From contig JABAKD010000002.1 of the NCBI GenBank assembly GCA_012845835.1, positions 16,508,129 to 16,572,128 on the forward strand: 64,000 nt of DNA, written 5' to 3'. Source of the stretch: Undaria pinnatifida. Taxonomy: Eukaryota > Sar > Phaeophyceae > Laminariales > Alariaceae. The notes below the pieces were generated by a model. The model searched no databases and was not told where the DNA came from. It was given only the letters and a program-made list of their open reading frames with translations. Of this stretch, positions 1 to 64,000 are shown one piece after another (the stretch's first letter is position 1; each line of letters starts with the position of its first letter). The position numbers and the translations under genes were made by a program.

Positions 1-401
1 TCCATAGACGCATTGCTCGGTGTTTGTACTCTCCCCCCTGTGGAGAAAAACAGCTTCGAGAAGATCGTCCGAGGTGGTGTTTTATCTTGCGGGTTACCGT
101 GCCACCCTGAGGCTATACGTACAGGGCATATTCGCCCTCTTCCAACAGAGAATGGAGTATATATATATATATACTGCCCATGTACGTGCCAGCCGACTGA
201 AAGCCCATGCTAGATGCATTGGTGTATATTCTTCTGCAAACGGCCGAGGTCTATGTTTAAATCTTGCTTACGTCCTCGCTTCAACAGAACACGCGCTCTA
301 CTTCCTGCAAATGCACTATTAATGCTACAGATACAACAGATCCGGCACTCTTCTGCGCGACAAACACGTGGGATATGACAACGTGATAACTCACACTGCT
401 T

Positions 402-650
402 CTAAGCAAGATTAAGCGCCCGTAGAGCCCTGGGAACAATAAACCTCTCCTACGTACCTGTATGACGGCACCCTACACTAAGCGAGGTTAAGTGCGAGGA
501 GTTAATTGCCGTCTGTAGAACCCCGGGAGCACTTTACCCGCCCCACATCACTGGACGGCCGTGACCTTAAGCGAGGTTAAGCGTGGGGAGCCTAATGTCA
601 CCCGCAGAGCCCTGGGGATATTTTTTCCCGCCTACATAACTAGATGATCA
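402..650. repeat. Tandem duplication, about 77-90 bp unit, 3 copies
   Basis: Three diverged units begin near 402, 479 and 569. Each has a core like aagcgaggttaag, followed about 30 bases later by an 'agagccctgggga'-like block and a 'cccgcctacat'-like block. No coding signal is seen in bases 1-650. Confidence 0.7.
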
Positions 651-651
651 C

Positions 652-1030
652 GCCCTACGCTGGTGCAGTCAGGCTATTTTTGTGCGGCCTTCTAGAGCAC
701 GGACGACGACCGCATGCCATCGTGTCTCTGGTAACACTGGACAACCACACCCGAGCAACACCCTAGCCTAGGCAAGTGCATCCAGACTATTTTTACAGTC
801 TTCTTGAGCACGAGCGACGACCGCATGCTATCGTGTCCATAATAGCCCGGATGATTGCGCGTACTTCGCTGCAGCCAGGCTACTGGTTTGCCGGGCCTTC
901 TTGGGAAAGAATGACGACCGCCGCCATGTCTCTTGTCACATTGGCCTGCTGCACCTTACATGCACCCTATGCTGGTGCGGGCAGGCTATTTGTACGGCCC
1001 TCTTGGCCGCGAGCAAGGACCGCACGCCAT
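652..1030. repeat. Tandem duplication, about 100-110 bp unit, 4 diverged copies
   Basis: Copies begin near 652, 761, 855 and 965. Each has 'caggctatttt'-like, 'gcccttctt' and 'gacgaccgcatgccatcgtgtct'-like blocks in the same order. The open frames here are artefacts of the repetition. Confidence 0.7.
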
Positions 1031-1047
1031 CGTGTCTCGTGGTGGAA

Positions 1048-1401
1048 GCGCAGAAGCCGGTGCATTACATCACGAAACAAAGTAGAGTGCGTTGGGAGTC
1101 GGAGCCTAGTTGGTTCTTCTTGTAGGAGCATAGCCGGCAACGAATGGCGTTGCCATGCAGACCTGATCGCCAAATTATAAGCGGGAAGTGCGCGGGGTCG
1201 TTTAGTCAGCTTCTCCGCGGCCAAGCGCAGAAGCCGGTGCATCACATCACGAAACGAAGTAAAGTGCGTTGGGAGTCGGAGCCTAGTTGATTCTTCTTGT
1301 AGGAGCATAACCGGGAACGAATGGTGTTGCCATGCAAACCTGATTGTCAAATTTTAAGCGAGAAGTGCGCGGGGTCGATTAGTCATTTCCTCCGCGGCCC
1401 G
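1048..1401. repeat. Tandem duplication, 177 bp unit, 2 copies
   Basis: The block starting gcgcagaagccggtgca at 1048 recurs at 1225 with about 90 percent identity, through the 'ctccgcggcc' end. The minus-strand ORF at 967-1350 exists because the period is a multiple of three. Confidence 0.85.
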
Positions 1402-2002
1402 GCCTCAAAAAATAACAACTTGCGTGTTAGTTCAACATTGTGGTAATTAATAATGCATGTCGAGGCTCTGTCTCCGTGACGAGAAGAGATGAAGAGGTGG
1501 CACCGAGTGTCTGTGAAGAACACATGCAGTTAAAAAGGAAACGATATGTGCTTAAATGGCGCTCAGTGGCCAAACGCGAACAAAATAGAGAAGAGAAAGG
1601 CAAAAGGAGAAGACAAAGACGTGATCGATGTGGGCGTGGCCGTCACCTGATCATCACAGAACAATGCCCACGCTACCCGCAGATTAACTCTATGGGCTGT
1701 TACACTGGCCGGCAGTCCTTCCTGCAGCATAAACCCCTGATACTTGTAGTGGCAGGGTAGATGCCCTGCTATAACATCAATGCCCCGACAGAGAGAAGTT
1801 GATAGAGTACGATCTACGCATACCGCGTGACGGGGAGTTACATTATGATCATCTCGCCGCATATTGCATTTTGTCCGATATCCAAACTAAGCTACTCGTC
1901 GTCCGTGGTGGCTGCACATCAACCAGATACGTGTGGACCTAAAACATTCCATATTCCAATCCGACCCCTTGGTCAAAATGCAGTGACTAATGGCACCTGG
2001 TA

Positions 2003-2215
2003 CTCAGATCATCAAAATACAAATGGAGAAATGTTCAGTCCTGTCAATGAACAGCGGCGATGTAGATGTAGTCATGTCACTCAGATAATTAAAATACAAG
2101 TAGAACAACGTACTCAGGCTCGTGTAAAACAGCGGCAACATGGGCATAGTCGTGGCACTCAGACAACCCAAATGAACATGGAACACCGTATTCAGGCATG
2201 TGTATGATTAGTGGC
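2003..2215. repeat. Tandem duplication, 76-79 bp unit, 3 copies
   Basis: Units start at about 2006, 2082 and 2161 (cagatcatcaaaatacaa, cagataattaaaatacaa, cagacaacccaaatgaac). Each carries a later 'aacagcggc' or 'gtgtatga' block. No gene is seen between 1402 and 2364. Confidence 0.7.
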
Positions 2216-2364
2216 CATATGGGTGTGGTCAAGGAAATACCACTGGTGTAGTTACCATGTCTATCCCCTCACCATTTTTTTAATGTTTTTTGTGATCTGT
2301 GTGACCTGTACGGTGATCTGATATGCCCGACGTGTGAGCTATTTCACCGTGTCTATCCTCTCAC

Positions 2365-2548
2365 CATGTCTAAATCGCGCGCCTGCGACGGCTGCCGTTT
2401 GATGTTGATGACGACGGGGGCCACCTGCATGGCATGGCGTTCTACCTGCTGTATCAGGAGAGCAGTCGAAGCCTCTAGCGACCTGAGCCGAGCGAGAATC
2501 TGTGGAATATCTCTCTCCTTCAGTACCAGGTGTTTTTTCTTGAGAATA
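2365..2548 (-). CDS. Gene A exon 6 (coiled-coil tail)
   Basis: The acceptor is TTGTGCAG and the donor is ATG|GTGAGA. Entry takes one base to complete His (CA|T), matching the phase of exon 5 exactly. It encodes 61 further residues rich in Leu, Arg and Gln with heptad character. If the donor is not used, the frame ends at a stop near 2353. Confidence 0.65.
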
Positions 2549-5500
2549 CTGCACAATATGCGACGTACAGAAGTAAGCCGTGTAGGTTAGCAGTGATATA
2601 CACAGTGACTTAGTGTATCGGCTTCCCTTTAAATATCACCACTGACAACACACAAGACATCACACCCACATATATACATTGCTGTACGATGCGCTACACT
2701 TGTAAAAATTCCCAAGGCACACCTGTGCTACGGATTGAGCTGGTTTCCTGGAAAATCTGCGAAAACGTCTGCCTCGCTCTTGTTTATACTCCAAGTCTGC
2801 ATTAATTCACTCCTACAGTGTGGTGCATTTTTGGTAGTGGATATTCTTGAAGCCCTAAACCGGTAGTAGCCTTTCGGTCATTTTGGTTCGATTCAGGGCT
2901 GAACAAGCTAGCGTAATCGGTGCCTATCTGGTGATAGAGCAACCCGGGATGGACATTGTACGAAATAACAGGCACACGATATTCTAGGACGCAACAGGTA
3001 CAGTGTAAGGTATGCCGCAGGTACCAGGTTTCAGGTAGCGCCTAGAGAGAAAGACATTTCGTGCCCACAGTTATCGACAGGCCATTCAGTTGTTACAGCA
3101 TGGCCTTGCCACCATCCCTACAGGCGACGGGGTCTGTTGATAGACCCTTAAGAGTACGTATCGCCAAGGCAAGATATAAAGAACATGAAGTGCGGACACC
3201 TCCTGAGGCACGCGTTATGCCACGAGGAAACACATGCTTGTTGGCGGTGTCACAGGACGCGTGCTACGATGGAGTTAGCACTTTTCGTCTGAAGAATGAA
3301 ATAGTTTCTGAACGACAGGGCTCCTTAACCCCAAATCGTCGGGAAAAAAGCGCTATTTTTTTTGCTTCTCGTTGTGTACCTAGGCCATGGAATTTTTCAT
3401 CCGGCAGCAGTTTTGTTTTTCTCCAAAAAAAGTTTTTGGAACAGGTCTTAAGCTCCCGAATTGAGGAACCCCAGAAAAAACGTGGTGCACTTCTATCGTA
3501 GCACGCGTCGTCTATGTAGTCTTCCCCACCGTTACTTAAATATCGCATACCTCGAGTGCAATCAACAGGGGTTCAACCGAGCAGCCGATAGGGTCGCACT
3601 TGTAGTGCATTAGGGAACCGGTTAGGGGATATCTTTTGTCATTTTGGGCTTGGGGGCCGCTGCGTTGGCCGACCGCATTATAATGTATAGACACACCACC
3701 AAGTCTTATGACTATGCTATAGTTATCGCTAAATATATACTTAGTATTATGTCTATGTGAACCACGCACTTGTATTTTCTGGCTCACTGTCTCCGATGGC
3801 CGAGGGTTTTTTCTTGGGCTTTCGTCTGCAGGGCAAGCAAGGCGCCCATCGGTACATTATGGTGCATGTCTCGATCCCGGCCAAGCTCCGTGGCGGTGAT
3901 CTGCGCATCTGTCGCCGCTGAGTTAGCTATTTTATTCAAGGGGTTGCGTTCTGCCTCGCTGCTCAAGCCGAGCAGGTGCATGGAAGATGCCACGTTTTTT
4001 TCAATAGCCCGCTCCCCTCTCCTCTCGCACTTTTGTTTTCGATCTGTTTTTCCGACATCCGTAAAAAATCATCGGTCCAATTGCTCTGCCCTCTGTGCTC
4101 TCTGCTACGATGCAGCAGCAGCATTTCTTTGTTACAGCCGCGGACGGTACTTCTGGGTGTGCGTAAGCGCTACTGTATATGTTTTGGGTGGGTTGTGTGC
4201 TGTGATAGACACACAAAACGGCCAAGAAGAGCGGCGGGCATTGTTTTTGCAAAGCAGCCGCTCAGCCCAGCAGTCATAAACATATAGAGCAGTACAGCAG
4301 CTGTGCGGTGGCAGCGGTACAACGGCTGCCGCGCTCCAAGCTCTCGCCTTTGTGCCAGTAGTCACGGTGCGTGCGTGTGTGGCAGGAGGTCGAACCACGC
4401 CAACATAACACGTCTAACTCAACAATTAACACACATCGTGGAACCTCACACTGGGTGGTACACGAAGCACACAACAGCAGCAACATCAACACTGTAGCTC
4501 AAACCTGTACATATCATCTGCACGCGTGTGTTTCCCCTTTTTTGCTTGCGACGCCCCTGGATATTAAGTCAATTCCATCCCGAAGGGAAACCTTGTAATA
4601 TGCCTGGTACCTGGTACATTGTATATGTGAGCAGCTTCTATCCGTCGTGCGTGAACGCCGAACGTTACTAAATCCAGGTGTGGCAGGGCGGCGGGAGGGC
4701 CGGAAGGAGGGGGGGGGGGGGGGGGTGCTTTGACACTACGGTTCTGAGCTTCGATGGCGTACACAAGCAGTGAGGAAAGTGTAAGAGGTTATTGTACTGT
4801 GTTAACAATAGGTCCACTAAAATCTTCCAACACTATAATACATGTTTGTAGTGAAACCGCAACACCGTTGGCAGAGTTGCAGTACTGCAGCGTGTGGCTT
4901 CTCTTATGCAAACTTCGGACAGTGGCGACGCATGCTTGGGTGGGGGCGCACCAAATGCACTGAGGCAATCCACTTGAGGGACTCATTTTTTTCTACCGCT
5001 GTCGTAGCAAGCGTCCGTGGAAAATAAGCTGGTGTAGTAAGGCCAGACACGTGCTGAATAAGCTGTATGTGTTGTATGTGTTGTATGTGTTGTATGTGTC
5101 GTATGTGTTGTATGTGTTGCATGTATTTTATGTGGTGTATGTTGTGTTTGTGCTGTATGCGCTGTATTTGTTGTGTAGCATGTGTCGCCCGAAGAGAGAA
5201 GCGTATAATAACTCTTTGGCGACCCAACCAAGACAAGCCGAGGAACGTGTGCGCGCGAAGGCGAACCGAGAAGCGCACGTTTCGACTAGCCTATATGGAA
5301 AGCTATTCTCGAGGCGGAGGTCAGTGGGGGCACCTTAATTTTGCTGCGATGATTTGTTGATTCCTGAACACGACGATGAACGCCAGGATGAACACGAACA
5401 CAATGGCCAGCAAAAATAGCACCTGTGGGCACAGCCGGGAATGAAAAGAGGGGGAAAGGGAAAGTGAAGCGAAAACCATGAGCACGGCGTACACAGCGCT

Positions 5501-8500
5501 ACTGGCATAAAGACGTTCATCCTGACCAAGGACATGGCACGCGGCGCACTGGTAGGGTCTCTTACTTCATGGCTCAGGGTCTCTGGCGTGAGCCCCTACC
5601 ATTTTGTTTGCAAACCGTAAGATTTTGGGCTAGTTTTGGTTTGTGGTAAGTACCGCCGTGGGAGCTTTATGATGTTCGCGTTTTTGAATGAAGTACAGGA
5701 CTGCTGGCGCTGGTGGCCTTAGTCCGGTAGAAACAATGGGACAATAATACAATGTATGCTGCTATAATACCGCAACTCGGGTCTCCTTGCATGAAACAGC
5801 GGCGATGAGAGCAATATCGTTTCCGGCATTTTGCCTCCGGTGATGGCTCGCATCTCTCGCTCAGTCTGGTGCTGGTCGCAGTCTTGCGCGGATAATCTCC
5901 CCCATGCATGACAAACCGTGGGGTTTCTACTCACAGCCAGATATGATGGGTGTAACTGTATGCGACATGACTACGTAGGGTGGTGGGTAGTGTTATACAA
6001 CCAGTGCAAACTACAGGCAGCATGTGGACTCTACCGTAGCAGCAGCGGTGCTGCGAAAGCTTTTGGTACGCGATGTGGTGCAACGTACCAGGAGTATCTC
6101 GAAGAAATGCCCAGAAATATAGTCGACGATCTTGGCGGCGTGAGGAACCCCGACTTTCTGAAGTCCGGAGGAGTTGTAGGGATAAGGAGGAAAGGGGGGG
6201 AAGGGGAAGGGGCATTCACGAAGGAACCACAGAACGTGGCAGATCGTCTTAGCACCGTTACGAGGATGAATGGATTCGTGGACTGTTGAGATAAGGGGTG
6301 GGGGGTGGGGACGAGGGTGGGTATGAAAAGCGCATCGAACATGACGGATCGTCATGGCATCATTAGGAGGATGAAATGGAGTCGTGGACTGTTGAGATAA
6401 GGCGGGGGGGGGGGGGGGGGGGGGGGGAGGGGGGAGCTAGAGAGCTTATGAAGAGCCCATCGAACGTGACGCATCGTCCTAGCATCGCTACGAGGAGGAC
6501 ATAAGGAAGTCGTCGATTGTTGGGGTGAGGTGGGGAGGGTGGGACCGAGGGGCGCGAGGAAGAACCCATCGAACGTGGCTCATCGCCAGAGCATCGGCAG
6601 GAGGACGATGGACGAGAGTCATGGATTGCAGGGATTATATGGGGAGGGCGGGGGCGAAGGGAGTTATGAAGAGCCTGTCGAACGCGGGGCTTGGTAGTAG
6701 CAGTGGTAGGAGAAGGATGAAAGGGAGCGGGGGATTGGGACACAGAGGTAGGGTGGGGGCGACGGGCATTAAAGAAGAGCCCATCGAACATGGCGTATGG
6801 TCATGATATCACGACTGTAAAGGAGCATGGAAAGGACTCGTGAACCGTTGGGATTAGGAGGGAGGGCGGGGGCGAAGAGGGTTACGAAGAGCCCGTCGAA
6901 GGTGACACATGGTCGTTGTATAGGTAGGAGAAGGATGAAGAGGAACCATGGATTGTTGAGGTAACGGAGGGAGGGTAGGCGTGAGGGGGGGTATGAAGAG
7001 ACCATTGAACATGACGCATTGTCACAGTATCGGTGGGATAAAAATGACAAGGAGGTGAGGATTGTTGAAAAAGGGGAGGGGAGGTATGGGTGGAAAGGGT
7101 TTCCAAGGGCTCATCGACGTGGCGCATTGTCGTAGCATCGCTCGGAGAAGAGCGAGAAGGGGCCATCGATTGTTGAGATAACGGAGGGAGGGTGGGAACG
7201 AGGGGGGGTTATGAAGCGCCCATCGAAAACGATGCATTGTTGCAGCATCTGTATGAGAAAAGTGACAAGGGATTGAGGATTGTTGCGATAGGGAATGTGT
7301 GGTGGGGGCGAAGGAGGTTTTGAAGGGCTCATCGACGTGCCGCATCGTTGTAACTTCGTTGGGGGCAGGACGCAAGGGAGTCGTGGATTGCAGGGACAAG
7401 GCAGGAGGAGGGGGAGCTATGAAGAGCCCATCGAAGGTGGGGCATAATCGTAGCATCGGCGAGAAGTGGATGGGAGGCGTGGTTTGTTGGTCTAAGAGAG
7501 GAGGGTGGGGGCGAGGCGGCTTATGAAGAGCCTAGATCGAACATGACAGATTGTAGCATGTGTACGAGACAAATGAAAGGGAGCCGATGTGCCCTTCGAG
7601 CCAACAACTGATGCCAGAAAAAAAACGCCACCGAAAAAAAGGCAAATTCGACCCCCCAGCTAAGATTGTACTATGGTATTCTGTAACACTGCCGCCCATA
7701 ATTAATTGTAGGCGTTGAATAGGACGAGGCCTCCTGATCCGAAGCAGAGGGGCTCGCCAGTAGTGACAAATCATCGCGTTAAATGAGCTCTCAACACGGC
7801 GACAGTGGTCAGTGATCCTGCGAACACCAACAACGCACAGAATGTGGGTTAATGTACAGTCTGGTCCAGTAGGAAATTGGGCATCCATATATTGACAGCT
7901 CACCAATAAGGTGCAAAGACTAATCAGCTGACTGTTTAGCTCAACGATCGCGCACTGAATGATGGTTAGGGCCAACGTGCTAGAAACCGGCTTGTTTGTT
8001 GCACACCTGCATACTTTGGAGGATCCAGGTAGCCACAGGATTGCGTGCAGGCCTTTGAGGTTGTTCACCAACGAGGGCAGAAGGGACAGGTGTCGTGGGC
8101 GTTCGTCGGTACGAAGAGCAGGAGCGCGGGGGGGGGGAGCGGGGAGGTACTCATTTGTTGCTGGCCGTAGTCAATTGACCATGGACCACGCCTCCCTTTC
8201 GATGTGGAGCACCGTTTTTACGTTTCATATAGGCACCTCCAACATTTAGGCGCTCATTGCGTTTCGTCCATGCATACGCAAAGAGTTTTAGCTAATCTTA
8301 CCGCCTTCCATGGGTGTGTATGGCCACCATCTATCTCCCAAGATAAAAAAGGGCAGGAGGGGGAGGGGTACCCACAAATAAGCTACTTTACGTGTGCCTC
8401 TCTCCCTTTATAATTCCACATGTCTTTCCCTATCCTACGATGTCATCAGTTTTTCCTGCCTGTGGAGGGCTTATCTCGTCTCTCGCGTCTGCCCTTACAT

Positions 8501-10482
8501 AACGAAATACCCCAGCTGTAGCGGTGTGCCGATAGCGCCTGACACGTAGTTGTGATGGATAATCTTGGCCGTCTCCCTTGGAGGCTAGACACAGGTCAGG
8601 CTCTGTTACTTAAGCGTGTTGGGGCTTTAGGGGTGGATGATGAGCTACCCCCATGAGCGTCAAGCCAACCGGCTGTGATACCTATGTTTCCGTGTCCTTG
8701 TTTTTTTCACCTTAAACTAAGTACTCCATGCTACCAATAGAACAATACAAGATGTCTCACGCGATCTTTGGTAAATGATCTGAATCAATCATAATCATGC
8801 ACGTCACTCGATGCGAGCAGGATGTACCAGCACTACTCTCGCGACACGAAGCAACACACAGCATCAACAACCAGCTTGCCCAATCGCGTTGAATTCGATA
8901 CACCACATGCACTTACTCGACGATGACCTTTTTCGCGAACAACCCTGATCCCCATTGCACTAGCTTCTTCCATTTCGACACCGACTTAGGCAAAGGTGCG
9001 GGTGTGGCCGAGAAGTTTAGCATTCCCGGAAAGCTCCAGATCCATCGTTGCACCTTCCCCGCCATGCCCCTAGGATTGCTTCGAAACGAACCAGAGAAAA
9101 TGCACGAAAACAGATACCAGCAGGGCCAGCGTGGGCGACGATTTGATGCTTTTTTTTGCATGCGGCGATGGTACGCCCGAAGCGCCTCAAACACAGGGCC
9201 TATAGGCTATAAACCTCCTATTACTGCACTGCAAATAAACATGTACGAAGCGACCTTGTAGCTAACTCTAATTCCATATAATTTGTTCTCGAAACGGCAA
9301 CAACTCTCGGGAAAGTTCTACGTACAGGGGTTACGAAAACCTTGTGGGACCTGATTCTGTCTTGACTATAGTATAGCGACCAAGGAAACGACGATTGGTT
9401 GCGATATTTTTAACCCCTTTAGTCTACAACTGGAAACCCGTTTTGAGGACAACATTACTTGGATTTAGTATAGGGAGGGGTTCGGGGGCTCTAAAGGGGT
9501 TAAGCCTCTACGAGTAGCGTGAGCGCGCAGCATTACGAGTAAGATCATGGATCATGCTGCATCTCCGTCACCATACGAGTCGAGTATCTTAGCATTTGGG
9601 TCGGACACATATTTTGTCAATCTCCCAACCAGAATCAGCAGTGGTCGATGCCGTAATCATCAATTTTCGTCAACTTTTCTCTCTGAAGTTCGTACAGTAT
9701 CAAACAAAGGGGTTAGACTACAGATCCAACAAGAATCACGCGGGTGCGTTGATCAAGCGCAGGCAACATGATCCAAAACACTGCCCCCCCCCTGGTATAT
9801 TTGAAAATTATTCTCGCGAAACTCAAATGTTACACGCACAAGCAAAACCATCGTCGTCGCTAAAAGGTTTCGTTCGAAGAGAGAGTCTTACCAAGCTACG
9901 TAGACGCAACCTCGCGCCAAAGCTTTCATGAAAAACAAAAAAAACAGAACCACTAAACAGAACGCACATGAAATTGCTCCAACCCCCGTACATGTGGCGT
10001 GTCGCTATATCCACCAGCAATAGAATAGAGATGGCTAAAAGCACCACGGTATTGAAGCAGGCCTGAAAATCCGGTCGACGGAGCATCCGTAACAGCCGCG
10101 GCATCTTAGATTGTAGATTTTTAGATCTTCAGCTGCGGCCTTCCCCTTGTGGATGTGGACAGGAACTTGCAAACGTGGTTTCGGTGCGGAAGTCTGCTGG
10201 TAAACTTGCGCCCACCCTCGTTCGGAAGTTAGTACGACGTACTGCGAGTAGACTTCTAAAGCTTGGTTGTACCCTTGTGCGGTACGAGAGTAGAACAAGT
10301 ATACTCTCGCTTGCAGTTCGGGGCTTTGTACGATGTCAAAGCGAATATCTTCGATTTGACGAAGGAGTTTGTTAAAGTTCCGTTTCAAGAGGAGTGTTCC
10401 TCTTCGAATGAAACCGTCCACAATCCCTTGTCGAGCAAATATATCACCATGTGACATCATGTCAACCGAGTCAAAATATGCG
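2365..10482 (-). CDS. Gene A: unrecognised multi-pass membrane protein with coiled-coil tail (6 exons, possibly partial)
   Basis: Proposed join, in transcription order: 10482-9892, 9053-8917, 5896-5791, 5422-5334, 3958-3788, 2548-2365. Phases agree at every junction, provided one base is restored near 10105 in the first exon. The product has about 425 residues: a soluble, helix-rich N-terminal part (about 1-125); two hydrophobic segments in exon 1 (FNTVVLLAISILLLVDIA and a second around FMCVLFSGSVFFVF); a basic/aromatic loop; a strong single helix in exon 4 (VLFLLAIVFVFILAFIVVF); then a charged tail with coiled-coil character (QILARLRSLEASTALLIQQV). No family was recognised, so no function is assigned. 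The 5' end is not found: exon 1 opens at an acceptor, although a Met-Met lies 7 residues in. The last exon ends in a good donor (ATG|GTGAGA), but an in-frame stop follows 12 bases later, so the 3' end is also ambiguous. It could be a pseudogene. Confidence 0.6.
3250..3400. repeat. Copy of a dispersed 'gcgtgctacgat' repeat
   Basis: The block reads gcgtgctacgatggag, then about 60 bases later 'gggctccttaaccccaaatcg', then 'gtgtacctaggccatgg'. Related blocks occur near 27,998, 31,300, 33,340, 40,800, 41,085, 42,300, 46,430-46,850, 46,960-47,240 and 47,945. It is probably an old non-autonomous element. It lies in intron 4 or 5 of gene A and carries spurious ORFs on both strands. Confidence 0.6.
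3788..3958 (-). CDS. Gene A exon 5 (cytosolic-type charged segment)
   Basis: The acceptor is TTGAGCAG and the donor is GACA|GTGAGC. Entry is one base (AG|C gives Ser) and exit is two bases, in phase with exons 4 and 6. It encodes 56 full codons, hydrophilic and Ala/Glu/Arg rich (SEAERNPLNKIANSAATDAQ at the start). No motif was recognised. Confidence 0.65.
5056..5170. repeat. TGTATG(TGT) microsatellite
   Basis: A run of tgtatgtgt-type 9-mers with drift to tgtatttgt. Tyr/Val- or Cys/Met-repeat ORFs on both strands are by-products. Confidence 0.9.
5334..5422 (-). CDS. Gene A exon 4 (transmembrane helix)
   Basis: The acceptor is CCCACAG and the donor AAG|GTGCCC is weak. It encodes 29 codons: a 19-residue all-hydrophobic stretch followed by RNQQ, as expected where a helix meets the cytosol. 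It exits with AG, which joins C from exon 5 to make Ser. Confidence 0.65.
5791..5896 (-). CDS. Gene A exon 3 (candidate; GC donor)
   Basis: The acceptor is GGGGGAG and the proposed donor is CAT|GCAAGG (a GC-AG intron). It completes Glu from exon 2 (GA|A) and adds 35 codons (LSAQDCDQHQTERE at the start, SSPLFH at the end), then runs in phase into the transmembrane exon. The acceptor lacks a strong pyrimidine tract and the donor is non-canonical, so this is the least certain internal exon. Confidence 0.4.
6210..7560. repeat. GC-rich minisatellite, about 105-110 bp unit, about 12 copies
   Basis: Each unit holds the blocks 'gaagagcccatcgaac', 'tgacgcatngtc', 'tagcatcggtangag', 'gtggattgttgagata' and a G-rich 'gggagggtgggggcga' segment in fixed order. 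It includes a run of about 23 G at 6405. It lies in the proposed intron 2 of gene A. Minus-strand Pro-rich ORFs here are repeat artefacts. Confidence 0.9.
8140..8410. repeat. Dispersed repeat R1, copy 1
   Basis: It shares, in order, 'gtactcatttgttgc', 'gaccacgcctcc', 'gtggagcaccgtt', 'cacctccaacattt' and 'ggccaccatctatctcc' with copies at about 15,970-16,350 and 47,460-47,900. No protein is recognised. It is probably a mobile-element remnant. Confidence 0.65.
8917..9053 (-). CDS. Gene A exon 2
   Basis: The donor is GTCGA|GTAAGT (strong) and the acceptor is GGGGAAG|GTG (weak; an upstream CTAG is also possible but out of phase). It encodes 45 codons plus GA, Trp/Lys rich (VQRWIWSFPGMLNF at the start, GLFAKKVIV at the end). 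Phase matches exon 1 on entry. The plus-strand ORF over the same bases (8923-9261) is its shadow. Confidence 0.55.
9892..10482 (-). CDS. Gene A exon 1 of those seen; frameshift inside
   Basis: It opens at acceptor CTTCCCAG and closes at donor TTG|GTAAGA. Two strongly coding-like frames abut near 10105: one runs from 10482 through '...AEDLKIYNL', the next continues '...MPRLLRMLRRPDFQ' in the frame reached by adding one base. With that base the exon is in phase at both ends. The second half holds two membrane segments. This is either a real 1-nt deletion (pseudogene or allele) or a consensus error. A 120-nt intron ending at ATCTAAG|ATG is possible but would discard good coding sequence. Confidence 0.6.
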
Positions 10483-10919
10483 CTGGGAAGGGTGTAGGGC
10501 AGAGTGTTCGACAAAACACCAACCTATAGAGGGCACTTGGGCATCCGTGAAGGCAAATTAGGGCAACTTTGCTGTCTGGTGTCGCCACCTACCTGGTCTT
10601 TGGTGTCGAGCGTGGAAGGTCGAAGGGGTTAATAATGTATAATCTAGTCTAGTCTACCTGGTACCAGATATTCGTCTAAAGTCGTTTCATTTTATCATCG
10701 CGTGTCCATCACCAGCCGGGACGAGACGCCATCATACAGTCGTTATCCAGTGCACACAGCACACAGCACATCCACCCTCATCATCAGTGGGCGCAATCTT
10801 AATCAGCGTCTAGCTCGTTCCTACGCGTGTAGACTAGACTAGTCTATAGGTTGACCAACGTCGCTGCGGGTGCTGCTGTCACTGAGGCATACAACCCACA
10901 TAGCTCTCCCTCCCTGCTA

Positions 10920-11400
10920 GCGTCGATCGGTGGGTCGCAAGAACAATATCTACTTGGAGGATCGCAATGCCGATATCTTCCAGCGAATCTCAAGGAGAGC
11001 GATATTTACCGGTGGATCGCAAGAACAATAATATCTTTCGGTGGATCGCAAAAACGATATCCGTCTCGGCGAATCGCAAGAGCGGTGTAGTCTATAGACT
11101 AGACTAGATAATATGTACTATCGGTGGATCGCAAGAACGATATCTATCCAGTGGATCGCCAGGAAAGCATTTATCGGCGAATCGCAAGCACAGTATCTAG
11201 TATTATCGGTGGATCGCAAGAGCGATACCTGCTTGTTGGATCGCAAGAACGATTATCAGATAGATATCTATCGGCGAATCGCACGAACCATGTCTATCTA
11301 TCGGTGGATCGCAAAGAGTGATATCTATCGATAATCTCAAGAACGATCTCATGTATCTATCTGTAGATCGCAAGAACTACAGGTATATCTATCGATGGAC
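10920..11400. repeat. Minisatellite, about 25-35 bp unit 'tatcggtggatcgcaagaacga'-like
   Basis: About 15 variable-length units around the core ggtggatcgcaagaacgat, spaced by tatctatc. Copies of tagtctatagactag lie just before it and within it. No gene is seen from 10,483 to 12,763 apart from repeats. Confidence 0.9.
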
Positions 11401-11906
11401 CCGAAGATCCACTTACAATGCGATACTGCTGCTGCAATAATACGATACCCAAGCAAGTTGCACCGATCGACTCGATCTGGACTGACTGCTGTATTATGCA
11501 ATTGGTCCATGTACAAGTTCTCTATCTAGTCTAATCACACGCAACTGACATGGTCAGTTACCATACTGGCTACTGGCCCCGGATGATTGAGTAAAACTAT
11601 GATAAGAAACGCACTCGACACGTTTCGTCGCCAGACTAAAGGGTCAGTCGGCGTGTGCTCGGATTTATCCGATCGAAATCTGATGAATGAAGCTCGCGGA
11701 ATCGGATTCGCTTAAAAAACGGTAGCTATTAATCATATTAATAGTAGTACATTGTGTTATGATTGTTAGTCTATATCGAACTCTTGGCATTACCTTACAT
11801 ACTGTACGCGCGGACTAGACTATGATTGATTGTGTGTGGTGACTTTTTTTACTTTACCAAGTATTGAATCGTACAATTCGAAGTGCTGCCCTGCCCTACC
11901 CGAAAA

Positions 11907-11938
11907 GCATGGGTGCCGACGTATGCCGGCACCCATGC
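11907..11938. repeat. Perfect 12-bp hairpin
   Basis: Arms GCATGGGTGCCG and CGGCACCCATGC flank an 8-nt loop. It is isolated in intergenic DNA. There is no U tract, so it is not a bacterial terminator. Confidence 0.9.
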
Positions 11939-11977
11939 GGAGCTCTTGTATACATATAGACTATATTACAAGTAAGT

Positions 11978-12060
11978 ACCAACAACGCAGCTTGCAAAGA
12001 TGAGTACTGACCTGAAATCCGTCGAACTCACGGCTGGCGTCCTTGGAATATTTTTTATAA
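11978..12060. repeat. Degenerate copy of the R2 element end
   Basis: 'cagcttgcaaagatgagt', then 'aaatc', 'actcacggctgg' and 'aatattttttataa', follow the order of the conserved end of family R2 (see 41,395-42,060). The short minus-strand ORF ending at a GTCAGT donor here is explained by this repeat. Confidence 0.5.
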
Positions 12061-12526
12061 AACATATAGACTACAGTCGATACGACATTCCTCCGCGCGC
12101 TAATAAATATGGCAACGCCGTTGTTGGATGCTACTACAGGCTTTTCAGCCGAAATGATCAATAATTAGCATTGCACTATATCGTACCTACCTGGTACCTG
12201 GTATGTATTTTCTGAAACGCAACCCGTGCTGTCATTGCCTTGCGGAAAGAGTAGACGAACAGCTAATTAATGTTAATGGCACGTACACTACGTGTTTGAG
12301 GGAGGAAATATCTATATAGACTAGTCTATAGACTATATGGTCTAAATATTAATTGTACACCGCTAAACTTCCAACTAACTGCTTCGCAAGTCTGATATTA
12401 AATTACCAGCCTGTGTCCAAGAAACAGAAGCATACGAAGTATAGACTGTGTTGATATTAACAGTATAGCCTAGCCTATGTATTCCTGCCCCCACGCAAAG
12501 ATTCTGCCTGGTTGTTGAGAATACGG

Positions 12527-12590
12527 CGTGCTCCGTCCCGGTGGTATAGAAGCGATGCGAGGGTTTATGGTCATACGACTACGACCATGT
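12527..12590 (-). repeat. Dispersed module R3 (about 60 bp)
   Basis: 'cgtgctccgtcccgg', 'gatgcgagggtttatgg' and 'tacgactacgaccatg'. The same module, in either orientation, is at about 16,555, 26,505, 38,215, 38,425, 44,030, 44,105, 47,345 and 47,400. It often sits beside R1 or G-rich DNA, so it is probably part of one larger decayed element. Confidence 0.6.
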
Positions 12591-12763
12591 GCACAAACTT
12601 TGAGTACCCTACCCCCAATGCAAAGGTGACGGCGTGTGGGGCTATTCTAAGGCAAATATTGCAGTAAAGTTGGTGCGCACCCAAGCAATGCAAATCCTGG
12701 AAATCCAGATGATGATGGTGCAGAGACGCTACTACTAGAAACTATTCGGGAATGCTCAGTCTC

Positions 12764-12896
12764 TCAAGCGGCGATGATGTCCAGCAACCCAACAATCGAT
12801 GTTCCAGCGGAACAAAAACGGTCGATGATGGCGTGGTGATCCCAGAAAACGTTTTTCCCGGCAATCTCAATAGATAGATGGTGCTGTGGCTCGATT
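12764..12896 (-). CDS. Candidate terminal exon of a further minus-strand gene
   Basis: It begins at a strong acceptor (GTGTTTTCAG) and stays open for 43 codons to TGA. The residues look protein-like (IEPQHHLSIEIAGKNVFWD at the start, then HHAIIDRF). No donor occurs before the stop, so it would be a last exon. No upstream exon could be assigned between 12.9 and 23 kb, and it cannot be joined to gene A for lack of a donor. No family was recognised. Confidence 0.3.
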
Positions 12897-13060
12897 CTGA
12901 AAACACACCGCGGCAACCCCTCGTTGCTCTTGTTGTGGCGGTGCTTCCGCAAGCTCCGGCAGTTCCGTCCAACAGTGTGCTGTGCAGCTATTATTCCTAT
13001 TTTTGTCGTTCCGACAATATCGCAAGTTTTCGTTTGCAGCGATCTCGTGAAACGTCTTTC

Positions 13061-13482
13061 TGGTGACCCCATATTGATGATATTGATGATGTTGATGATG
13101 TTGATGATGTTGATGATGTTGATGGTGTTGATGGTGTTGATGGTGTTGATGATGTTGATGATGTTGATGTTGATGATGTTGATGAAGTTGATGATGTTGA
13201 TGATGGTGTTGATGGTGTTGATGATGTTGATGATGTCGATGATGTAGATGATGTTGATGATGATGTTGATGATGTTGATGATGTTGATGATGATGATGAT
13301 GTTGATGCTGTCGATGATGTTGATGATGTTGATGATGATGTTGATGATGCTGATGATGTTGATGATGTTGATGATGATGTTGATGATGTTGATGGTGTTG
13401 ATGATGTTGATGATGTTGATGAAGTGATCCCCGGTGACGATGATGCCCTGACGGTCCCTACAGTATTTTCAGAGGCTAAGAC
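13061..13482 (+). repeat. (GATGATGTT)n microsatellite with an open Asp-Asp-Val frame
   Basis: About 365 bp of GAT/GTT triplets starting near 13,067. All length changes are multiples of three, so the plus-strand frame reading Asp-Asp-Val stays open from a TGA near 13,058 through the repeat to a stop after '...TVFSEAKT' near 13,482. There is no ATG in this frame and no convincing flanking exon, so coding is doubtful. Confidence 0.9.
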
Positions 13483-14924
13483 GTGAGCCCCTTGTCGAAC
13501 TCGCCGTCGAAACCAACAGCCGATTTCATTGAGGTGGGTTTGGGTTTGGCGCTTACCACAGCCGCTACCCGTCTGTGAGCGACTGATTCTACGATGGCCC
13601 CTACCAAAAAAAAACAGCGATATTCTTCAACGAAGGTTTCAGGGCTGACCGACACGAGGAAGGATGGTATGGGAAAAAATCATCTTCTTATTTGTTCTTG
13701 TTGGCTAAGTGACTATCGAACGATGACCACAGGGTGGCAAGGGCACCGTATTTCAGGAGATACGGCCTGGAGCTGGTTTCCAAACCAACGGTTTCGTTAA
13801 ACAACAGTTAGGGGGGCTACCGTAGAGCGACTCGAGCGCGGAGCCCCTTGTGCGTGGCATTGGTCGTCGCCGTGTGTGGTCATCCTATGCACTGGACGCT
13901 GCTTTTGCCTAATATTGTGGGTGTTCGTCATAGGTTTTAGCGGCACTCATTTGTCCTCTTATCCTCGATATCCGTGTCCTGTACTCGTGTACCGGGAGGG
14001 TAGCTGTGAATTATCGGGACATAGCCATTTTCCAAGTCCCACATATGCGCAAAGCGAGTTTTCGAGCCGTGCAATGCGATGGAATGTATCATGCGTGTGA
14101 TGCGGACGACATACAAACACAACAGTGATGCGTGACAATGGTTCCATATTTCTTTCCCATCGGCCGTGTTATTGAAACACGAAGCGGACGCCAGATTTAC
14201 TTTGTGATGCGGCCTTTACCCGACTTTAGAATCTTGGAAATACTAGACAACGATGGCTGAATACCGTTCCCTTTCCCTTCTACGAGAGTGCAGCAGGGAG
14301 CACCTAGGCCCCCATTCATACCCTAGGCGAACGACATTGGCCTGTAGACTGACCGTCGGGGGGGGGGGTGTTTGGGAGAGACCCCTCTTTGTTTCTCGCT
14401 ACTGCTGTGGCGTTGGAAAAAAGTTGGATGGGAACGGATTTGCCCCTTCCTTGCCTGCTGGCGAGGAGGAGTCGTGGGGGCGCACCACGAATTCCTTTGC
14501 ACTCAGGTTCCTTGCAACGTAAAGATTAAGTATTGATCTTTTTTTTGCCGTCGTTCAGTTTTTTTTTCCCTGTGGCAAGCGGAGAGGGTAGAGGATTAGG
14601 ATTGGATTATACTATTGACTGGAAAACGTTGCATAGTCTAAATGTAAATGTAAATGTAATTGTTTTATGTTTATGTTTGCGTTTTTTTTTTAGCAGGAGT
14701 CGGATTTTCAAAGCCGACAGCGGTAGTCCTACGCGTTTCACCTGGGAAGTTGAGGATTGGGATATATGGAGGCCGTACGCGCACGCTTCACCTTTAGTCT
14801 TGGTTTAGCACCTTAACACCGAGTCGAACCCAAGGCACAAACAGCAGTGAGCAAATACAGAGACTCGCGCGGGTACCGAGGGTAATGACTGTCTGTCGTT
14901 ACCCTACAGATACCCTACGGAGGC

Positions 14925-15335
14925 TACCCTGTGAGTTCTGTGACGGTTGCACCACAGTACAGTACCCTACACTTCTGTGAGTTCTGTAGCACATACGGTA
15001 CCCCACAGAGATTACCCTCCTGCTATGTATACAATACCCTAACACTTCTGTGAGTTCTGTGACGGTGGCGCCACAATACCCTACACTTCTGTGAGTTGTG
15101 TGACGGTTGCACCACAATAACCTACACTTCTGTGAGGTTCTGTAGCACATCCGATACCCCACAGAGATTACCCTCCGGTTCTGTATACAATTCTCCAACC
15201 CTTCTGTGAGTTCTGTGGCGGTCATGCCACAATACCTTACACTTCTGTGAGTTCTGTAGCACATCCCGTACCCTACAGAGATTACCCTCTTGTTCTGTAA
15301 CATATCCAATACCCTACAGACATTACCCGTACCCT
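14925..15335. repeat. Minisatellite, composite about 60 + 60 bp units
   Basis: 'ccctacacttctgtgagttctgt' alternates with 'gacggttgcaccacaata' and with 'agcacatccggtaccccaca...gattaccctcc'. About four composite copies lie within 410 bp. The 136-codon minus-strand ORF is an artefact of this array. Confidence 0.9.
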
Positions 15336-15899
15336 ACGGAACTTACCCTTGGAGGATTCGTTCGTATCGCGAATTTTAGCCGCGCACGGAAGCTCAAGAC
15401 CGCAACTGAACAAGAGGGTGTTGCTCTCGCGAGTGAGACCGAGTCAATGCAAAAATTGTCCCCAAGACTAATGCTACGGTATTGTAGTATCATACTCTAT
15501 CATACTCCACCACACTTTATCATACCCCCCTTTTTAGCTATCATATCATACTCGCACGATTGACTCTGTGTACCTCACTGACGAACAAACCTTAAGCGAT
15601 ACACTTGGCGCAGCGTAGCTACGTATTGCATTACGGATTCACATCGTAACGTTTGAATAGAACGAAAGCTTCACACCGCGAAGGAACAGCGGGGGCCACC
15701 CGCGGGAGTTGACTCCGGGCAACAACTGCGAAAACAGGCCCCAAAACTGACCCCGCAACGTAGCCTGGGTGACGTGTGCTGGCTTGTTTTTAGTGGTTTC
15801 TACACGTACGTTTCCTACTGACCTCACTTAGAAAGCATTCAAACCATTTCATTCATGCTGAGAACCTTTGGTGATCATATCCATCTATGACAGTTAGAT

Positions 15900-16720
15900 G
15901 CCGGGAGGGTGGATGAGGTAGATGTGAAGGCAGCAGAAGGGCGCGGGGTTGGGAAATGTGGAGGGGGAGCGGGGGGGCGTACTCATTGGTTGCCTGCCAC
16001 AGTATTTTGGCTATTGACCACGCATCCATTTCGGGGCGGAGCACCGTTCCTACTCCTGACAGAGACACCTCCAACGTTTGGGCGCTCATCGCGCTTTTTC
16101 CATATATTTCAAAAAATATGTTTGCCTATCCTAGGCTATCCCTGTCCTGTTTCGCCGTCTGTGGCCACTATCTATGTCCTAGGATAGGGATCGTTTTCTC
16201 GCTACTCTCTAGTCTACCAAACTCTTCCATGTCACAGTCGTCTAAATTTCCTCATCTCCTCTTTCTTCTAACGCATCCCATTTCTCCTTGTATATTCCAC
16301 ATTCTCCTACTATGTGAGTCCTACTCTCTAATGTTGTGCCACAACAGCACATATGTGCATCCAGTGTCCTCCTCCTCCCGACTACTGGTAAATATGTTTC
16401 TTCTATCTCTGGTAGGTCCAGGTCTCATACATGAAATCGCAGTTTCAGCCTTTTCGCGTAGTCCATTGGGCCATGCAATGACGTTTTCATTCCAATATCT
16501 TCCTTCAACTCCCCGTATACCTCGGAGAGGGAGGGGGTGCACTCAGTTTGTGCATGGTCGTAGTCGTATGACCATAGACCCTCGCATCCCTACTACGCCG
16601 GGAAGGAGCACGCTGGTTTTTCACCAACCAGGCAGACATTGCTTGCTCCCAACGCGAAACGCCGTGAGATGTTCAGCGAGTCGCACCAAGAGTGAACTGC
16701 ATCCTCCCAAGAACTGCTCG
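15900..16720. repeat. R1 copy 2 plus R3 module; holds the longest ORF in the window
   Basis: R1 blocks at 15,970-16,350 and an R3 module at 16,555-16,640. The 255-codon plus-strand ORF (15956-16723) is Ser/Leu/Cys rich without domain features and runs through repeat DNA also found at 8.2 and 47.6 kb, so it is not annotated as a gene. Confidence 0.65.
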
Positions 16721-16744
16721 TAGGACGGACTTCGGCACCTTGTG

Positions 16745-17155
16745 CCTACCACGTGGGGGGGGGGGGGGGGGGTACTCGCGAGAGGCGGCAACAATGGCAA
16801 GGGAGGGGGGGGGAGGTGGTATAGTTGAGGCGGACGGTGGAGGCGAAGGCAGCGGGAAAAGCGGGAAGAGCGGTAGAAGAAGGTGAAGGCGGTACTGGGG
16901 CGAACGATAGGGGTGGGTTAGGTACAGTACCAAGGAGGAGGGGGGGGGGGGCAGTGGCATGGGGGAGGTGGGGGAGCTGCGATACAAATGTAGGTCGAAG
17001 AAGCACGGAAGGTAGGGGGCGGTATGGAAGCAGTGACCGGGGGGGGGGGAGGGCGTGGAGAGGGAGGTGGTCGTCGGCCGAGGAGGCAGGCGGGCTGGTA
17101 AGAGTAGTGGCCGGTGAGGGCGGGAAGCACAAGAGGCAGTGGGGGGGGGGTATAG
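16745..17155. repeat. G-rich low-complexity region
   Basis: Dense runs of 8-18 G on the plus strand with GGT/GGA spacers, and Pro-rich frames on the complement. It is likely able to form G-quadruplexes. Confidence 0.8.
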
Positions 17156-17305
17156 CACCGCGTCCGGGCTATCGTTTTTGTCGTTCATCACCCGCCCGGA
17201 TCCTCTTGCGACTACTACTGGAATGGGGTCCAGGAGTCCTTTAGTCTAGGGGTTCGGGATTTCTAACGAGCTAATAATAATGTGGATATTGCTCCGCTCG
17301 AACTC

Positions 17306-17331
17306 ATAACAACAACAACAACAACAACAAG

Positions 17332-17389
<58 letters not shown>

Positions 17390-17390
17390 G
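17306..17390. repeat. (CAA)n microsatellite
   Basis: About 28 CAA triplets with one interruption (caagaacaa). A second, longer run is at 53,870-53,995. Confidence 0.95.
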
Positions 17391-17779
17391 TTTTGCATTT
17401 TCCCCAGCTTGTTATAGTAAGTATCGCATGTGCCAGGCGCACGTGCAACGCCCCAAAAATATTAGCCCACGTTGAAAATGGTCTTGCCGCAACCTTGTAC
17501 TTGTAGATGTAGACCTAGACTATATGTATACATACGGGTATCACACGCGACACACGACAATGGACGGTACAAGCTGGTTCAGAGAAAATGCGGCCCGACA
17601 TATCATCAAGCACACACCTAGCCAGAAAATACACACAAGTTCCACCTGACTGCGATGGTACTGGGCCAACTTGAAGACACCAATTAATGATGATGATGCA
17701 ATATCATCGCAGATCGCAGTGCTCTCGGCAAGTAAGAGTAGTAGTACCACATAGTCTACATATTCCGGACCCCGGAGTT

Positions 17780-18420
17780 GCTGCTGTTGTCGTTCTCACA
17801 TCAACTCGCACAATCAAGTCCCTGTCACAGGACAGGCTCCAGTCACTCTGGAGCTGAGGAATACCCTGGGGAAAAACACAAACAACCCAAGGTGGTACAC
17901 GCATATATCACAGCTGACGCAATTTATGCCTCCACCACCAGAAACATATAAAAGTGAAATCGGAAGTCAGCCTACGATGTGCCAGGTCCGTACTGGTGCA
18001 TGCATCCGTCTCACTACTCGCGCCTGGAAAAACCAACTACACCGCTTTCCACCCAAGAAAGATTACCACGCATATATTGCACGTAGTACCTATCACTACG
18101 CATACGCACGACAGACGCAAGTCAATTGGAAAAAAGAAACAAAGAAAATAAAAGAAGAAAATGAGGGAAAGTAAGAAAAGACAAGAAATCGAAAAAACGA
18201 AAAATAAATGAAAAAAGAAAGAAAAGAAAAGAAAAGAAAAGAAAAGCAAGAAAAAACAAGACAAGAGAAGGTAGGAGGAAGCAAGGAAAGGAAAAGAGAA
18301 AAAATGTCGTACAATTAGTATTAATAGCAGACCCTAGGAACTGATTAAAGACGGCCTTGGGCTCATAGATATAGGGTATCAAGTGCATCCTCAGTGGGCT
18401 TCTTGCCTGTTGTAGACCAT
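17780..18420. repeat. Dispersed repeat R4, copy 1
   Basis: It matches 24,265-24,800 in order: 'acaggctccagtcactctggag', 'acgcaatttatgc', 'gtcagcctacga', 'ctactcgcgcctg', 'gactacaccgcttt'-like, 'cactacgcatacgcac', 'gaccctaggaactga' and 'gggtatcaagtgcatc'. A purine-only AAG/AAA tract (18,130-18,305) interrupts it. Confidence 0.8.
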
Positions 18421-18503
18421 AGTGTAACGCTTTCCGTGGATGAAGTATAAAATAACTGGAAAATCGCGGTTTATACAAGTAGTATAAATATCATATACCA
18501 GGC

Positions 18504-18794
18504 ATGTTATAAGGCTTAGTTTGGGTAAGCTATTGGTTAACCTTTTGCAAGCAAGTGGTCAAACGGACTACGAGTAATGTCCCACTAATACGGCGTCGTC
18601 GACACACCATGGGTTTTTTGGGTCGTGGGTTCAAGTCCCACATCCACCATACATAATAAACTTTTTCAAACTTTCCCCATGTCGAACCTGAAAACCATCT
18701 CCCCGGTATCCCCAGGGAATGAAACGGCTTGGATATATTGAAGGTCCGCTGGTATATCCGGCTGACCGCATTCCGTCGTTTCAGGGCGGAAGAG
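18504..18794 (+). mobile_element. tRNA-derived SINE-like element, copy 1
   Basis: It contains an A-box-like stretch (caagtggtcaaacggacta, 18,553 on) and, about 55 bases later, a perfect T-arm (gtggg ttcaagt cccac, 18,624-18,640) followed by atccacca. This resembles a class II (Leu/Ser) tRNA, followed by an unrelated tail of about 150 bp (actttccccatg..., ggtccgc..., ggaagagtg). It is directly followed by copy 2. Confidence 0.65.
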
Positions 18795-19080
18795 TGCTAC
18801 AAGGCTTAGTTTGGGTAAGCTATCGGTTAAATTTTTGCAAGTGGTCGAACGGACTTATACCCCTCAAATGACGTCGTCTACAGACCATGTTTTTTGGGGT
18901 CGTGGGTTCAAATCCCACCATCCACCACAATAATTTTTTCAGACTTTCCCCATGATCGAACTTGAACAATGCTCTTCCCGGTGTCCCCAGGAAATGAAAT
19001 CGCTTGAATACTGACAGGTCCGCCCGTGTATCCGGCCGACCTGGTGGTATCCCGCCGTTCAGGGGGGAAGAGTGTTTGGT
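18795..19080 (+). mobile_element. tRNA-derived SINE-like element, copy 2 (head to tail)
   Basis: The order is the same as copy 1: ctacaaggcttagtttgggt, the A-like box aagtggtcgaacggact, the T-arm gtggg ttcaaat cccac, 'ccaccacaataa', then the same tail ending ggggaagagtg. The minus-strand ORF over it (18,820-19,089) is spurious. Confidence 0.65.
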
Positions 19081-19624
19081 ATGGCTCAAGAATTCTGGAT
19101 TATTTTTTCACGTGTAAACCCCTGGATGGACTACCACCCTATCGTATAAAATGCACTATAACACCCAAGTATGATACGAACGGCCAGCACCTGGGCTGCC
19201 CCGTTATTATCCTCCCTCGAACCTCTCTACGACCCCCCCCACACACATTTTACATCAGGCTAACCCGTACCGATTGGACCCGCTTCATTTTACAGCGGGG
19301 ATATATCTTGACACTCACAACCCCCAACAATCACATCAACGTATTGCAACCTTATTTCCCCCTCTCTTGAGCGACAGGGCGGGCGGGTGGGGAATTCGAT
19401 CAATTGTGAAGGGCACGCTGTCGGCCCCTGTGCTAGGGGGTCACTCCGGTGCTGTCACCGCACCATTATTACACCGTCTATGACCAGGGCAGCGGCTGGT
19501 CTCGTGGCTCGACGCTCTGACCCATGGGCTATCGTTTCGTCTGTGTCCAACATCCCCGTTTTTTCCGAATTCCACAACGCCTCCACCAAACCCGACATTC
19601 CTTACGAAAGGTTACTCTTACAGT

Positions 19625-19715
19625 TAGTTATAAAGCTTAGTTTGGGTACGATGTCGGTTAACTTTCTTTTGCAAGTGGTCAAACGGACTAAAACCCCACT
19701 AATTCCTCAGCAACA
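19625..19715 (+). mobile_element. 5' fragment of the SINE-like family
   Basis: 'ttataaagcttagtttgggta', then 'gcaagtggtcaaacggacta', then a break. Another truncated copy is at 26,141-26,225 in intron 2 of gene B. Confidence 0.55.
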
Positions 19716-19726
19716 CAATATGTGTA

Positions 19727-19775
19727 CGTGGAGAAAACTATGTGCATGTAGACATGCACACAGTTTTTCTCCACG
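19727..19775. repeat. Long hairpin, arms of about 23 nt
   Basis: cgtggagaaaactatgtgca and its near-exact reverse complement are separated by a 2-nt loop, with one mismatch and one bulge. It could be a foldback element or the source of a small hairpin RNA. The only neighbour is SINE sequence. Confidence 0.8.
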
Positions 19776-20379
19776 AGACCTATCGGGATTTATTTTTTGG
19801 GGGGGGGTCAGAAAGGATGTGCGACCCCTTCCCACTAGCTAGGCTCTGTTACTTCCTATTATATTCCCGTTGACCGCGGCCTCCGCTTGTACAATGTGCA
19901 GTTCTGCCTGCCGCTGTCGCCTCCCGACGGGAAAGATGAAAGCAGACAGAAAATAACCAAGCCGAACGAAAAAATATATATGTATATAGACCCTACTACC
20001 ATATAGTCTAGTCTATCTCGAATTCGATTTCCGATCCCTGTTCGGGGGTGGTGTATGTAGCAAATAGTATGTATGTGGCAAATAGGGGCCGGTTGCCCCG
20101 GTGGTAGTCTCTCTATTGTTATTACAATAACAACAACAAACAGCTGTGTGTGGTGTTACCCTCGAAGTTGACTAAGAAGTAAGATCGCGAAGTCAGTCAC
20201 TGTTGTTTCGAGCCCGGCCAGATGTGGGTTCTTTCTTTCTCTATTTTTGATTGAATTAAATCGACTGCGGATCTAGCGCCTGGTGTGTATACGCAAAACT
20301 CGACGCGAGTCGATGAGGGAAGAAAGTGCTGTTGTACCCTTAAAGGCTTCTACATATAGACTGCCTAAAATCACCCTGT

Positions 20380-20555
20380 CGACCCTGATAGCTACACTGT
20401 AGTTGTAAGGGGAGTCGCCGACCTATATCCTTAATGAGGACACACAACTCGTAATGCGCGCGATCGGAGTATCACACACAGCTTGCAAAGATGAGTTTCG
20501 ACGAAATCTTCGATCTCACAGCTGGAGTGTATTTTCATTTTTTATAATATATATC
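20380..20555 (+). mobile_element. R2 element conserved end
   Basis: It carries the ordered R2 blocks: 'ccctgatagctacactgtag', 'gtcgccgacctatatcc', 'cgatcggagtatcacacac', 'gcttgcaaagatgagtttcg', 'gatctcacagctggagtgta' and a terminal 'tttttataatat'. It faces an inverted copy at 21,240-21,990. Confidence 0.8.
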
Positions 20556-21239
20556 AAAATGTAGGTGCGTATCGTCGTAGATAGAAGGGTTGGGGGGGGG
20601 GGACTACGGTCGGTCCTGATCGTAACTGTCGAATCTACCACTGCTACTACTGCAGAAACGCTTGATTGATTACGGCGGCAATTCTTGAGGCCGTTTGCCC
20701 CGTTTTGGGGGGAGAGAAGCCTGCCAATACAAAGTGTCCCCCGATATGAGTTACGACTATTATTAGGAGTACTGTAGGGCGGGAGAAGGAGCAAAAGGAA
20801 GTGCGAAGATACTAAAATGGGACGAGCCTGGATGATGAGCAAAAAGCAAAATGAAGAAAAAAATAGGCAGCACACACAGTCTTGATGTGCTCAGCCACAT
20901 TTTTGGTGCTTAACTACACGATCTACACGTCTGGCCATTTATTTTCTGCCTTCATCGACAGCAGGACATCATCAGTACCCCCCCCCCCGCGCCCCCCCCC
21001 CCCCTCCCCCCCTTTTACCGTTTTACCTTTCTTGGCATTCTCGCTTGCAAGTCGTAAATAAACAGCTCTGTTCCACCTCTCGGCCCTGTACCACCTCGCC
21101 ATGAAAACCATCGGCCTGTTTGATGATCCGCCGGAACCACTTTTCAATGTTTCGCCGCAATTCTACGGGTGATACTACACCACACCCCAGGAAGCAGTAG
21201 TTCTTTTTTTTGCTCACCCCTGCGCATCCATTTCTATAT

Positions 21240-21990
21240 TCCAAAAAAGAAAAAACGCTCCAGCTGTGTGAGATCGAATATTTTGTCGAAACTCATCTTT
21301 GCAAGCTGTGTGTGATACTCCGATCGCGCGTATTACGGGTTGTGCGTCCTCATTAAGGATATAGGTCGGCGAATCCCCTTGCAACTACAGCAGTGCAGCT
21401 ATCAGGGTCAACAGGGTGATGTTAGGCAGTCTGTGCGCGGAAACTATAAAACCCGTTTCTGAGGGGGACAAAATCTGACAGCTGTGGAAGGAAATGCATC
21501 AGTTTATCAAGTGAATACCTTAAGTCGAATAACCGGTGAGGGGAGGGCGGAGTTTTTAAGGACGTCGGGGCCTGATTTTGATCAAAAGGGGGGCGGGAGG
21601 GGGGGAGGGGGGGGAGGGGACGGGTGAGGCAGGTCAATTTGTGCGCGGAAACTATAAATCCTTCTTGTGGGGGAGGGGGGGGGAAATGTGCCGGGGGGGG
21701 GCGGGGGGCGGGGGGGGAGGGCTTTAGGTCGCATAGATGTAGGGGTTTGCATTACGCGTGGTGCTAGGTCTAGGCGATGGTGCGGGTGGTGGGGAAGGAG
21801 GGGGCGTTGGGGGCGGGGGTGGGTGGGAATTGCAGCAGCGGCATGGACGGCTCTAAAACGATAACGAGGCGATATCCAGGGCGTGGAAGTGTTTATTACG
21901 CTGGCGGATTTCGATATTAGGTGGGGCGTTTAAGCAAGAAAAGCGAGGAGGAAAAAAAAAAGCGCGGGGGGGGGGGGGGAGGGTTTTCAA
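21240..21990 (-). mobile_element. R2 element, long copy with G-tracts
   Basis: On the complement, the conserved R2 end (21,250-21,420) is preceded by internal units containing 'tgtgcgcggaaactataaa', 'gaggggacaaaatctgacag', 'gaatgcatcagtttatc' and long G runs. No ORF suggests a transposase. Confidence 0.75.
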
Positions 21991-22789
21991 GAGGTTTGGG
22001 TCACATATATATTGTCTTCGCACTTTTCCTTTCTCCTTGCGCCTTCCCAGACGTAACTCAGATTCGGGGTCAGTCTTAAGCAGGCGCTCGTCTCTACCTT
22101 CCCCACTACGGTAAGCGCCTTCGGTGGCGTACGATGACACGTAGAGTACTACTTAGCTCTATAGTACAGTATTGCGATGTTCAGACCCAGACAACGATTG
22201 GGTAGGGTCACTTTGAGTTTTCTTTTTATGTGCAGTGGATTCTCGGGTTCACTCGCTCGAGTGAGTGGAGTGAGAGTGAACTCACTGCTGTTCCCTTCGC
22301 AATCTTACGTTTTCGCTAAAATTATTGTGCGTCATGAATCCGCAATGGAGGAAGGGTAGACTATAAGCTATACAATGTACGATGCGCCAGAAAAAACTAA
22401 AAACCACTCCGGTCGGTACAGAGTACAGAGTTACTCGTGCAAGTAGCTCGAATCAGATATATATCTGGTTGTGAAAATAGAGGGACGTATATATGATACT
22501 ACAATGCCGTAGCTTGGTCTTCATTCGTGCAGTATGTATGGTATGGTATCATTTATTCACGTACATTTATTATACAATTATAGTATACGTATGATATCAT
22601 TATACCGCATGGTAGTATACGTATGATATCATTTTACGCGGATGGAATAATAAGATGCGAAATTCTTCCAAGATACCCCGACAATTTTTGCGTTGTGTTG
22701 GACAGCAGACGTTAATATTAATAGCAGAAAAATACTGAGCATATTGTAATATTGTTTCATTGGATCCTCCTCACCACACACGTCGTATG

Positions 22790-22890
22790 ACTATAAAAAA
22801 TAAAAATACACTCCAGCTACTGTTAGATCGAAGATTTTGTCGAAACTTATCTTTGCAAGCAGTGTGTGATACTCCGATCGCACGTATACA
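22790..22890 (-). mobile_element. R2 element end fragment
   Basis: 'actccagctactgttagatcg', 'tttgtcgaaacttatctttgc' and 'tgatactccgatcgcacgta' are the R2 end in reverse orientation, just upstream of gene B. Confidence 0.7.
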
Positions 22891-23144
22891 GGGTGGTTTT
22901 AGTCAGTCTGTGCGGGTATTATGTACCTGGTATTATTATGGACTCCGAAATTATCTGCGTACCCCTCGAATTTTTGGTTGTATGGGTTCGACGACCATAC
23001 CATACGAACGACGTGTCACAGATCACAGGTTATTCTCCGAGTTGTTGTGCTCGCACGTGCCCATCACTCACTCCGACTTTGTTCACTCTCTTATAGCTCT
23101 CTCACATCGATACTTACCTTGGCAGGCAAGCTCGGGAAGGAAGC

Positions 23145-23150
23145 TATAAA
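23145..23150 (+). promoter_or_regulatory. TATA-like box before gene B (weak)
   Basis: TATAAA lies 26 bases before the proposed start codon. If it is functional, the 5' leader would be almost absent, so chance occurrence is equally likely. Confidence 0.2.
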
Positions 23151-23175
23151 CATTCGAGACCGAACGACTATTACT

Positions 23176-23234
23176 ATGGGCAAGTCTTGGGCTCTCTGCG
23201 CTTTGATGGCGTTGGCCTCGCTATCGTCAGCCAG
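23176..23234 (+). CDS. Gene B exon 1 (signal peptide)
   Basis: ATG in the context ttactATGG. It encodes 19 codons with a hydrophobic core and a small-residue SSA cleavage site, then AG|GTCAGG. The AG pairs with G from exon 2 to make Arg20, so the signal peptide is confined to its own exon. Confidence 0.85.
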
Positions 23235-26200
23235 GTCAGGCTAAACACGTTCTTTCACACATACATATCACAAAAAAAATCTGCTGTGCTTGTTGTGCGC
23301 GATGCAAGTTCGTGTGTAGTATAATGACACTGCTGTGGCGGTGCTCAAAGCAAAGGCCAAACCCGGCTGGCTGGCTGTGTGTGCATAGGTTGTGGTTCCC
23401 ACCCTCACTCGGCTTTCTCCCAACCTTCACTCTTCCTTTGATGCAATCATTCAATCCTTTCCTTCTTCGTCGTGGTTGCTGGTACTTCGTCCGATTGAAT
23501 CCAGGTCCCTCTGCGACGACGTCCAGAGCTACTTCGACATACCGGTCCCTCTCGATGGCGACATGGAGATTGATCTTGACGTTTTAAGCATCGAGTGCGA
23601 AGCGAATGGAGAGCTCCCCGACGAGCTGGACGAGATCATCGTGCAAGGCGGAACTCTTACCATCACCAGCACCCACAGCTCTGCTCAGTGAGTGGGTGGG
23701 GCATACAGTAACTACTGTAGTATGTGTTTTCTTCGCATTAAATAAACTGATATTTGCACCCATCTGCATGCAGCATAATAGCCAGCGTCCGCGCCGACGC
23801 CTCCTTTAGAAAGAGGCGAGCTCTGTGGCGACAAGCCACCTCGCAGACAGCAGTGGCACAAAGTGCAGATACAGCAAACGGGTGATTTTGTGATTTGGCC
23901 ATATCATGCAGTGCCAACCCCATTGAACACGAAGAGGGCAAAATACACGCAAGCCAGCACACCAGATTATTTGCAACAGAAAAATGAAAATAATAATGTA
24001 AGAAAAAGCACACAGCACAGACTAATAAAATAATAAAAGCATACCAGGTATAGGCTATAGTCTATATACGCACGATGATACGCGCGATCGGAGTATCACA
24101 TTACACAGCTTGCAAAGATGAACGTTTCGACAAAATCTTCGATCTCACACCTGGACGAGTGTATTTTTATTTTATAATAATATGCTTTCACATCTACTAT
24201 TAATACTACTACTATCTGTAGATTATAGACATACATACGTAGCATCATGTGAACATGGTTGTTGTTGCAGTGTTGTTGTTCTCACATTAACTTGCATAAT
24301 CAAGTCCGTGGTCACAGGACAGGCTCCAGTCACTCTGGAGTGGAGGAATACCCCAAGGAATATTACACAAACAAAACTAAAAGTGGAACGACACGCATAT
24401 ATATATCATACGTTGCTGACGCAATTTATGCTTCTGCCAGAAAAATATAAAAAATGAAATCGAGAGTCAGCCTACGAGGTGCTAGGTCCATACTAGTACA
24501 TATCATATTATTCGTCGCACTACTCGCGCCTGAAAAAACCGACTACACCGCTTGCCACCCAGAAGATACTAACAACACGGATATATTACACGTGATACCT
24601 AGATCACTACGCATACGCACGTCAGACTCAAGTCAATTTGGAAAAAACAAACGAAACGAAAAGAAGAGAAAAGAAAAGAACAGAAGAGAACAAAAGAGAA
24701 GACTAAGAAGCAAGGAAAGGAAAAAACCTAACACCATACTAGCAGACCCTAGGAACTGACTAAAGACGGCATTGGGCTTATAGAGGGTATCAAGTGCATC
24801 ATCAATGGCACTGGGGGGAGAACGCAACAAGGCGAAGAAGTCAGGGCGGCGTTATGCTAAGTTGAGACGGCCATTGGAAGGCCCACAAGCTTCAAGACGA
24901 TGATGTGGCCAGACCCAGACTCCAGTCTCTTGGGCAGGACGCCCCCCCTTCCCCTCTCCCCCCCCCCTAGCATTAGCGCGCGTTAAAATTTATGGGGTCT
25001 AGGAGGAGTATTTTATACACATGTACAACCAGGCTCTTCAAGTATACTTTGGAGTATACAAATAACCATGCATATCAAATGGCAACTCTACTATTCTTTG
25101 TAACGGGTGTTTACTTACATTACACAGCAACAACGAAGTAACCACCTACTACTACTACTGCACAAAAGGTAAGTGTAACCTACCGTGCCATCGGACAGCG
25201 GTGTGCTGGATGTGGATGTTGATGTGTGGAAGTAACAGTTATATTGCGAAGAATAGTAGTGTGTACACCGAGGAGGGAGGGCTTCAGGTAGGCGTGTTAC
25301 TGCAGCAGCTGTGTACGAGCAGCTGCTCTGCTGCTGTGTTGTTGTTTTGTTGCCTTTATTTAACGAGTTTTTTTCTAACCGTTTTCTCGGAATTCTATCA
25401 TACGTACGTGTGGTGGTGCCGTCGTGGTAACCCCTCTCTGCTCCTACTTCGTATGTACGTGTAAATGATACCGCACGGATCATCACTCGGGGAGGTCGCA
25501 GTCTCCTTTGAGGGTGGGTCTCCCCCACAACCCCCCACCCCCCCCCTCCCAGCTCCGTCTCTCAAGAAAGGGATGCGCGTTGTCAAAGGTCAAACGATCA
25601 AGGCAAACAACAAATGAGTACCCCTCCCCTATTAATAGCACACTCTTCCCCTGGGATAAGAAATAACCTCTGCGACACACTTCCTTGCCTACTGTGTCTT
25701 AAGCGACACGAAGGAAAAGCCGGTTAGCAACCACCGGTATCGTCCGTCGAGAAGCATAGACCTTGCCAGCTTGAATCATAAACACAATGCATGTGATTTC
25801 CTCGGCTAATTTGAGATGTGTATATAGTCTAAACTATATCCTCTGTCTCGCAACGCCAGTGATCGCATTATTTTGAATGCATCCACGAGTAGGGTAAGTG
25901 ATGAGGTCGGCCACTGAGTGCGTTGACGGTGACGTCGCTGATTTGAGCAGAAACAACGGGTCAAGCGTGAAGACAGTGCACACATAAACCTCAGCCGTGG
26001 AATCAGTAGTTAAACGGCTATGCTATGGTATAACAAAATCTCCTTTGCACTCGTTCCTTGAAAAAAAAAGCGAAGGATGTGATCAATCAAGATATCTCGC
26101 CTAATGCATATTATTCGTAGCTCATTCAATGTGTGCTGGTGTTGTAAGGCTTAAATTTTGGGTAGGTGATTGGGTAACAATTTCTCCCGGTGGTCAAATA

Positions 26201-29200
26201 GACTATTAACAGCACGCTCTAAATACCTTCAAAAATGGCGCCGTCGGCGGGGCTCCAATCTGCGCTTGAAATTCACGCAATCGGTTTCTAACCATTCCCT
26301 TGGCCACTCGAGCACGTCGAGTAATTTTCCGTTGTCCTCTCTCACAAACCCTTTCCGCGGTGTGATACTGATTTTTCAGGTTTGTCAATCTCCGCTTCAC
26401 CGTGGAGGACGGGGCTTCACTTGAATTCGACGTGGACACCGTCTTGTTCGGTCCCAACTCAGGGGTGAGCAGGGGGAAGGGGGTACTCGTGTCAAGCATG
26501 GCCGTAGTCGTATAACCATAGATCCCCGTATCCCTACAATGCCGGGGGACAGAGCACTTTGGGGTTTCCGAGACGGGGCAGGCATTGCTTTTCCCAAACA
26601 GGGGAGGGGGGGGGACAGGTTTTGGCGACCACACCCGATGTCAAGGCTAAGGAAGAGAGGGGCGCTTCAAGTAACAACGCCGCGTCAAACTATCGCATCT
26701 TATCTGATTTTGTTGGGCTCTGAGAATCTCCAGCTCATCACCCTGCGTTGCATTTGAAGGACAGTATGTCATGGTCTACCATTGCCGGCCGTTACTACCG
26801 CGGTACTGTACTGTAGTGGCATTCCTTGATATATGTAGACCTTACCCCCGAGTCCCGCACACTCCGTCGACTCTGTGGCTCGGCCGACATATGTTTGAGT
26901 GCGGTAGTCTCCGCCATGAATATCACATACGCTTTGTGGCTTAGCCTGTTTGTTCTGCCTGACGTGGCCGACCGGCGGTAGTGTATGTTGTGCCGGTTTA
27001 TCATAGTGCTTCGAAGTATACGATAAGACTTTGACAGGACTCTGAAGTCTGTGTGTATAAAATTCCAATGTCAATTGACTCATGTGGGGCGTTACCCTCT
27101 AACTTGATCACCCTGATAACTTGAACGTGAAACTAACGCTACGTACATGTAACCCCATCATACGATCATGTTTCGGTACCCGGCACCCTCATCCTGCCCA
27201 GTATACCCTCGTAATACGGTTTGCCTGCCCCTTCTTCCCAGTACGAAGAGAACGCGCAGGGCTACATGATCGATGTAAAAGAAGGTGGAAGTGTCACCTT
27301 CCTAGGCGATTTCGAAGGGACCGAGGTGCGGAACGTCAAGGCCATGTTCTACAACGCTGGAAGCATGGAGTGAGTCACACCACAACGTCCCATCAGAGTG
27401 GTTGGAGACTTTCATGTGATCACGAACTATTGTAGATTAATAACTTCTCGCCGTGTAGGCGGCGGCTTAATGCGGCAACAACAACACGGGTTTCCCAACC
27501 GCAACGTCGACACTCCCGCGCCTTCCTTCGCCGAGAATGCCTTCAGTAAAGCAAACGCGCGGCTTTCGATAGGATCGGTGTGTGCGTGTACTGTCTTGTC
27601 TTCATATTCAACCGTAATTGCTACCCAACGACATCAGTGCACCTGCTAGTAGTGTCCGTCCTGATTCTTCACCCTAGAGGTATGCCGGTACAGAACTTGT
27701 TGTCACAGACTGTGAAGTGCACGTTAACAGTACGGGCGTGCCAAGGCAGCACAGTTCGTCCACGGCTGGTGAGGGCGTCCAACACAGCCGGGAAAAGAGG
27801 TTGTGGATATATCTACACCCACTCGGTCAACAAGGGTATCGTTTTAACGCTGCCATGTTCGTCGCTGCACCCACTTTCTTGTGCAACACGTGTGACAGCT
27901 TCAAGGGCACCGCACTGTTCGAACAAAACGCCAACGTGTTCAACGCCAACAGCGGCGTTCTAAAGTGAGTAAATTGTTGCCGAAATCATAGGTACGATTG
28001 GATGCGTGCTACGATAGGACACGGTTTTGTAGCAAGTTTCGGCCGAACTGTTCCTGACGGGCGAGGCTCCTCAACTGAGGAGGTGAAAAGCTGATCTGCT
28101 CCATATCGTTGGAATATCAGTTATTTCGTATTGTCCTAGACTACAGAATTTATTTGTCGTTGTATGCCTAGATTATTGGACTGCTGTTCATCAGGCTGCA
28201 CTTGAGTTTTTCGCTCTTGGTCGGCTTTGGGGTTTAGAGAGTTCTTATTGTTGACACCTGACACTAACTCTGCGCATTGTCGGCCGGAACATTAAATAAT
28301 CGCGAAAATTTGAGAGAGCCTGAAGCGAGAAACGTCGTTGATTTTCTTCTCCAGTCCAGGTATGACCTCGACACCCGTAGTTGTAAGGGGCATTGCGTTC
28401 CATGCTTGGGGTGAACCCGTAGGGACACGGTTGAGATCCTGTGTGAAGACTCCATCGAGCTCCCCGAGGTTAAACCATGCGCTCACCACTTACTAACGGA
28501 TGCTCCGGGGAAATATTCATCAAGGGGACGTATTGGCATGTGAACTTCAAGATGCATTCGTATCTAACTGATGGGCAACCTAGCTTGCTCATTTTGCCAA
28601 AGGCTGCATCAAGCAAAATGTCCAAGGGCAGCTTCACCACAATATGGACCAGCTGCATTTTCAATAGTACGTTAAACCAGTCCGTCACACTTTGTGCGGT
28701 TTCGCCATGAGATTCTTTCACTGGGAAGGGGGGAGGGGGCGTTCGCTTCTGCTTCTCAAGCGAAGCATAGGCTGTAGCAGGGGTTACGGGCATACCCGGC
28801 TGTCTGGAGATCATGTCGAGATCACGTGCATCATAGAGCTGTCTCGCTAACAGCGGCTGTTTCCCCATCGCTCTGTTCATGTCTTCCTTCCTTCCTTCTG
28901 TAGGTTCCGCGACGAGACAACCTTCCAGGACAACTGGTACGTCGCCATCAACAACATCGACTCGGGATATATTAGGTAATATATTTGGTCATCTATAGAC
29001 TTTGGATAGTATGTGATATAGTATGTGATATGGTATGTGATATAGTATGTGATATAGTATGTGATATGGTATGTGATACATCATGTGGTATAATAGGGGT
29101 GTCACTTTTTTTTGCTTAAATGTTTCTGGCTGTCGGGTTTCCTCAAGTAACGACTACACCACCCATTATTGGAGTCCCATTCGTGGTTTACCATGTATTT

Positions 29201-32200
29201 GAATCCCAACAACAGTGTTTTTCGTACCGTGTGTTGGTTGCTTAATTGTTTCTCCGTCAAAGTCAGTTTGTGGGTGAGATTTGGAGCTGTTCCAGTGAGG
29301 AGACCCAGAAAAAAAATAGGTGCACCCATACCGTTTCGTGCGCCAGGCAGGTGGTGTGTGAGCACTCTGATCGGAACGTTGCGCTACTCGTAGGTGGTGG
29401 CACAGGCTTCTGTGTTGCTGTATACATTTTGAAAGCTAATGACTGTATGTCGGGACTCATTGAGCCAATATCGCTGGGATGTCATTGTTGGTTCGGGTTT
29501 TTCTTCGTTTTAGGTACCTACTCCGTGGTTTGCTCGTTGGGTCGCACTCCAATTTTCCTCAGAAATAAGTATTGGGTGGGGTATGGAGCTCCCCTGGTGT
29601 AGTGATGACCCTCAGGAGCAATTAGGCGAACCTCTGCCAAAGCATGTGTGCCACGCTATACGTGGGGTACAGGATACACTATTCTAGCGTTCAGTCCGGC
29701 ACACCATACTTGATGTATTCGGGAGTAGTATATTTATCAACTGGAATATGTTTAGGTGCTCACCTTACGTCAGACAAATTGGAAAATAGAAGGGTAGCCT
29801 CGTTTTCTGCGCGTTAATTCTCTTCCGTGCCCTTTTCCGAGCGCCAAACGCTTTTCGAGCGTCGAACGTCTTGAAATCACTATGCGTGTTGAGGCTCGTA
29901 ACCTGAAAGAAAGATTCGTGTCGAGGCCATGTCTTTGTGATAGGAGATGCAGAGGTGGCACCGAGTGCACTGTAATCTGCGCTCTCTACATATTGGCAGA
30001 GTGGTTATGGTTCACATTTAACACGTCTGCCCTGCGTTGTCCCTCATTGATGTCATGCTCGCCCTGTCGTGTGCAATTTCCCGCCACTGCTGCTACCGTT
30101 ACTAACTAGGTTCTCAGAGGGGGCAAACTTTGCGAGAAACAACAAGTTTTACGTTGGATCGGCCGCGTGCGCCATCCACAACGCCTCCTTGGAGGGAAAA
30201 GTCATGTGCGTCCGGACGCTCGTCCCTCTGGCTTGTCATCAGTACATGTGACTAAGTGGTCTAGTGGGCAGTGCGGTATAACCAACAACAGTATATACCG
30301 GGTATAGTTTAGAGTTCGTCGAATCTCGCCGGATTTCGCCGGCTTCTTAGCATTGATCTCCGAAGATCGCCCATCGCCACGAACTGCTATGGGAAATCAA
30401 GAAACTTCGATGCTTTTTCAACCCAGAAAAAACATGATCATGCTGGGCCTTGAACCTACGCACACCATACCCAGACGCGAACGGACGATGTACCCACCAA
30501 GCCATAGTCACGTGATTAAAATGCCTATATAGTGGGTAGTGCCGTATAGCCAACAGTATGCGTTGCGGGACGTATTGATTGAATCCCAAGGCGTACAGGA
30601 ATACCTCATGAAAAATAGAACCAATCCAGCAGGGTGGAGTTTCTTATCTGAGAGGGAGTGCGATCTACACTTGACTTCAGCATAATAACGGTTCCCGGAT
30701 TTCCTGTTTTCCTGTAAACTTCAGCCTGACTTTCTAAGCGTTCGCTTTCTTAGTAGAGGAGCTGCGCTGTACTTGATTGGCATTGCTCGAAGATCGGTTT
30801 CGATCGTTTCGATCGTTTCGATTGTTTGGACCACTCTTGAAGATTCGGTACAGGATTTTTCTCTACCAGGACCAGTGCGGCGGCCGTTCCAAGCAACCAT
30901 CACTCCGTAGACGACTACCCAATGCCCGCAATCATGCTGAATATACTGTTACTGGTTTGTCGTCACGTTGGCTACAGTAATTCTGATATGTGACCACGCT
31001 GGATATTGCTGCTACTGGTGTGTCTGTTGTTTCTCATGCATGGTGGACGTGGTACCCGATAAATCTCTTTCTGTTAATACTTATAATTCCGTCCTTGCAT
31101 GCCCCACCCCTCCCCCCCCCCCCCGGTTATATTTTTATGTGGCTTACAGCTTCCGTGGTGAGGCAACCTTCTCCGAGCACAGATGCGACGGCGTAGGGGC
31201 GATAAACTCCTACGGGACAGTCAAGTGAGCCTATACCTTGTCTCAATGCGACACGTGCGACCATAGGGGCACAGTACCTTTTTTAGGCCCAAATATTTTT
31301 ACCTGGCGGGGCTCCTAACCTATTCATTAAAGTACCCGACGTCGTCGTCCCACCAACAACATTTCGTCGTGTTTTTAGATGTTGTTCGTTATCCGAACTA
31401 TCATGAAGATTTCAAAGCTGAATATGAACTGCTCAGCTGGTCGAACTCACATATGACGTGTTCGAATTTGGCTATAGAAAGGTATTCGGGTTGCACTTTA
31501 ATTTTCCCATAATCAGCGTTCGGGTGAGGTACAGAGCTTCTCAAGGAAGTCATCGATACACCTCGGCAAACTACGGTGTAACTGTGCACCCCTCCGTTGC
31601 TTGCGTCTTTCTTTGCACCTGATGTGTACTGCTGTACTGCTGGTGTGTGTTTATATGAGTCTCCACATGTGTTATGCATCCATGCGCCCCTCACTACAGC
31701 GTGTTTCGTCGTAAACAGCCAACTCTTGCTGTAAGTTGGCTATGTCCCCCTTGCCCCATATATTCGTGTACTTCCTACCCCCCCCCCCCCCCCCCGCGCG
31801 CCGTGTTTACATGTCCACTCAATCTGAATCCACCCACCCCCGTGTTTACATGTGAATGGTCCATGGCCTGCTAATAGGTTCTATGAGAAGGCGTACTTCA
31901 TTGATAACGAGAGCCTGTACGGCAACGGCGGAGCCGTGCGGAACCGGATGGGATCCATGATGTAAGGGGGTGATAACCGGTAGCCATAATTGGTGGCCAT
32001 AATCGGTGGCCATAACCGGTGACCTTATCCGATGGCGATAACCGCTCGCATAATACGGCCCGGTTGGGTTGTGTCATTCTAATTTTATGCGTTTGTGCGA
32101 TACACTCGCAAATGGTGTATCGACCACTCAATCGGTAGAACTCATATATGACGTCTTCGAAACAGTTTTGCTAATAAATGGGATGGGGGCCTTTCCCAAG

Positions 32201-35200
32201 CCGGCAACACCGCGGCTGTGGCGGTGTACACTACATTTCTGCCGTGGGCCTGTTCTAGACGCCGTAAAATAGTCCACACATTGGACAGATCACGATCTAG
32301 GTCATATAGATATTGCATTAATAGATCCTTTGTCTGTCATCACGAGATGTTTGCGCAGGGTCTGCGTAATACGGATCCAACCGAGGGAACATGTGCTAGA
32401 TCGTATGGACTATCCGGCGTTTATCCGGCAACATGATATATATATGCCATGCCATGTAGATCATCATGCAGACCAGGGATCTGTCGGCCCTGAGAGACAC
32501 TACGTCAGAAAAACCGGACCCTTAGCTGACTGTTTATCTCCTCTCACTCTTCCTTCCCTCAATTTCAAGTCCAATTTCTGATTAAACACCATGTCTGAGA
32601 AACAGGATCCCCAGCTGACAGAGGTATATGCCTATTATTGTGATATCAAGTCCCTGAAGAACCTCTCCTCTCTTCTTCTCTCTTTAAGATTTGTTCTACT
32701 TCTGGTTCGTTACCATGTCTGAGAAAAATAATCCCCAGCTAACGGTATGATTTATGTCATATCTCTCATTCCTGCTCCTCTCCTCTCGTGCCCTCTCCTC
32801 TCGCTCATTCCTACTTTATCTCCAGCTTCAAGGCAGCCGTACAGTTTGTTGGCAACGCAGCGGACTCTTATGGTGGCGGCCTCGCGGTGGAAGGCGGCCA
32901 TGTCATGTGAGACCAAACAATGCCACGTTTTGAAAAGCGATGTCACCGTTAAGCAAGCCGTAAGCAAGCTTGGAACTGCAAGTGCTATTCAGAAGCGCAA
33001 GGTGCAAGTTTTGTTTTCCTCGTGAACGCTGTGGAATCCCAGCGCCCACATGCCACATCCTAATGCGCGGTAAACTTCGAAGAGTGCATGCAGGTGTGTG
33101 TCGATACCAAACGATTGTTCCGTGTCCTATATGTAACGTACACAATAATCCCGCCTCAGTGAGCGCGCATTTCCCGCATAGCTTCGGAATCAGGTCACCC
33201 GGCAGGCTACCAATGTTGCACCCGAAGTATGGTTGTTGCGAAGGATATTTGTTTGCTCCATCATGCCTGGCAGCGGGGCACGACTCCCAGTTTTGTTATG
33301 TGGAGCGTGCTTGGATAGGAGTAGGCACGTGTTGTTATAAGGCTATTTTATTTTCGAAACGGTGGGGCTCCTTAACCTATTACAGTAAAAACATCGGAGG
33401 AGGATTATTCTTGTTACTGCAATATTGTGCTTTGGTTTACCTACCTAGAGCAGTATGTAGATGGCGGGATTTTTCGTTGAGTTGCAGTTTCAGTTTCAGT
33501 TTCACATGTGCCGTTGCAGTTGCAGTTGCACTTTCATTATGAGACTATAGTATTATACATTTTGTCATCCGACAATATAGTGTAGATGCCGTTCGGATGT
33601 AAATCGAATATCCTTTCATAAAGCAGCAGTAGTGCCTATGAAGTTGAATGATCGAACCATGAAGCAGTGGTATCTTCCGCCAACCATTTGCCCATTTCCT
33701 TTCCCCACACCTCCTCATTTTATCTACTGTGTGTCCTCTCCCTATATGTGTTTTAGTGAGAGTTTCGTTGTTCTCAAAAACAATTTTAGGAGCCTCAGAA
33801 ACAGATGGGCGCACCTCTGCCGTACTATTAGTAGCATGTGGCATGTCCTCGAGTCTTCAACGTTCGGCCAAACAACTTATCGGCGACACCACACACTGCC
33901 CGGAGCGTGCGCGGGGAGGTGATAGTTGCCGCACCTCTCTGCAAAATATTCCACAGCCCTCTCTTCATGGCCTCACCTTCCCCCTTCAATATTTTGGATG
34001 TTTGATTTTGTGTGCCTTAGGTTCCAGAAGGCCGTGCTTTTCGACGGAAACGTGGCTTTAGAAACGGGGGGCGCCTTCAGCGTGACTTCCGGCAGTGTAT
34101 ACGACAGGTGAGCACACACTAACGCTGATACCGTGTGTAGGCAAAATGGCAGGTCGTCGCTGTTCCAGCTATCTGTGTTCCTCAGATTGTTTGTGGCGAA
34201 ACGTTGAGCCTTTTGGCAACGAGCTTCGGTATAAATGTTGAGTACGCTCCTCGTACTCTATTAGCTGTTGTAGTTTTTGTTGATTTTGTCGCTGTTTTTG
34301 TTTTTGTTGTTGTTGTTGGTGGTGGTATTGCTGCTGCTGTTGTTGTGATTTTGGTTGTTGATGATCTTACATTGACCCATCGCCACAATCTAGTTTGTGG
34401 CCGTAAATAAACGGCCCCACCAACTCTGGAGTGAAAGGGCACTTCTCAGGAGAAAAAAAATAAAACGCCGAAACAGGTACGTAGTACGTACCGGCCACCT
34501 CTCGTTCTGTTTTCGTCTCTACGCCATCCTTTCCGTAAAGTGTAGAGTTATTATGAAGGCTCGTTAACAGTTCACGACAATGGGTTGCTCACGTTCAAGA
34601 AGCTTTTGTGACGAGCCTCGGCATGAATGTTCGGTGCGCTCATACTGTTATTTGGTGTTGCTTTGGAAGATTAGACCAGTAGTTACCTGCAGATATGGGG
34701 AATTAATTACCTGATAATAGGTAGTAACACTGGAAGGTTTCCTTAGGAGTAGGAGGACGTATCTTATGAGTGAACAAGATTTTTGTTTTTTTTCATCCTC
34801 CGGTGGATGGGGAAAAATAAAGCTTTAGCTCACCACACTTCCACGTATTTTCATACGCGTCGTGTGTCGATTTAACTCAGTTGCTTTCGCAGCCCAACGC
34901 TAGCTGGCACACCCTTCGGGTCCCGTTGTAGGAGGGAACAAGAGGTGGGCGTTTGATAGCCCACCCCGTACAGTCTTCACCCGGCACGTTCGATCTGAAT
35001 GAAGCTACCCTTCTTTTGGATAATCAACGCAGGCATGTGAATAACCCCAACAGCCAACCGAATAGGCCGACCTGCACGGGGGTGGTAGTCTATCTCCCCG
35101 ACCCAATCGTATTGCACTGTGGTATACTGGCCATGCGTAATCCCTTTAGACATGCACCAACGATTGTGGAGGATTAAAAACTAAAGCATGGGATCCTTTT

Positions 35201-36461
35201 CGTACTTGAAAAGGGGTGAACCTCCCTCTCCCCCCTGTTTCTTTCACGCTACGCCGTCGTCGCCGTAAAGCGGAGAATTAGTCGCCAGCAGTGACGGGTT
35301 GCTCACGTTCAAGAAGCCTAGCGTCGTGCGGGTCAGGAACAACTCCATCGACTCTGACGATTTCACCGAGGTGAGAAGTCGTCGAAACGAGCGTAAGCAT
35401 CATCCATGTCTCGAAACTAACACACATCATCTGTGTCTATAACCGAACAGGCACCCTCTATATCTCGAAACCAATACGCAATATGATGCCTCGAAATGAA
35501 TACGCATCCTGTGTCGCGAAACAACCACGAAGCATCTGTGTCTCGAAACGAATACGCATCATCGGTGCCTCGACCCGAATAAGCACCATCTGTTTCTCAA
35601 AACGAATGCGCAATCATCTGCGTCTCGAAACGAATATGCAGCATCTGTGTCTCAAATCGAATGGGCCTAACCTGTGTCCCGAAACGAACACGCATAATGT
35701 GTGTCTCGAATCGACTTGGCATCGCCTATGTATGTCTCGAAACGAGTACGCATCATCACTGTCTCGAAACGAATACACATCATGTATGTCTCGAAACGAA
35801 TGCGCATAATCTGTGTCTCGAAATAAGCACACGTCATCTGTGTCGATTACGCACCATCCGTCTCGAAACGAATACGCATCATCTATGTCTCGAAATTAAT
35901 AAGTACATTCTTTCTCTGGAAGCGAATACGCATCATCTGTTTCTCGAAACGAGCACGCATCGTCTGTGCCTCAAAACGAATACGCACCATCTGTGCCTCG
36001 AAACGAATGCGCATAATCTGCGCCTCGAAACTAATACGCTTCGTCCGTCTCGAAACAAACACACATCGTCTATGTCTCGAAACGAAAACGCATCGTCTGT
36101 GTCTCGAGATTGTGAGCACACATCATCTGTATCTCGACAGGAATACACATACTCGGTGTCTCGAAACGAATCAAATTTAGGAGACCAGTTGTGATCGAAA
36201 ATCGGGTAATACGGAAGCCAAACTGACATTTACATGAACGTAATAAGAGATCCGGGAGCCGTAATACCGAAGTTATATAGTTCCCTTACATGCGGCATAT
36301 ACCCATATCCATCTATCCTTTTTCCTTGCCCTACAAAACGTCCTGTTGCGACTGCTGCGTGTCGTGCCTAGGTGGATGTACCTGTGTGCACGGTTGGCTA
36401 CGTCGAAGATGGGTCGACCGTGGTTGGTTACCCCGAAGATGACATTTGCGTCGAAGCCTAA
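23176..36461 (+). CDS. Gene B: secreted Pmp-like right-handed beta-helix protein, complete (13 exons, 395 aa)
   Basis: Join: 23176-23234, 23505-23687, 26380-26464, 27242-27369, 27899-27964, 28904-28975, 30110-30205, 31150-31224, 31878-31961, 32826-32906, 34021-34107, 35289-35370, 36372-36461. Every intron is GT-AG and every phase agrees; the sum is 1188 nt. Residues 1-19 form a classic signal peptide (MGKSWALCALMALASLSSA). Residues 20-110 are acidic and strand-rich. Residues about 150-366 are a series of short repeats of the form F-x3-A-x-F-x2-N-x(n)-GGA-x(7-9)-G, like the FxxN and GGA motifs of polymorphic-outer-membrane-protein (Pmp) repeats and other parallel beta-helices. Residues 367-395 are an acidic, Cys-containing C-terminus. 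There is no membrane helix after the signal, so the protein is inferred to be secreted. The likely role is surface or cell-wall binding or adhesion, or a degenerate polysaccharide-active fold. No catalytic motif is visible. Confidence 0.88.
23505..23687 (+). CDS. Gene B exon 2 (acidic N-terminal strand region)
   Basis: Acceptor AATCCAG, donor GCTCA|GTGAGT, phase 2 in and out. It encodes residues 20-81, very Asp/Glu rich with two Cys, ending in a Thr-rich strand (GGTLTITSTHSSA). Confidence 0.88.
24065..24185 (+). mobile_element. R2 element end fragment in gene B intron 2
   Basis: 'cgcgatcggagtatcaca', 'cagcttgcaaagatgaacg', 'aaatcttcgatctcacacctgg' and 'tattttataataa' give the R2 end in plus orientation. 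Confidence 0.7.
24265..24800. repeat. Dispersed repeat R4, copy 2 (gene B intron 2)
   Basis: The ordered match to 17,780-18,420 described there, with a shorter purine tract. The rest of intron 2 (24.8-26.1 kb) shows no gene. Confidence 0.8.
26380..26464 (+). CDS. Gene B exon 3
   Basis: Acceptor GATTTTTCAG, donor GGG|GTGAGC. Entry completes Gln81 (CA|G) and exit is phase 0. It encodes 28 codons (FVNLRFTVEDGASLEFD at the start). Exon 4 cannot follow exon 2 in frame without it, which is independent support. Confidence 0.85.
27242..27369 (+). CDS. Gene B exon 4
   Basis: Acceptor CTTCTTCCCAG, donor ATGGA|GTGAGT. Phase 0 in, phase 2 out. It encodes residues 110-151, a beta-rich segment (EGGSVTFLGDFEGTEV) leading into the repeat array, and sets the phase used by all following repeat exons. 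Confidence 0.88.
27899..27964 (+). CDS. Gene B exon 5 (beta-helix repeat 1)
   Basis: 66 nt, phase 2 both ends. Repeat DFKGTALFEQNANVFNANSG. The FxxN core is present; GGA is reduced to NSG. Confidence 0.85.
28264..28880 (-). pseudogene. Decayed antisense ORF pair nested in gene B intron 5
   Basis: A 136-codon frame (28,880 to 28,470) and an adjoining frame (28,489 to 28,292) both read protein-like (for example QSVTDWFNVLLKMQLVHIVV, then WFNLGELDGVFTQDLNRV) and meet with a frame change near 28,480. It is probably a relic of a mobile-element or processed coding sequence. The family is not recognised. Confidence 0.3.
28904..28975 (+). CDS. Gene B exon 6 (repeat 2)
   Basis: 72 nt, acceptor CCTTCTGTAG, donor TTAG|GTAATA, phase 2 both ends. 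The repeat starts FRDETTFQDNW. Confidence 0.85.
   Translation, partial: VPRRDNLPGQLVRRHQQHRLGIY
29005..29092. repeat. 'atatagtatgtg' 12-bp tandem repeat
   Basis: About seven units directly after the exon 6 donor, in intron 6. Confidence 0.9.
30110..30205 (+). CDS. Gene B exon 7 (repeat 3)
   Basis: 96 nt, acceptor CTAACTAG, donor GTCAT|GTGCGT, phase 2 both ends. The repeat starts FSEGANFARNN and has two extra residues clusters around a Cys. Confidence 0.85.
30435..30512 (-). other. tRNA-like sequence, probably SINE remnant
   Basis: On the complement, 'atggcttggtgggtacatc' resembles an A box and 'gtaggttcaaggccc' a B box, about 45 bases apart. The acceptor and T stems do not pair well, so it is not called a tRNA gene. 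Confidence 0.25.
31150..31224 (+). CDS. Gene B exon 8 (repeat 4)
   Basis: 75 nt, acceptor GGCTTACAG, donor TCAA|GTGAGC, phase 2 both ends. The repeat starts FRGEATFSEHR; the GGA position reads GVGA. A run of about 14 C lies upstream in the intron. Confidence 0.85.
31878..31961 (+). CDS. Gene B exon 9 (repeat 5)
   Basis: 84 nt, acceptor GCTAATAG, donor ATGAT|GTAAGG, phase 2 both ends. The repeat FYEKAYFIDNESLYGNGGAV is the clearest FxxN...GGA unit. Confidence 0.88.
31975..32055. repeat. 'ggtggccataac' tandem repeat at the start of intron 9
   Basis: About five 16-18 bp units of type aaccggtagccata just inside the intron. Confidence 0.8.
32480..32755. repeat. Local triplication in intron 9
   Basis: Three copies of a block with 'gagaaacaggatccccagctgac' relatives near 32,508, 32,600 and 32,722, each followed by a CT-rich tract. 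A short ATG frame (MSEK...) recurs but is not conserved further. Confidence 0.6.
32826..32906 (+). CDS. Gene B exon 10 (repeat 6)
   Basis: 81 nt, acceptor TATCTCCAG, donor GTCAT|GTGAGA, phase 2 both ends. The repeat starts FKAAVQFVGNAADSYGGGLA. Confidence 0.88.
34021..34107 (+). CDS. Gene B exon 11 (repeat 7)
   Basis: 87 nt, acceptor GTGCCTTAG, donor GACAG|GTGAGC, phase 2 both ends. The repeat starts FQKAVLFDGNVALETGGAF. Confidence 0.88.
34490..34610 (+). pseudogene. Decayed duplicate of gene B exon 12 and its upstream intron
   Basis: 'ctacgcc', 'ccgtaaag', 'gag' and 'gggttgctcacgttcaagaag' appear in the same order and spacing as at 35,250-35,325. The copied frame reaches a stop three codons after the shared FKK, and no donor follows. 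Confidence 0.7.
35289..35370 (+). CDS. Gene B exon 12 (capping repeat)
   Basis: 82 nt, acceptor GTCGCCAG, donor GAG|GTGAGA. Phase 2 in, phase 0 out, so it ends the run of symmetric exons. It encodes a degenerate repeat (SSDGLLTFKKPSVVRVRNNS) and an acidic DSDDFTE. Confidence 0.8.
35385..36180. repeat. Minisatellite, about 27-30 bp unit, about 27 copies (intron 12)
   Basis: The unit is of type 'tctcgaaacgaatacgcatc' plus 'atctgtg'. It starts 15 bases after the exon 12 donor. Several frames are open through it on both strands because most units lack stops. Confidence 0.92.
36372..36461 (+). CDS. Gene B exon 13 (C-terminus)
   Basis: Acceptor GTGCCTAG, phase 0. It encodes 29 codons with an internal near-repeat (VGYVEDGSTVVGYPEDD) and two Cys, then TAA. 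Confidence 0.8.
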   Translation: MDVPVCTVGYVEDGSTVVGYPEDDICVEA

Positions 36462-37000
36462 CCAGCGAAGCCTTACCAAGTCTAACCAGGCGCCTCCTTA
36501 ATCCGACGAAGAAACGGCCACTACAAGGTCATCGCCGAGATCACCGGAACGCTCTTCCTGCGGCGATGATTGCATACAGTATAAATGCATATATGTATGT
36601 TGCGTGTAGTGTCTCAGGGGACACAACTATCACCGTAGCGCAAGGCATATGCACGATGCGTCGAAGCCAAAACTGATCTAACCAGGGGCCTCGTTGATCC
36701 GACGAACAAACGGCCACTACAAGTAGAGCCATCGCCGAGGACATGAGAGCGTTCTCGTTGCAGCGAGGATTACGTGCAGTACATTGTGTAGTGGCTTGAG
36801 GGACGCCGATATCACCGTCGGGCAAGGGGAATTCGCAAGAGGGGCGGGGCACGAAGTTTGCGTCATAGCCTAACCAGACCCATAACCAGGAGCCCCCGTA
36901 AGCCGACGAAGAATCGGACACCACAAGTTAACGCCGAGGTCACCGGAACTATATTCCTGTAGCGATTATTGTCACTCGCAGTATATACGAAGTTTATATG
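36448..37000. repeat. About 205-210 bp tandem repeat, 3 copies, starting inside gene B's last codons
   Basis: Each copy has 'gcgtcgaagcc(taac)', 'aaccaggcgcctccttaat'-like, 'cgacgaagaaacggccac', 'catcgccgaga' and 'gcggcgat' blocks, starting near 36,448, 36,658 and 36,863. The first copy spans the stop codon, so the repeat may have grown from the gene's 3' end. Confidence 0.8.
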
Positions 37001-37688
37001 TAAGTACATGCGGCATAATATACGAAGTAACATATATGTAGTGACTCAAACTACGCCGCTACCACCGTGAGGCGACGGGTGTTGACGGCGGAAGCAGAAA
37101 AGGCGCGCAGGCGCCAACGCCTCACGTGGAAGTTTTTCGGGTTGGTGTGGTGTGTCCGTTGGTGGGACTCATATGTAGTACGTGTGTGCACGGAACAGGA
37201 GCGAGCTGGTGCTGCAGAATCCCAGTGCTTGGTATTCTGGTAGCACACGGTATAGTCTAAGAATACCAGACGCGGTGTAACAGTGTAGACTACAGTGTAT
37301 CAGTATGTGCAAGGCGTAGTCTAATTATTTGAGATGTGGGTTTTCTCTGTAATCTAATACGCCAACCACGTCCTATGGGTTTTCCTGTGTTAAGGCCCAT
37401 TTAGCTACAACTTGTACGGTATACTTGCACGTATATATATGTGCGGGCCTTGACGGCGCTGGACAGAATATACTCTTGCAAATACGCTACTATAAGCAAC
37501 GTGGTCTGGCGAATATCAAGAGATACAAGTTCCGCGGCCACATTGAACCATCATTTGCATCATACCTAACGCCTTACTGAGAGCCGAGCTCAACGGCGAC
37601 AACGCGACAACGCCGATATTATAGTGCCCGCAATAGATGAACCACGTGCTCCGTGCATCACTATTATTGCGTTCGTGCGTTGGTTCAT

Positions 37689-37952
37689 TCATACTGCGCC
37701 GAGATGAATACAGCCATTCAAGGAGCTACCAGAATATTTCTCAGGACGACCGCGTTTTCCTCCCTTGATACAACGTGCACAACATGCGTCGCGTGTTATT
37801 AACCTACGTAGACTACCAACCAACTCCAAGAGGGCCTCGACTTCGGGAACTTTCCTTGCCAGTAGGCATTTTCCACAGGGGTCACACGCCCGAGGCTCAG
37901 ACAGGTACACCGCATATCTCCCACAAAAAAGAGCCCACACCAAAACCAACAT
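37689..37952 (-). CDS. Possible small Cys-rich ORF (87 codons)
   Basis: It starts MLVLVWALFC, hydrophobic like a signal peptide, and continues with four CxxC-like or CC pairs (CDPCGKC, CCARC) and a basic GGKRGRPEK stretch. It lies alone between genes B and C. It is intact from ATG to stop, but has no homology that I recognise. It could be a real small secreted protein or a transposon fragment. Confidence 0.25.
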   Translation of the reverse strand: MLVLVWALFCGRYAVYLSEPRACDPCGKCLLARKVPEVEALLELVGSLRRLITRDACCARCIKGGKRGRPEKYSGSSLNGCIHLGAV

Positions 37953-38086
37953 AATACGAGTTTATACGTAAGATGCGCAGGGGTGGTAATTAGTGTACTC
38001 GGTTTGCACTTAGATGGGCGTTTTCGACCAGGTCTACAAGTACCAGGGTAGTAATAATATTATTAATAGTATATTCCGCAGTGAGT

Positions 38087-38490
38087 GGAGTCCCCTCCCA
38101 CCGGAGTCCGCCTCACAAGTGGTTTTTAGTAGGACGCTCACCCTTCATCGGCGAACACCTCACGGCTCACGGCGCTTCGCGCCGGTTGTAAGCAATGTCT
38201 GCCTGGTCGGTGAAAACCCGACGTGCTCTGTCGCGGTATTGTAGGAATACGAGGGTCTACGGTGCTACGGAACCTACAGTCGTGCATGGTGTACATGAAT
38301 TTTATACTCCCAATGGCCTCACAAGCGATTCTTAGCAGGGTGCAGCGTAGCCTTCATGCAACTCGCCGAACACCTCACGGCGCTTCGCGTTTGGCGCGAG
38401 TGTTGTCTACCTGGTTGACGAAAACCCAACGTGGTCCATCATTGCGGGAATGTGAGGCTCAACGGTCATTTGACTACGGCTATGCATGAA
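38087..38490. repeat. About 215-bp tandem duplication carrying R3 modules
   Basis: Copies at about 38,087-38,300 and 38,305-38,490 share 'cctcacaag', 'gaacacctcacgg', 'cgcttcgcg', 'gaaaacccgacgtg' and 'tgtaggaatacgagg'. Confidence 0.75.
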
Positions 38491-38984
38491 AAGAGCACAC
38501 GCACACCCCGTCAACGTCGCATGCTGCTGGTGGTGCGGTATACCACCACGCTTTGTCTTCATTGTTCTTCAATATCCAGGCTCGTTGATCACTGCCCAGT
38601 CGATTGGTATTAGCCTTTTTGAACAAACCCCTCTAGGCCAGCCCAAGATCGTGAACATGAGTATCGCAACGGCATTTTTATTGTGTTGTGTGTCTTTAAT
38701 GTGTGTACTACAGCACGGGGATGCTGCCCTTGCGATTCTGACGCGTGTCGTGCACGCTGGGACTTTACCAAAAAACACCCCTACGGTCGACACCGTACAA
38801 AAGACAAAGAAACGCCTCCTTTCGTCCTACCCGGCGTGCGGCGCATACTGTGGTATTGTGATGTACTCGTTACGTTACACTCAACGCATTGACCTAGATG
38901 CCAGGTTGAGCTTCGTCACAATGAGAAGTGTCGTACCAGGTATTCAGCTAGGTCACGTTCATCTATATGGCAACATTGAGTAAA

Positions 38985-39260
38985 ATGCCACATTGAACTA
39001 TATGACATTGAGCAGTGTCACATGGAGATATTTCCCAGTGAGCTATTCGCCATTGAGCCATGTAATATTGAGCTTGGTGGCAATGGGCTGTGCCACATTG
39101 AGCTATGGCACATGGATCAAAGTTATGGCATATTTAAATGTGCAACGGTGATCTATGTGACATTGAGCGATGTTACATTGAGCTCTGCCACATTGAGCTG
39201 TGTCACACTGAGCTATGCCACATTGACCTACGTGACATCGAGCAATGTCTTGAGACATCA
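38985..39260. repeat. 'cacattgagctatg' short tandem repeat
   Basis: About 16 units of 14-18 bp. Confidence 0.9.
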
Positions 39261-39439
39261 ATAACAAGAAAACGCGGTCACGATGTGCGATAACGCGATG
39301 ACGACCACGCTCGCGAAGAGGATAGACCTGGTATCCCTATACGTTTGCACAAGCACAACCGATACCAGGTACAAAACATTACACAAGACTCAGCCCTTAT
39401 AAGTACAACTAGTGATAAACTCTAACTAATAATACACTT

Positions 39440-39830
39440 CCCGGTAGAAGCTTTGGTGCGGCCTGATGACCGGGCACGCGTAGCTAGGGTAGAGATGCGC
39501 GGTCTTGACCTGTACCATGAATATCGTATGTAGTCTACAATCAATTAGTGTGGTGTGATGAACTGGTCTTGACCTGTAGCATCGTATTCTGCGATCTTCT
39601 GGTGCGGTCTGATGAACCGGCACGCGTGCAAATCACGGGGAGATACGCTCGCGGTCTTGACACGTATCATGGAGAACATGGTACTCGATATTGACCCATA
39701 CCATGTTCCGGTCTTGAACCGTACCATGCATATATCACGATGTTCGATTTTGACCCGTACCATGTACATCATGTGGTACTCGGTCTTGACCAGTGCCATC
39801 TCGTATACCATGTGCAGTCGACGGAATCGG
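39440..39830. repeat. 'cttgacccgtaccatg' interspersed repeat
   Basis: About nine copies of ggtcttgacc...accatg with variable spacers, ending 40 bases from the 3' end of gene C. The gene C 3' UTR probably lies in this repeat. Confidence 0.75.
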
Positions 39831-39869
39831 ATCCAGGGGTATTTTGGTCCCACCCAAGGAGGCCTTGGT

Positions 39870-39930
39870 TCACGCGGACGAAACGGTGTAGAACGCCTGC
39901 ATTCCAGCCAGGATGTGGTCGTTTACATGG
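39870..39930 (-). CDS. Gene C exon 10 in window (C-terminus)
   Basis: Acceptor GTATTGCAG. One base completes Cys327, then [19 protein letters not shown] and TGA. It carries H328, H332 and M337. Confidence 0.92.
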
Positions 39931-42900
39931 CTGCAATACAACGCAAACAAAAACACACCCAGCATTTCAATATCGGTGTCGAAGGTAAGGAAAGAAGGGG
40001 GGGGGGGCAGTAAAGAAGGAGCCAAGAGAAACGACAAACGGGGCGGACGATCCAGCAAAACCACCGATACTTTCATCATGCAGTTTGCTCAACCAAGCGT
40101 TAGATGCAACGACATAAGACACGCGATACTTCTAAAGGTTTTACGTTTTCATCAACCGGGTTGTTTTTTAACTCTTTGGTACGCATGTATATCGGATATA
40201 CAAGAGGGATTGGTATTACACATGGTATACGCCGGTAATCACCCGTAAATACAGGGGACGTTAGGTAACTTCAAAAACCGCGGTAATATAGAGGTAATAT
40301 ATATGGTCCCGAATGCCCCCCATAATAAAAAGCGAAGATATTTCGATACGACAATTCACATATAAACCCACCTCTCATCGCATGCATACACTATGGTGAG
40401 TACGTACCGGACACATCACACGTTACATACGTGTTTCGAGAAAGTGGTGGAAACCCGGGGGTGCTTCTTAACTGTCCCCGATATTGCGGTAAACTACCGG
40501 TACCTCGTAGGGGTAATATACCAAAAGCTGATTAGAGGTAATTACCGGTAGGTAACTGATCGACCCATTATTTATCTTTTATCCCTGACATACAACGAAA
40601 CATCGTCTGCCTTGCGGCCCACCGGAAACTCCGTAGTACATTTAAAACACGGTGTCTGGTCTGTCACCGGTTAATGAAGCGAACGGCAACACGTTGTTTG
40701 CTAGCACGGCACAGCACGGCACAGCACGGCACAGCACGGCACAGCACGGCACAGCACGGCACAGCACGGCACAGCACGGCACAGCACGCATGTCAAGGTG
40801 TAGAGGGGCGCCGTTTTTTGCTGAGGCTCCTAACCACTTGAGGATTTCCATACATTATACCACATAATATACACCTCGCACCAAAAAAGCCGATTTCGAG
40901 TAAACTGAAAATGCAACTTGACGAACAGAACCCATGAGCTAGAGGCACACCATAATATTGTCAACCACAAAACAAGACACTTCAACGATGTTCGGCTAAG
41001 GTAGGTTAAGATGGGTTAAGATGGGTTAAGACGGGCTAAGGTAGGTTAAGATGGGTTAAGATGGGTTAAGATGGGTTAAGATGGGTTAAGGGGCCCCGTC
41101 AGTCAGAACACAAACAGTTTCGCCCCAAAAATTGATACCTCTATTGAAACACGCGTCCACACTTACTTTCACTCTTTAGAGACAAACTCACCAATGAAAC
41201 CTGCCAGACGAGGCCGTGGAGTCGGAAGGAGGGGAGGGGCGTAGTTGTGCCAGCGCCGGCGGTTGGAGCACAGAAACCGCAATATTAATCGCAACCAACC
41301 GTGATGTCGACAGAACGGAACGGACAGAGTGAAAAAAAAGCAAGGGGGGAGGACCGTCAAGAACTATAAGAGCATGTTCATATATATAAACAAACCCCTC
41401 ACCTAAAGCCCTTCCCCCCCCCCCCCCCCCCGCCCCCCGCCCCCACCCCCCACCCTCCCCCCCCAACCCATCCCAACCCCACCCCCTCGAACACTCCACC
41501 CTCTCTTTACTCACTGATTGTACGACTTACCCCAGAATATACACGATAAACTGATGTATTATTTCCAAAAATGTCACATTTGTCCCCTCGAAATAATGTA
41601 TAGTTTCCAGGCACATATCGAGTTGCCCCCCCCCCCCCCCCCCCCCCCCCCGCCCCCAATAATATACTGGTGCCAAAACCGTCAGATTTATCCCCTCGAA
41701 AGGATTTATAGCTTACATGCACAAATTGCCCCTTTCCCCCCCCCCCCCCCCCGCCCCCCTCCAAACCCGCTCGCTTTTGATCAAAACCAGGCCCCCCCTT
41801 TGCCTTCACAGCTGTCAGATTTTGTCCCCCTCAGAAACGGGTTTTTTTATAGTTTCCGCGCACAGACTGACTAAAATCATCCTGTTGACCCTGATAGCTA
41901 CACTGTAGCTGTAAGGGGAGTTGCCGACCTATATCCTTAATGAGGACACACAACTCGTAATGCGCGCGATCGGAGTATCACACACAGCTTGCAAAGATGA
42001 GTTTCGACGAAATCTTCGATCTCACAGCTGGAGTGTATTTTAATTTTTATAATATATTAGAAAAATTAAATACCAGGCATGGCCAGGTTATACAGTTGCA
42101 CGCTTTCGTATTCAAAAGGCGTATCTATTGCTTCAGTGTTTTTGCGTACACACCGCCGTTGTTAGGCATAATTTTCCTGGCATTTTTTTCTTCGACTCCA
42201 GAGTTGTTGGAGCTTGTACTCTGTTGACCATGGATTTTTCTAGATGATGGCGATGACTTAATACACTTAATACACGAGCACAACAACAATCCATTGGTGA
42301 CGCGTGCTACGATGGAGGTGCTATAATGACACTTCTGGCCATACCATTGCCTACCGAGGCGACTCCTCAACTAGGGAACTCGCCTGCATTGTCGCTGTTT
42401 TCTTTTTCGATATAATTATTATTTATAGACTACATAATTATTATCTATAGTCTATATAATATTATCTATATGTAAGTCGCCTATTATCTATATATATAAT
42501 TATTATCTGTAGACTAGACTATATAATTATTATCTATATATAGTCATTCAGGCCATAGTGTTATTATCATAGTTATTGCTAGGCCATACATAGCTATGGC
42601 ACGGGATGGCTCATGGGACTGCGCTTTAGTGTTTTTAAGCAGTCAGGTTCGGGGTTCGGCATATGAACCTCCTCAAAAATGGACCCCGACAACATTGAAG
42701 CATTACCCCCATCGTAGCTAGGAATCGATCTTGAAAACGCGCCAACGAGTCAACGAGATTGCTAGCTACTGCGGACTAAGGACACACGGTGTAGGGGGGG
42801 TACAGTACTCAGCTTCACTGCTGGGCCTGGGCCACTCGCCTGGGTGACTCTGTACCTCACTGTGAGTAAAGTCTCCACGTAATTTGCTCGGCGCAGCGAG

Positions 42901-45900
42901 GCTAACCGTTCCATGGCGGTGTCATATCGAAAGTAAAGGTGTTACAGGTGATACAGGTGTTACAGATGATACAGGTGTTACAGATGATACAGATGATACA
43001 GGTGTTACAGGTGTTACAGGTGTTACAGCGTAACACCGCAAAGGAAGAGGAAGGTCACAATCGCGCGAGCGAGCCCTGGTCACAGCAAAAAGAGACCCCC
43101 TTACAATAGGCTTGGTCTTGTTTGATTACACCATTACAAGATTACCAGAAGAGATTATAATCTTATAAGACTATAATATTAGAAGATTAGAAGGTTAGAA
43201 GATTAGAAGGTTAAAAGGTTAGAAGATTAGAAGATTATTAGAATATTAGAATATTAGAAGATTAGAAGATTATTGTAAGACTGAAAGATTAGAAGATTAG
43301 AAGATTATTGTAAGACTATAAGATTAGAAGATTAGAAACTTAGAAGATTAGAAGATTAGAAGATTATTATATTATTAGAAGGCTCCTAAAGTGGGGAAGT
43401 TCATAAAAAGCAAGCGCTATACCCTTACCACTGCATGCGTCAATATTATACATACTTGAAAAGATCTCAACAAGACGCCTGGCTACTGCGGTGTAAAAGA
43501 CTACAAGCAAGTGCTGGCTCCCTACTCCCGTACCCACAGTTAAGCGAACGGGACGGTATCAGGGGTCATGATTGCTATCAGGAAGTTCGATGGCAACAGC
43601 TCAAGAGTGTCTGCCGTGAGGAGCTTTAGATCCACCAGGTTCTACCCGTACCGTATCGTACGTGTGTACCAGGTACAATGCCGAGGCTGTGTCAAGGACT
43701 ACTAGTGGCTATCCTGCAAAACTCACAGCCAAGTGCCGACGGCATCGGGGGTCATGATAGCCGTCAAGAAGGTCGACGGCAGCAACTCCAGGGTGTCGAC
43801 ATTCTTCTCCTCGAACAAGACGTTGTTGCCGTGCCAGTGGGCCGTGTGAAGGTCCACCTAAATGCAACCGCGGGGGGTGGAGGGGGAACCGCAGGGCTCG
43901 AGGCGATGGAATATCGAATGCAAGCGATCAAAAAGCAAGAGGGGGATGGGGTGTACTCCTTACCCGCACCCGTTTCGAGGCGGAGACCAGCGGGGGGCGG
44001 GGGGGGGGTCATATCATACATGGACATGGTCGCAAGACCATAGAACCTCGCTTCCTTACAATCCCCGGACGGAGCACGTTGGGTTTTCAATGGCCAGTGA
44101 TGTAAGTCGTAAGACCATAGAACCTCGCTTCCTTACAATCCCCGGACGGAGCACGTTGGGTTTTCAATGGCCAGGCATGTAAGTCAGGGAAGGGGAGCTT
44201 GGTGAGGAGGGTTGAGGGGTACGTCGACGACATATTTCCGGGGCCACACAGGTGCGGAATGCAGGCTGTTCAACGCGTATTAGAGCATCTTGGGGTGGGG
44301 GGGGTGGGGGGCTACACGTGGAGGTTCAGGCTTCTCGTGTACCCGGGAAGGTTGGGGGGCGAAGAAGGAGCATACACCATGAACAACTCACCAGCTAGCG
44401 ACTGAATCGCATCATATATCGCCTCCCCTCGTACTACTAGCATCATAGATAATCGCGCAGCAGCGTGTGGTTGTGTGATTGCCGCTTCGTGTTCAACGCA
44501 TGAACATGCTTGCGTGAAAGTGGCCAATGGCGTCAAATATCAATCTACCCCGCACAGGGCAACGGTTAGTCCCGTCTCATCTCGACATTTATGCACCGCC
44601 ATGGAATTATTCGTTAAGCTCGAGGTTTTGAACGAGGTACAAGGCCGTGTCAGCGTCTTTAATTGATCAATTGTATCCTGAAGCCGATAGTGAACACGGA
44701 GTTACCCCCCCATATCTTCGCTCGGATCCCCAGCAAAGAACAAATGGGCGGGAGAAAGGATCATCGCAAGTACACAGCACAAGCAGTACCGCGACCAAAC
44801 GTGTTCGGACGGTGCCGCTGCCGTGCCATAAGCAGTGACGTGCCAGCGAATCCAAATAACGTATCAACGTATCCGGCGAAGCATAACCGCACGCTGTCCG
44901 TCTCGACAACGAAGTAGATCCTCACAACAGAATGCACAGGTCGGGTGACAGCGCCATCGCATTTGGCAGAGCGCCACAGCCAAAAGTGTCGGGAGGGTGT
45001 GGCTATCCCTCACCTCCGTGCCGTAAGCGGCTACGTGCCAGCGCACGGTGTCTCCTTCCCTCATCTCCAGACCGGGCAGGTTACCGTACAGGAAGCCATT
45101 CATCGAATGCATCAGGTTGGACTCTTCGAAATCCTGGAAAAAGCGAAAGGTAGTAAACGGATTGTGGTACCGGTAGGGATTTCATCGGGCCCATTATCCG
45201 CGCACGACATTTTCCGGGTGAAGCTTGTGTGGCGAGGTTCTCTCCCTCCATCGGGAAGAGATGCTTGCACCAAGTGCCTGATTGGAACAACACTTTCTGG
45301 CCTGACTGAAGCGGCTCCTCACTTATTTAATATAGTCAGTTGTGGATGTCGGCCCCCCTTCCCATATATGGCGTTACCGCCTCATTAAACACAAGTTCAG
45401 GGTCACCAGAGACCCCAGACTCCGTTCCGTGTGCCGACCCGTGGTACCGACCCACCTCGGTGTGTACTCCACACCACAGCCAACCACACAAAAGATATAA
45501 CCTAGCAGGGGTACAGCCTCACATTGGCGTCGACGGCAAGACACAGCTCCACACAATCACACTAAAGATCTACCCAATGCCGTTGGAACACGAGTACAAT
45601 TTGGTATATTAGCAGCAGCATTAGTGTAGTATTAGTATAGTGTTAGTGTAGTATTACAGTAGTGTTAGTGTTAGTATTAGTGTTAGTGTCGTATTCGATA
45701 AAGAGTCAGTCCATGGGATAGTTCAGCATGTGCCACTTTCATTTCCACTTTCATTTTATCGCAAAAGCCCTTCTTGTGCGGGGTATGGGGCTCATCAAAT
45801 CAGTAACCCCTTCAAAATTAGGTGCATCTGCTGCCACCGTGGCGTACTTCCAAGCGCCCGTGGAGAAAACACTCGCGATGGTGGGAAAAGACGAGGAATA

Positions 45901-48900
45901 CTTGAAAGGGCGCTTGTGTGGCCATACCGTGGGGGCTCACAATAGTGCCTGTTGAACAGTTGCCGCTATAGTGCCGGTGAAATCGCTTGGCACGGCTGGA
46001 ACTCTCTAAGCGTATAGAAACTCTCTAAGGTATCCCTATTCCCAATGGTGCTGGACTCCTCAATAACGTCCGTATGTTGGGCTAGCACATATCCGCACCT
46101 TTGGGAAGTCCCCACTGTATGTGGGAGTAAAGCATATAATAAATAAGACAGGGAGATAATTATCGTAGGAGTGATCAGGGTGGGCGAGATGACCACACTG
46201 CCTGGAGTCATCTCGAAAAGACGCATACTCTACATGTATATGTGTGCTTTACGGGATGTTGTACTGGCCGGCTGTCCGCCCCACAGTAACATTCCCTGGT
46301 ACTCACAACATGGCAGGATAAGCAGACAGTACGCACCTCGTGAATTTCCTGGTGGGGATCTAGTTACTGTATTCCACGAACAATATTGGGAAAAGTTTGT
46401 TAGCTATTAGGTTATGAGCCCCGTCAATCCGAAAAAAATTGGTCAAAAAGAGGTACTGTACTGTGCTGTATCCCTATCGTAGCCCGCGTTCGTAGCGGTT
46501 GGCGTGGTTTGCGGACAACGGTCACGTTTTGTTGGCCGACTCACCTCGTCATCAGGGTCGCCTCCAAAGATGTCGATGTTGGTCTCCAGGTAGTGCGACT
46601 GGTTCTCGTCGGACACCATAAACAGGATAATGAACTCTTCGTCCACGTCCTGCGAACGCAAGCGACGAGAGTGAAGTCATTTTTACCCGCACAGGTGGTT
46701 TATTCATAGGCACGGCATTCCAGGGCAGGCGAAAATGCTTTTTCTGTGGCGCTCCTCACTTCAAAAGTTCCACAACCAAACGTTCCATACCCAAAACCTG
46801 AGTTTGGGGAAAAGAAAAAAAGACGCGGGCTACGATAGAGGTGCACTAACCATTGTTGTTTTTTCTAATACTAATCCTCAATTAATTGATATCTTAAGAC
46901 CTTCTCCCGAAAACTGATTTGAGGAGAAAAGAAAAAAAAAAACGCGCCACCGCGGATAAAAAATCCCATGGCCTAGGTAGGTACACAACGAGAATTATGG
47001 GGGAAAGAATGTCCTATTATTATTTTATTTTCCGACGATTGTATTACCAGGTTAAGGAGCCCCGTCATTCAGAAACCATTTCAGACGAAAACTGCTGTGA
47101 TACCTCTATCGTAGCATGCGTGAAAACGGTCAACCAAAATCAACAACCCCATGGTCTTAGCGTGCAAAACAATCATATTGCAAACAAAAATGGCGTTTTT
47201 TCCGACGATTTGGGGCTAAGGATCCCTGCCGTTTCAGGAAATGTTTTAGCCAACAAGTTGTACGCTTATCGTGGCACCCGTCAGACTCAGGGTATGGCAT
47301 TGGGGGGGGGGCGTAGTCATCATATCATGCCTGGCCGAATCATGCATTGCCGTTGTCCGCAGGACCATATACCCTCGCATTCTTACAATGCCGGTCATGG
47401 CCATAATCCGTAGGACTGTAGATCCTCGCGTCCCTACAATGCTGGGAGGGGGTGGGGGGAGGGGGTACTCCGTTGTTGCTTACGTTAGAAATTCGACCGT
47501 TGACCACGCGTTCCTTTCGAGACGGAGCACCTAGGCTGCGGGAGGGGTCAGCGGGGGGGGTGGGGGAGGGGACGTCCTCTGTGTAGCTTGACTTAGTCAT
47601 TTGACCATTGACCACGCATCCTGTTCGAGACGGAGCACCGGTCTTCTTCCTAGTAAAGACACCTCCAACGTTTGGGTGTTCACCACATGTCTTCCACATA
47701 TTACATAAAACTGTTCGTTTACCTTATTTTCCTTCCTGTTTGGCGGTCTGTGGCCACCATCTATCTCCTAGGATAGCGATAGTTTTCTCGCTACTATCTA
47801 CTGCACTAATGTTCTCCATCTCACATACATCCGTTTATTATCCTCGTCTCCTCCTCTAACACACTCCGCTCCTCCACGTACAGTTCACATCCTCCCACCA
47901 TGTGGAGACTGCGGTAGAGAGGGGTCAAGTTTAGGGCTTGCGCGAGACGCGTGCTACGATAGAGGGAGCAATTTTTGGCCTTTTTTTTTGTGAATGGCAT
48001 GATCTCTTGACCCCAAATCGTAGGAATGTCGCTCATGTTTTGCATTGTGGATATTTGTGGTACTGCTGGCCATGGGACTAGTCATCGGGTTGCACTTACT
48101 TCCAGTTTGTTCAAAACTAGTTTTTGTGTGCGGTGCGTAGAGATCCTCAAGCGAGGAGCCGCAAGAACAAACTTTGCGCCTTTACTGCTGTAGCTTGTCC
48201 CGCGAGATGGTGCCCTAGTTCTTAGCTATCTTAGGCGGTGCTTGAGGGACGAATTATGGCAGGGGTGAGACGCGACAAAAGCACCTGAAAACGATGACTC
48301 GTACAACATGACGGAAGCCGCTTTTTTTTGTCGGGTATCTACAGAGTGTCACATCTGCAACTCGTTTTGCATGCAACACTGTCCTGTAGTAGTCAACAGT
48401 AGTAGTGGGAACAGAATCGCCACCAACAAAAACAAATTAAGACAACTGAAGTTATATAGGACCTCCAACCACGGGCAGCGGGCTTTCTCTGCGGCTGAAC
48501 TACACGTAGCTATCCTTCTTGTCGGTCCTCGTCTGCAACACCGGTTGCTCCACCCTGACACCACAAATTCTGGGGAAAAGTTTGCAGTTTGATACACATG
48601 GCTCTTCAAAATGAACGCCACAAGAAGGTTGCGAACATGAGTTTTGACGAAAGCCCTCCACCTCACAGCTGAGGGTTTTTTTTAGTTATCGAAACCCGTG
48701 CCGAACACACTGTAGATTATGGCGACAGAGAAAAAAATGGCCCGCTTGGCAAGTGCCAAGAGCCGCAAGTCAAATGATTGGCTCGATCGCCCTGGTTAAG
48801 AGTTTGTGCGATGCCTGAGGCCGATGCTGCGGTACCGTAAGGGTCCTCTACCCCCTTTTGGCCACTTTTTTGCAGTGGCTCGGGGTCACTTGCACGAGTG

Positions 48901-51900
48901 AACCCCCTGCCTGTTCCTTGCTGTCATACGCTTTCGTGCTGTTTTAATATTGCGATATGAATCCCCAATCTGATGGTTAGCTACTCTGCGCCAAACAAAC
49001 CGCCTAACTGTTTTTTCCTCAGTGACGTACAGAGTCACTCGTGCGAGTATGATAGTATATGGTAGTATGATAGCTCAGACACGACTGTGAAAAAGGGGGT
49101 ATATCATAACAGCAGTGATATCATAACATCCTCCCTACCGTACGTAGCCATGATCCTCAAACTCGCCACCTCGAAATTCCTTCTGGCCACGATCAACACG
49201 CTTAATGGAATCGTACCACCCAGGTTCGGCTCTTGGTATGTATATGTATATATAAAACTAAAACATAACAGCATTGTTGAACACATATCAGATGGATTTG
49301 CACTTCGTTCTCTAGATTATGTAGAAATCGTAGGTACTGTCATCAAGAAGAGAATTTTGTGACATGAACACACACATATTGCTGCCGTTCATGCGAACCT
49401 TATGAATATGTTGTTGTTTTTGCGTTAAATTTTCCGAGTGTTAGGTTTGCAGCGCTACGCTGTAAATGCCCTTCTAGCTACTGACTGGTAATCGAGGGGG
49501 GGCGTGTTGGATTAAGGACATTGAGGTTCGTGCGTATCTAGCGGATGTGCGGTGCGGATACAACCACAAGTACGCTTAGTAGTTTGTTTCGGACATCGAA
49601 TGGAGGCGATGTGCGGCGAGAGCACGAGCGTGTTCTACTTCTTCGTTCGGCACATTGTACAACCAATGTGCCTCTACGAGTCGAGATGTTGTTTCTATTG
49701 CAGAGCTGCTAGCTCTCCATCGCAAGATCAGAAATTCTTTGCCGGAGGACGGGCAGTCGGCCAGTACTGTAGCCCGTAGAGCACGTCTGCGCGTACTGTG
49801 TGCTCTTTCCCGAGGTGATCCGGCGATTGTCAGCCCCACCCTGGTCAAGCTCTTTACGTTTGTCTATCTCACGATCTTCTTCGTCTCCATATGTGGCCGT
49901 CTAAGCGTCTTTTGAACCAATCCCTTTTCTTTATTATCACAACTTTACCAGACATGTAGTTAAACTTTTACCAGTCATGTAGTGCCACTTCTGCACCTCT
50001 TCTTGTAGAGACAGCCCCGACACGCAATATTGTTTCAAACGTCACATAACCTTATATGATACTGCTGTGTTGTGTCGAACAAATGCTTGTAGTTATGTCA
50101 AACCTTGATTACAGTTGTGGTGAACGATACTTACCGTGGGCATCCCGTTCTTGTCCAGAACTCCTTCCTCATAGATGATCAAAGGTCCGATTTGCCCGGC
50201 GTACATGTCCGGGACAGAGTCGACATGCCCGTGGTAAAACCTGCGAATGATATGAACACATACCAGACAGCAAACGGTATGACAAAGGTAGAACGTTTCA
50301 GGCGGGAAGGCAACGTTAGCACACGTCAAACGGAACGGCAAAGATAGCACGTGAAAGATGATAAGGCATCCCACGAAGGCGCAGTGAATCATCCTCCGCC
50401 ACCTCGCGGGGCGACAGCACTCGAGCAAGCTCGATCAACTCACGGGACGACAACCTTGGACGCCCTGGCCTCAAGAAAAGTCTTCAAGAGTACTACCCGG
50501 GCCCAGCCCATCTCGGATTGAAGTATATGTATGATGCCAAAACCGAGCCTTGCAGCTCTGGCCTCTACAACAGCGATGCCTCCCCACCCCCCACCCTCCC
50601 TCCCTAAGCGATACAACTCTTACATTTGCGGCTGACCACAATAACATGGTATTTCTATGTGATACGATGTTATTCCTAAATGATATATATCGACACGTTA
50701 TTTTTGTAGACTGTACCTGGCACGGCGTGTTACTTCTTAACAATACTGTAATGATATGCAAGTTCTGCATAAAATTTTTGTTGTAGTTTTCTCATCAAGG
50801 AGGCGTATTGGAACGTCGATTTTAAAGTCCATCTTAGAATATGGCATGCTAGTTCTACATAATGGCATTGCCACCGCCATACAACGAGTAGTAGTGTATA
50901 GTGCTGTTGTTGTACGAACAGCTACGAAACACAGGAGTGTGTGTGTTGCTTGATGTTTTGTGTTCTTTCTCTGCACTCAACCAAGATTAATTTTGACACC
51001 CCTTGGCAGTGCTTAATGTTGCAATTACTGCCTCTGTTTGCCTATGACACCCCCGACCGTTACGTGCATGCGCGGAGCCGCGGCGGGCTGCGAAGCCCCC
51101 CTTGTAATAGCATAATAAGTATACATAATGACAAGAATAATCTGCTCTTTCTCACCAGAGGTTGCTCCGGTCGCCCCCAGTCGGCCCAGAGGCGTCCCTC
51201 GCGGTCCACTCGTAAGTAAAGCTGTCGCCGGGAGCAACAGAAGACCCTGGGAAGTTGTTGAGCCTCCAAAACGTCCCTTCGTTCTCGGGGGTGTAGAGCA
51301 CTCCATGGGGGTGCATAGAGGCAGGGAGGCTGTCGGAGAGATGCAGGTGAGGGCGAGCACAATATTCAATCGGTGTATTGTGTTAGCTTTTGTGTAACGC
51401 ACCATCGAAAGGGGGCATGAGCATTCTTCCAATATTGGAGATAATAATGAACTGTGCTTGTCGGGAGGTAAATGAAATGATCACGATCATGTATGCCTGG
51501 CACGCCGTATCGCAAGTTTGCTGCGCGTTCGGAGGAATTTAGGGGAGAGGGGGGAGGGGCTGTTATGGCGAGGAAGTGGCTGCATACTACAACTAAGAAT
51601 ATGCGCCGTGACTATGCACGGAGGAGGGAGTGTCAGTGGGGGTCAAGCTGTCGAAAGTTCCCTGTTGCACTCTAATGGAAAGGGAACGACATTCAGACGT
51701 TACGTCAGGTTTCTAATATTTTGAAGCCACATAAAAGCAGAACCAGTATGTGCGTCTGTTTTCCACCTCGTATTGAATGGACACGCCCAAGAAGTCCGAA
51801 AGGTCGGACCACAGTCACGTATCACTGCTGTGCTAGCATATTACCGGCATCGCACGTCTACTGCATCCCATAGTATTATGCGGCTCGAACGCTCGCTTTG

Positions 51901-53892
51901 CACTCGCGTGAACACTCATGTAGTTGCCATGTACATCCCTCCAACTATACGGGTAGACTATAGGGTACGAACACCAGGGTTCAGAGAGCATGAGAGTGCC
52001 GCTAAACTTACAAGGAACTCAGACTGGATCCAAAGGAAGATATAGAGAATTCAGCCTTTAGACAAGCCTAAACATGGTGATCCCTGGAGATCGTTGTGTT
52101 TGGTTACTTACCTTCTTGGAAATGCAAGGAAAGAAGCGCGTGCACGGTTGGCTTACTTTTTGCATCCATCCCGTGGTACTATTAGCTCAGCCCTTTTCTC
52201 GCTAACGTTTTTATAGCTTGTTTAGGCCTATAGGTAGGGGTCGTTCGGCCAGACAACAACAGCGAATGGCCGTAAGTTCGATTCCGGGTTTCATCCCGGA
52301 CAAACCCCGTCCTCAATACCCGTGAGGAGCTCCTCATGCCGTACCGTATTGTCGACGTGGGGAGTGAAATTCCATCCCCGGATAAAACACCCTCCAAGGA
52401 CCATTTGTGTGTGTGAAACATGTTTCATTGTTCATGGGAGATACTCACTCAGTGAACATAGACTACCCGTGTTACACATGTATCAAATAGTGCAATCCAT
52501 GGACCATGTGTGCCGCAGTAGTAGTTAATTTCTTGCGTTTGTTTTTGCCATCCGACAATGTGCAGCATGAGATCAATCATGAACACTCCCAGAAAGACGG
52601 CTTCTTCTGAATGGGAGACACTCACTCCGGGAGCATGTTCTTGAAGTGGACCATGATCGTGTCGCCGACCTCGGCTCTTATGATGGGTCCGAGGTTCCCC
52701 GCCCACTCCGGCGCTTCGATCTCCGTCGTGTACGTGTCATCCGTGTACTCTTTGTACAGAGACTGTGCGCGGTCGGGAGGAGCAAAAAGAAATCAAGTGC
52801 ACGCAGCATATTAGACTACGGATAGCGTGAAGGAAGTTAGTAGTCTATACTCCTGCTACTGCTGTGCATCCCCCCCACACCCCCCGTCTTACCCCTACCT
52901 CCCCTGCCCTATACTACAGCTATACTACAGCAGTATTTGTACAAAAATGTGACGGATCCCTTCCTTTTTGTTGCATGGGGTCTACGGGAGCACTTGTTGT
53001 ACGATTTTCCAGCTAACATACACCACTTGGTGCTATGTACTCAGATACAACTGTCCAAAGCTTGCGAACTGCTCAACGAGACACAACAATAGGCTGCCAC
53101 TACAACACCAGTAGCACCAAACGTTTATTTAACGCATAAACTTTCATTGTGGAACATGCCGGTAGATCGTACCTGGCTTGTAGCATCTATCTGCTCTCGT
53201 TTCGTTGCTCCTCCTGCATATATGTTCGCTACAAATTTGCCACAACAGTATTAATAGTAGCACGATGTCGGTAAAACGGCCCGTCGGGTCCTTTCGCGGT
53301 ACGGTACGCAGCAGACATACATACGCGGTGAATAGCGGTATATCGAGCGGAAGGTGGGAGGGCGGAGACCTTGATCGCGCCAGACTAACTGTTTCAACTC
53401 GACTCTCGAAACGAACCCACCCCTCGGCCATTCCATACCCAACACCTCTCAGTGGATATGACAGTGAGTATCACGCCATGGGGTACGATGGCAGCATACA
53501 TACGAGACGGTTGTATCTGTCTCTCTCGTGCTTGAAATAGGTGGATGGGTGGCGAGGGCAACACTATTAATACTACACTACAGTCTGTAGTTAGTACTAC
53601 GAGTAGACTATAGCAGCATATATTTAGCAAGTTCGTTTTGCGTGACGGAGGATCCAAGTTTCACACACGCACCAAAATTCCACGGAGAGGCCAACTTGCA
53701 CCTACCTACCTACATTTACCTTTCTTCTGTACCTGCCTCCCGCTTAGTGTCGACATAATAACCCATCTTCTCCCATGCTCATCTATCTACCTTCTAGACT
53801 AGATTATACTCTTAAACCCTAAAATATTCGCATGGCAGGAATTATAATAGCATTCAAAATGTGATACTAACAACAACATTAACAACAACATT

Positions 53893-53940
<48 letters not shown>

Positions 53941-53949
53941 GACAACAGC

Positions 53950-53987
<38 letters not shown>

Positions 53988-55500
53988 GCGAACAAAGCAC
54001 GTGGTTGTTTTTACGACGGGGCTTCGGCTTGTCCGCGTGTCGAGGTTTGGAGGCTGAAGCGTCCGGACGGAAGCAAATATTTGTATGTGGTACCACAGGT
54101 GGTACCAGGAATATTATAAAAATGAAAATACACTCACTCCAGCTGTGAGACCGAAGATTGAGATTATAACATACATACATTTCGATGACAGCAACAACAA
54201 GAAAAACTCGCGTGGCGGGTGGTCCTTGCAAGGTTGAGGGGGAGGGGTTCAGTTCAGGTGTTTACCAGTGCTGAAAAGCACAGCCTTGCTACAATAACCA
54301 GCTGTTTACAACACCATCAACAAAAGGACACTGCTGTTAATAATAGGTGCGTAGTAGTTCATATGTTGTAGCTGGACTGACCTTCCCTTCTATAATACCA
54401 TCTGCCGTGTGGGTGTGCCCTCCTCGAGTGTAAATTCCTTACCACATAGTTGTTATGTCCGTCTATAACTGATTACCCAAACTCGAGACAGGTGTATATA
54501 CTACCTCTACGGAACACAGTACCATATACCTAACGAAGTAAAGTCACCCTCGCGGTCAATAGTAATGACATCGCATATATATGACATCGCATACCCACCT
54601 CGCCTGATGTATTTGTAGGATGTATCTCTGTCTTAAAATTGACGACCGCAGAGCCCCACATCGGCAAGGTAAAAATCATGGGCGTGAAATCGTACATTTA
54701 TTTGAGACAATAATAATTTGGAAAAGGAAGCACAGGCAGATGTGTTAAAATGGCGGTAAACAACCTTACCAACCCATTACGTAGGGTATTTCGTACATAC
54801 CGTCTGCATGACCGCCTCCCAACCTATGCCAAGCGAAGTATGACTAACGAGGTAACGTATTTGAGCGCGTGTATACCAAGTATGACTAACGAGGTAACGT
54901 AATTGAGCGCATGTATACCAAGCGTTCCTTAAAAACTGACGATTCGCATTTCTCCCTCTAGTGCTCAATGGCGGAGACAGTGCATGGCCACATACATCAC
55001 CTCGCATGTTGTATTTGGCGATACGTATCTCTTTCGTATAATTAGCGATGTCAGAAGATCATGGTAACTGTATGATGGTGGTGACAAACAGTGCATGACC
55101 ACATCACCTCGCCTGTTGTACTTGGCAACACGTATATTTTTCGTATAATTAGCGATGTCAGAAAATAATGGTAACTACAAATATTCTATAAAATATTCTA
55201 GCTTTCGATCCATGTATCATACAACAACAAATTATGAAGATTTAGCACGTTATTTACTACACTTAAACACTAGGTTGCATGCTGCATCTAACAATCAAAT
55301 CTTCTAGAATAGTAAACATTACCAGGCAGATTATATAACGGGATGTCTTATTGCTTCAGTCGTCAGGTTTGTCCCCTTTGAGAATTTATAGTTTCCGCGC
55401 ACATATTGAAATGTCCCGTCCCCCTTCCCCCCCCCCTCCCCTCTCCCTCCCCTGACCCCTCTTGTTCATAACCCCCCCCCCCCCCCCCCTTCCCCCCCCC

Positions 55501-55532
<32 letters not shown>

Positions 55533-58500
55533 TTCCCCCCCCCCCTTCCGCCTAGTTTGTCCAAACGCCCCACTCACAATCGAAATCGGCCAGAGTAAAA
55601 AAAAAACCTCCAACGCCCCCTCTTTTTCAACCACCCGCACGATCGCCTAGACCTAGCACCACGCGTATAACAAGCCCCTACATATCTTTGATCTCACAGC
55701 CGAAGTGTATTTGAATATTATTTGTGACCTATACCTCTTAAAAATCCCCCCCCCCCTCCCCCCCTTCTCGCTCTCCCTTGCTCAAACGCCCCACCTAATA
55801 TCGAAATCCGCCAGATTAATAAGCACTTGACGCACTGGATATCACCTCATTATCTTTCGAGAGCCATCCATACCGCTGCTTTCCCCCCCCCCCCCGCCCC
55901 GAACGCCCCCTTCTTCCCCACCACCCGCACCATCGCCTAGACCTAGCACCACACGTATAACAAACCCCTCACCTAAAACCCTTCCTCCCCCCCCCCCCCC
56001 CCCCCGCCCCCTCCCCCGCCCCCACCCCCTCGAACACTCCGCCCTCTCTCTACTCGCTGATTGTACGACTTACCCCAGGATATACATGATAAACTGATGC
56101 ATTCTTTCCAAAACCGTCACATTTATCCCCTCAAAATAATGTAGAGTTTCCACGCACAGATTGAGCTGCCCAACACGCCCCACCCCTGCCCCAACCCCCC
56201 ATGATAAACTGGTGTATTTATTTTATTTTATTTCTTTATTTCTTTCTTTGTTTCTTTATTTATTTTTCCCCAAAACCGTCAGATGTATCCCCTTGAAAGG
56301 ATTTATAGCTTACACGCACAAATTGCCCGCCCGTCCGCCCCCGCCCCCCTCCCCCCCCCCCCCCCCCTCCAACCCCGCTCGCTTTTTATCAAAACCAGGC
56401 CCCCACGGCCTTCAAAACTCCGCCCCCCCCCTCACCGGTTATTCGATTCACAGGATTCACTTGATAGAAGGATACATTTCCCTCCACAGCTGTCAGATTT
56501 TGTCCCCCTCAAAAACGGGTTGTATAGTTTCCGCGCACAGACTGCCTAGCATCACCCTGTTGACCCTGATAGCTACACTGTAGTTGCAAGGGGAGTCGCC
56601 GACCTATATCCTTAATGAGGACACACAACTCGTAATACGCGCGATCGGAGTATCACACACAGCTGCAAAGATAAGTTTCGACGAAATTTTCGATCTCACA
56701 GCTGGAGTGTATTTTCATTTTTTATAATATATCTACGCTGAATCATCTGCGGTCAAATTTCAAATCAAACCAAGCATCAAAACCAGAACCTACGAATAGC
56801 CCGGAGTCGCCGGAGTATGCCCGAAAAATATGGCCGGTAGACTCAAGTGAGATACGATTAACTGGATATTAAGAGACGCGAAAACAAAATGTTGTGATGT
56901 TGACTACACAGGCCACCACTTCGAGGAGGGTATCGCGCTTCAAACTCCAGCTTAGGGACCGCCAGGAAGCGAGAAGGAGCAGTGGCTTCCAGGGCAATAC
57001 CATAGCACAGAGGGGAGAGGGGAGGGGGGGGGGGTGACAGACCCAAACCGATGGGCGTCGGAATGGAGCCCGGATGCAGCTTGGGATTTAAGAATTTTAG
57101 AGAGCGCGTACGTATTGAGAAGGAAGGAGCGAATAAATGGCAACAAATGGAGTACTCTAATGTATCTAGATAAAGAGGGAAGAAGGCATCATGTAGCAGG
57201 GAGATAGACTTTTGTAAATAAAGTTTCCTTTGTATTTCCGAGTTTTTTTCGTCTTGATGGAATGTAATGTGTGATCAACGTTGAAACTTACACTCACACC
57301 GCACATTGTTGGATGCAAACATAAATACAGCTTGCAAAGATGAGTTTCGACAAAATCCTCGATCTCACAGCTGGAGTGTATTTTCATTTTTATAATACAA
57401 GAATAACATTTTCGTTGTGTGTGAAGCTCTCTCGCCTTCATGTACTCAGGGACTAAATAAAGCGACGTTATTCAAACGATGGTGATACTGAGCTCGCTTT
57501 CACGCATGCATGTATTTCTGGCACATAACAAGTGGCGTGAATCTGATGCAATTGAGATACAATACAGCAACAAGTAAGAGGTATTGAAACAACAGCGGCA
57601 TTGACATGAAATAAGCAATAATGTAATATGTAGCAGCATATTATATGGATAGATGTAGATCTTGCCTTCATGTACTTCTGTCCAATAAGCGACTCGGTGT
57701 CGTCGATGAAGACCACGGCATCCTCATTGTCCAACAGAGGGACACCATCGATCAGATCGTTGCCCGTCGGTGCGTAGTCCCACTCGACCTGTGCAACATA
57801 TACGACAACACACGAGAACAACGGCGTTTACGTCGAGAAATAACGTGGATCTGAATACATGCTATCAACAGAGATACACGCAAGGGTCCAGCGCTCTACA
57901 GGCACAGCCAGCAAGCAAATGGCACAGAGGCAATATGAATATATAATGAAAACCGCATACCAGGTATACCCATAATATACACCACATTATGTACTAATAC
58001 TTGGTAAGGCATACATATAGTGTAATAGTCTAGTCTAAACCCCTACCCATATTATTGTATCTGGCATATTGTATATGCACACACGCCCTGATTCCGGCCC
58101 CTATTATCATGGTCTTTGTGGCCAGGTTAGGGCTTAGGCTTCTGGTCCGGTTGGAACCAGCTACCGCTTCTTTTGTCTACTTGTCTTGCTCGGCAATGTG
58201 TCTGGCATCTCTGCGCGCGGTCCGACGTTTGTTTCTGAAACCATTGGGCCTTTTGTTTACCCGCTGTGCCGAAAGTACCGTTGTGTCGGTATACCAGTGT
58301 ACTTCTGTCGGTAGAAGATTATTATAAAAATAAAAATACACTCCAGCTGTGAGATCGAAGATTTTGTCGAAAACTCATCTTTGCGAGCTGTGTGTGATAC
58401 TCAGATCGCGCGTATTACGGGTTGTGTGTCTTCATTAAGGATATAGGTCGGCGACTCCCCTTGCAACTACAGTGTAGCTATCAGGGTCAACAGGGTGATG

Positions 58501-61500
58501 TTAGTCAGTCTGTGCGCGGAAACTATAAAACCCGTTTCTGAGGGGGACAAAATCTGACAGCTGTGGAAGGAAATGCATCAGTTTATCGAGTGTATCCTGT
58601 AAGTCGAATAACCGGTGAGGAGAGGGCGGAGTTTTCAAGGACGTCGGGGCCTGGGTTTGATCAAGAGAGGGGGGGGGGGGGGGGGGGGGGGGCAGCTCAA
58701 TCTGTGCGTGGAAACTATAAATCTTTTAAGGGGATAAATCTGGCGCTTCTGGAAGGAATGCATCTGTTTATCATGTATATCCTGTGAGTCGTACAACCAG
58801 TGAGGAGAGGGCGGAGTGTTCGAGGGGGTGGGGGGGGGAAGGCGGATTTCCAACAGCTGTAGGTCGCATAGATGTATATCAGTTAGGAACTTGCTATACG
58901 CGTAGTGCTAGGCCTAGGCGATGGTGCGGGTGGTGGGGGGACGAATTGGAGCTATGGTATAGATGGCTAGAAAGGTAACGAGATGATATCAAGTGCCTGG
59001 TTTTGTTTATTACTCTGCCAGATTTTGATTTTAGGTGGGGCGCTTGAACAAGAGGGAGCGGGGGGGGACAGACAACTCAATCTGTGCGCGGAAACTATAA
59101 ATCCTTTAAGGGGGCAAATCTGACGGTTGTGGAAGGAATGCACCAGTTTATCATGCATATCCTGTAGTCGTACAACCAGTGAGGAGAGGGCGGAGTGTTC
59201 GAAAGGGGGATTTCCAACAGCTTTAGGTCTCAGATGTATATCAGTGAGGAACTTGCTATACGCGTGGTGCTAAGTCTAGGCGATGGTGCGGGTGGTGGGG
59301 GAGGAGGGGGCGTTGGGGGGGGGGGGGGATATAGATTGGAGCTATATATAGTACTATATTATATTCCATCATACTCTATCATACTAGTGTATATCATACA
59401 GCGACAAAACGAAGTATAAGCGCGTTCTTATTATCATGGTGCGAGCATGCTGCACACACGGCACAGGCAGTGTGCAAGCAAGCTAGGCGCGTCTTACGGC
59501 GGGTTTGCATTGGAGTTCAACAGTAGTAAAATGTGCATCCGATAATCTTCCAGCAGCCCAGGTTGCTTCGTGTGGGGGAATCGATGCTGCAAACGTGACA
59601 GCAGTTTTACTCAAGATTTCCTTCTAGAATCTCGAGACGCACAAGGGGCAAGTACGCAAGTACGCATTGAGACCGCTATTATTTTAAAAAATGAAAAATG
59701 CACTCCTTCCTCCAGCTAGCTGTGAGATCGACAATGAAAAGGCTTTTTGATCGAAACTCATCTTTGCAAGCTGAGTGTGATACTTCGATCGCGCGTGTTA
59801 TGGCGTGTGTACCCTCGTGAAGGATACAGGCCGGTGATTATACGAGCTCTTCTGCACATAGGTCCAGGGATAACACGTATTATAGACGACCGGCATGACG
59901 TACACGCTACGAGAGCACTACGTACGAGCTCCAGAGTCCAGAGCTCTACGTACAGATGGCAAGAAATTCACAAGAGATCGGGAACCGGGGTATAATACGT
60001 AGTTGTATAGTACGCGCGAGGCCGCCATGAATAGAGCGTTTCTACTAGGCTAAAACTTTATAGGGTCGGGGGCGATACAGGCAGCAAGTAATTGACAAGC
60101 AAAAAAACGGAAAATATAGCTACATCACAAACCAATTACCGGTAATAACGCTCAAAAAAATATTTTTTTATATTTTTGCTAATACAGTACTGGGCCCTAT
60201 ATAGTGCAGGTTGAATAGTGCAGGTGCCCGGTATAGTGCAGGTAAAATCTCTGGACACGGACAGCGCCCTCAATAGTGCAGGTCCTGCACTATTGAGGGA
60301 GGTCCCCCTATAGTGCAGGTTGGGCACCGCGGTGCCCCGCTATAGTGCAGGTTGGACACACACGGGCAGCGGACAGCGGACAGCGGACATGAGATAGTTT
60401 TGTCGCGGCGTAGTGAGGGCGGGGGGTACAGCAGTACATGGTTGCTCGTTTTTTTGCAGTGCGCTTCCTGTCGTGTTTCTTTTTCTGCTTGTCTTTTTTC
60501 ATCTTGTAACATCGAAGGAGGGCAACGAGGACTGAGATTAGCTTCATTAGCTACGTAATAAATGTTGAAGGGTTGGTTCGCGCGACAGTTCAGGTGTGTA
60601 GTACTGAACGAGTGCTGAGGAAGAAAAAAACGGTGCAACATGCAAGTAATTTTTCTGCTTCGGTACAACATTGCTCTGTGTGCGACAGGGCGGAACCACA
60701 CTCGTCGCGAGACAGTCTGCCCACGCCCACGCTAGAACAAGGCCCAGCACTACTACCGGAATTCGATCCATTTCGTACTCTGTCAGCCCCGCAAAGCGTG
60801 AACGCCACATCATAAGTCAAACATATCCCTCAATAGTGCAGGTACCTGCACTATTACCTGCACTATTGAGGGATATTCAAACCCTCAATAGTGCCGAACC
60901 TGCACTATTGAGGCACACTTCTCAGTACTGCAGGTGCCCGCTATAGTGCAGGTCAAACCTCTGGGCACACCCCTGCACTATATAGGGCCCAGTACTGTAA
61001 TCTCATATGACATCTTCGCATTTTTTACTTGTCTTTTCCCCCTCCCTATCATTAGTAGGCGTAAACCGCAGATGAGATCCAGGGCCACTAACTAAGCAGG
61101 TTATTCTCCCCCCTCCCCACGCTATACGTACGGCACGTGCCTTCATTATTTTCACGGCGGGAATACTTCAGCCCGTGTTATTCTCTCTCCTCGTCGACTT
61201 GCATCGACTTGCTGTGATGATACAGCCCCTCCCTGCATGGAAAAATGGCCGTACTACTATTATACATACCATACATGAGGGAACATCTACCTGGTTTGCA
61301 GGTAAACACGGAGCTTTTTACACACCACACCTACATCATCAACCAAAACGCTCCATGATGTGATCATGTATACCTGCACTCTTTGACCTGCTTGGTGGAA
61401 GCACACATTGAGGGAAGCTACAACCAACAGTGATATACTACAGCAGTAGTATAATAAGCATTTTACGCATTGAGGCCGCTTGGGCTCTTCTACACGTACG

Positions 61501-64000
61501 TAGGGTTTACGTCTCTACAGACAAGCCGTATGTACGCATTGAGACCACCTACGTTCTTATTCACTAACCGACCTGGCGCTTACTAAATACCCGTGTTACG
61601 TGCTCCATGGTGGCGCGGTATAACATACTAGGAGTATTGCATTTTGAGGGGACACACTTACCCTCGTTTTCCGTGTGTGTCTTGCGGCCACATCAATCTG
61701 TCTGGCGGAGGAAACGCCGTGTGGTCGGTTCTAGGAGAGTATGGCCTATCATTCACTTTACCAGGTGTACCCTTACCAGAGAGGAACGCTTTCTGACCGC
61801 CGTAGCACACCGCCATCACAGACCCCATAGCATAGACTAGATAGGTAGAATAGGTTTTATAGTAGGTTTTATAATAGGTTTTATAGTAGGTGTGTGCTGT
61901 GGACAACATCGATCAGCCCGTGTTCCTTTTCGCGCTTATTATTAGCCGAATATCGATTACGGATTACCGCTCACTACGTAGACTATACTAATAATAATCC
62001 TATACGACTACCGGTTTATCCGTTCTGCGACGACTCTAATAATATAAAAAATTAGAATACACTCCAGCTGTGACATCGAATATTTTGTCGAAACTCATCT
62101 TTGCAAGCTGTGTTTGATACTCCGATCGCGCGTATTACGGGTTGTGTGTCCTCATTAAGGATATAGGTCGGCGACTCCCCTTGCAACTACAAACAGTGCA
62201 GCTATCAGGGTCAACAGGGTGATGTTAGGCAGTCTGTGCGCGGAAACTATAAAACCAGTTTTTGAGGGGGACAAAATCTGATAGCTGTGGAAGGAAATGC
62301 ATCAGTTTATCAATTGAATCCTGTAATTCGAATAACCGGTGAGGGGAGGGGGGGAGGGGGGGAGGGATAGGTGGGGCAGCTCAATTTGTGCTTGGAGACT
62401 ATTATGTTCTCGGTTGTGGCCGCCGCGCTCGAATGATTACGTACACAGCGGGTAGTGAGTACGAGCTAGTAGTGATTAGAGCCGGTCGCCCGGGTTGCGT
62501 ATCAGGTTATAAATCGAGCCTGGTATATAGGTCAGTTTCGTGAGTTCGAATCTCCCCAAGTGCATACTCGTATAAATTCGTGGGGACTTTTTGTTGTGTA
62601 CAAATTGACGTGCGGAGAGCGCGCGAGCGTGAGCTAGCGACACTCGATGAAAAATCGACGAGCAGTGGGATTGCTGAACCCTATGCGCGATAAAAGTTGA
62701 AGGCAAGAACCGGGGGGTTGAAGGGAAGACACCTGTGACCATGGCTTGTCCGGAAGGTGGAAAGTAAAAGTGTGTGAAAAAAAAAAAGGGTAGAGTGTGT
62801 CCTACACAAAGTTTTTCCGACCAAATTACGACTACTACTACGTAGTACGTGAGGCAGGATTTATCCTACAACACAGGACAGCTTCATCAGCATAAAATAT
62901 ATATGGTGTTTCTGCGTTTCGCCCAAAAGGCGAGCTCAAAGCAACACTTCGAAGTATTAACTTCCAACTATCAAGTAGACTATAATATTAATAGTGCTAT
63001 CAGTTATCACCATCATCGTGTACTTTGCGTCATGTATGGATTCAAAACCCATTCATCATCGTGATTTCACGCGCAGGTTCGAGTCCTGCCGACGACGCCA
63101 TTTCCTGTCCCCTGTACAGGTCTGCCTACCTATTAGGCAGATCCTCGGTGAGTACTCACTTTCTTAGCCGCGTGTAGTAGAGAAGCAGCTTTATTATTTC
63201 CACAGAGCCCCCCCGAATAGCAACCGAGAACCGAGGCGCATGCCTCGTTGTCACTTCCTGACTACCCCGAATAGATATCGCCAACATATCATCATTCGGA
63301 AAACGGCCAATTACCTTTCAAATCAGATAATTGCAGGCCTTTCAAGGCCGTACCTTGACGATGATGTGCCAGGTACTTGGGTATTACATAGTATAGTAAT
63401 ATTAGTGGTATGAATTTAGTATGAATAAATAGTACCGCCAGATATTTAGTGTAGGGGAAAGTTTACCTGGTGTAAGATGTAACATACCTGGTATAAGCTA
63501 TAGTTTATGATATTTACCGGCAATCAATGCAGTCTAGGTATTAATAGTAGTGTGCAGGTGGAAGTAGTGTCCTATAACATGCTATTAGTGTTTAGTGAGG
63601 TATTAAAATAGCATACACCACTTACTTACTTGTGAATCTAGCAAAGATCAAGATAGGTAGGTGCGTATAGTAGTATTAATAGTGGTCTGGTGGTGTTGAA
63701 GTCTACGGAAAACTCGGTTGATTTTTGTACCGTCCGCGCGCTTTATATCGTATGCGTTTCAGTGTGATCGTGGTGTAGTTCTGACTCGTACATAAACCGT
63801 TCCAAAGTGCGCGGATACGCGGCAGACACAAAGATTACTATAAACACAGAGTAGAACAACAGCAGTAATTGCAGTATAGCAAATGTAATGGCAACCGAGT
63901 GGCAACTACGATTAATAACTCACGAGTTCGGTGGTGATGTAGAAGTCCCTGACGGTGCTGGTAGGTGGCTTGTTGCGTCGCCCGGAGTTTTTGCCCCTCG
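39870..64000 (-). CDS. Gene C: ceruloplasmin/hephaestin-type multicopper oxidase, C-terminal 346 aa (10 exons, 5' end outside)
   Basis: Join in order: 64000-63924 (partial), 57788-57666, 52762-52626, 51329-51156, 50240-50135, 46649-46545, 45133-45014, 43857-43727, 41200-41192, 39930-39870. All phases agree. Family hallmarks: [38 protein letters not shown]-like [29 protein letters not shown]. Copper ligands are complete (numbering from the first in-window residue): HPHG (118, 120), HGH (173, 175), HTAHWHG (284, 287, 289), [12 protein letters not shown] (326-328, 332, 337). Type 1 copper would use H284, C327, H332 and M337, and the trinuclear site the other eight His. The Asp in HVNDH sits where ceruloplasmin has HVTDH. 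The protein ends soon after QAFYTVSSA with no membrane anchor. The family oxidises Fe(II) with O2, outside the cell or in the secretory path. Ferroxidase activity is inferred, not shown. Upstream exons may add a signal peptide or more cupredoxin pairs. Confidence 0.92.
40705..40790. repeat. 'cacggcacag' 10-bp tandem repeat, 8 perfect copies
   Basis: Nearly error-free, so recently expanded. It lies in the last intron of gene C. Confidence 0.97.
41000..41092. repeat. 'ggttaagatg' 10-bp tandem repeat, about 9 copies
   Basis: Two variants (ggttaagatg, ggctaaggta) about 100 bases downstream, in transcript order, of the gene C microexon. Confidence 0.95.
41192..41200 (-). CDS. Gene C exon 9: 9-nt microexon completing the HCH copper motif
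   Basis: On the complement: CTGGCAG | GTTTCATTG | GTGAGT. Exon 8 ends TGG CT and exon 10 begins C CAT GTA. Direct joining would give W-L-H-V-N-D-H, missing the invariant residues. Inserting these 9 nt gives W-L-F-H-C-H-V-N-D-H. It has perfect splice sites on both sides, exact phase and the exact missing residues. Confidence 0.88.
41395..42060 (+). mobile_element. R2 element, long copy
   Basis: C-rich tracts (runs of 15-24 C) alternate with units 'gataaactgatg', 'tgtcacatttgtcccctcga' and 'tatagtttccgcgcaca', then the conserved about 190-bp end (41,880-42,055) closing with 'tttttataatat'. It is non-autonomous: no transposase or reverse transcriptase ORF. Confidence 0.8.
42405..42560. repeat. 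AT-rich 'attattatctatagacta' repeat
   Basis: About six imperfect units, containing the tagactatagtcta word also scattered elsewhere in the window. Confidence 0.85.
42945..43028. repeat. 'ggtgttaca / gatgataca' 9-bp tandem repeat
   Basis: Nine or so units; simple sequence in gene C intron 8. Confidence 0.92.
43140..43390. repeat. 'agaagattag' AT-rich tandem repeat
   Basis: Runs of 8-10 bp units with longer 'attattgtaagacta' spacers, 140 bases from the decayed exon copy. Confidence 0.92.
43530..43640 (-). pseudogene. Decayed duplicate of gene C exon 8
   Basis: On the complement it reads VDL, then [20 protein letters not shown], against exon 8's [20 protein letters not shown]. The segment encoding HTAHWHG and the next residues is deleted, the GTW end is replaced by a stop, and the acceptor AG is lost. 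Confidence 0.85.
43727..43857 (-). CDS. Gene C exon 8 (HTAHWHG)
   Basis: Acceptor TGCATTTAG, donor TTGGCT|GTGAGT. It encodes 43 codons plus CT. It carries H284 (type 1) and H287 and H289 (trinuclear), and the [20 protein letters not shown] strand pair. Confidence 0.93.
44030..44180. repeat. About 73-bp tandem duplication (R3 module)
   Basis: 'aagaccatagaacctcgct' through 'gggttttcaatggccag' occurs twice, nearly identical, so it is recent. Confidence 0.92.
45014..45133 (-). CDS. Gene C exon 7
   Basis: Acceptor CTTTTTCCAG, donor GAG|GTGAGG; 40 codons, phase 0 both ends. It contains NLMHSMNGF and YGNLPGLEM, typical of the second cupredoxin domain of a ceruloplasmin pair. Confidence 0.94.
45615..45690. 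repeat. 'tagtgttagtgtagtat' short tandem repeat
   Basis: Simple sequence in intron 6 of gene C. No other feature is seen from 45,134 to 46,400. Confidence 0.85.
46425..47260. repeat. Several copies of the 'gctacgat' dispersed repeat
   Basis: Blocks with 'gccccgtcaatccga', 'gatacctctatcgtag' and 'catggcctaggtaggtacacaacgag' repeat in both orientations around gene C exon 6, which itself is unique. Confidence 0.5.
46545..46649 (-). CDS. Gene C exon 6
   Basis: Acceptor TTCGCAG, donor GAG|GTGAGT; 35 codons, phase 0 both ends. [20 protein letters not shown] followed by LETNI is the inter-domain segment seen in ceruloplasmin and hephaestin (F-x-V-x-DEN-x-S). Confidence 0.93.
47455..47900. repeat. 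Dispersed repeat R1, copy 3
   Basis: 'gaccacgcatcctgttcgag', 'cacctccaacgtttggg', 'ggccaccatctatctcctag' and 'gttttctcgctac', in the same order as at 8.2 and 16.1 kb. Two R3 modules lie just before it. Confidence 0.75.
48600..48680 (+). mobile_element. Degenerate R2 end
   Basis: 'gttgcgaacatgagttttgac', 'gaaagccctccacctcacag' and 'ctgagggttttttt' align with the R2 end. The two opposed ORFs at 48.3-48.66 kb are not supported. Confidence 0.45.
50135..50240 (-). CDS. Gene C exon 5 (HGH)
   Basis: Acceptor ATTCGCAG, donor ACG|GTAAGT. One base completes Trp170, then [19 protein letters not shown] and LII. It carries H173 and H175 of the trinuclear site. Confidence 0.94.
51156..51329 (-). CDS. Gene C exon 4 (HPHG)
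   Basis: Acceptor CTCCGACAG, donor CTCTG|GTGAGA; 174 nt. [12 protein letters not shown] supplies H118 and H120. [10 protein letters not shown] follows, the usual strand before the second HxH. Confidence 0.94.
52626..52762 (-). CDS. Gene C exon 3
   Basis: Acceptor GCGCACAG, donor CCGGA|GTGAGT; 45 codons plus [16 protein letters not shown] and [17 protein letters not shown] are signature strands of the first cupredoxin domain. Confidence 0.94.
53870..53995. repeat. (CAA)n microsatellite with ttaacaa and gacaac variants
   Basis: About 40 triplets in gene C intron 2. Confidence 0.95.
54820..55180. repeat. Two nested local duplications
   Basis: A 58-bp unit 'tatgactaacgaggtaacgta' occurs twice at 54,838-54,920, and an about 125-bp unit ('gtgcatg', 'cacatcacctcgc', 'cgtataattagcgatgtcag', 'atggtaact') occurs twice at 54,975-55,175. 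A shorter relative is at 54,590. Confidence 0.85.
55360..56740 (+). mobile_element. R2 element, longest copy (about 1.4 kb)
   Basis: Several internal units ('gtttccgcgcaca', C runs of up to about 30, 'cctagacctagcaccacgcgta', 'gttgaccctgatagctac') end in the conserved R2 end at 56,550-56,735. Confidence 0.8.
57320..57400 (+). mobile_element. R2 element end fragment
   Basis: 'cagcttgcaaagatgagttt', 'gatctcacagctggagtgta' and 'tttttataata'. Confidence 0.75.
57666..57788 (-). CDS. Gene C exon 2 (GC donor)
   Basis: Acceptor TTGCACAG, 41 codons, donor ATGAAG|GCAAGA. No GT is available at the in-phase end, and joining at GC gives [14 protein letters not shown], matching the family spacing. Starts VEWDYAPTG. 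Confidence 0.9.
58315..59340 (-). mobile_element. R2 element, long copy with three internal units
   Basis: The conserved end (58,320-58,500) is followed by repeated units with 'tgcgcggaaactataaa', 'ggaatgcatcagtttatc', 'gtacaaccagtgaggagagg' and G runs at 58,668-58,692 and 59,316. Confidence 0.8.
59680..59800 (-). mobile_element. R2 element end fragment
   Basis: 'gtgagatcgacaatgaaaag', 'tcgaaactcatctttgcaag' and 'gatacttcgatcgcgcgt'. Confidence 0.7.
60183..60999. mobile_element. Non-autonomous Tc1/pogo-like DNA element, 813 bp, perfect 26-bp TIRs
   Basis: TA|CAGTACTGGGCCC... at the left and the exact reverse complement ...GGGCCCAGTACTG|TA at the right. CAGT ends flanked by TA are typical of Tc1/mariner/pogo elements. 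Both sub-terminal regions contain about six copies each of 'atagtgcaggt' in direct and inverted order, including a perfect 16-bp palindrome at 60,267-60,299. No transposase ORF is present. Confidence 0.85.
62040..62400 (-). mobile_element. R2 element copy
   Basis: The conserved end at 62,050-62,220, then 'ctgtgcgcggaaactataaa', 'ggaaatgcatcagtttatca' and a G-rich tract. Confidence 0.8.
63036..63100 (+). tRNA. 3' half of a tRNA-Leu(CAA)-like sequence with encoded CCA (5' half missing)
   Basis: Anticodon arm atgga-ttcaaaa-cccat (loop with CAA), variable arm cgtga-tt-tcacg, T arm gcagg-ttcgagt-cctgc, then cgacgac-g-cca. The long variable arm and the CAA anticodon suggest Leu. Upstream bases show no D arm and no 5' acceptor strand pairing with cgacgac, so this is a tRNA fragment or retro-copy, not a working gene. 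Confidence 0.45.
63924..64000 (-). CDS. Gene C first in-window exon (partial)
   Basis: Open to the window edge, donor [30 protein letters not shown] leads directly into VEWDYAP of exon 2, phase 0. The segment before VRDFYI is basic and Pro/Thr rich, like a linker or N-terminal region. Confidence 0.88.

Follow-up and report, generated by a model that had tools for sequence, protein, structure and literature searches.

Whether nine bases lying far from any other exon can form a genuine coding exon, and one that carries part of a catalytic site, is the question raised by a locus in the brown alga Undaria pinnatifida. The window, that is, the whole stretch of 64,000 nucleotides analyzed here, holds a multicopper oxidase gene in which the original prediction had placed most of a histidine–cysteine–histidine (HCH) motif on a 9-nt microexon. 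Direct reading of the window sequence located the nine bases, GTTTCATTG, at 41,200–41,192 on the minus strand in the context cag/GTTTCATTG/gtgagt, in exact agreement with the predicted exon, its coordinates and its CAG and GTGAGT flanks. Based on their position, splice signals and phase, the restored motif, the failure of every other route tried and a diverged paralogue, these nine bases are very probably a genuine coding microexon, the ninth of ten exons, and obligatory for a functional mRNA of a two-domain ceruloplasmin-like oxidase.

The gene lies on the minus strand, as do all features of it given below, and runs from past the right edge of the window down to 39,870, with ten exons and nine introns. 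Exons 2–10 are wholly inside the window, and their splicing gives an open frame of 321 residues ending in a TGA stop. The exon numbering of the original prediction holds, since exon 1 ends at 63,924 and continues beyond the window edge. The 3′ end of exon 1 (63924..64000) encodes a hydrophobic signal-like stretch followed by RDFYITTEL and ends at a GTGAGT donor. It was not found by a motif search in the window and was identified by similarity to the paralogue stretch upstream of exon 2 (blastp E value 4.7e-10, among the matches listed). The open stretch of this exon (63924–64000) contains no in-frame ATG, and the corresponding paralogue stretch (L101) does contain one; the 5′ end of the window gene may possibly include an upstream coding exon, or the start may have been lost.

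Exon 2 (57666..57788), which ends with GQKYMK, and exon 3 (52626..52762), which ends with HFKNMLP, each have a paralogue exon of equal length. The donor of exon 2 is a GC site (AAG/GCAAGA, at 57665–57660), and the paralogue has GT at that position. Splice reading and the paralogue together defined exon 4 (51156..51329) with the trinuclear-site motif MHPHG, exon 5 (50135..50240) with the trinuclear-site motif YHGH, exon 6 (46545..46649), exon 7 (45014..45133), exon 8 (43727..43857) with LHTAHWHG, which contributes type 1 and trinuclear His, and exon 10 (39870..39930), which carries the second His of HCH, the type 1 His and Met and the stop. Decayed partial exon copies were observed in two introns. 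A degenerate copy of exon 8 lies in intron 8 at 43611–43552 (60 nt at 80% identity) and runs into an in-frame stop; it was also matched by a genome search with the spliced protein (C26:16551680-16551769). By hand count, 8 of its 12 differences are synonymous; it differs by 12 bases from its own exon 8 and by 14 from that of the paralogue, a divergence that may place its origin at about the time of the gene duplication. Intron 7 likewise contains a short decayed remnant of the end of exon 7 at 44848–44821 (86% identity over 28 nt). Pfam analysis of ten open reading frames of at least 150 aa gave no family at E 0.01, the Rfam search gave no match at gathering scores, and no tRNAs were found.

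The predicted gene product is a two-domain, ceruloplasmin-like multicopper oxidase. The Pfam domains Cu-oxidase_3 and Cu-oxidase_2 follow each other in the spliced protein, which consists of two cupredoxin domains and nothing more, with the signal-like exon 1 at one end and the stop in exon 10 at the other. The copper motifs HPH, YHGH, HTAHWH and HCHVNDH...M provide all expected ligands, namely, four HXH motifs and the type 1 His, Cys, His and Met in domain 2, with no Cys in the motif of domain 1. The roles of these ligands and the typing as an enzyme with type 1 copper in domain 2 only were presumed from what is known of ceruloplasmin and then read off the alignment to its repeats. Each two-domain ceruloplasmin repeat aligned end to end with the 280 of the 321 residues used as query, with E values down to 1.4e-192 over three repeats. 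The six-domain architecture of ceruloplasmin and hephaestin is absent, as the window gene encodes two domains and the paralogue aligns over the same length. Removal of the three microexon residues lowered the Cu-oxidase_2 score from 45.6 to 22.8 bits, which is above the cut-off of 20.4.

The closest sequences found belong to prokaryotic multicopper oxidases that likewise have two domains, with type 1 copper in the second, and that share the HCHVNDH motif. Eighty relatives were kept of 97 found with six search peptides, FHCHVNDH among them, and the closest showed about 50–51% identity over the compared or aligned length. In 79 of the 80, the alignment columns of the microexon read [FY]-H-C followed by H, and the frame of the 80th (L066) stops earlier; as FHCHVNDH was itself a search peptide, the residues, and less so their spacing, were favored by the selection of relatives. 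HCH is uninterrupted in one frame in these 79 enzymes, whereas it is split by introns in the window gene, which has nine. A further known system is that of ceruloplasmin and the coagulation factors V and VIII of vertebrates: the motif HCHVTDH of the last ceruloplasmin repeat aligns to HCHVNDH, but ceruloplasmin has six domains and the window gene two. An 84-row tree with an arbitrary root placed both algal proteins in one group, with the prokaryotic rows and opposite the three ceruloplasmin repeats, which form long branches; such a tree would fit a history with or without horizontal transfer. A search of viral contigs gave 11 pattern matches with no relative among them. A phylogeny of the family reports eukaryotes with three- and six-domain forms only (PMC3600357, in part), whereas the window gene appears to encode a eukaryotic oxidase of the ceruloplasmin type with two domains, its sequence being closest to the prokaryotic enzymes among those compared.

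In this gene, exon 8 (43,857–43,727) ends with ACT TGG CT/gtgagt, and exon 10 (39,930–39,870) begins with gcag/C CAT GTA AAC and continues with GAC CAC. The interval between them is 3,796 nt, and the microexon (exon 9, 41192..41200) lies inside it far from both neighbors, with introns of 2,526 and 1,261 nt on its sides. When exon 8, GTTTCATTG and exon 10 were joined, the phases fitted (2 to 2) and the product read W-L-F-H-C-H-V-N-D-H. The nine bases finish the Leu codon, encode Phe and His and supply two bases of the Cys codon of HCH. Direct joining of exon 8 to exon 10 stayed in frame and gave WLHVNDH, which lacks the Phe, one trinuclear-site His and the type 1 Cys. The computed splice thus reproduced the exon ends TGG-CT and C-CAT, the restored motif and the in-frame skipped form without type 1 Cys and one trinuclear His that had been proposed from the sequence. 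The exon has the properties of an ultra-short coding microexon, being at most 15 nt long with canonical AG and GT flanks and a compatible phase; its inclusion is required for a conserved protein motif, and it is conserved between homologous genes, namely, in one paralogue of the same genome. Because the microexon supplies the Phe, the first His of HCH, which is a trinuclear ligand, and two bases of the type 1 Cys codon, its inclusion would be required in a functional mRNA.

The paralogue was found when the genome (G000; 511,146,479 bases in 68 contigs) was searched with the spliced protein as query. At least 17 matches were obtained among the best candidates, nine of them to the window gene (one being the exon 8 remnant) and eight to the paralogue, which lies on the same contig and the opposite strand about 0.9 Mb away (C26:17,473,455-17,487,650, exons 2–10; loci L098 and L099). 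A search of the whole genome with the PF07731 profile gave no match at E 0.001, probably because the exons are short. The paralogue and window proteins are 87.5% identical over 321 codons, with dN of 0.067, dS of 0.74 and dN/dS of about 0.09. Exons 2–9 of the paralogue have the same lengths as those of the window gene, and all eight intron positions compared are kept. The introns themselves are mostly unalignable, with a blastn match in one of eight pairs (36 nt, intron 7), and at seven of eight positions the paralogue intron is the shorter. The gene looks intact. Within its exon 8 to exon 10 interval of 1,271 nt, between introns of 750 and 512 nt, lies a microexon in the context cag/GTTCCATTG/gtacgc (C26:17487063-17487071), which encodes the same F-H-C and differs from GTTTCATTG by one synonymous base. 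Its computed skipping is likewise in frame and gives WFHVNDH, without the type 1 Cys and one trinuclear His. This second copy is the strongest evidence for the window microexon.

The resemblance could in principle be accidental, the nine bases being intronic noise and the gene either a pseudogene or one that reaches HCH in another way, an explanation we regard as extremely unlikely. The decayed intronic remnants of exons 7 and 8 and the lack of an in-frame ATG in the open stretch of exon 1 would fit a pseudogene, but the dN/dS of about 0.09 argues against it, and the nine exons of the window gene are open and under constraint. As to another way of reaching the motif, contiguous HCH codons (CAYTGYCAY) are absent from the 3,796-nt interval and also from that of the paralogue. 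Among one-intron routes with GT or GC donors and AG acceptors, four reach HVNDH in frame, none of them with HC before it. Two-intron routes were enumerated from 28 donors inside exon 8 or directly downstream of it, with middle exons of at most 90 nt and one exon 10 acceptor; only six of the 55,169 gave HCHVNDH, and all six pass through 41,200–41,192, so that none avoids the nine bases. Within these six, W-L precedes HCHVNDH only with the exon 8 donor given above. One upstream reading of exon 10 resembled the motif and was rejected, being T-rich intron sequence with wrong spacing. As to intronic noise, the pattern NTTYCAYTG occurs once in the interval, as the microexon itself. With its splice dinucleotides (AG-NTTYCAYTG-GT), it was present in 3 of 3,000 Markov-simulated 3,796-nt intervals and, in a second run, in 12 of 8,000 (0.0015); a relaxed pattern allowing several hydrophobic residues in place of Phe was present in 32 of 3,000. 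Across both strands of the 511-Mb genome, the pattern was counted 160 times, which gives about 0.0006 expected per 3.8 kb, and the pattern read backwards, as a control, was counted 327 times. For the 1,271-nt paralogue interval, where the same nine-base exon is found, the expectation is 0.0002 from the genome count or 0.0006 from simulation (5 of 8,000).

Splice sites were scored with a small matrix built from 16 sites of the other introns of the window gene and the paralogue. With this matrix, the microexon donor ranked first of 280 GTs and the acceptor third of 175 AGs in the interval, and no second AG...GT pair spaced 3–60 nt equaled the microexon at both ends. The best-scoring donor of the interval argues for efficient inclusion in the window gene. 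By the same matrix, the paralogue donor GTACGC scored last of 18 and its acceptor 15th of 18. The 3′ splice site of the window microexon (41201..41363) is a CAG that follows a 161-nt AG-free zone with pyrimidine-rich stretches, the seventh longest of 3,546 AG gaps on the strand, and the paralogue acceptor follows one of 185 nt, the longest of 897 in a 17-kb stretch. In a comparison of 18 acceptors (nine per gene), made post hoc once the first value was known, these two zones were the longest. The 60 nt before three of nine exons, the microexon included, align between the two genes above the best of 500 random pairs, and because of this shared sequence before the microexon acceptor, the AG-free zones in the two genes are not fully independent. 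A long AG-free zone indicates a distant branch point, and in human exons, zones of at least 100 nt accompany alternative splicing (PMC1431707, in part). As four further acceptors of the 18 have zones longer than 100 nt, the feature is non-specific and was given little weight for regulation.

With the microexon included, the HCH codons would be interrupted by two introns 9 nt apart. The splice-site complexes of both introns could not sit on a 9-nt exon at once, so the flanking introns would probably be removed sequentially. In plants, introns flanking such exons are likely removed one after another (PMC8831610, in part), and the same order is assumed for the window gene by analogy. Inclusion in the window gene would be helped by the strong sites and by the long AG-free zone before the acceptor. 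The skipped product would stay in frame, have no type 1 copper and have a broken trinuclear site, and it is provisionally taken as a splicing error.

The original prediction had gone further and offered skipping as a possible on/off switch, by which condition- or tissue-dependent inclusion would turn copper binding and oxidase activity on and off. Both paralogues stay in frame when the microexon is left out, which would allow a shortened protein to be made, the low-scoring sites of the paralogue microexon would favor skipping there, and one transcription factor of Trichoderma is known to be switched by a microexon (PMC11121469, in part). The window microexon, however, has high-scoring sites, and plant microexons are said to show intron retention more, with skipping in animals (PMC8831610, in part). 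The 161- and 185-nt AG-free zones would suit a switch, given their association with alternative splicing in human exons, but zones longer than 100 nt also occur at the four other acceptors noted above. A switch is thus considered unlikely, with constitutive inclusion as the simpler account. The two views can be told apart by a prediction, namely, that the paralogue, with its donor last and its acceptor 15th of 18, should skip its microexon more. Two-domain multicopper oxidases that hold type 1 copper only in their second domain are homotrimers, with trinuclear sites between subunits. If the algal enzyme is such a trimer with shared trinuclear sites, a folded copper-dead subunit might even be made on purpose by skipping and poison mixed trimers, the window gene with its strong donor being mostly on and the paralogue with its weak donor prone to skipping; this idea we consider improbable. 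A further possibility is a recursive-splicing ratchet, in which CAG/GTTTCA would let the long intron go in two steps and the nine bases would be a recursive-splice exon whose donor GTGAGT competes with the regenerated GTTTCA. In favor of a ratchet, the nine bases start with GT in each of the two genes, and those of the window gene lie between introns of 2,526 and 1,261 nt. As a donor, however, GTTTCA looks weak compared with GTGAGT, and splicing from it would remove essential residues; the paralogue introns of 750 and 512 nt are short, so that a ratchet would be unneeded there. Since Phe demands the T and Leu permits G as its third base, CAG/GT may be incidental, and a ratchet appears very improbable.

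A microexon with catalytic residues has a precedent in plants. In acid invertases and fructan exohydrolases of family GH32, the 9-nt mini-exon 2 carries the DPN of the β-fructosidase motif (PMC4477480 and PMC8831610, both in part), and loss of the mini-exon in chicory 1-FEH IIb gives an in-frame, transcribed and presumably dead enzyme (PMC4477480, in part). Like this mini-exon, the window microexon is nine nucleotides long, in frame and the source of an active-site residue; unlike it, the microexon belongs to a multicopper oxidase of a brown alga instead of a land plant and has phase 2 instead of phase 1. The GH32 DPN mini-exon is the closest precedent, in a different enzyme family and probably a different lineage. 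The GH32 mini-exon was left unannotated in rice and maize (PMC8831610, in part), and by analogy with this plant literature it is plausible that standard gene predictors would miss the window microexon, as the original prediction held. Plant AP2-domain genes share a 9-nt microexon in the core of the conserved domain (PMC8831610, in part), but that exon has phase 1 and encodes part of a DNA-binding domain with no active site. In Xlr2 of Trichoderma virens, the presence or absence of a microexon likewise decides a functional domain (PMC11121469, in part); regulation was shown experimentally there, whereas for the window microexon it is a hypothesis only. In the open-access literature searched, no report of a multicopper oxidase with a 9-nt microexon was found. 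Judged by titles and the beginnings of abstracts, the same literature contained no laccase microexon of this kind, no case of skipping of a catalytic or active-site microexon, and nothing related on brown-algal microexons, including none on Ectocarpus micro-exons. Among the matches listed, a study of iron uptake in Ectocarpus mentioned a multicopper oxidase only as part of a general model of uptake (PMC3904714, in part).

To our knowledge, the plant GH32 enzymes are the one known case of a 9-nt exon that carries catalytic residues. The window microexon would add another enzyme family, in a lineage, probably the brown algae, unrelated to land plants. A gene model omitting GTTTCATTG would make a complete copper oxidase look dead. 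The two paralogues, with their unlike splice-site strengths, would provide a natural test of whether active-site microexons act as switches.
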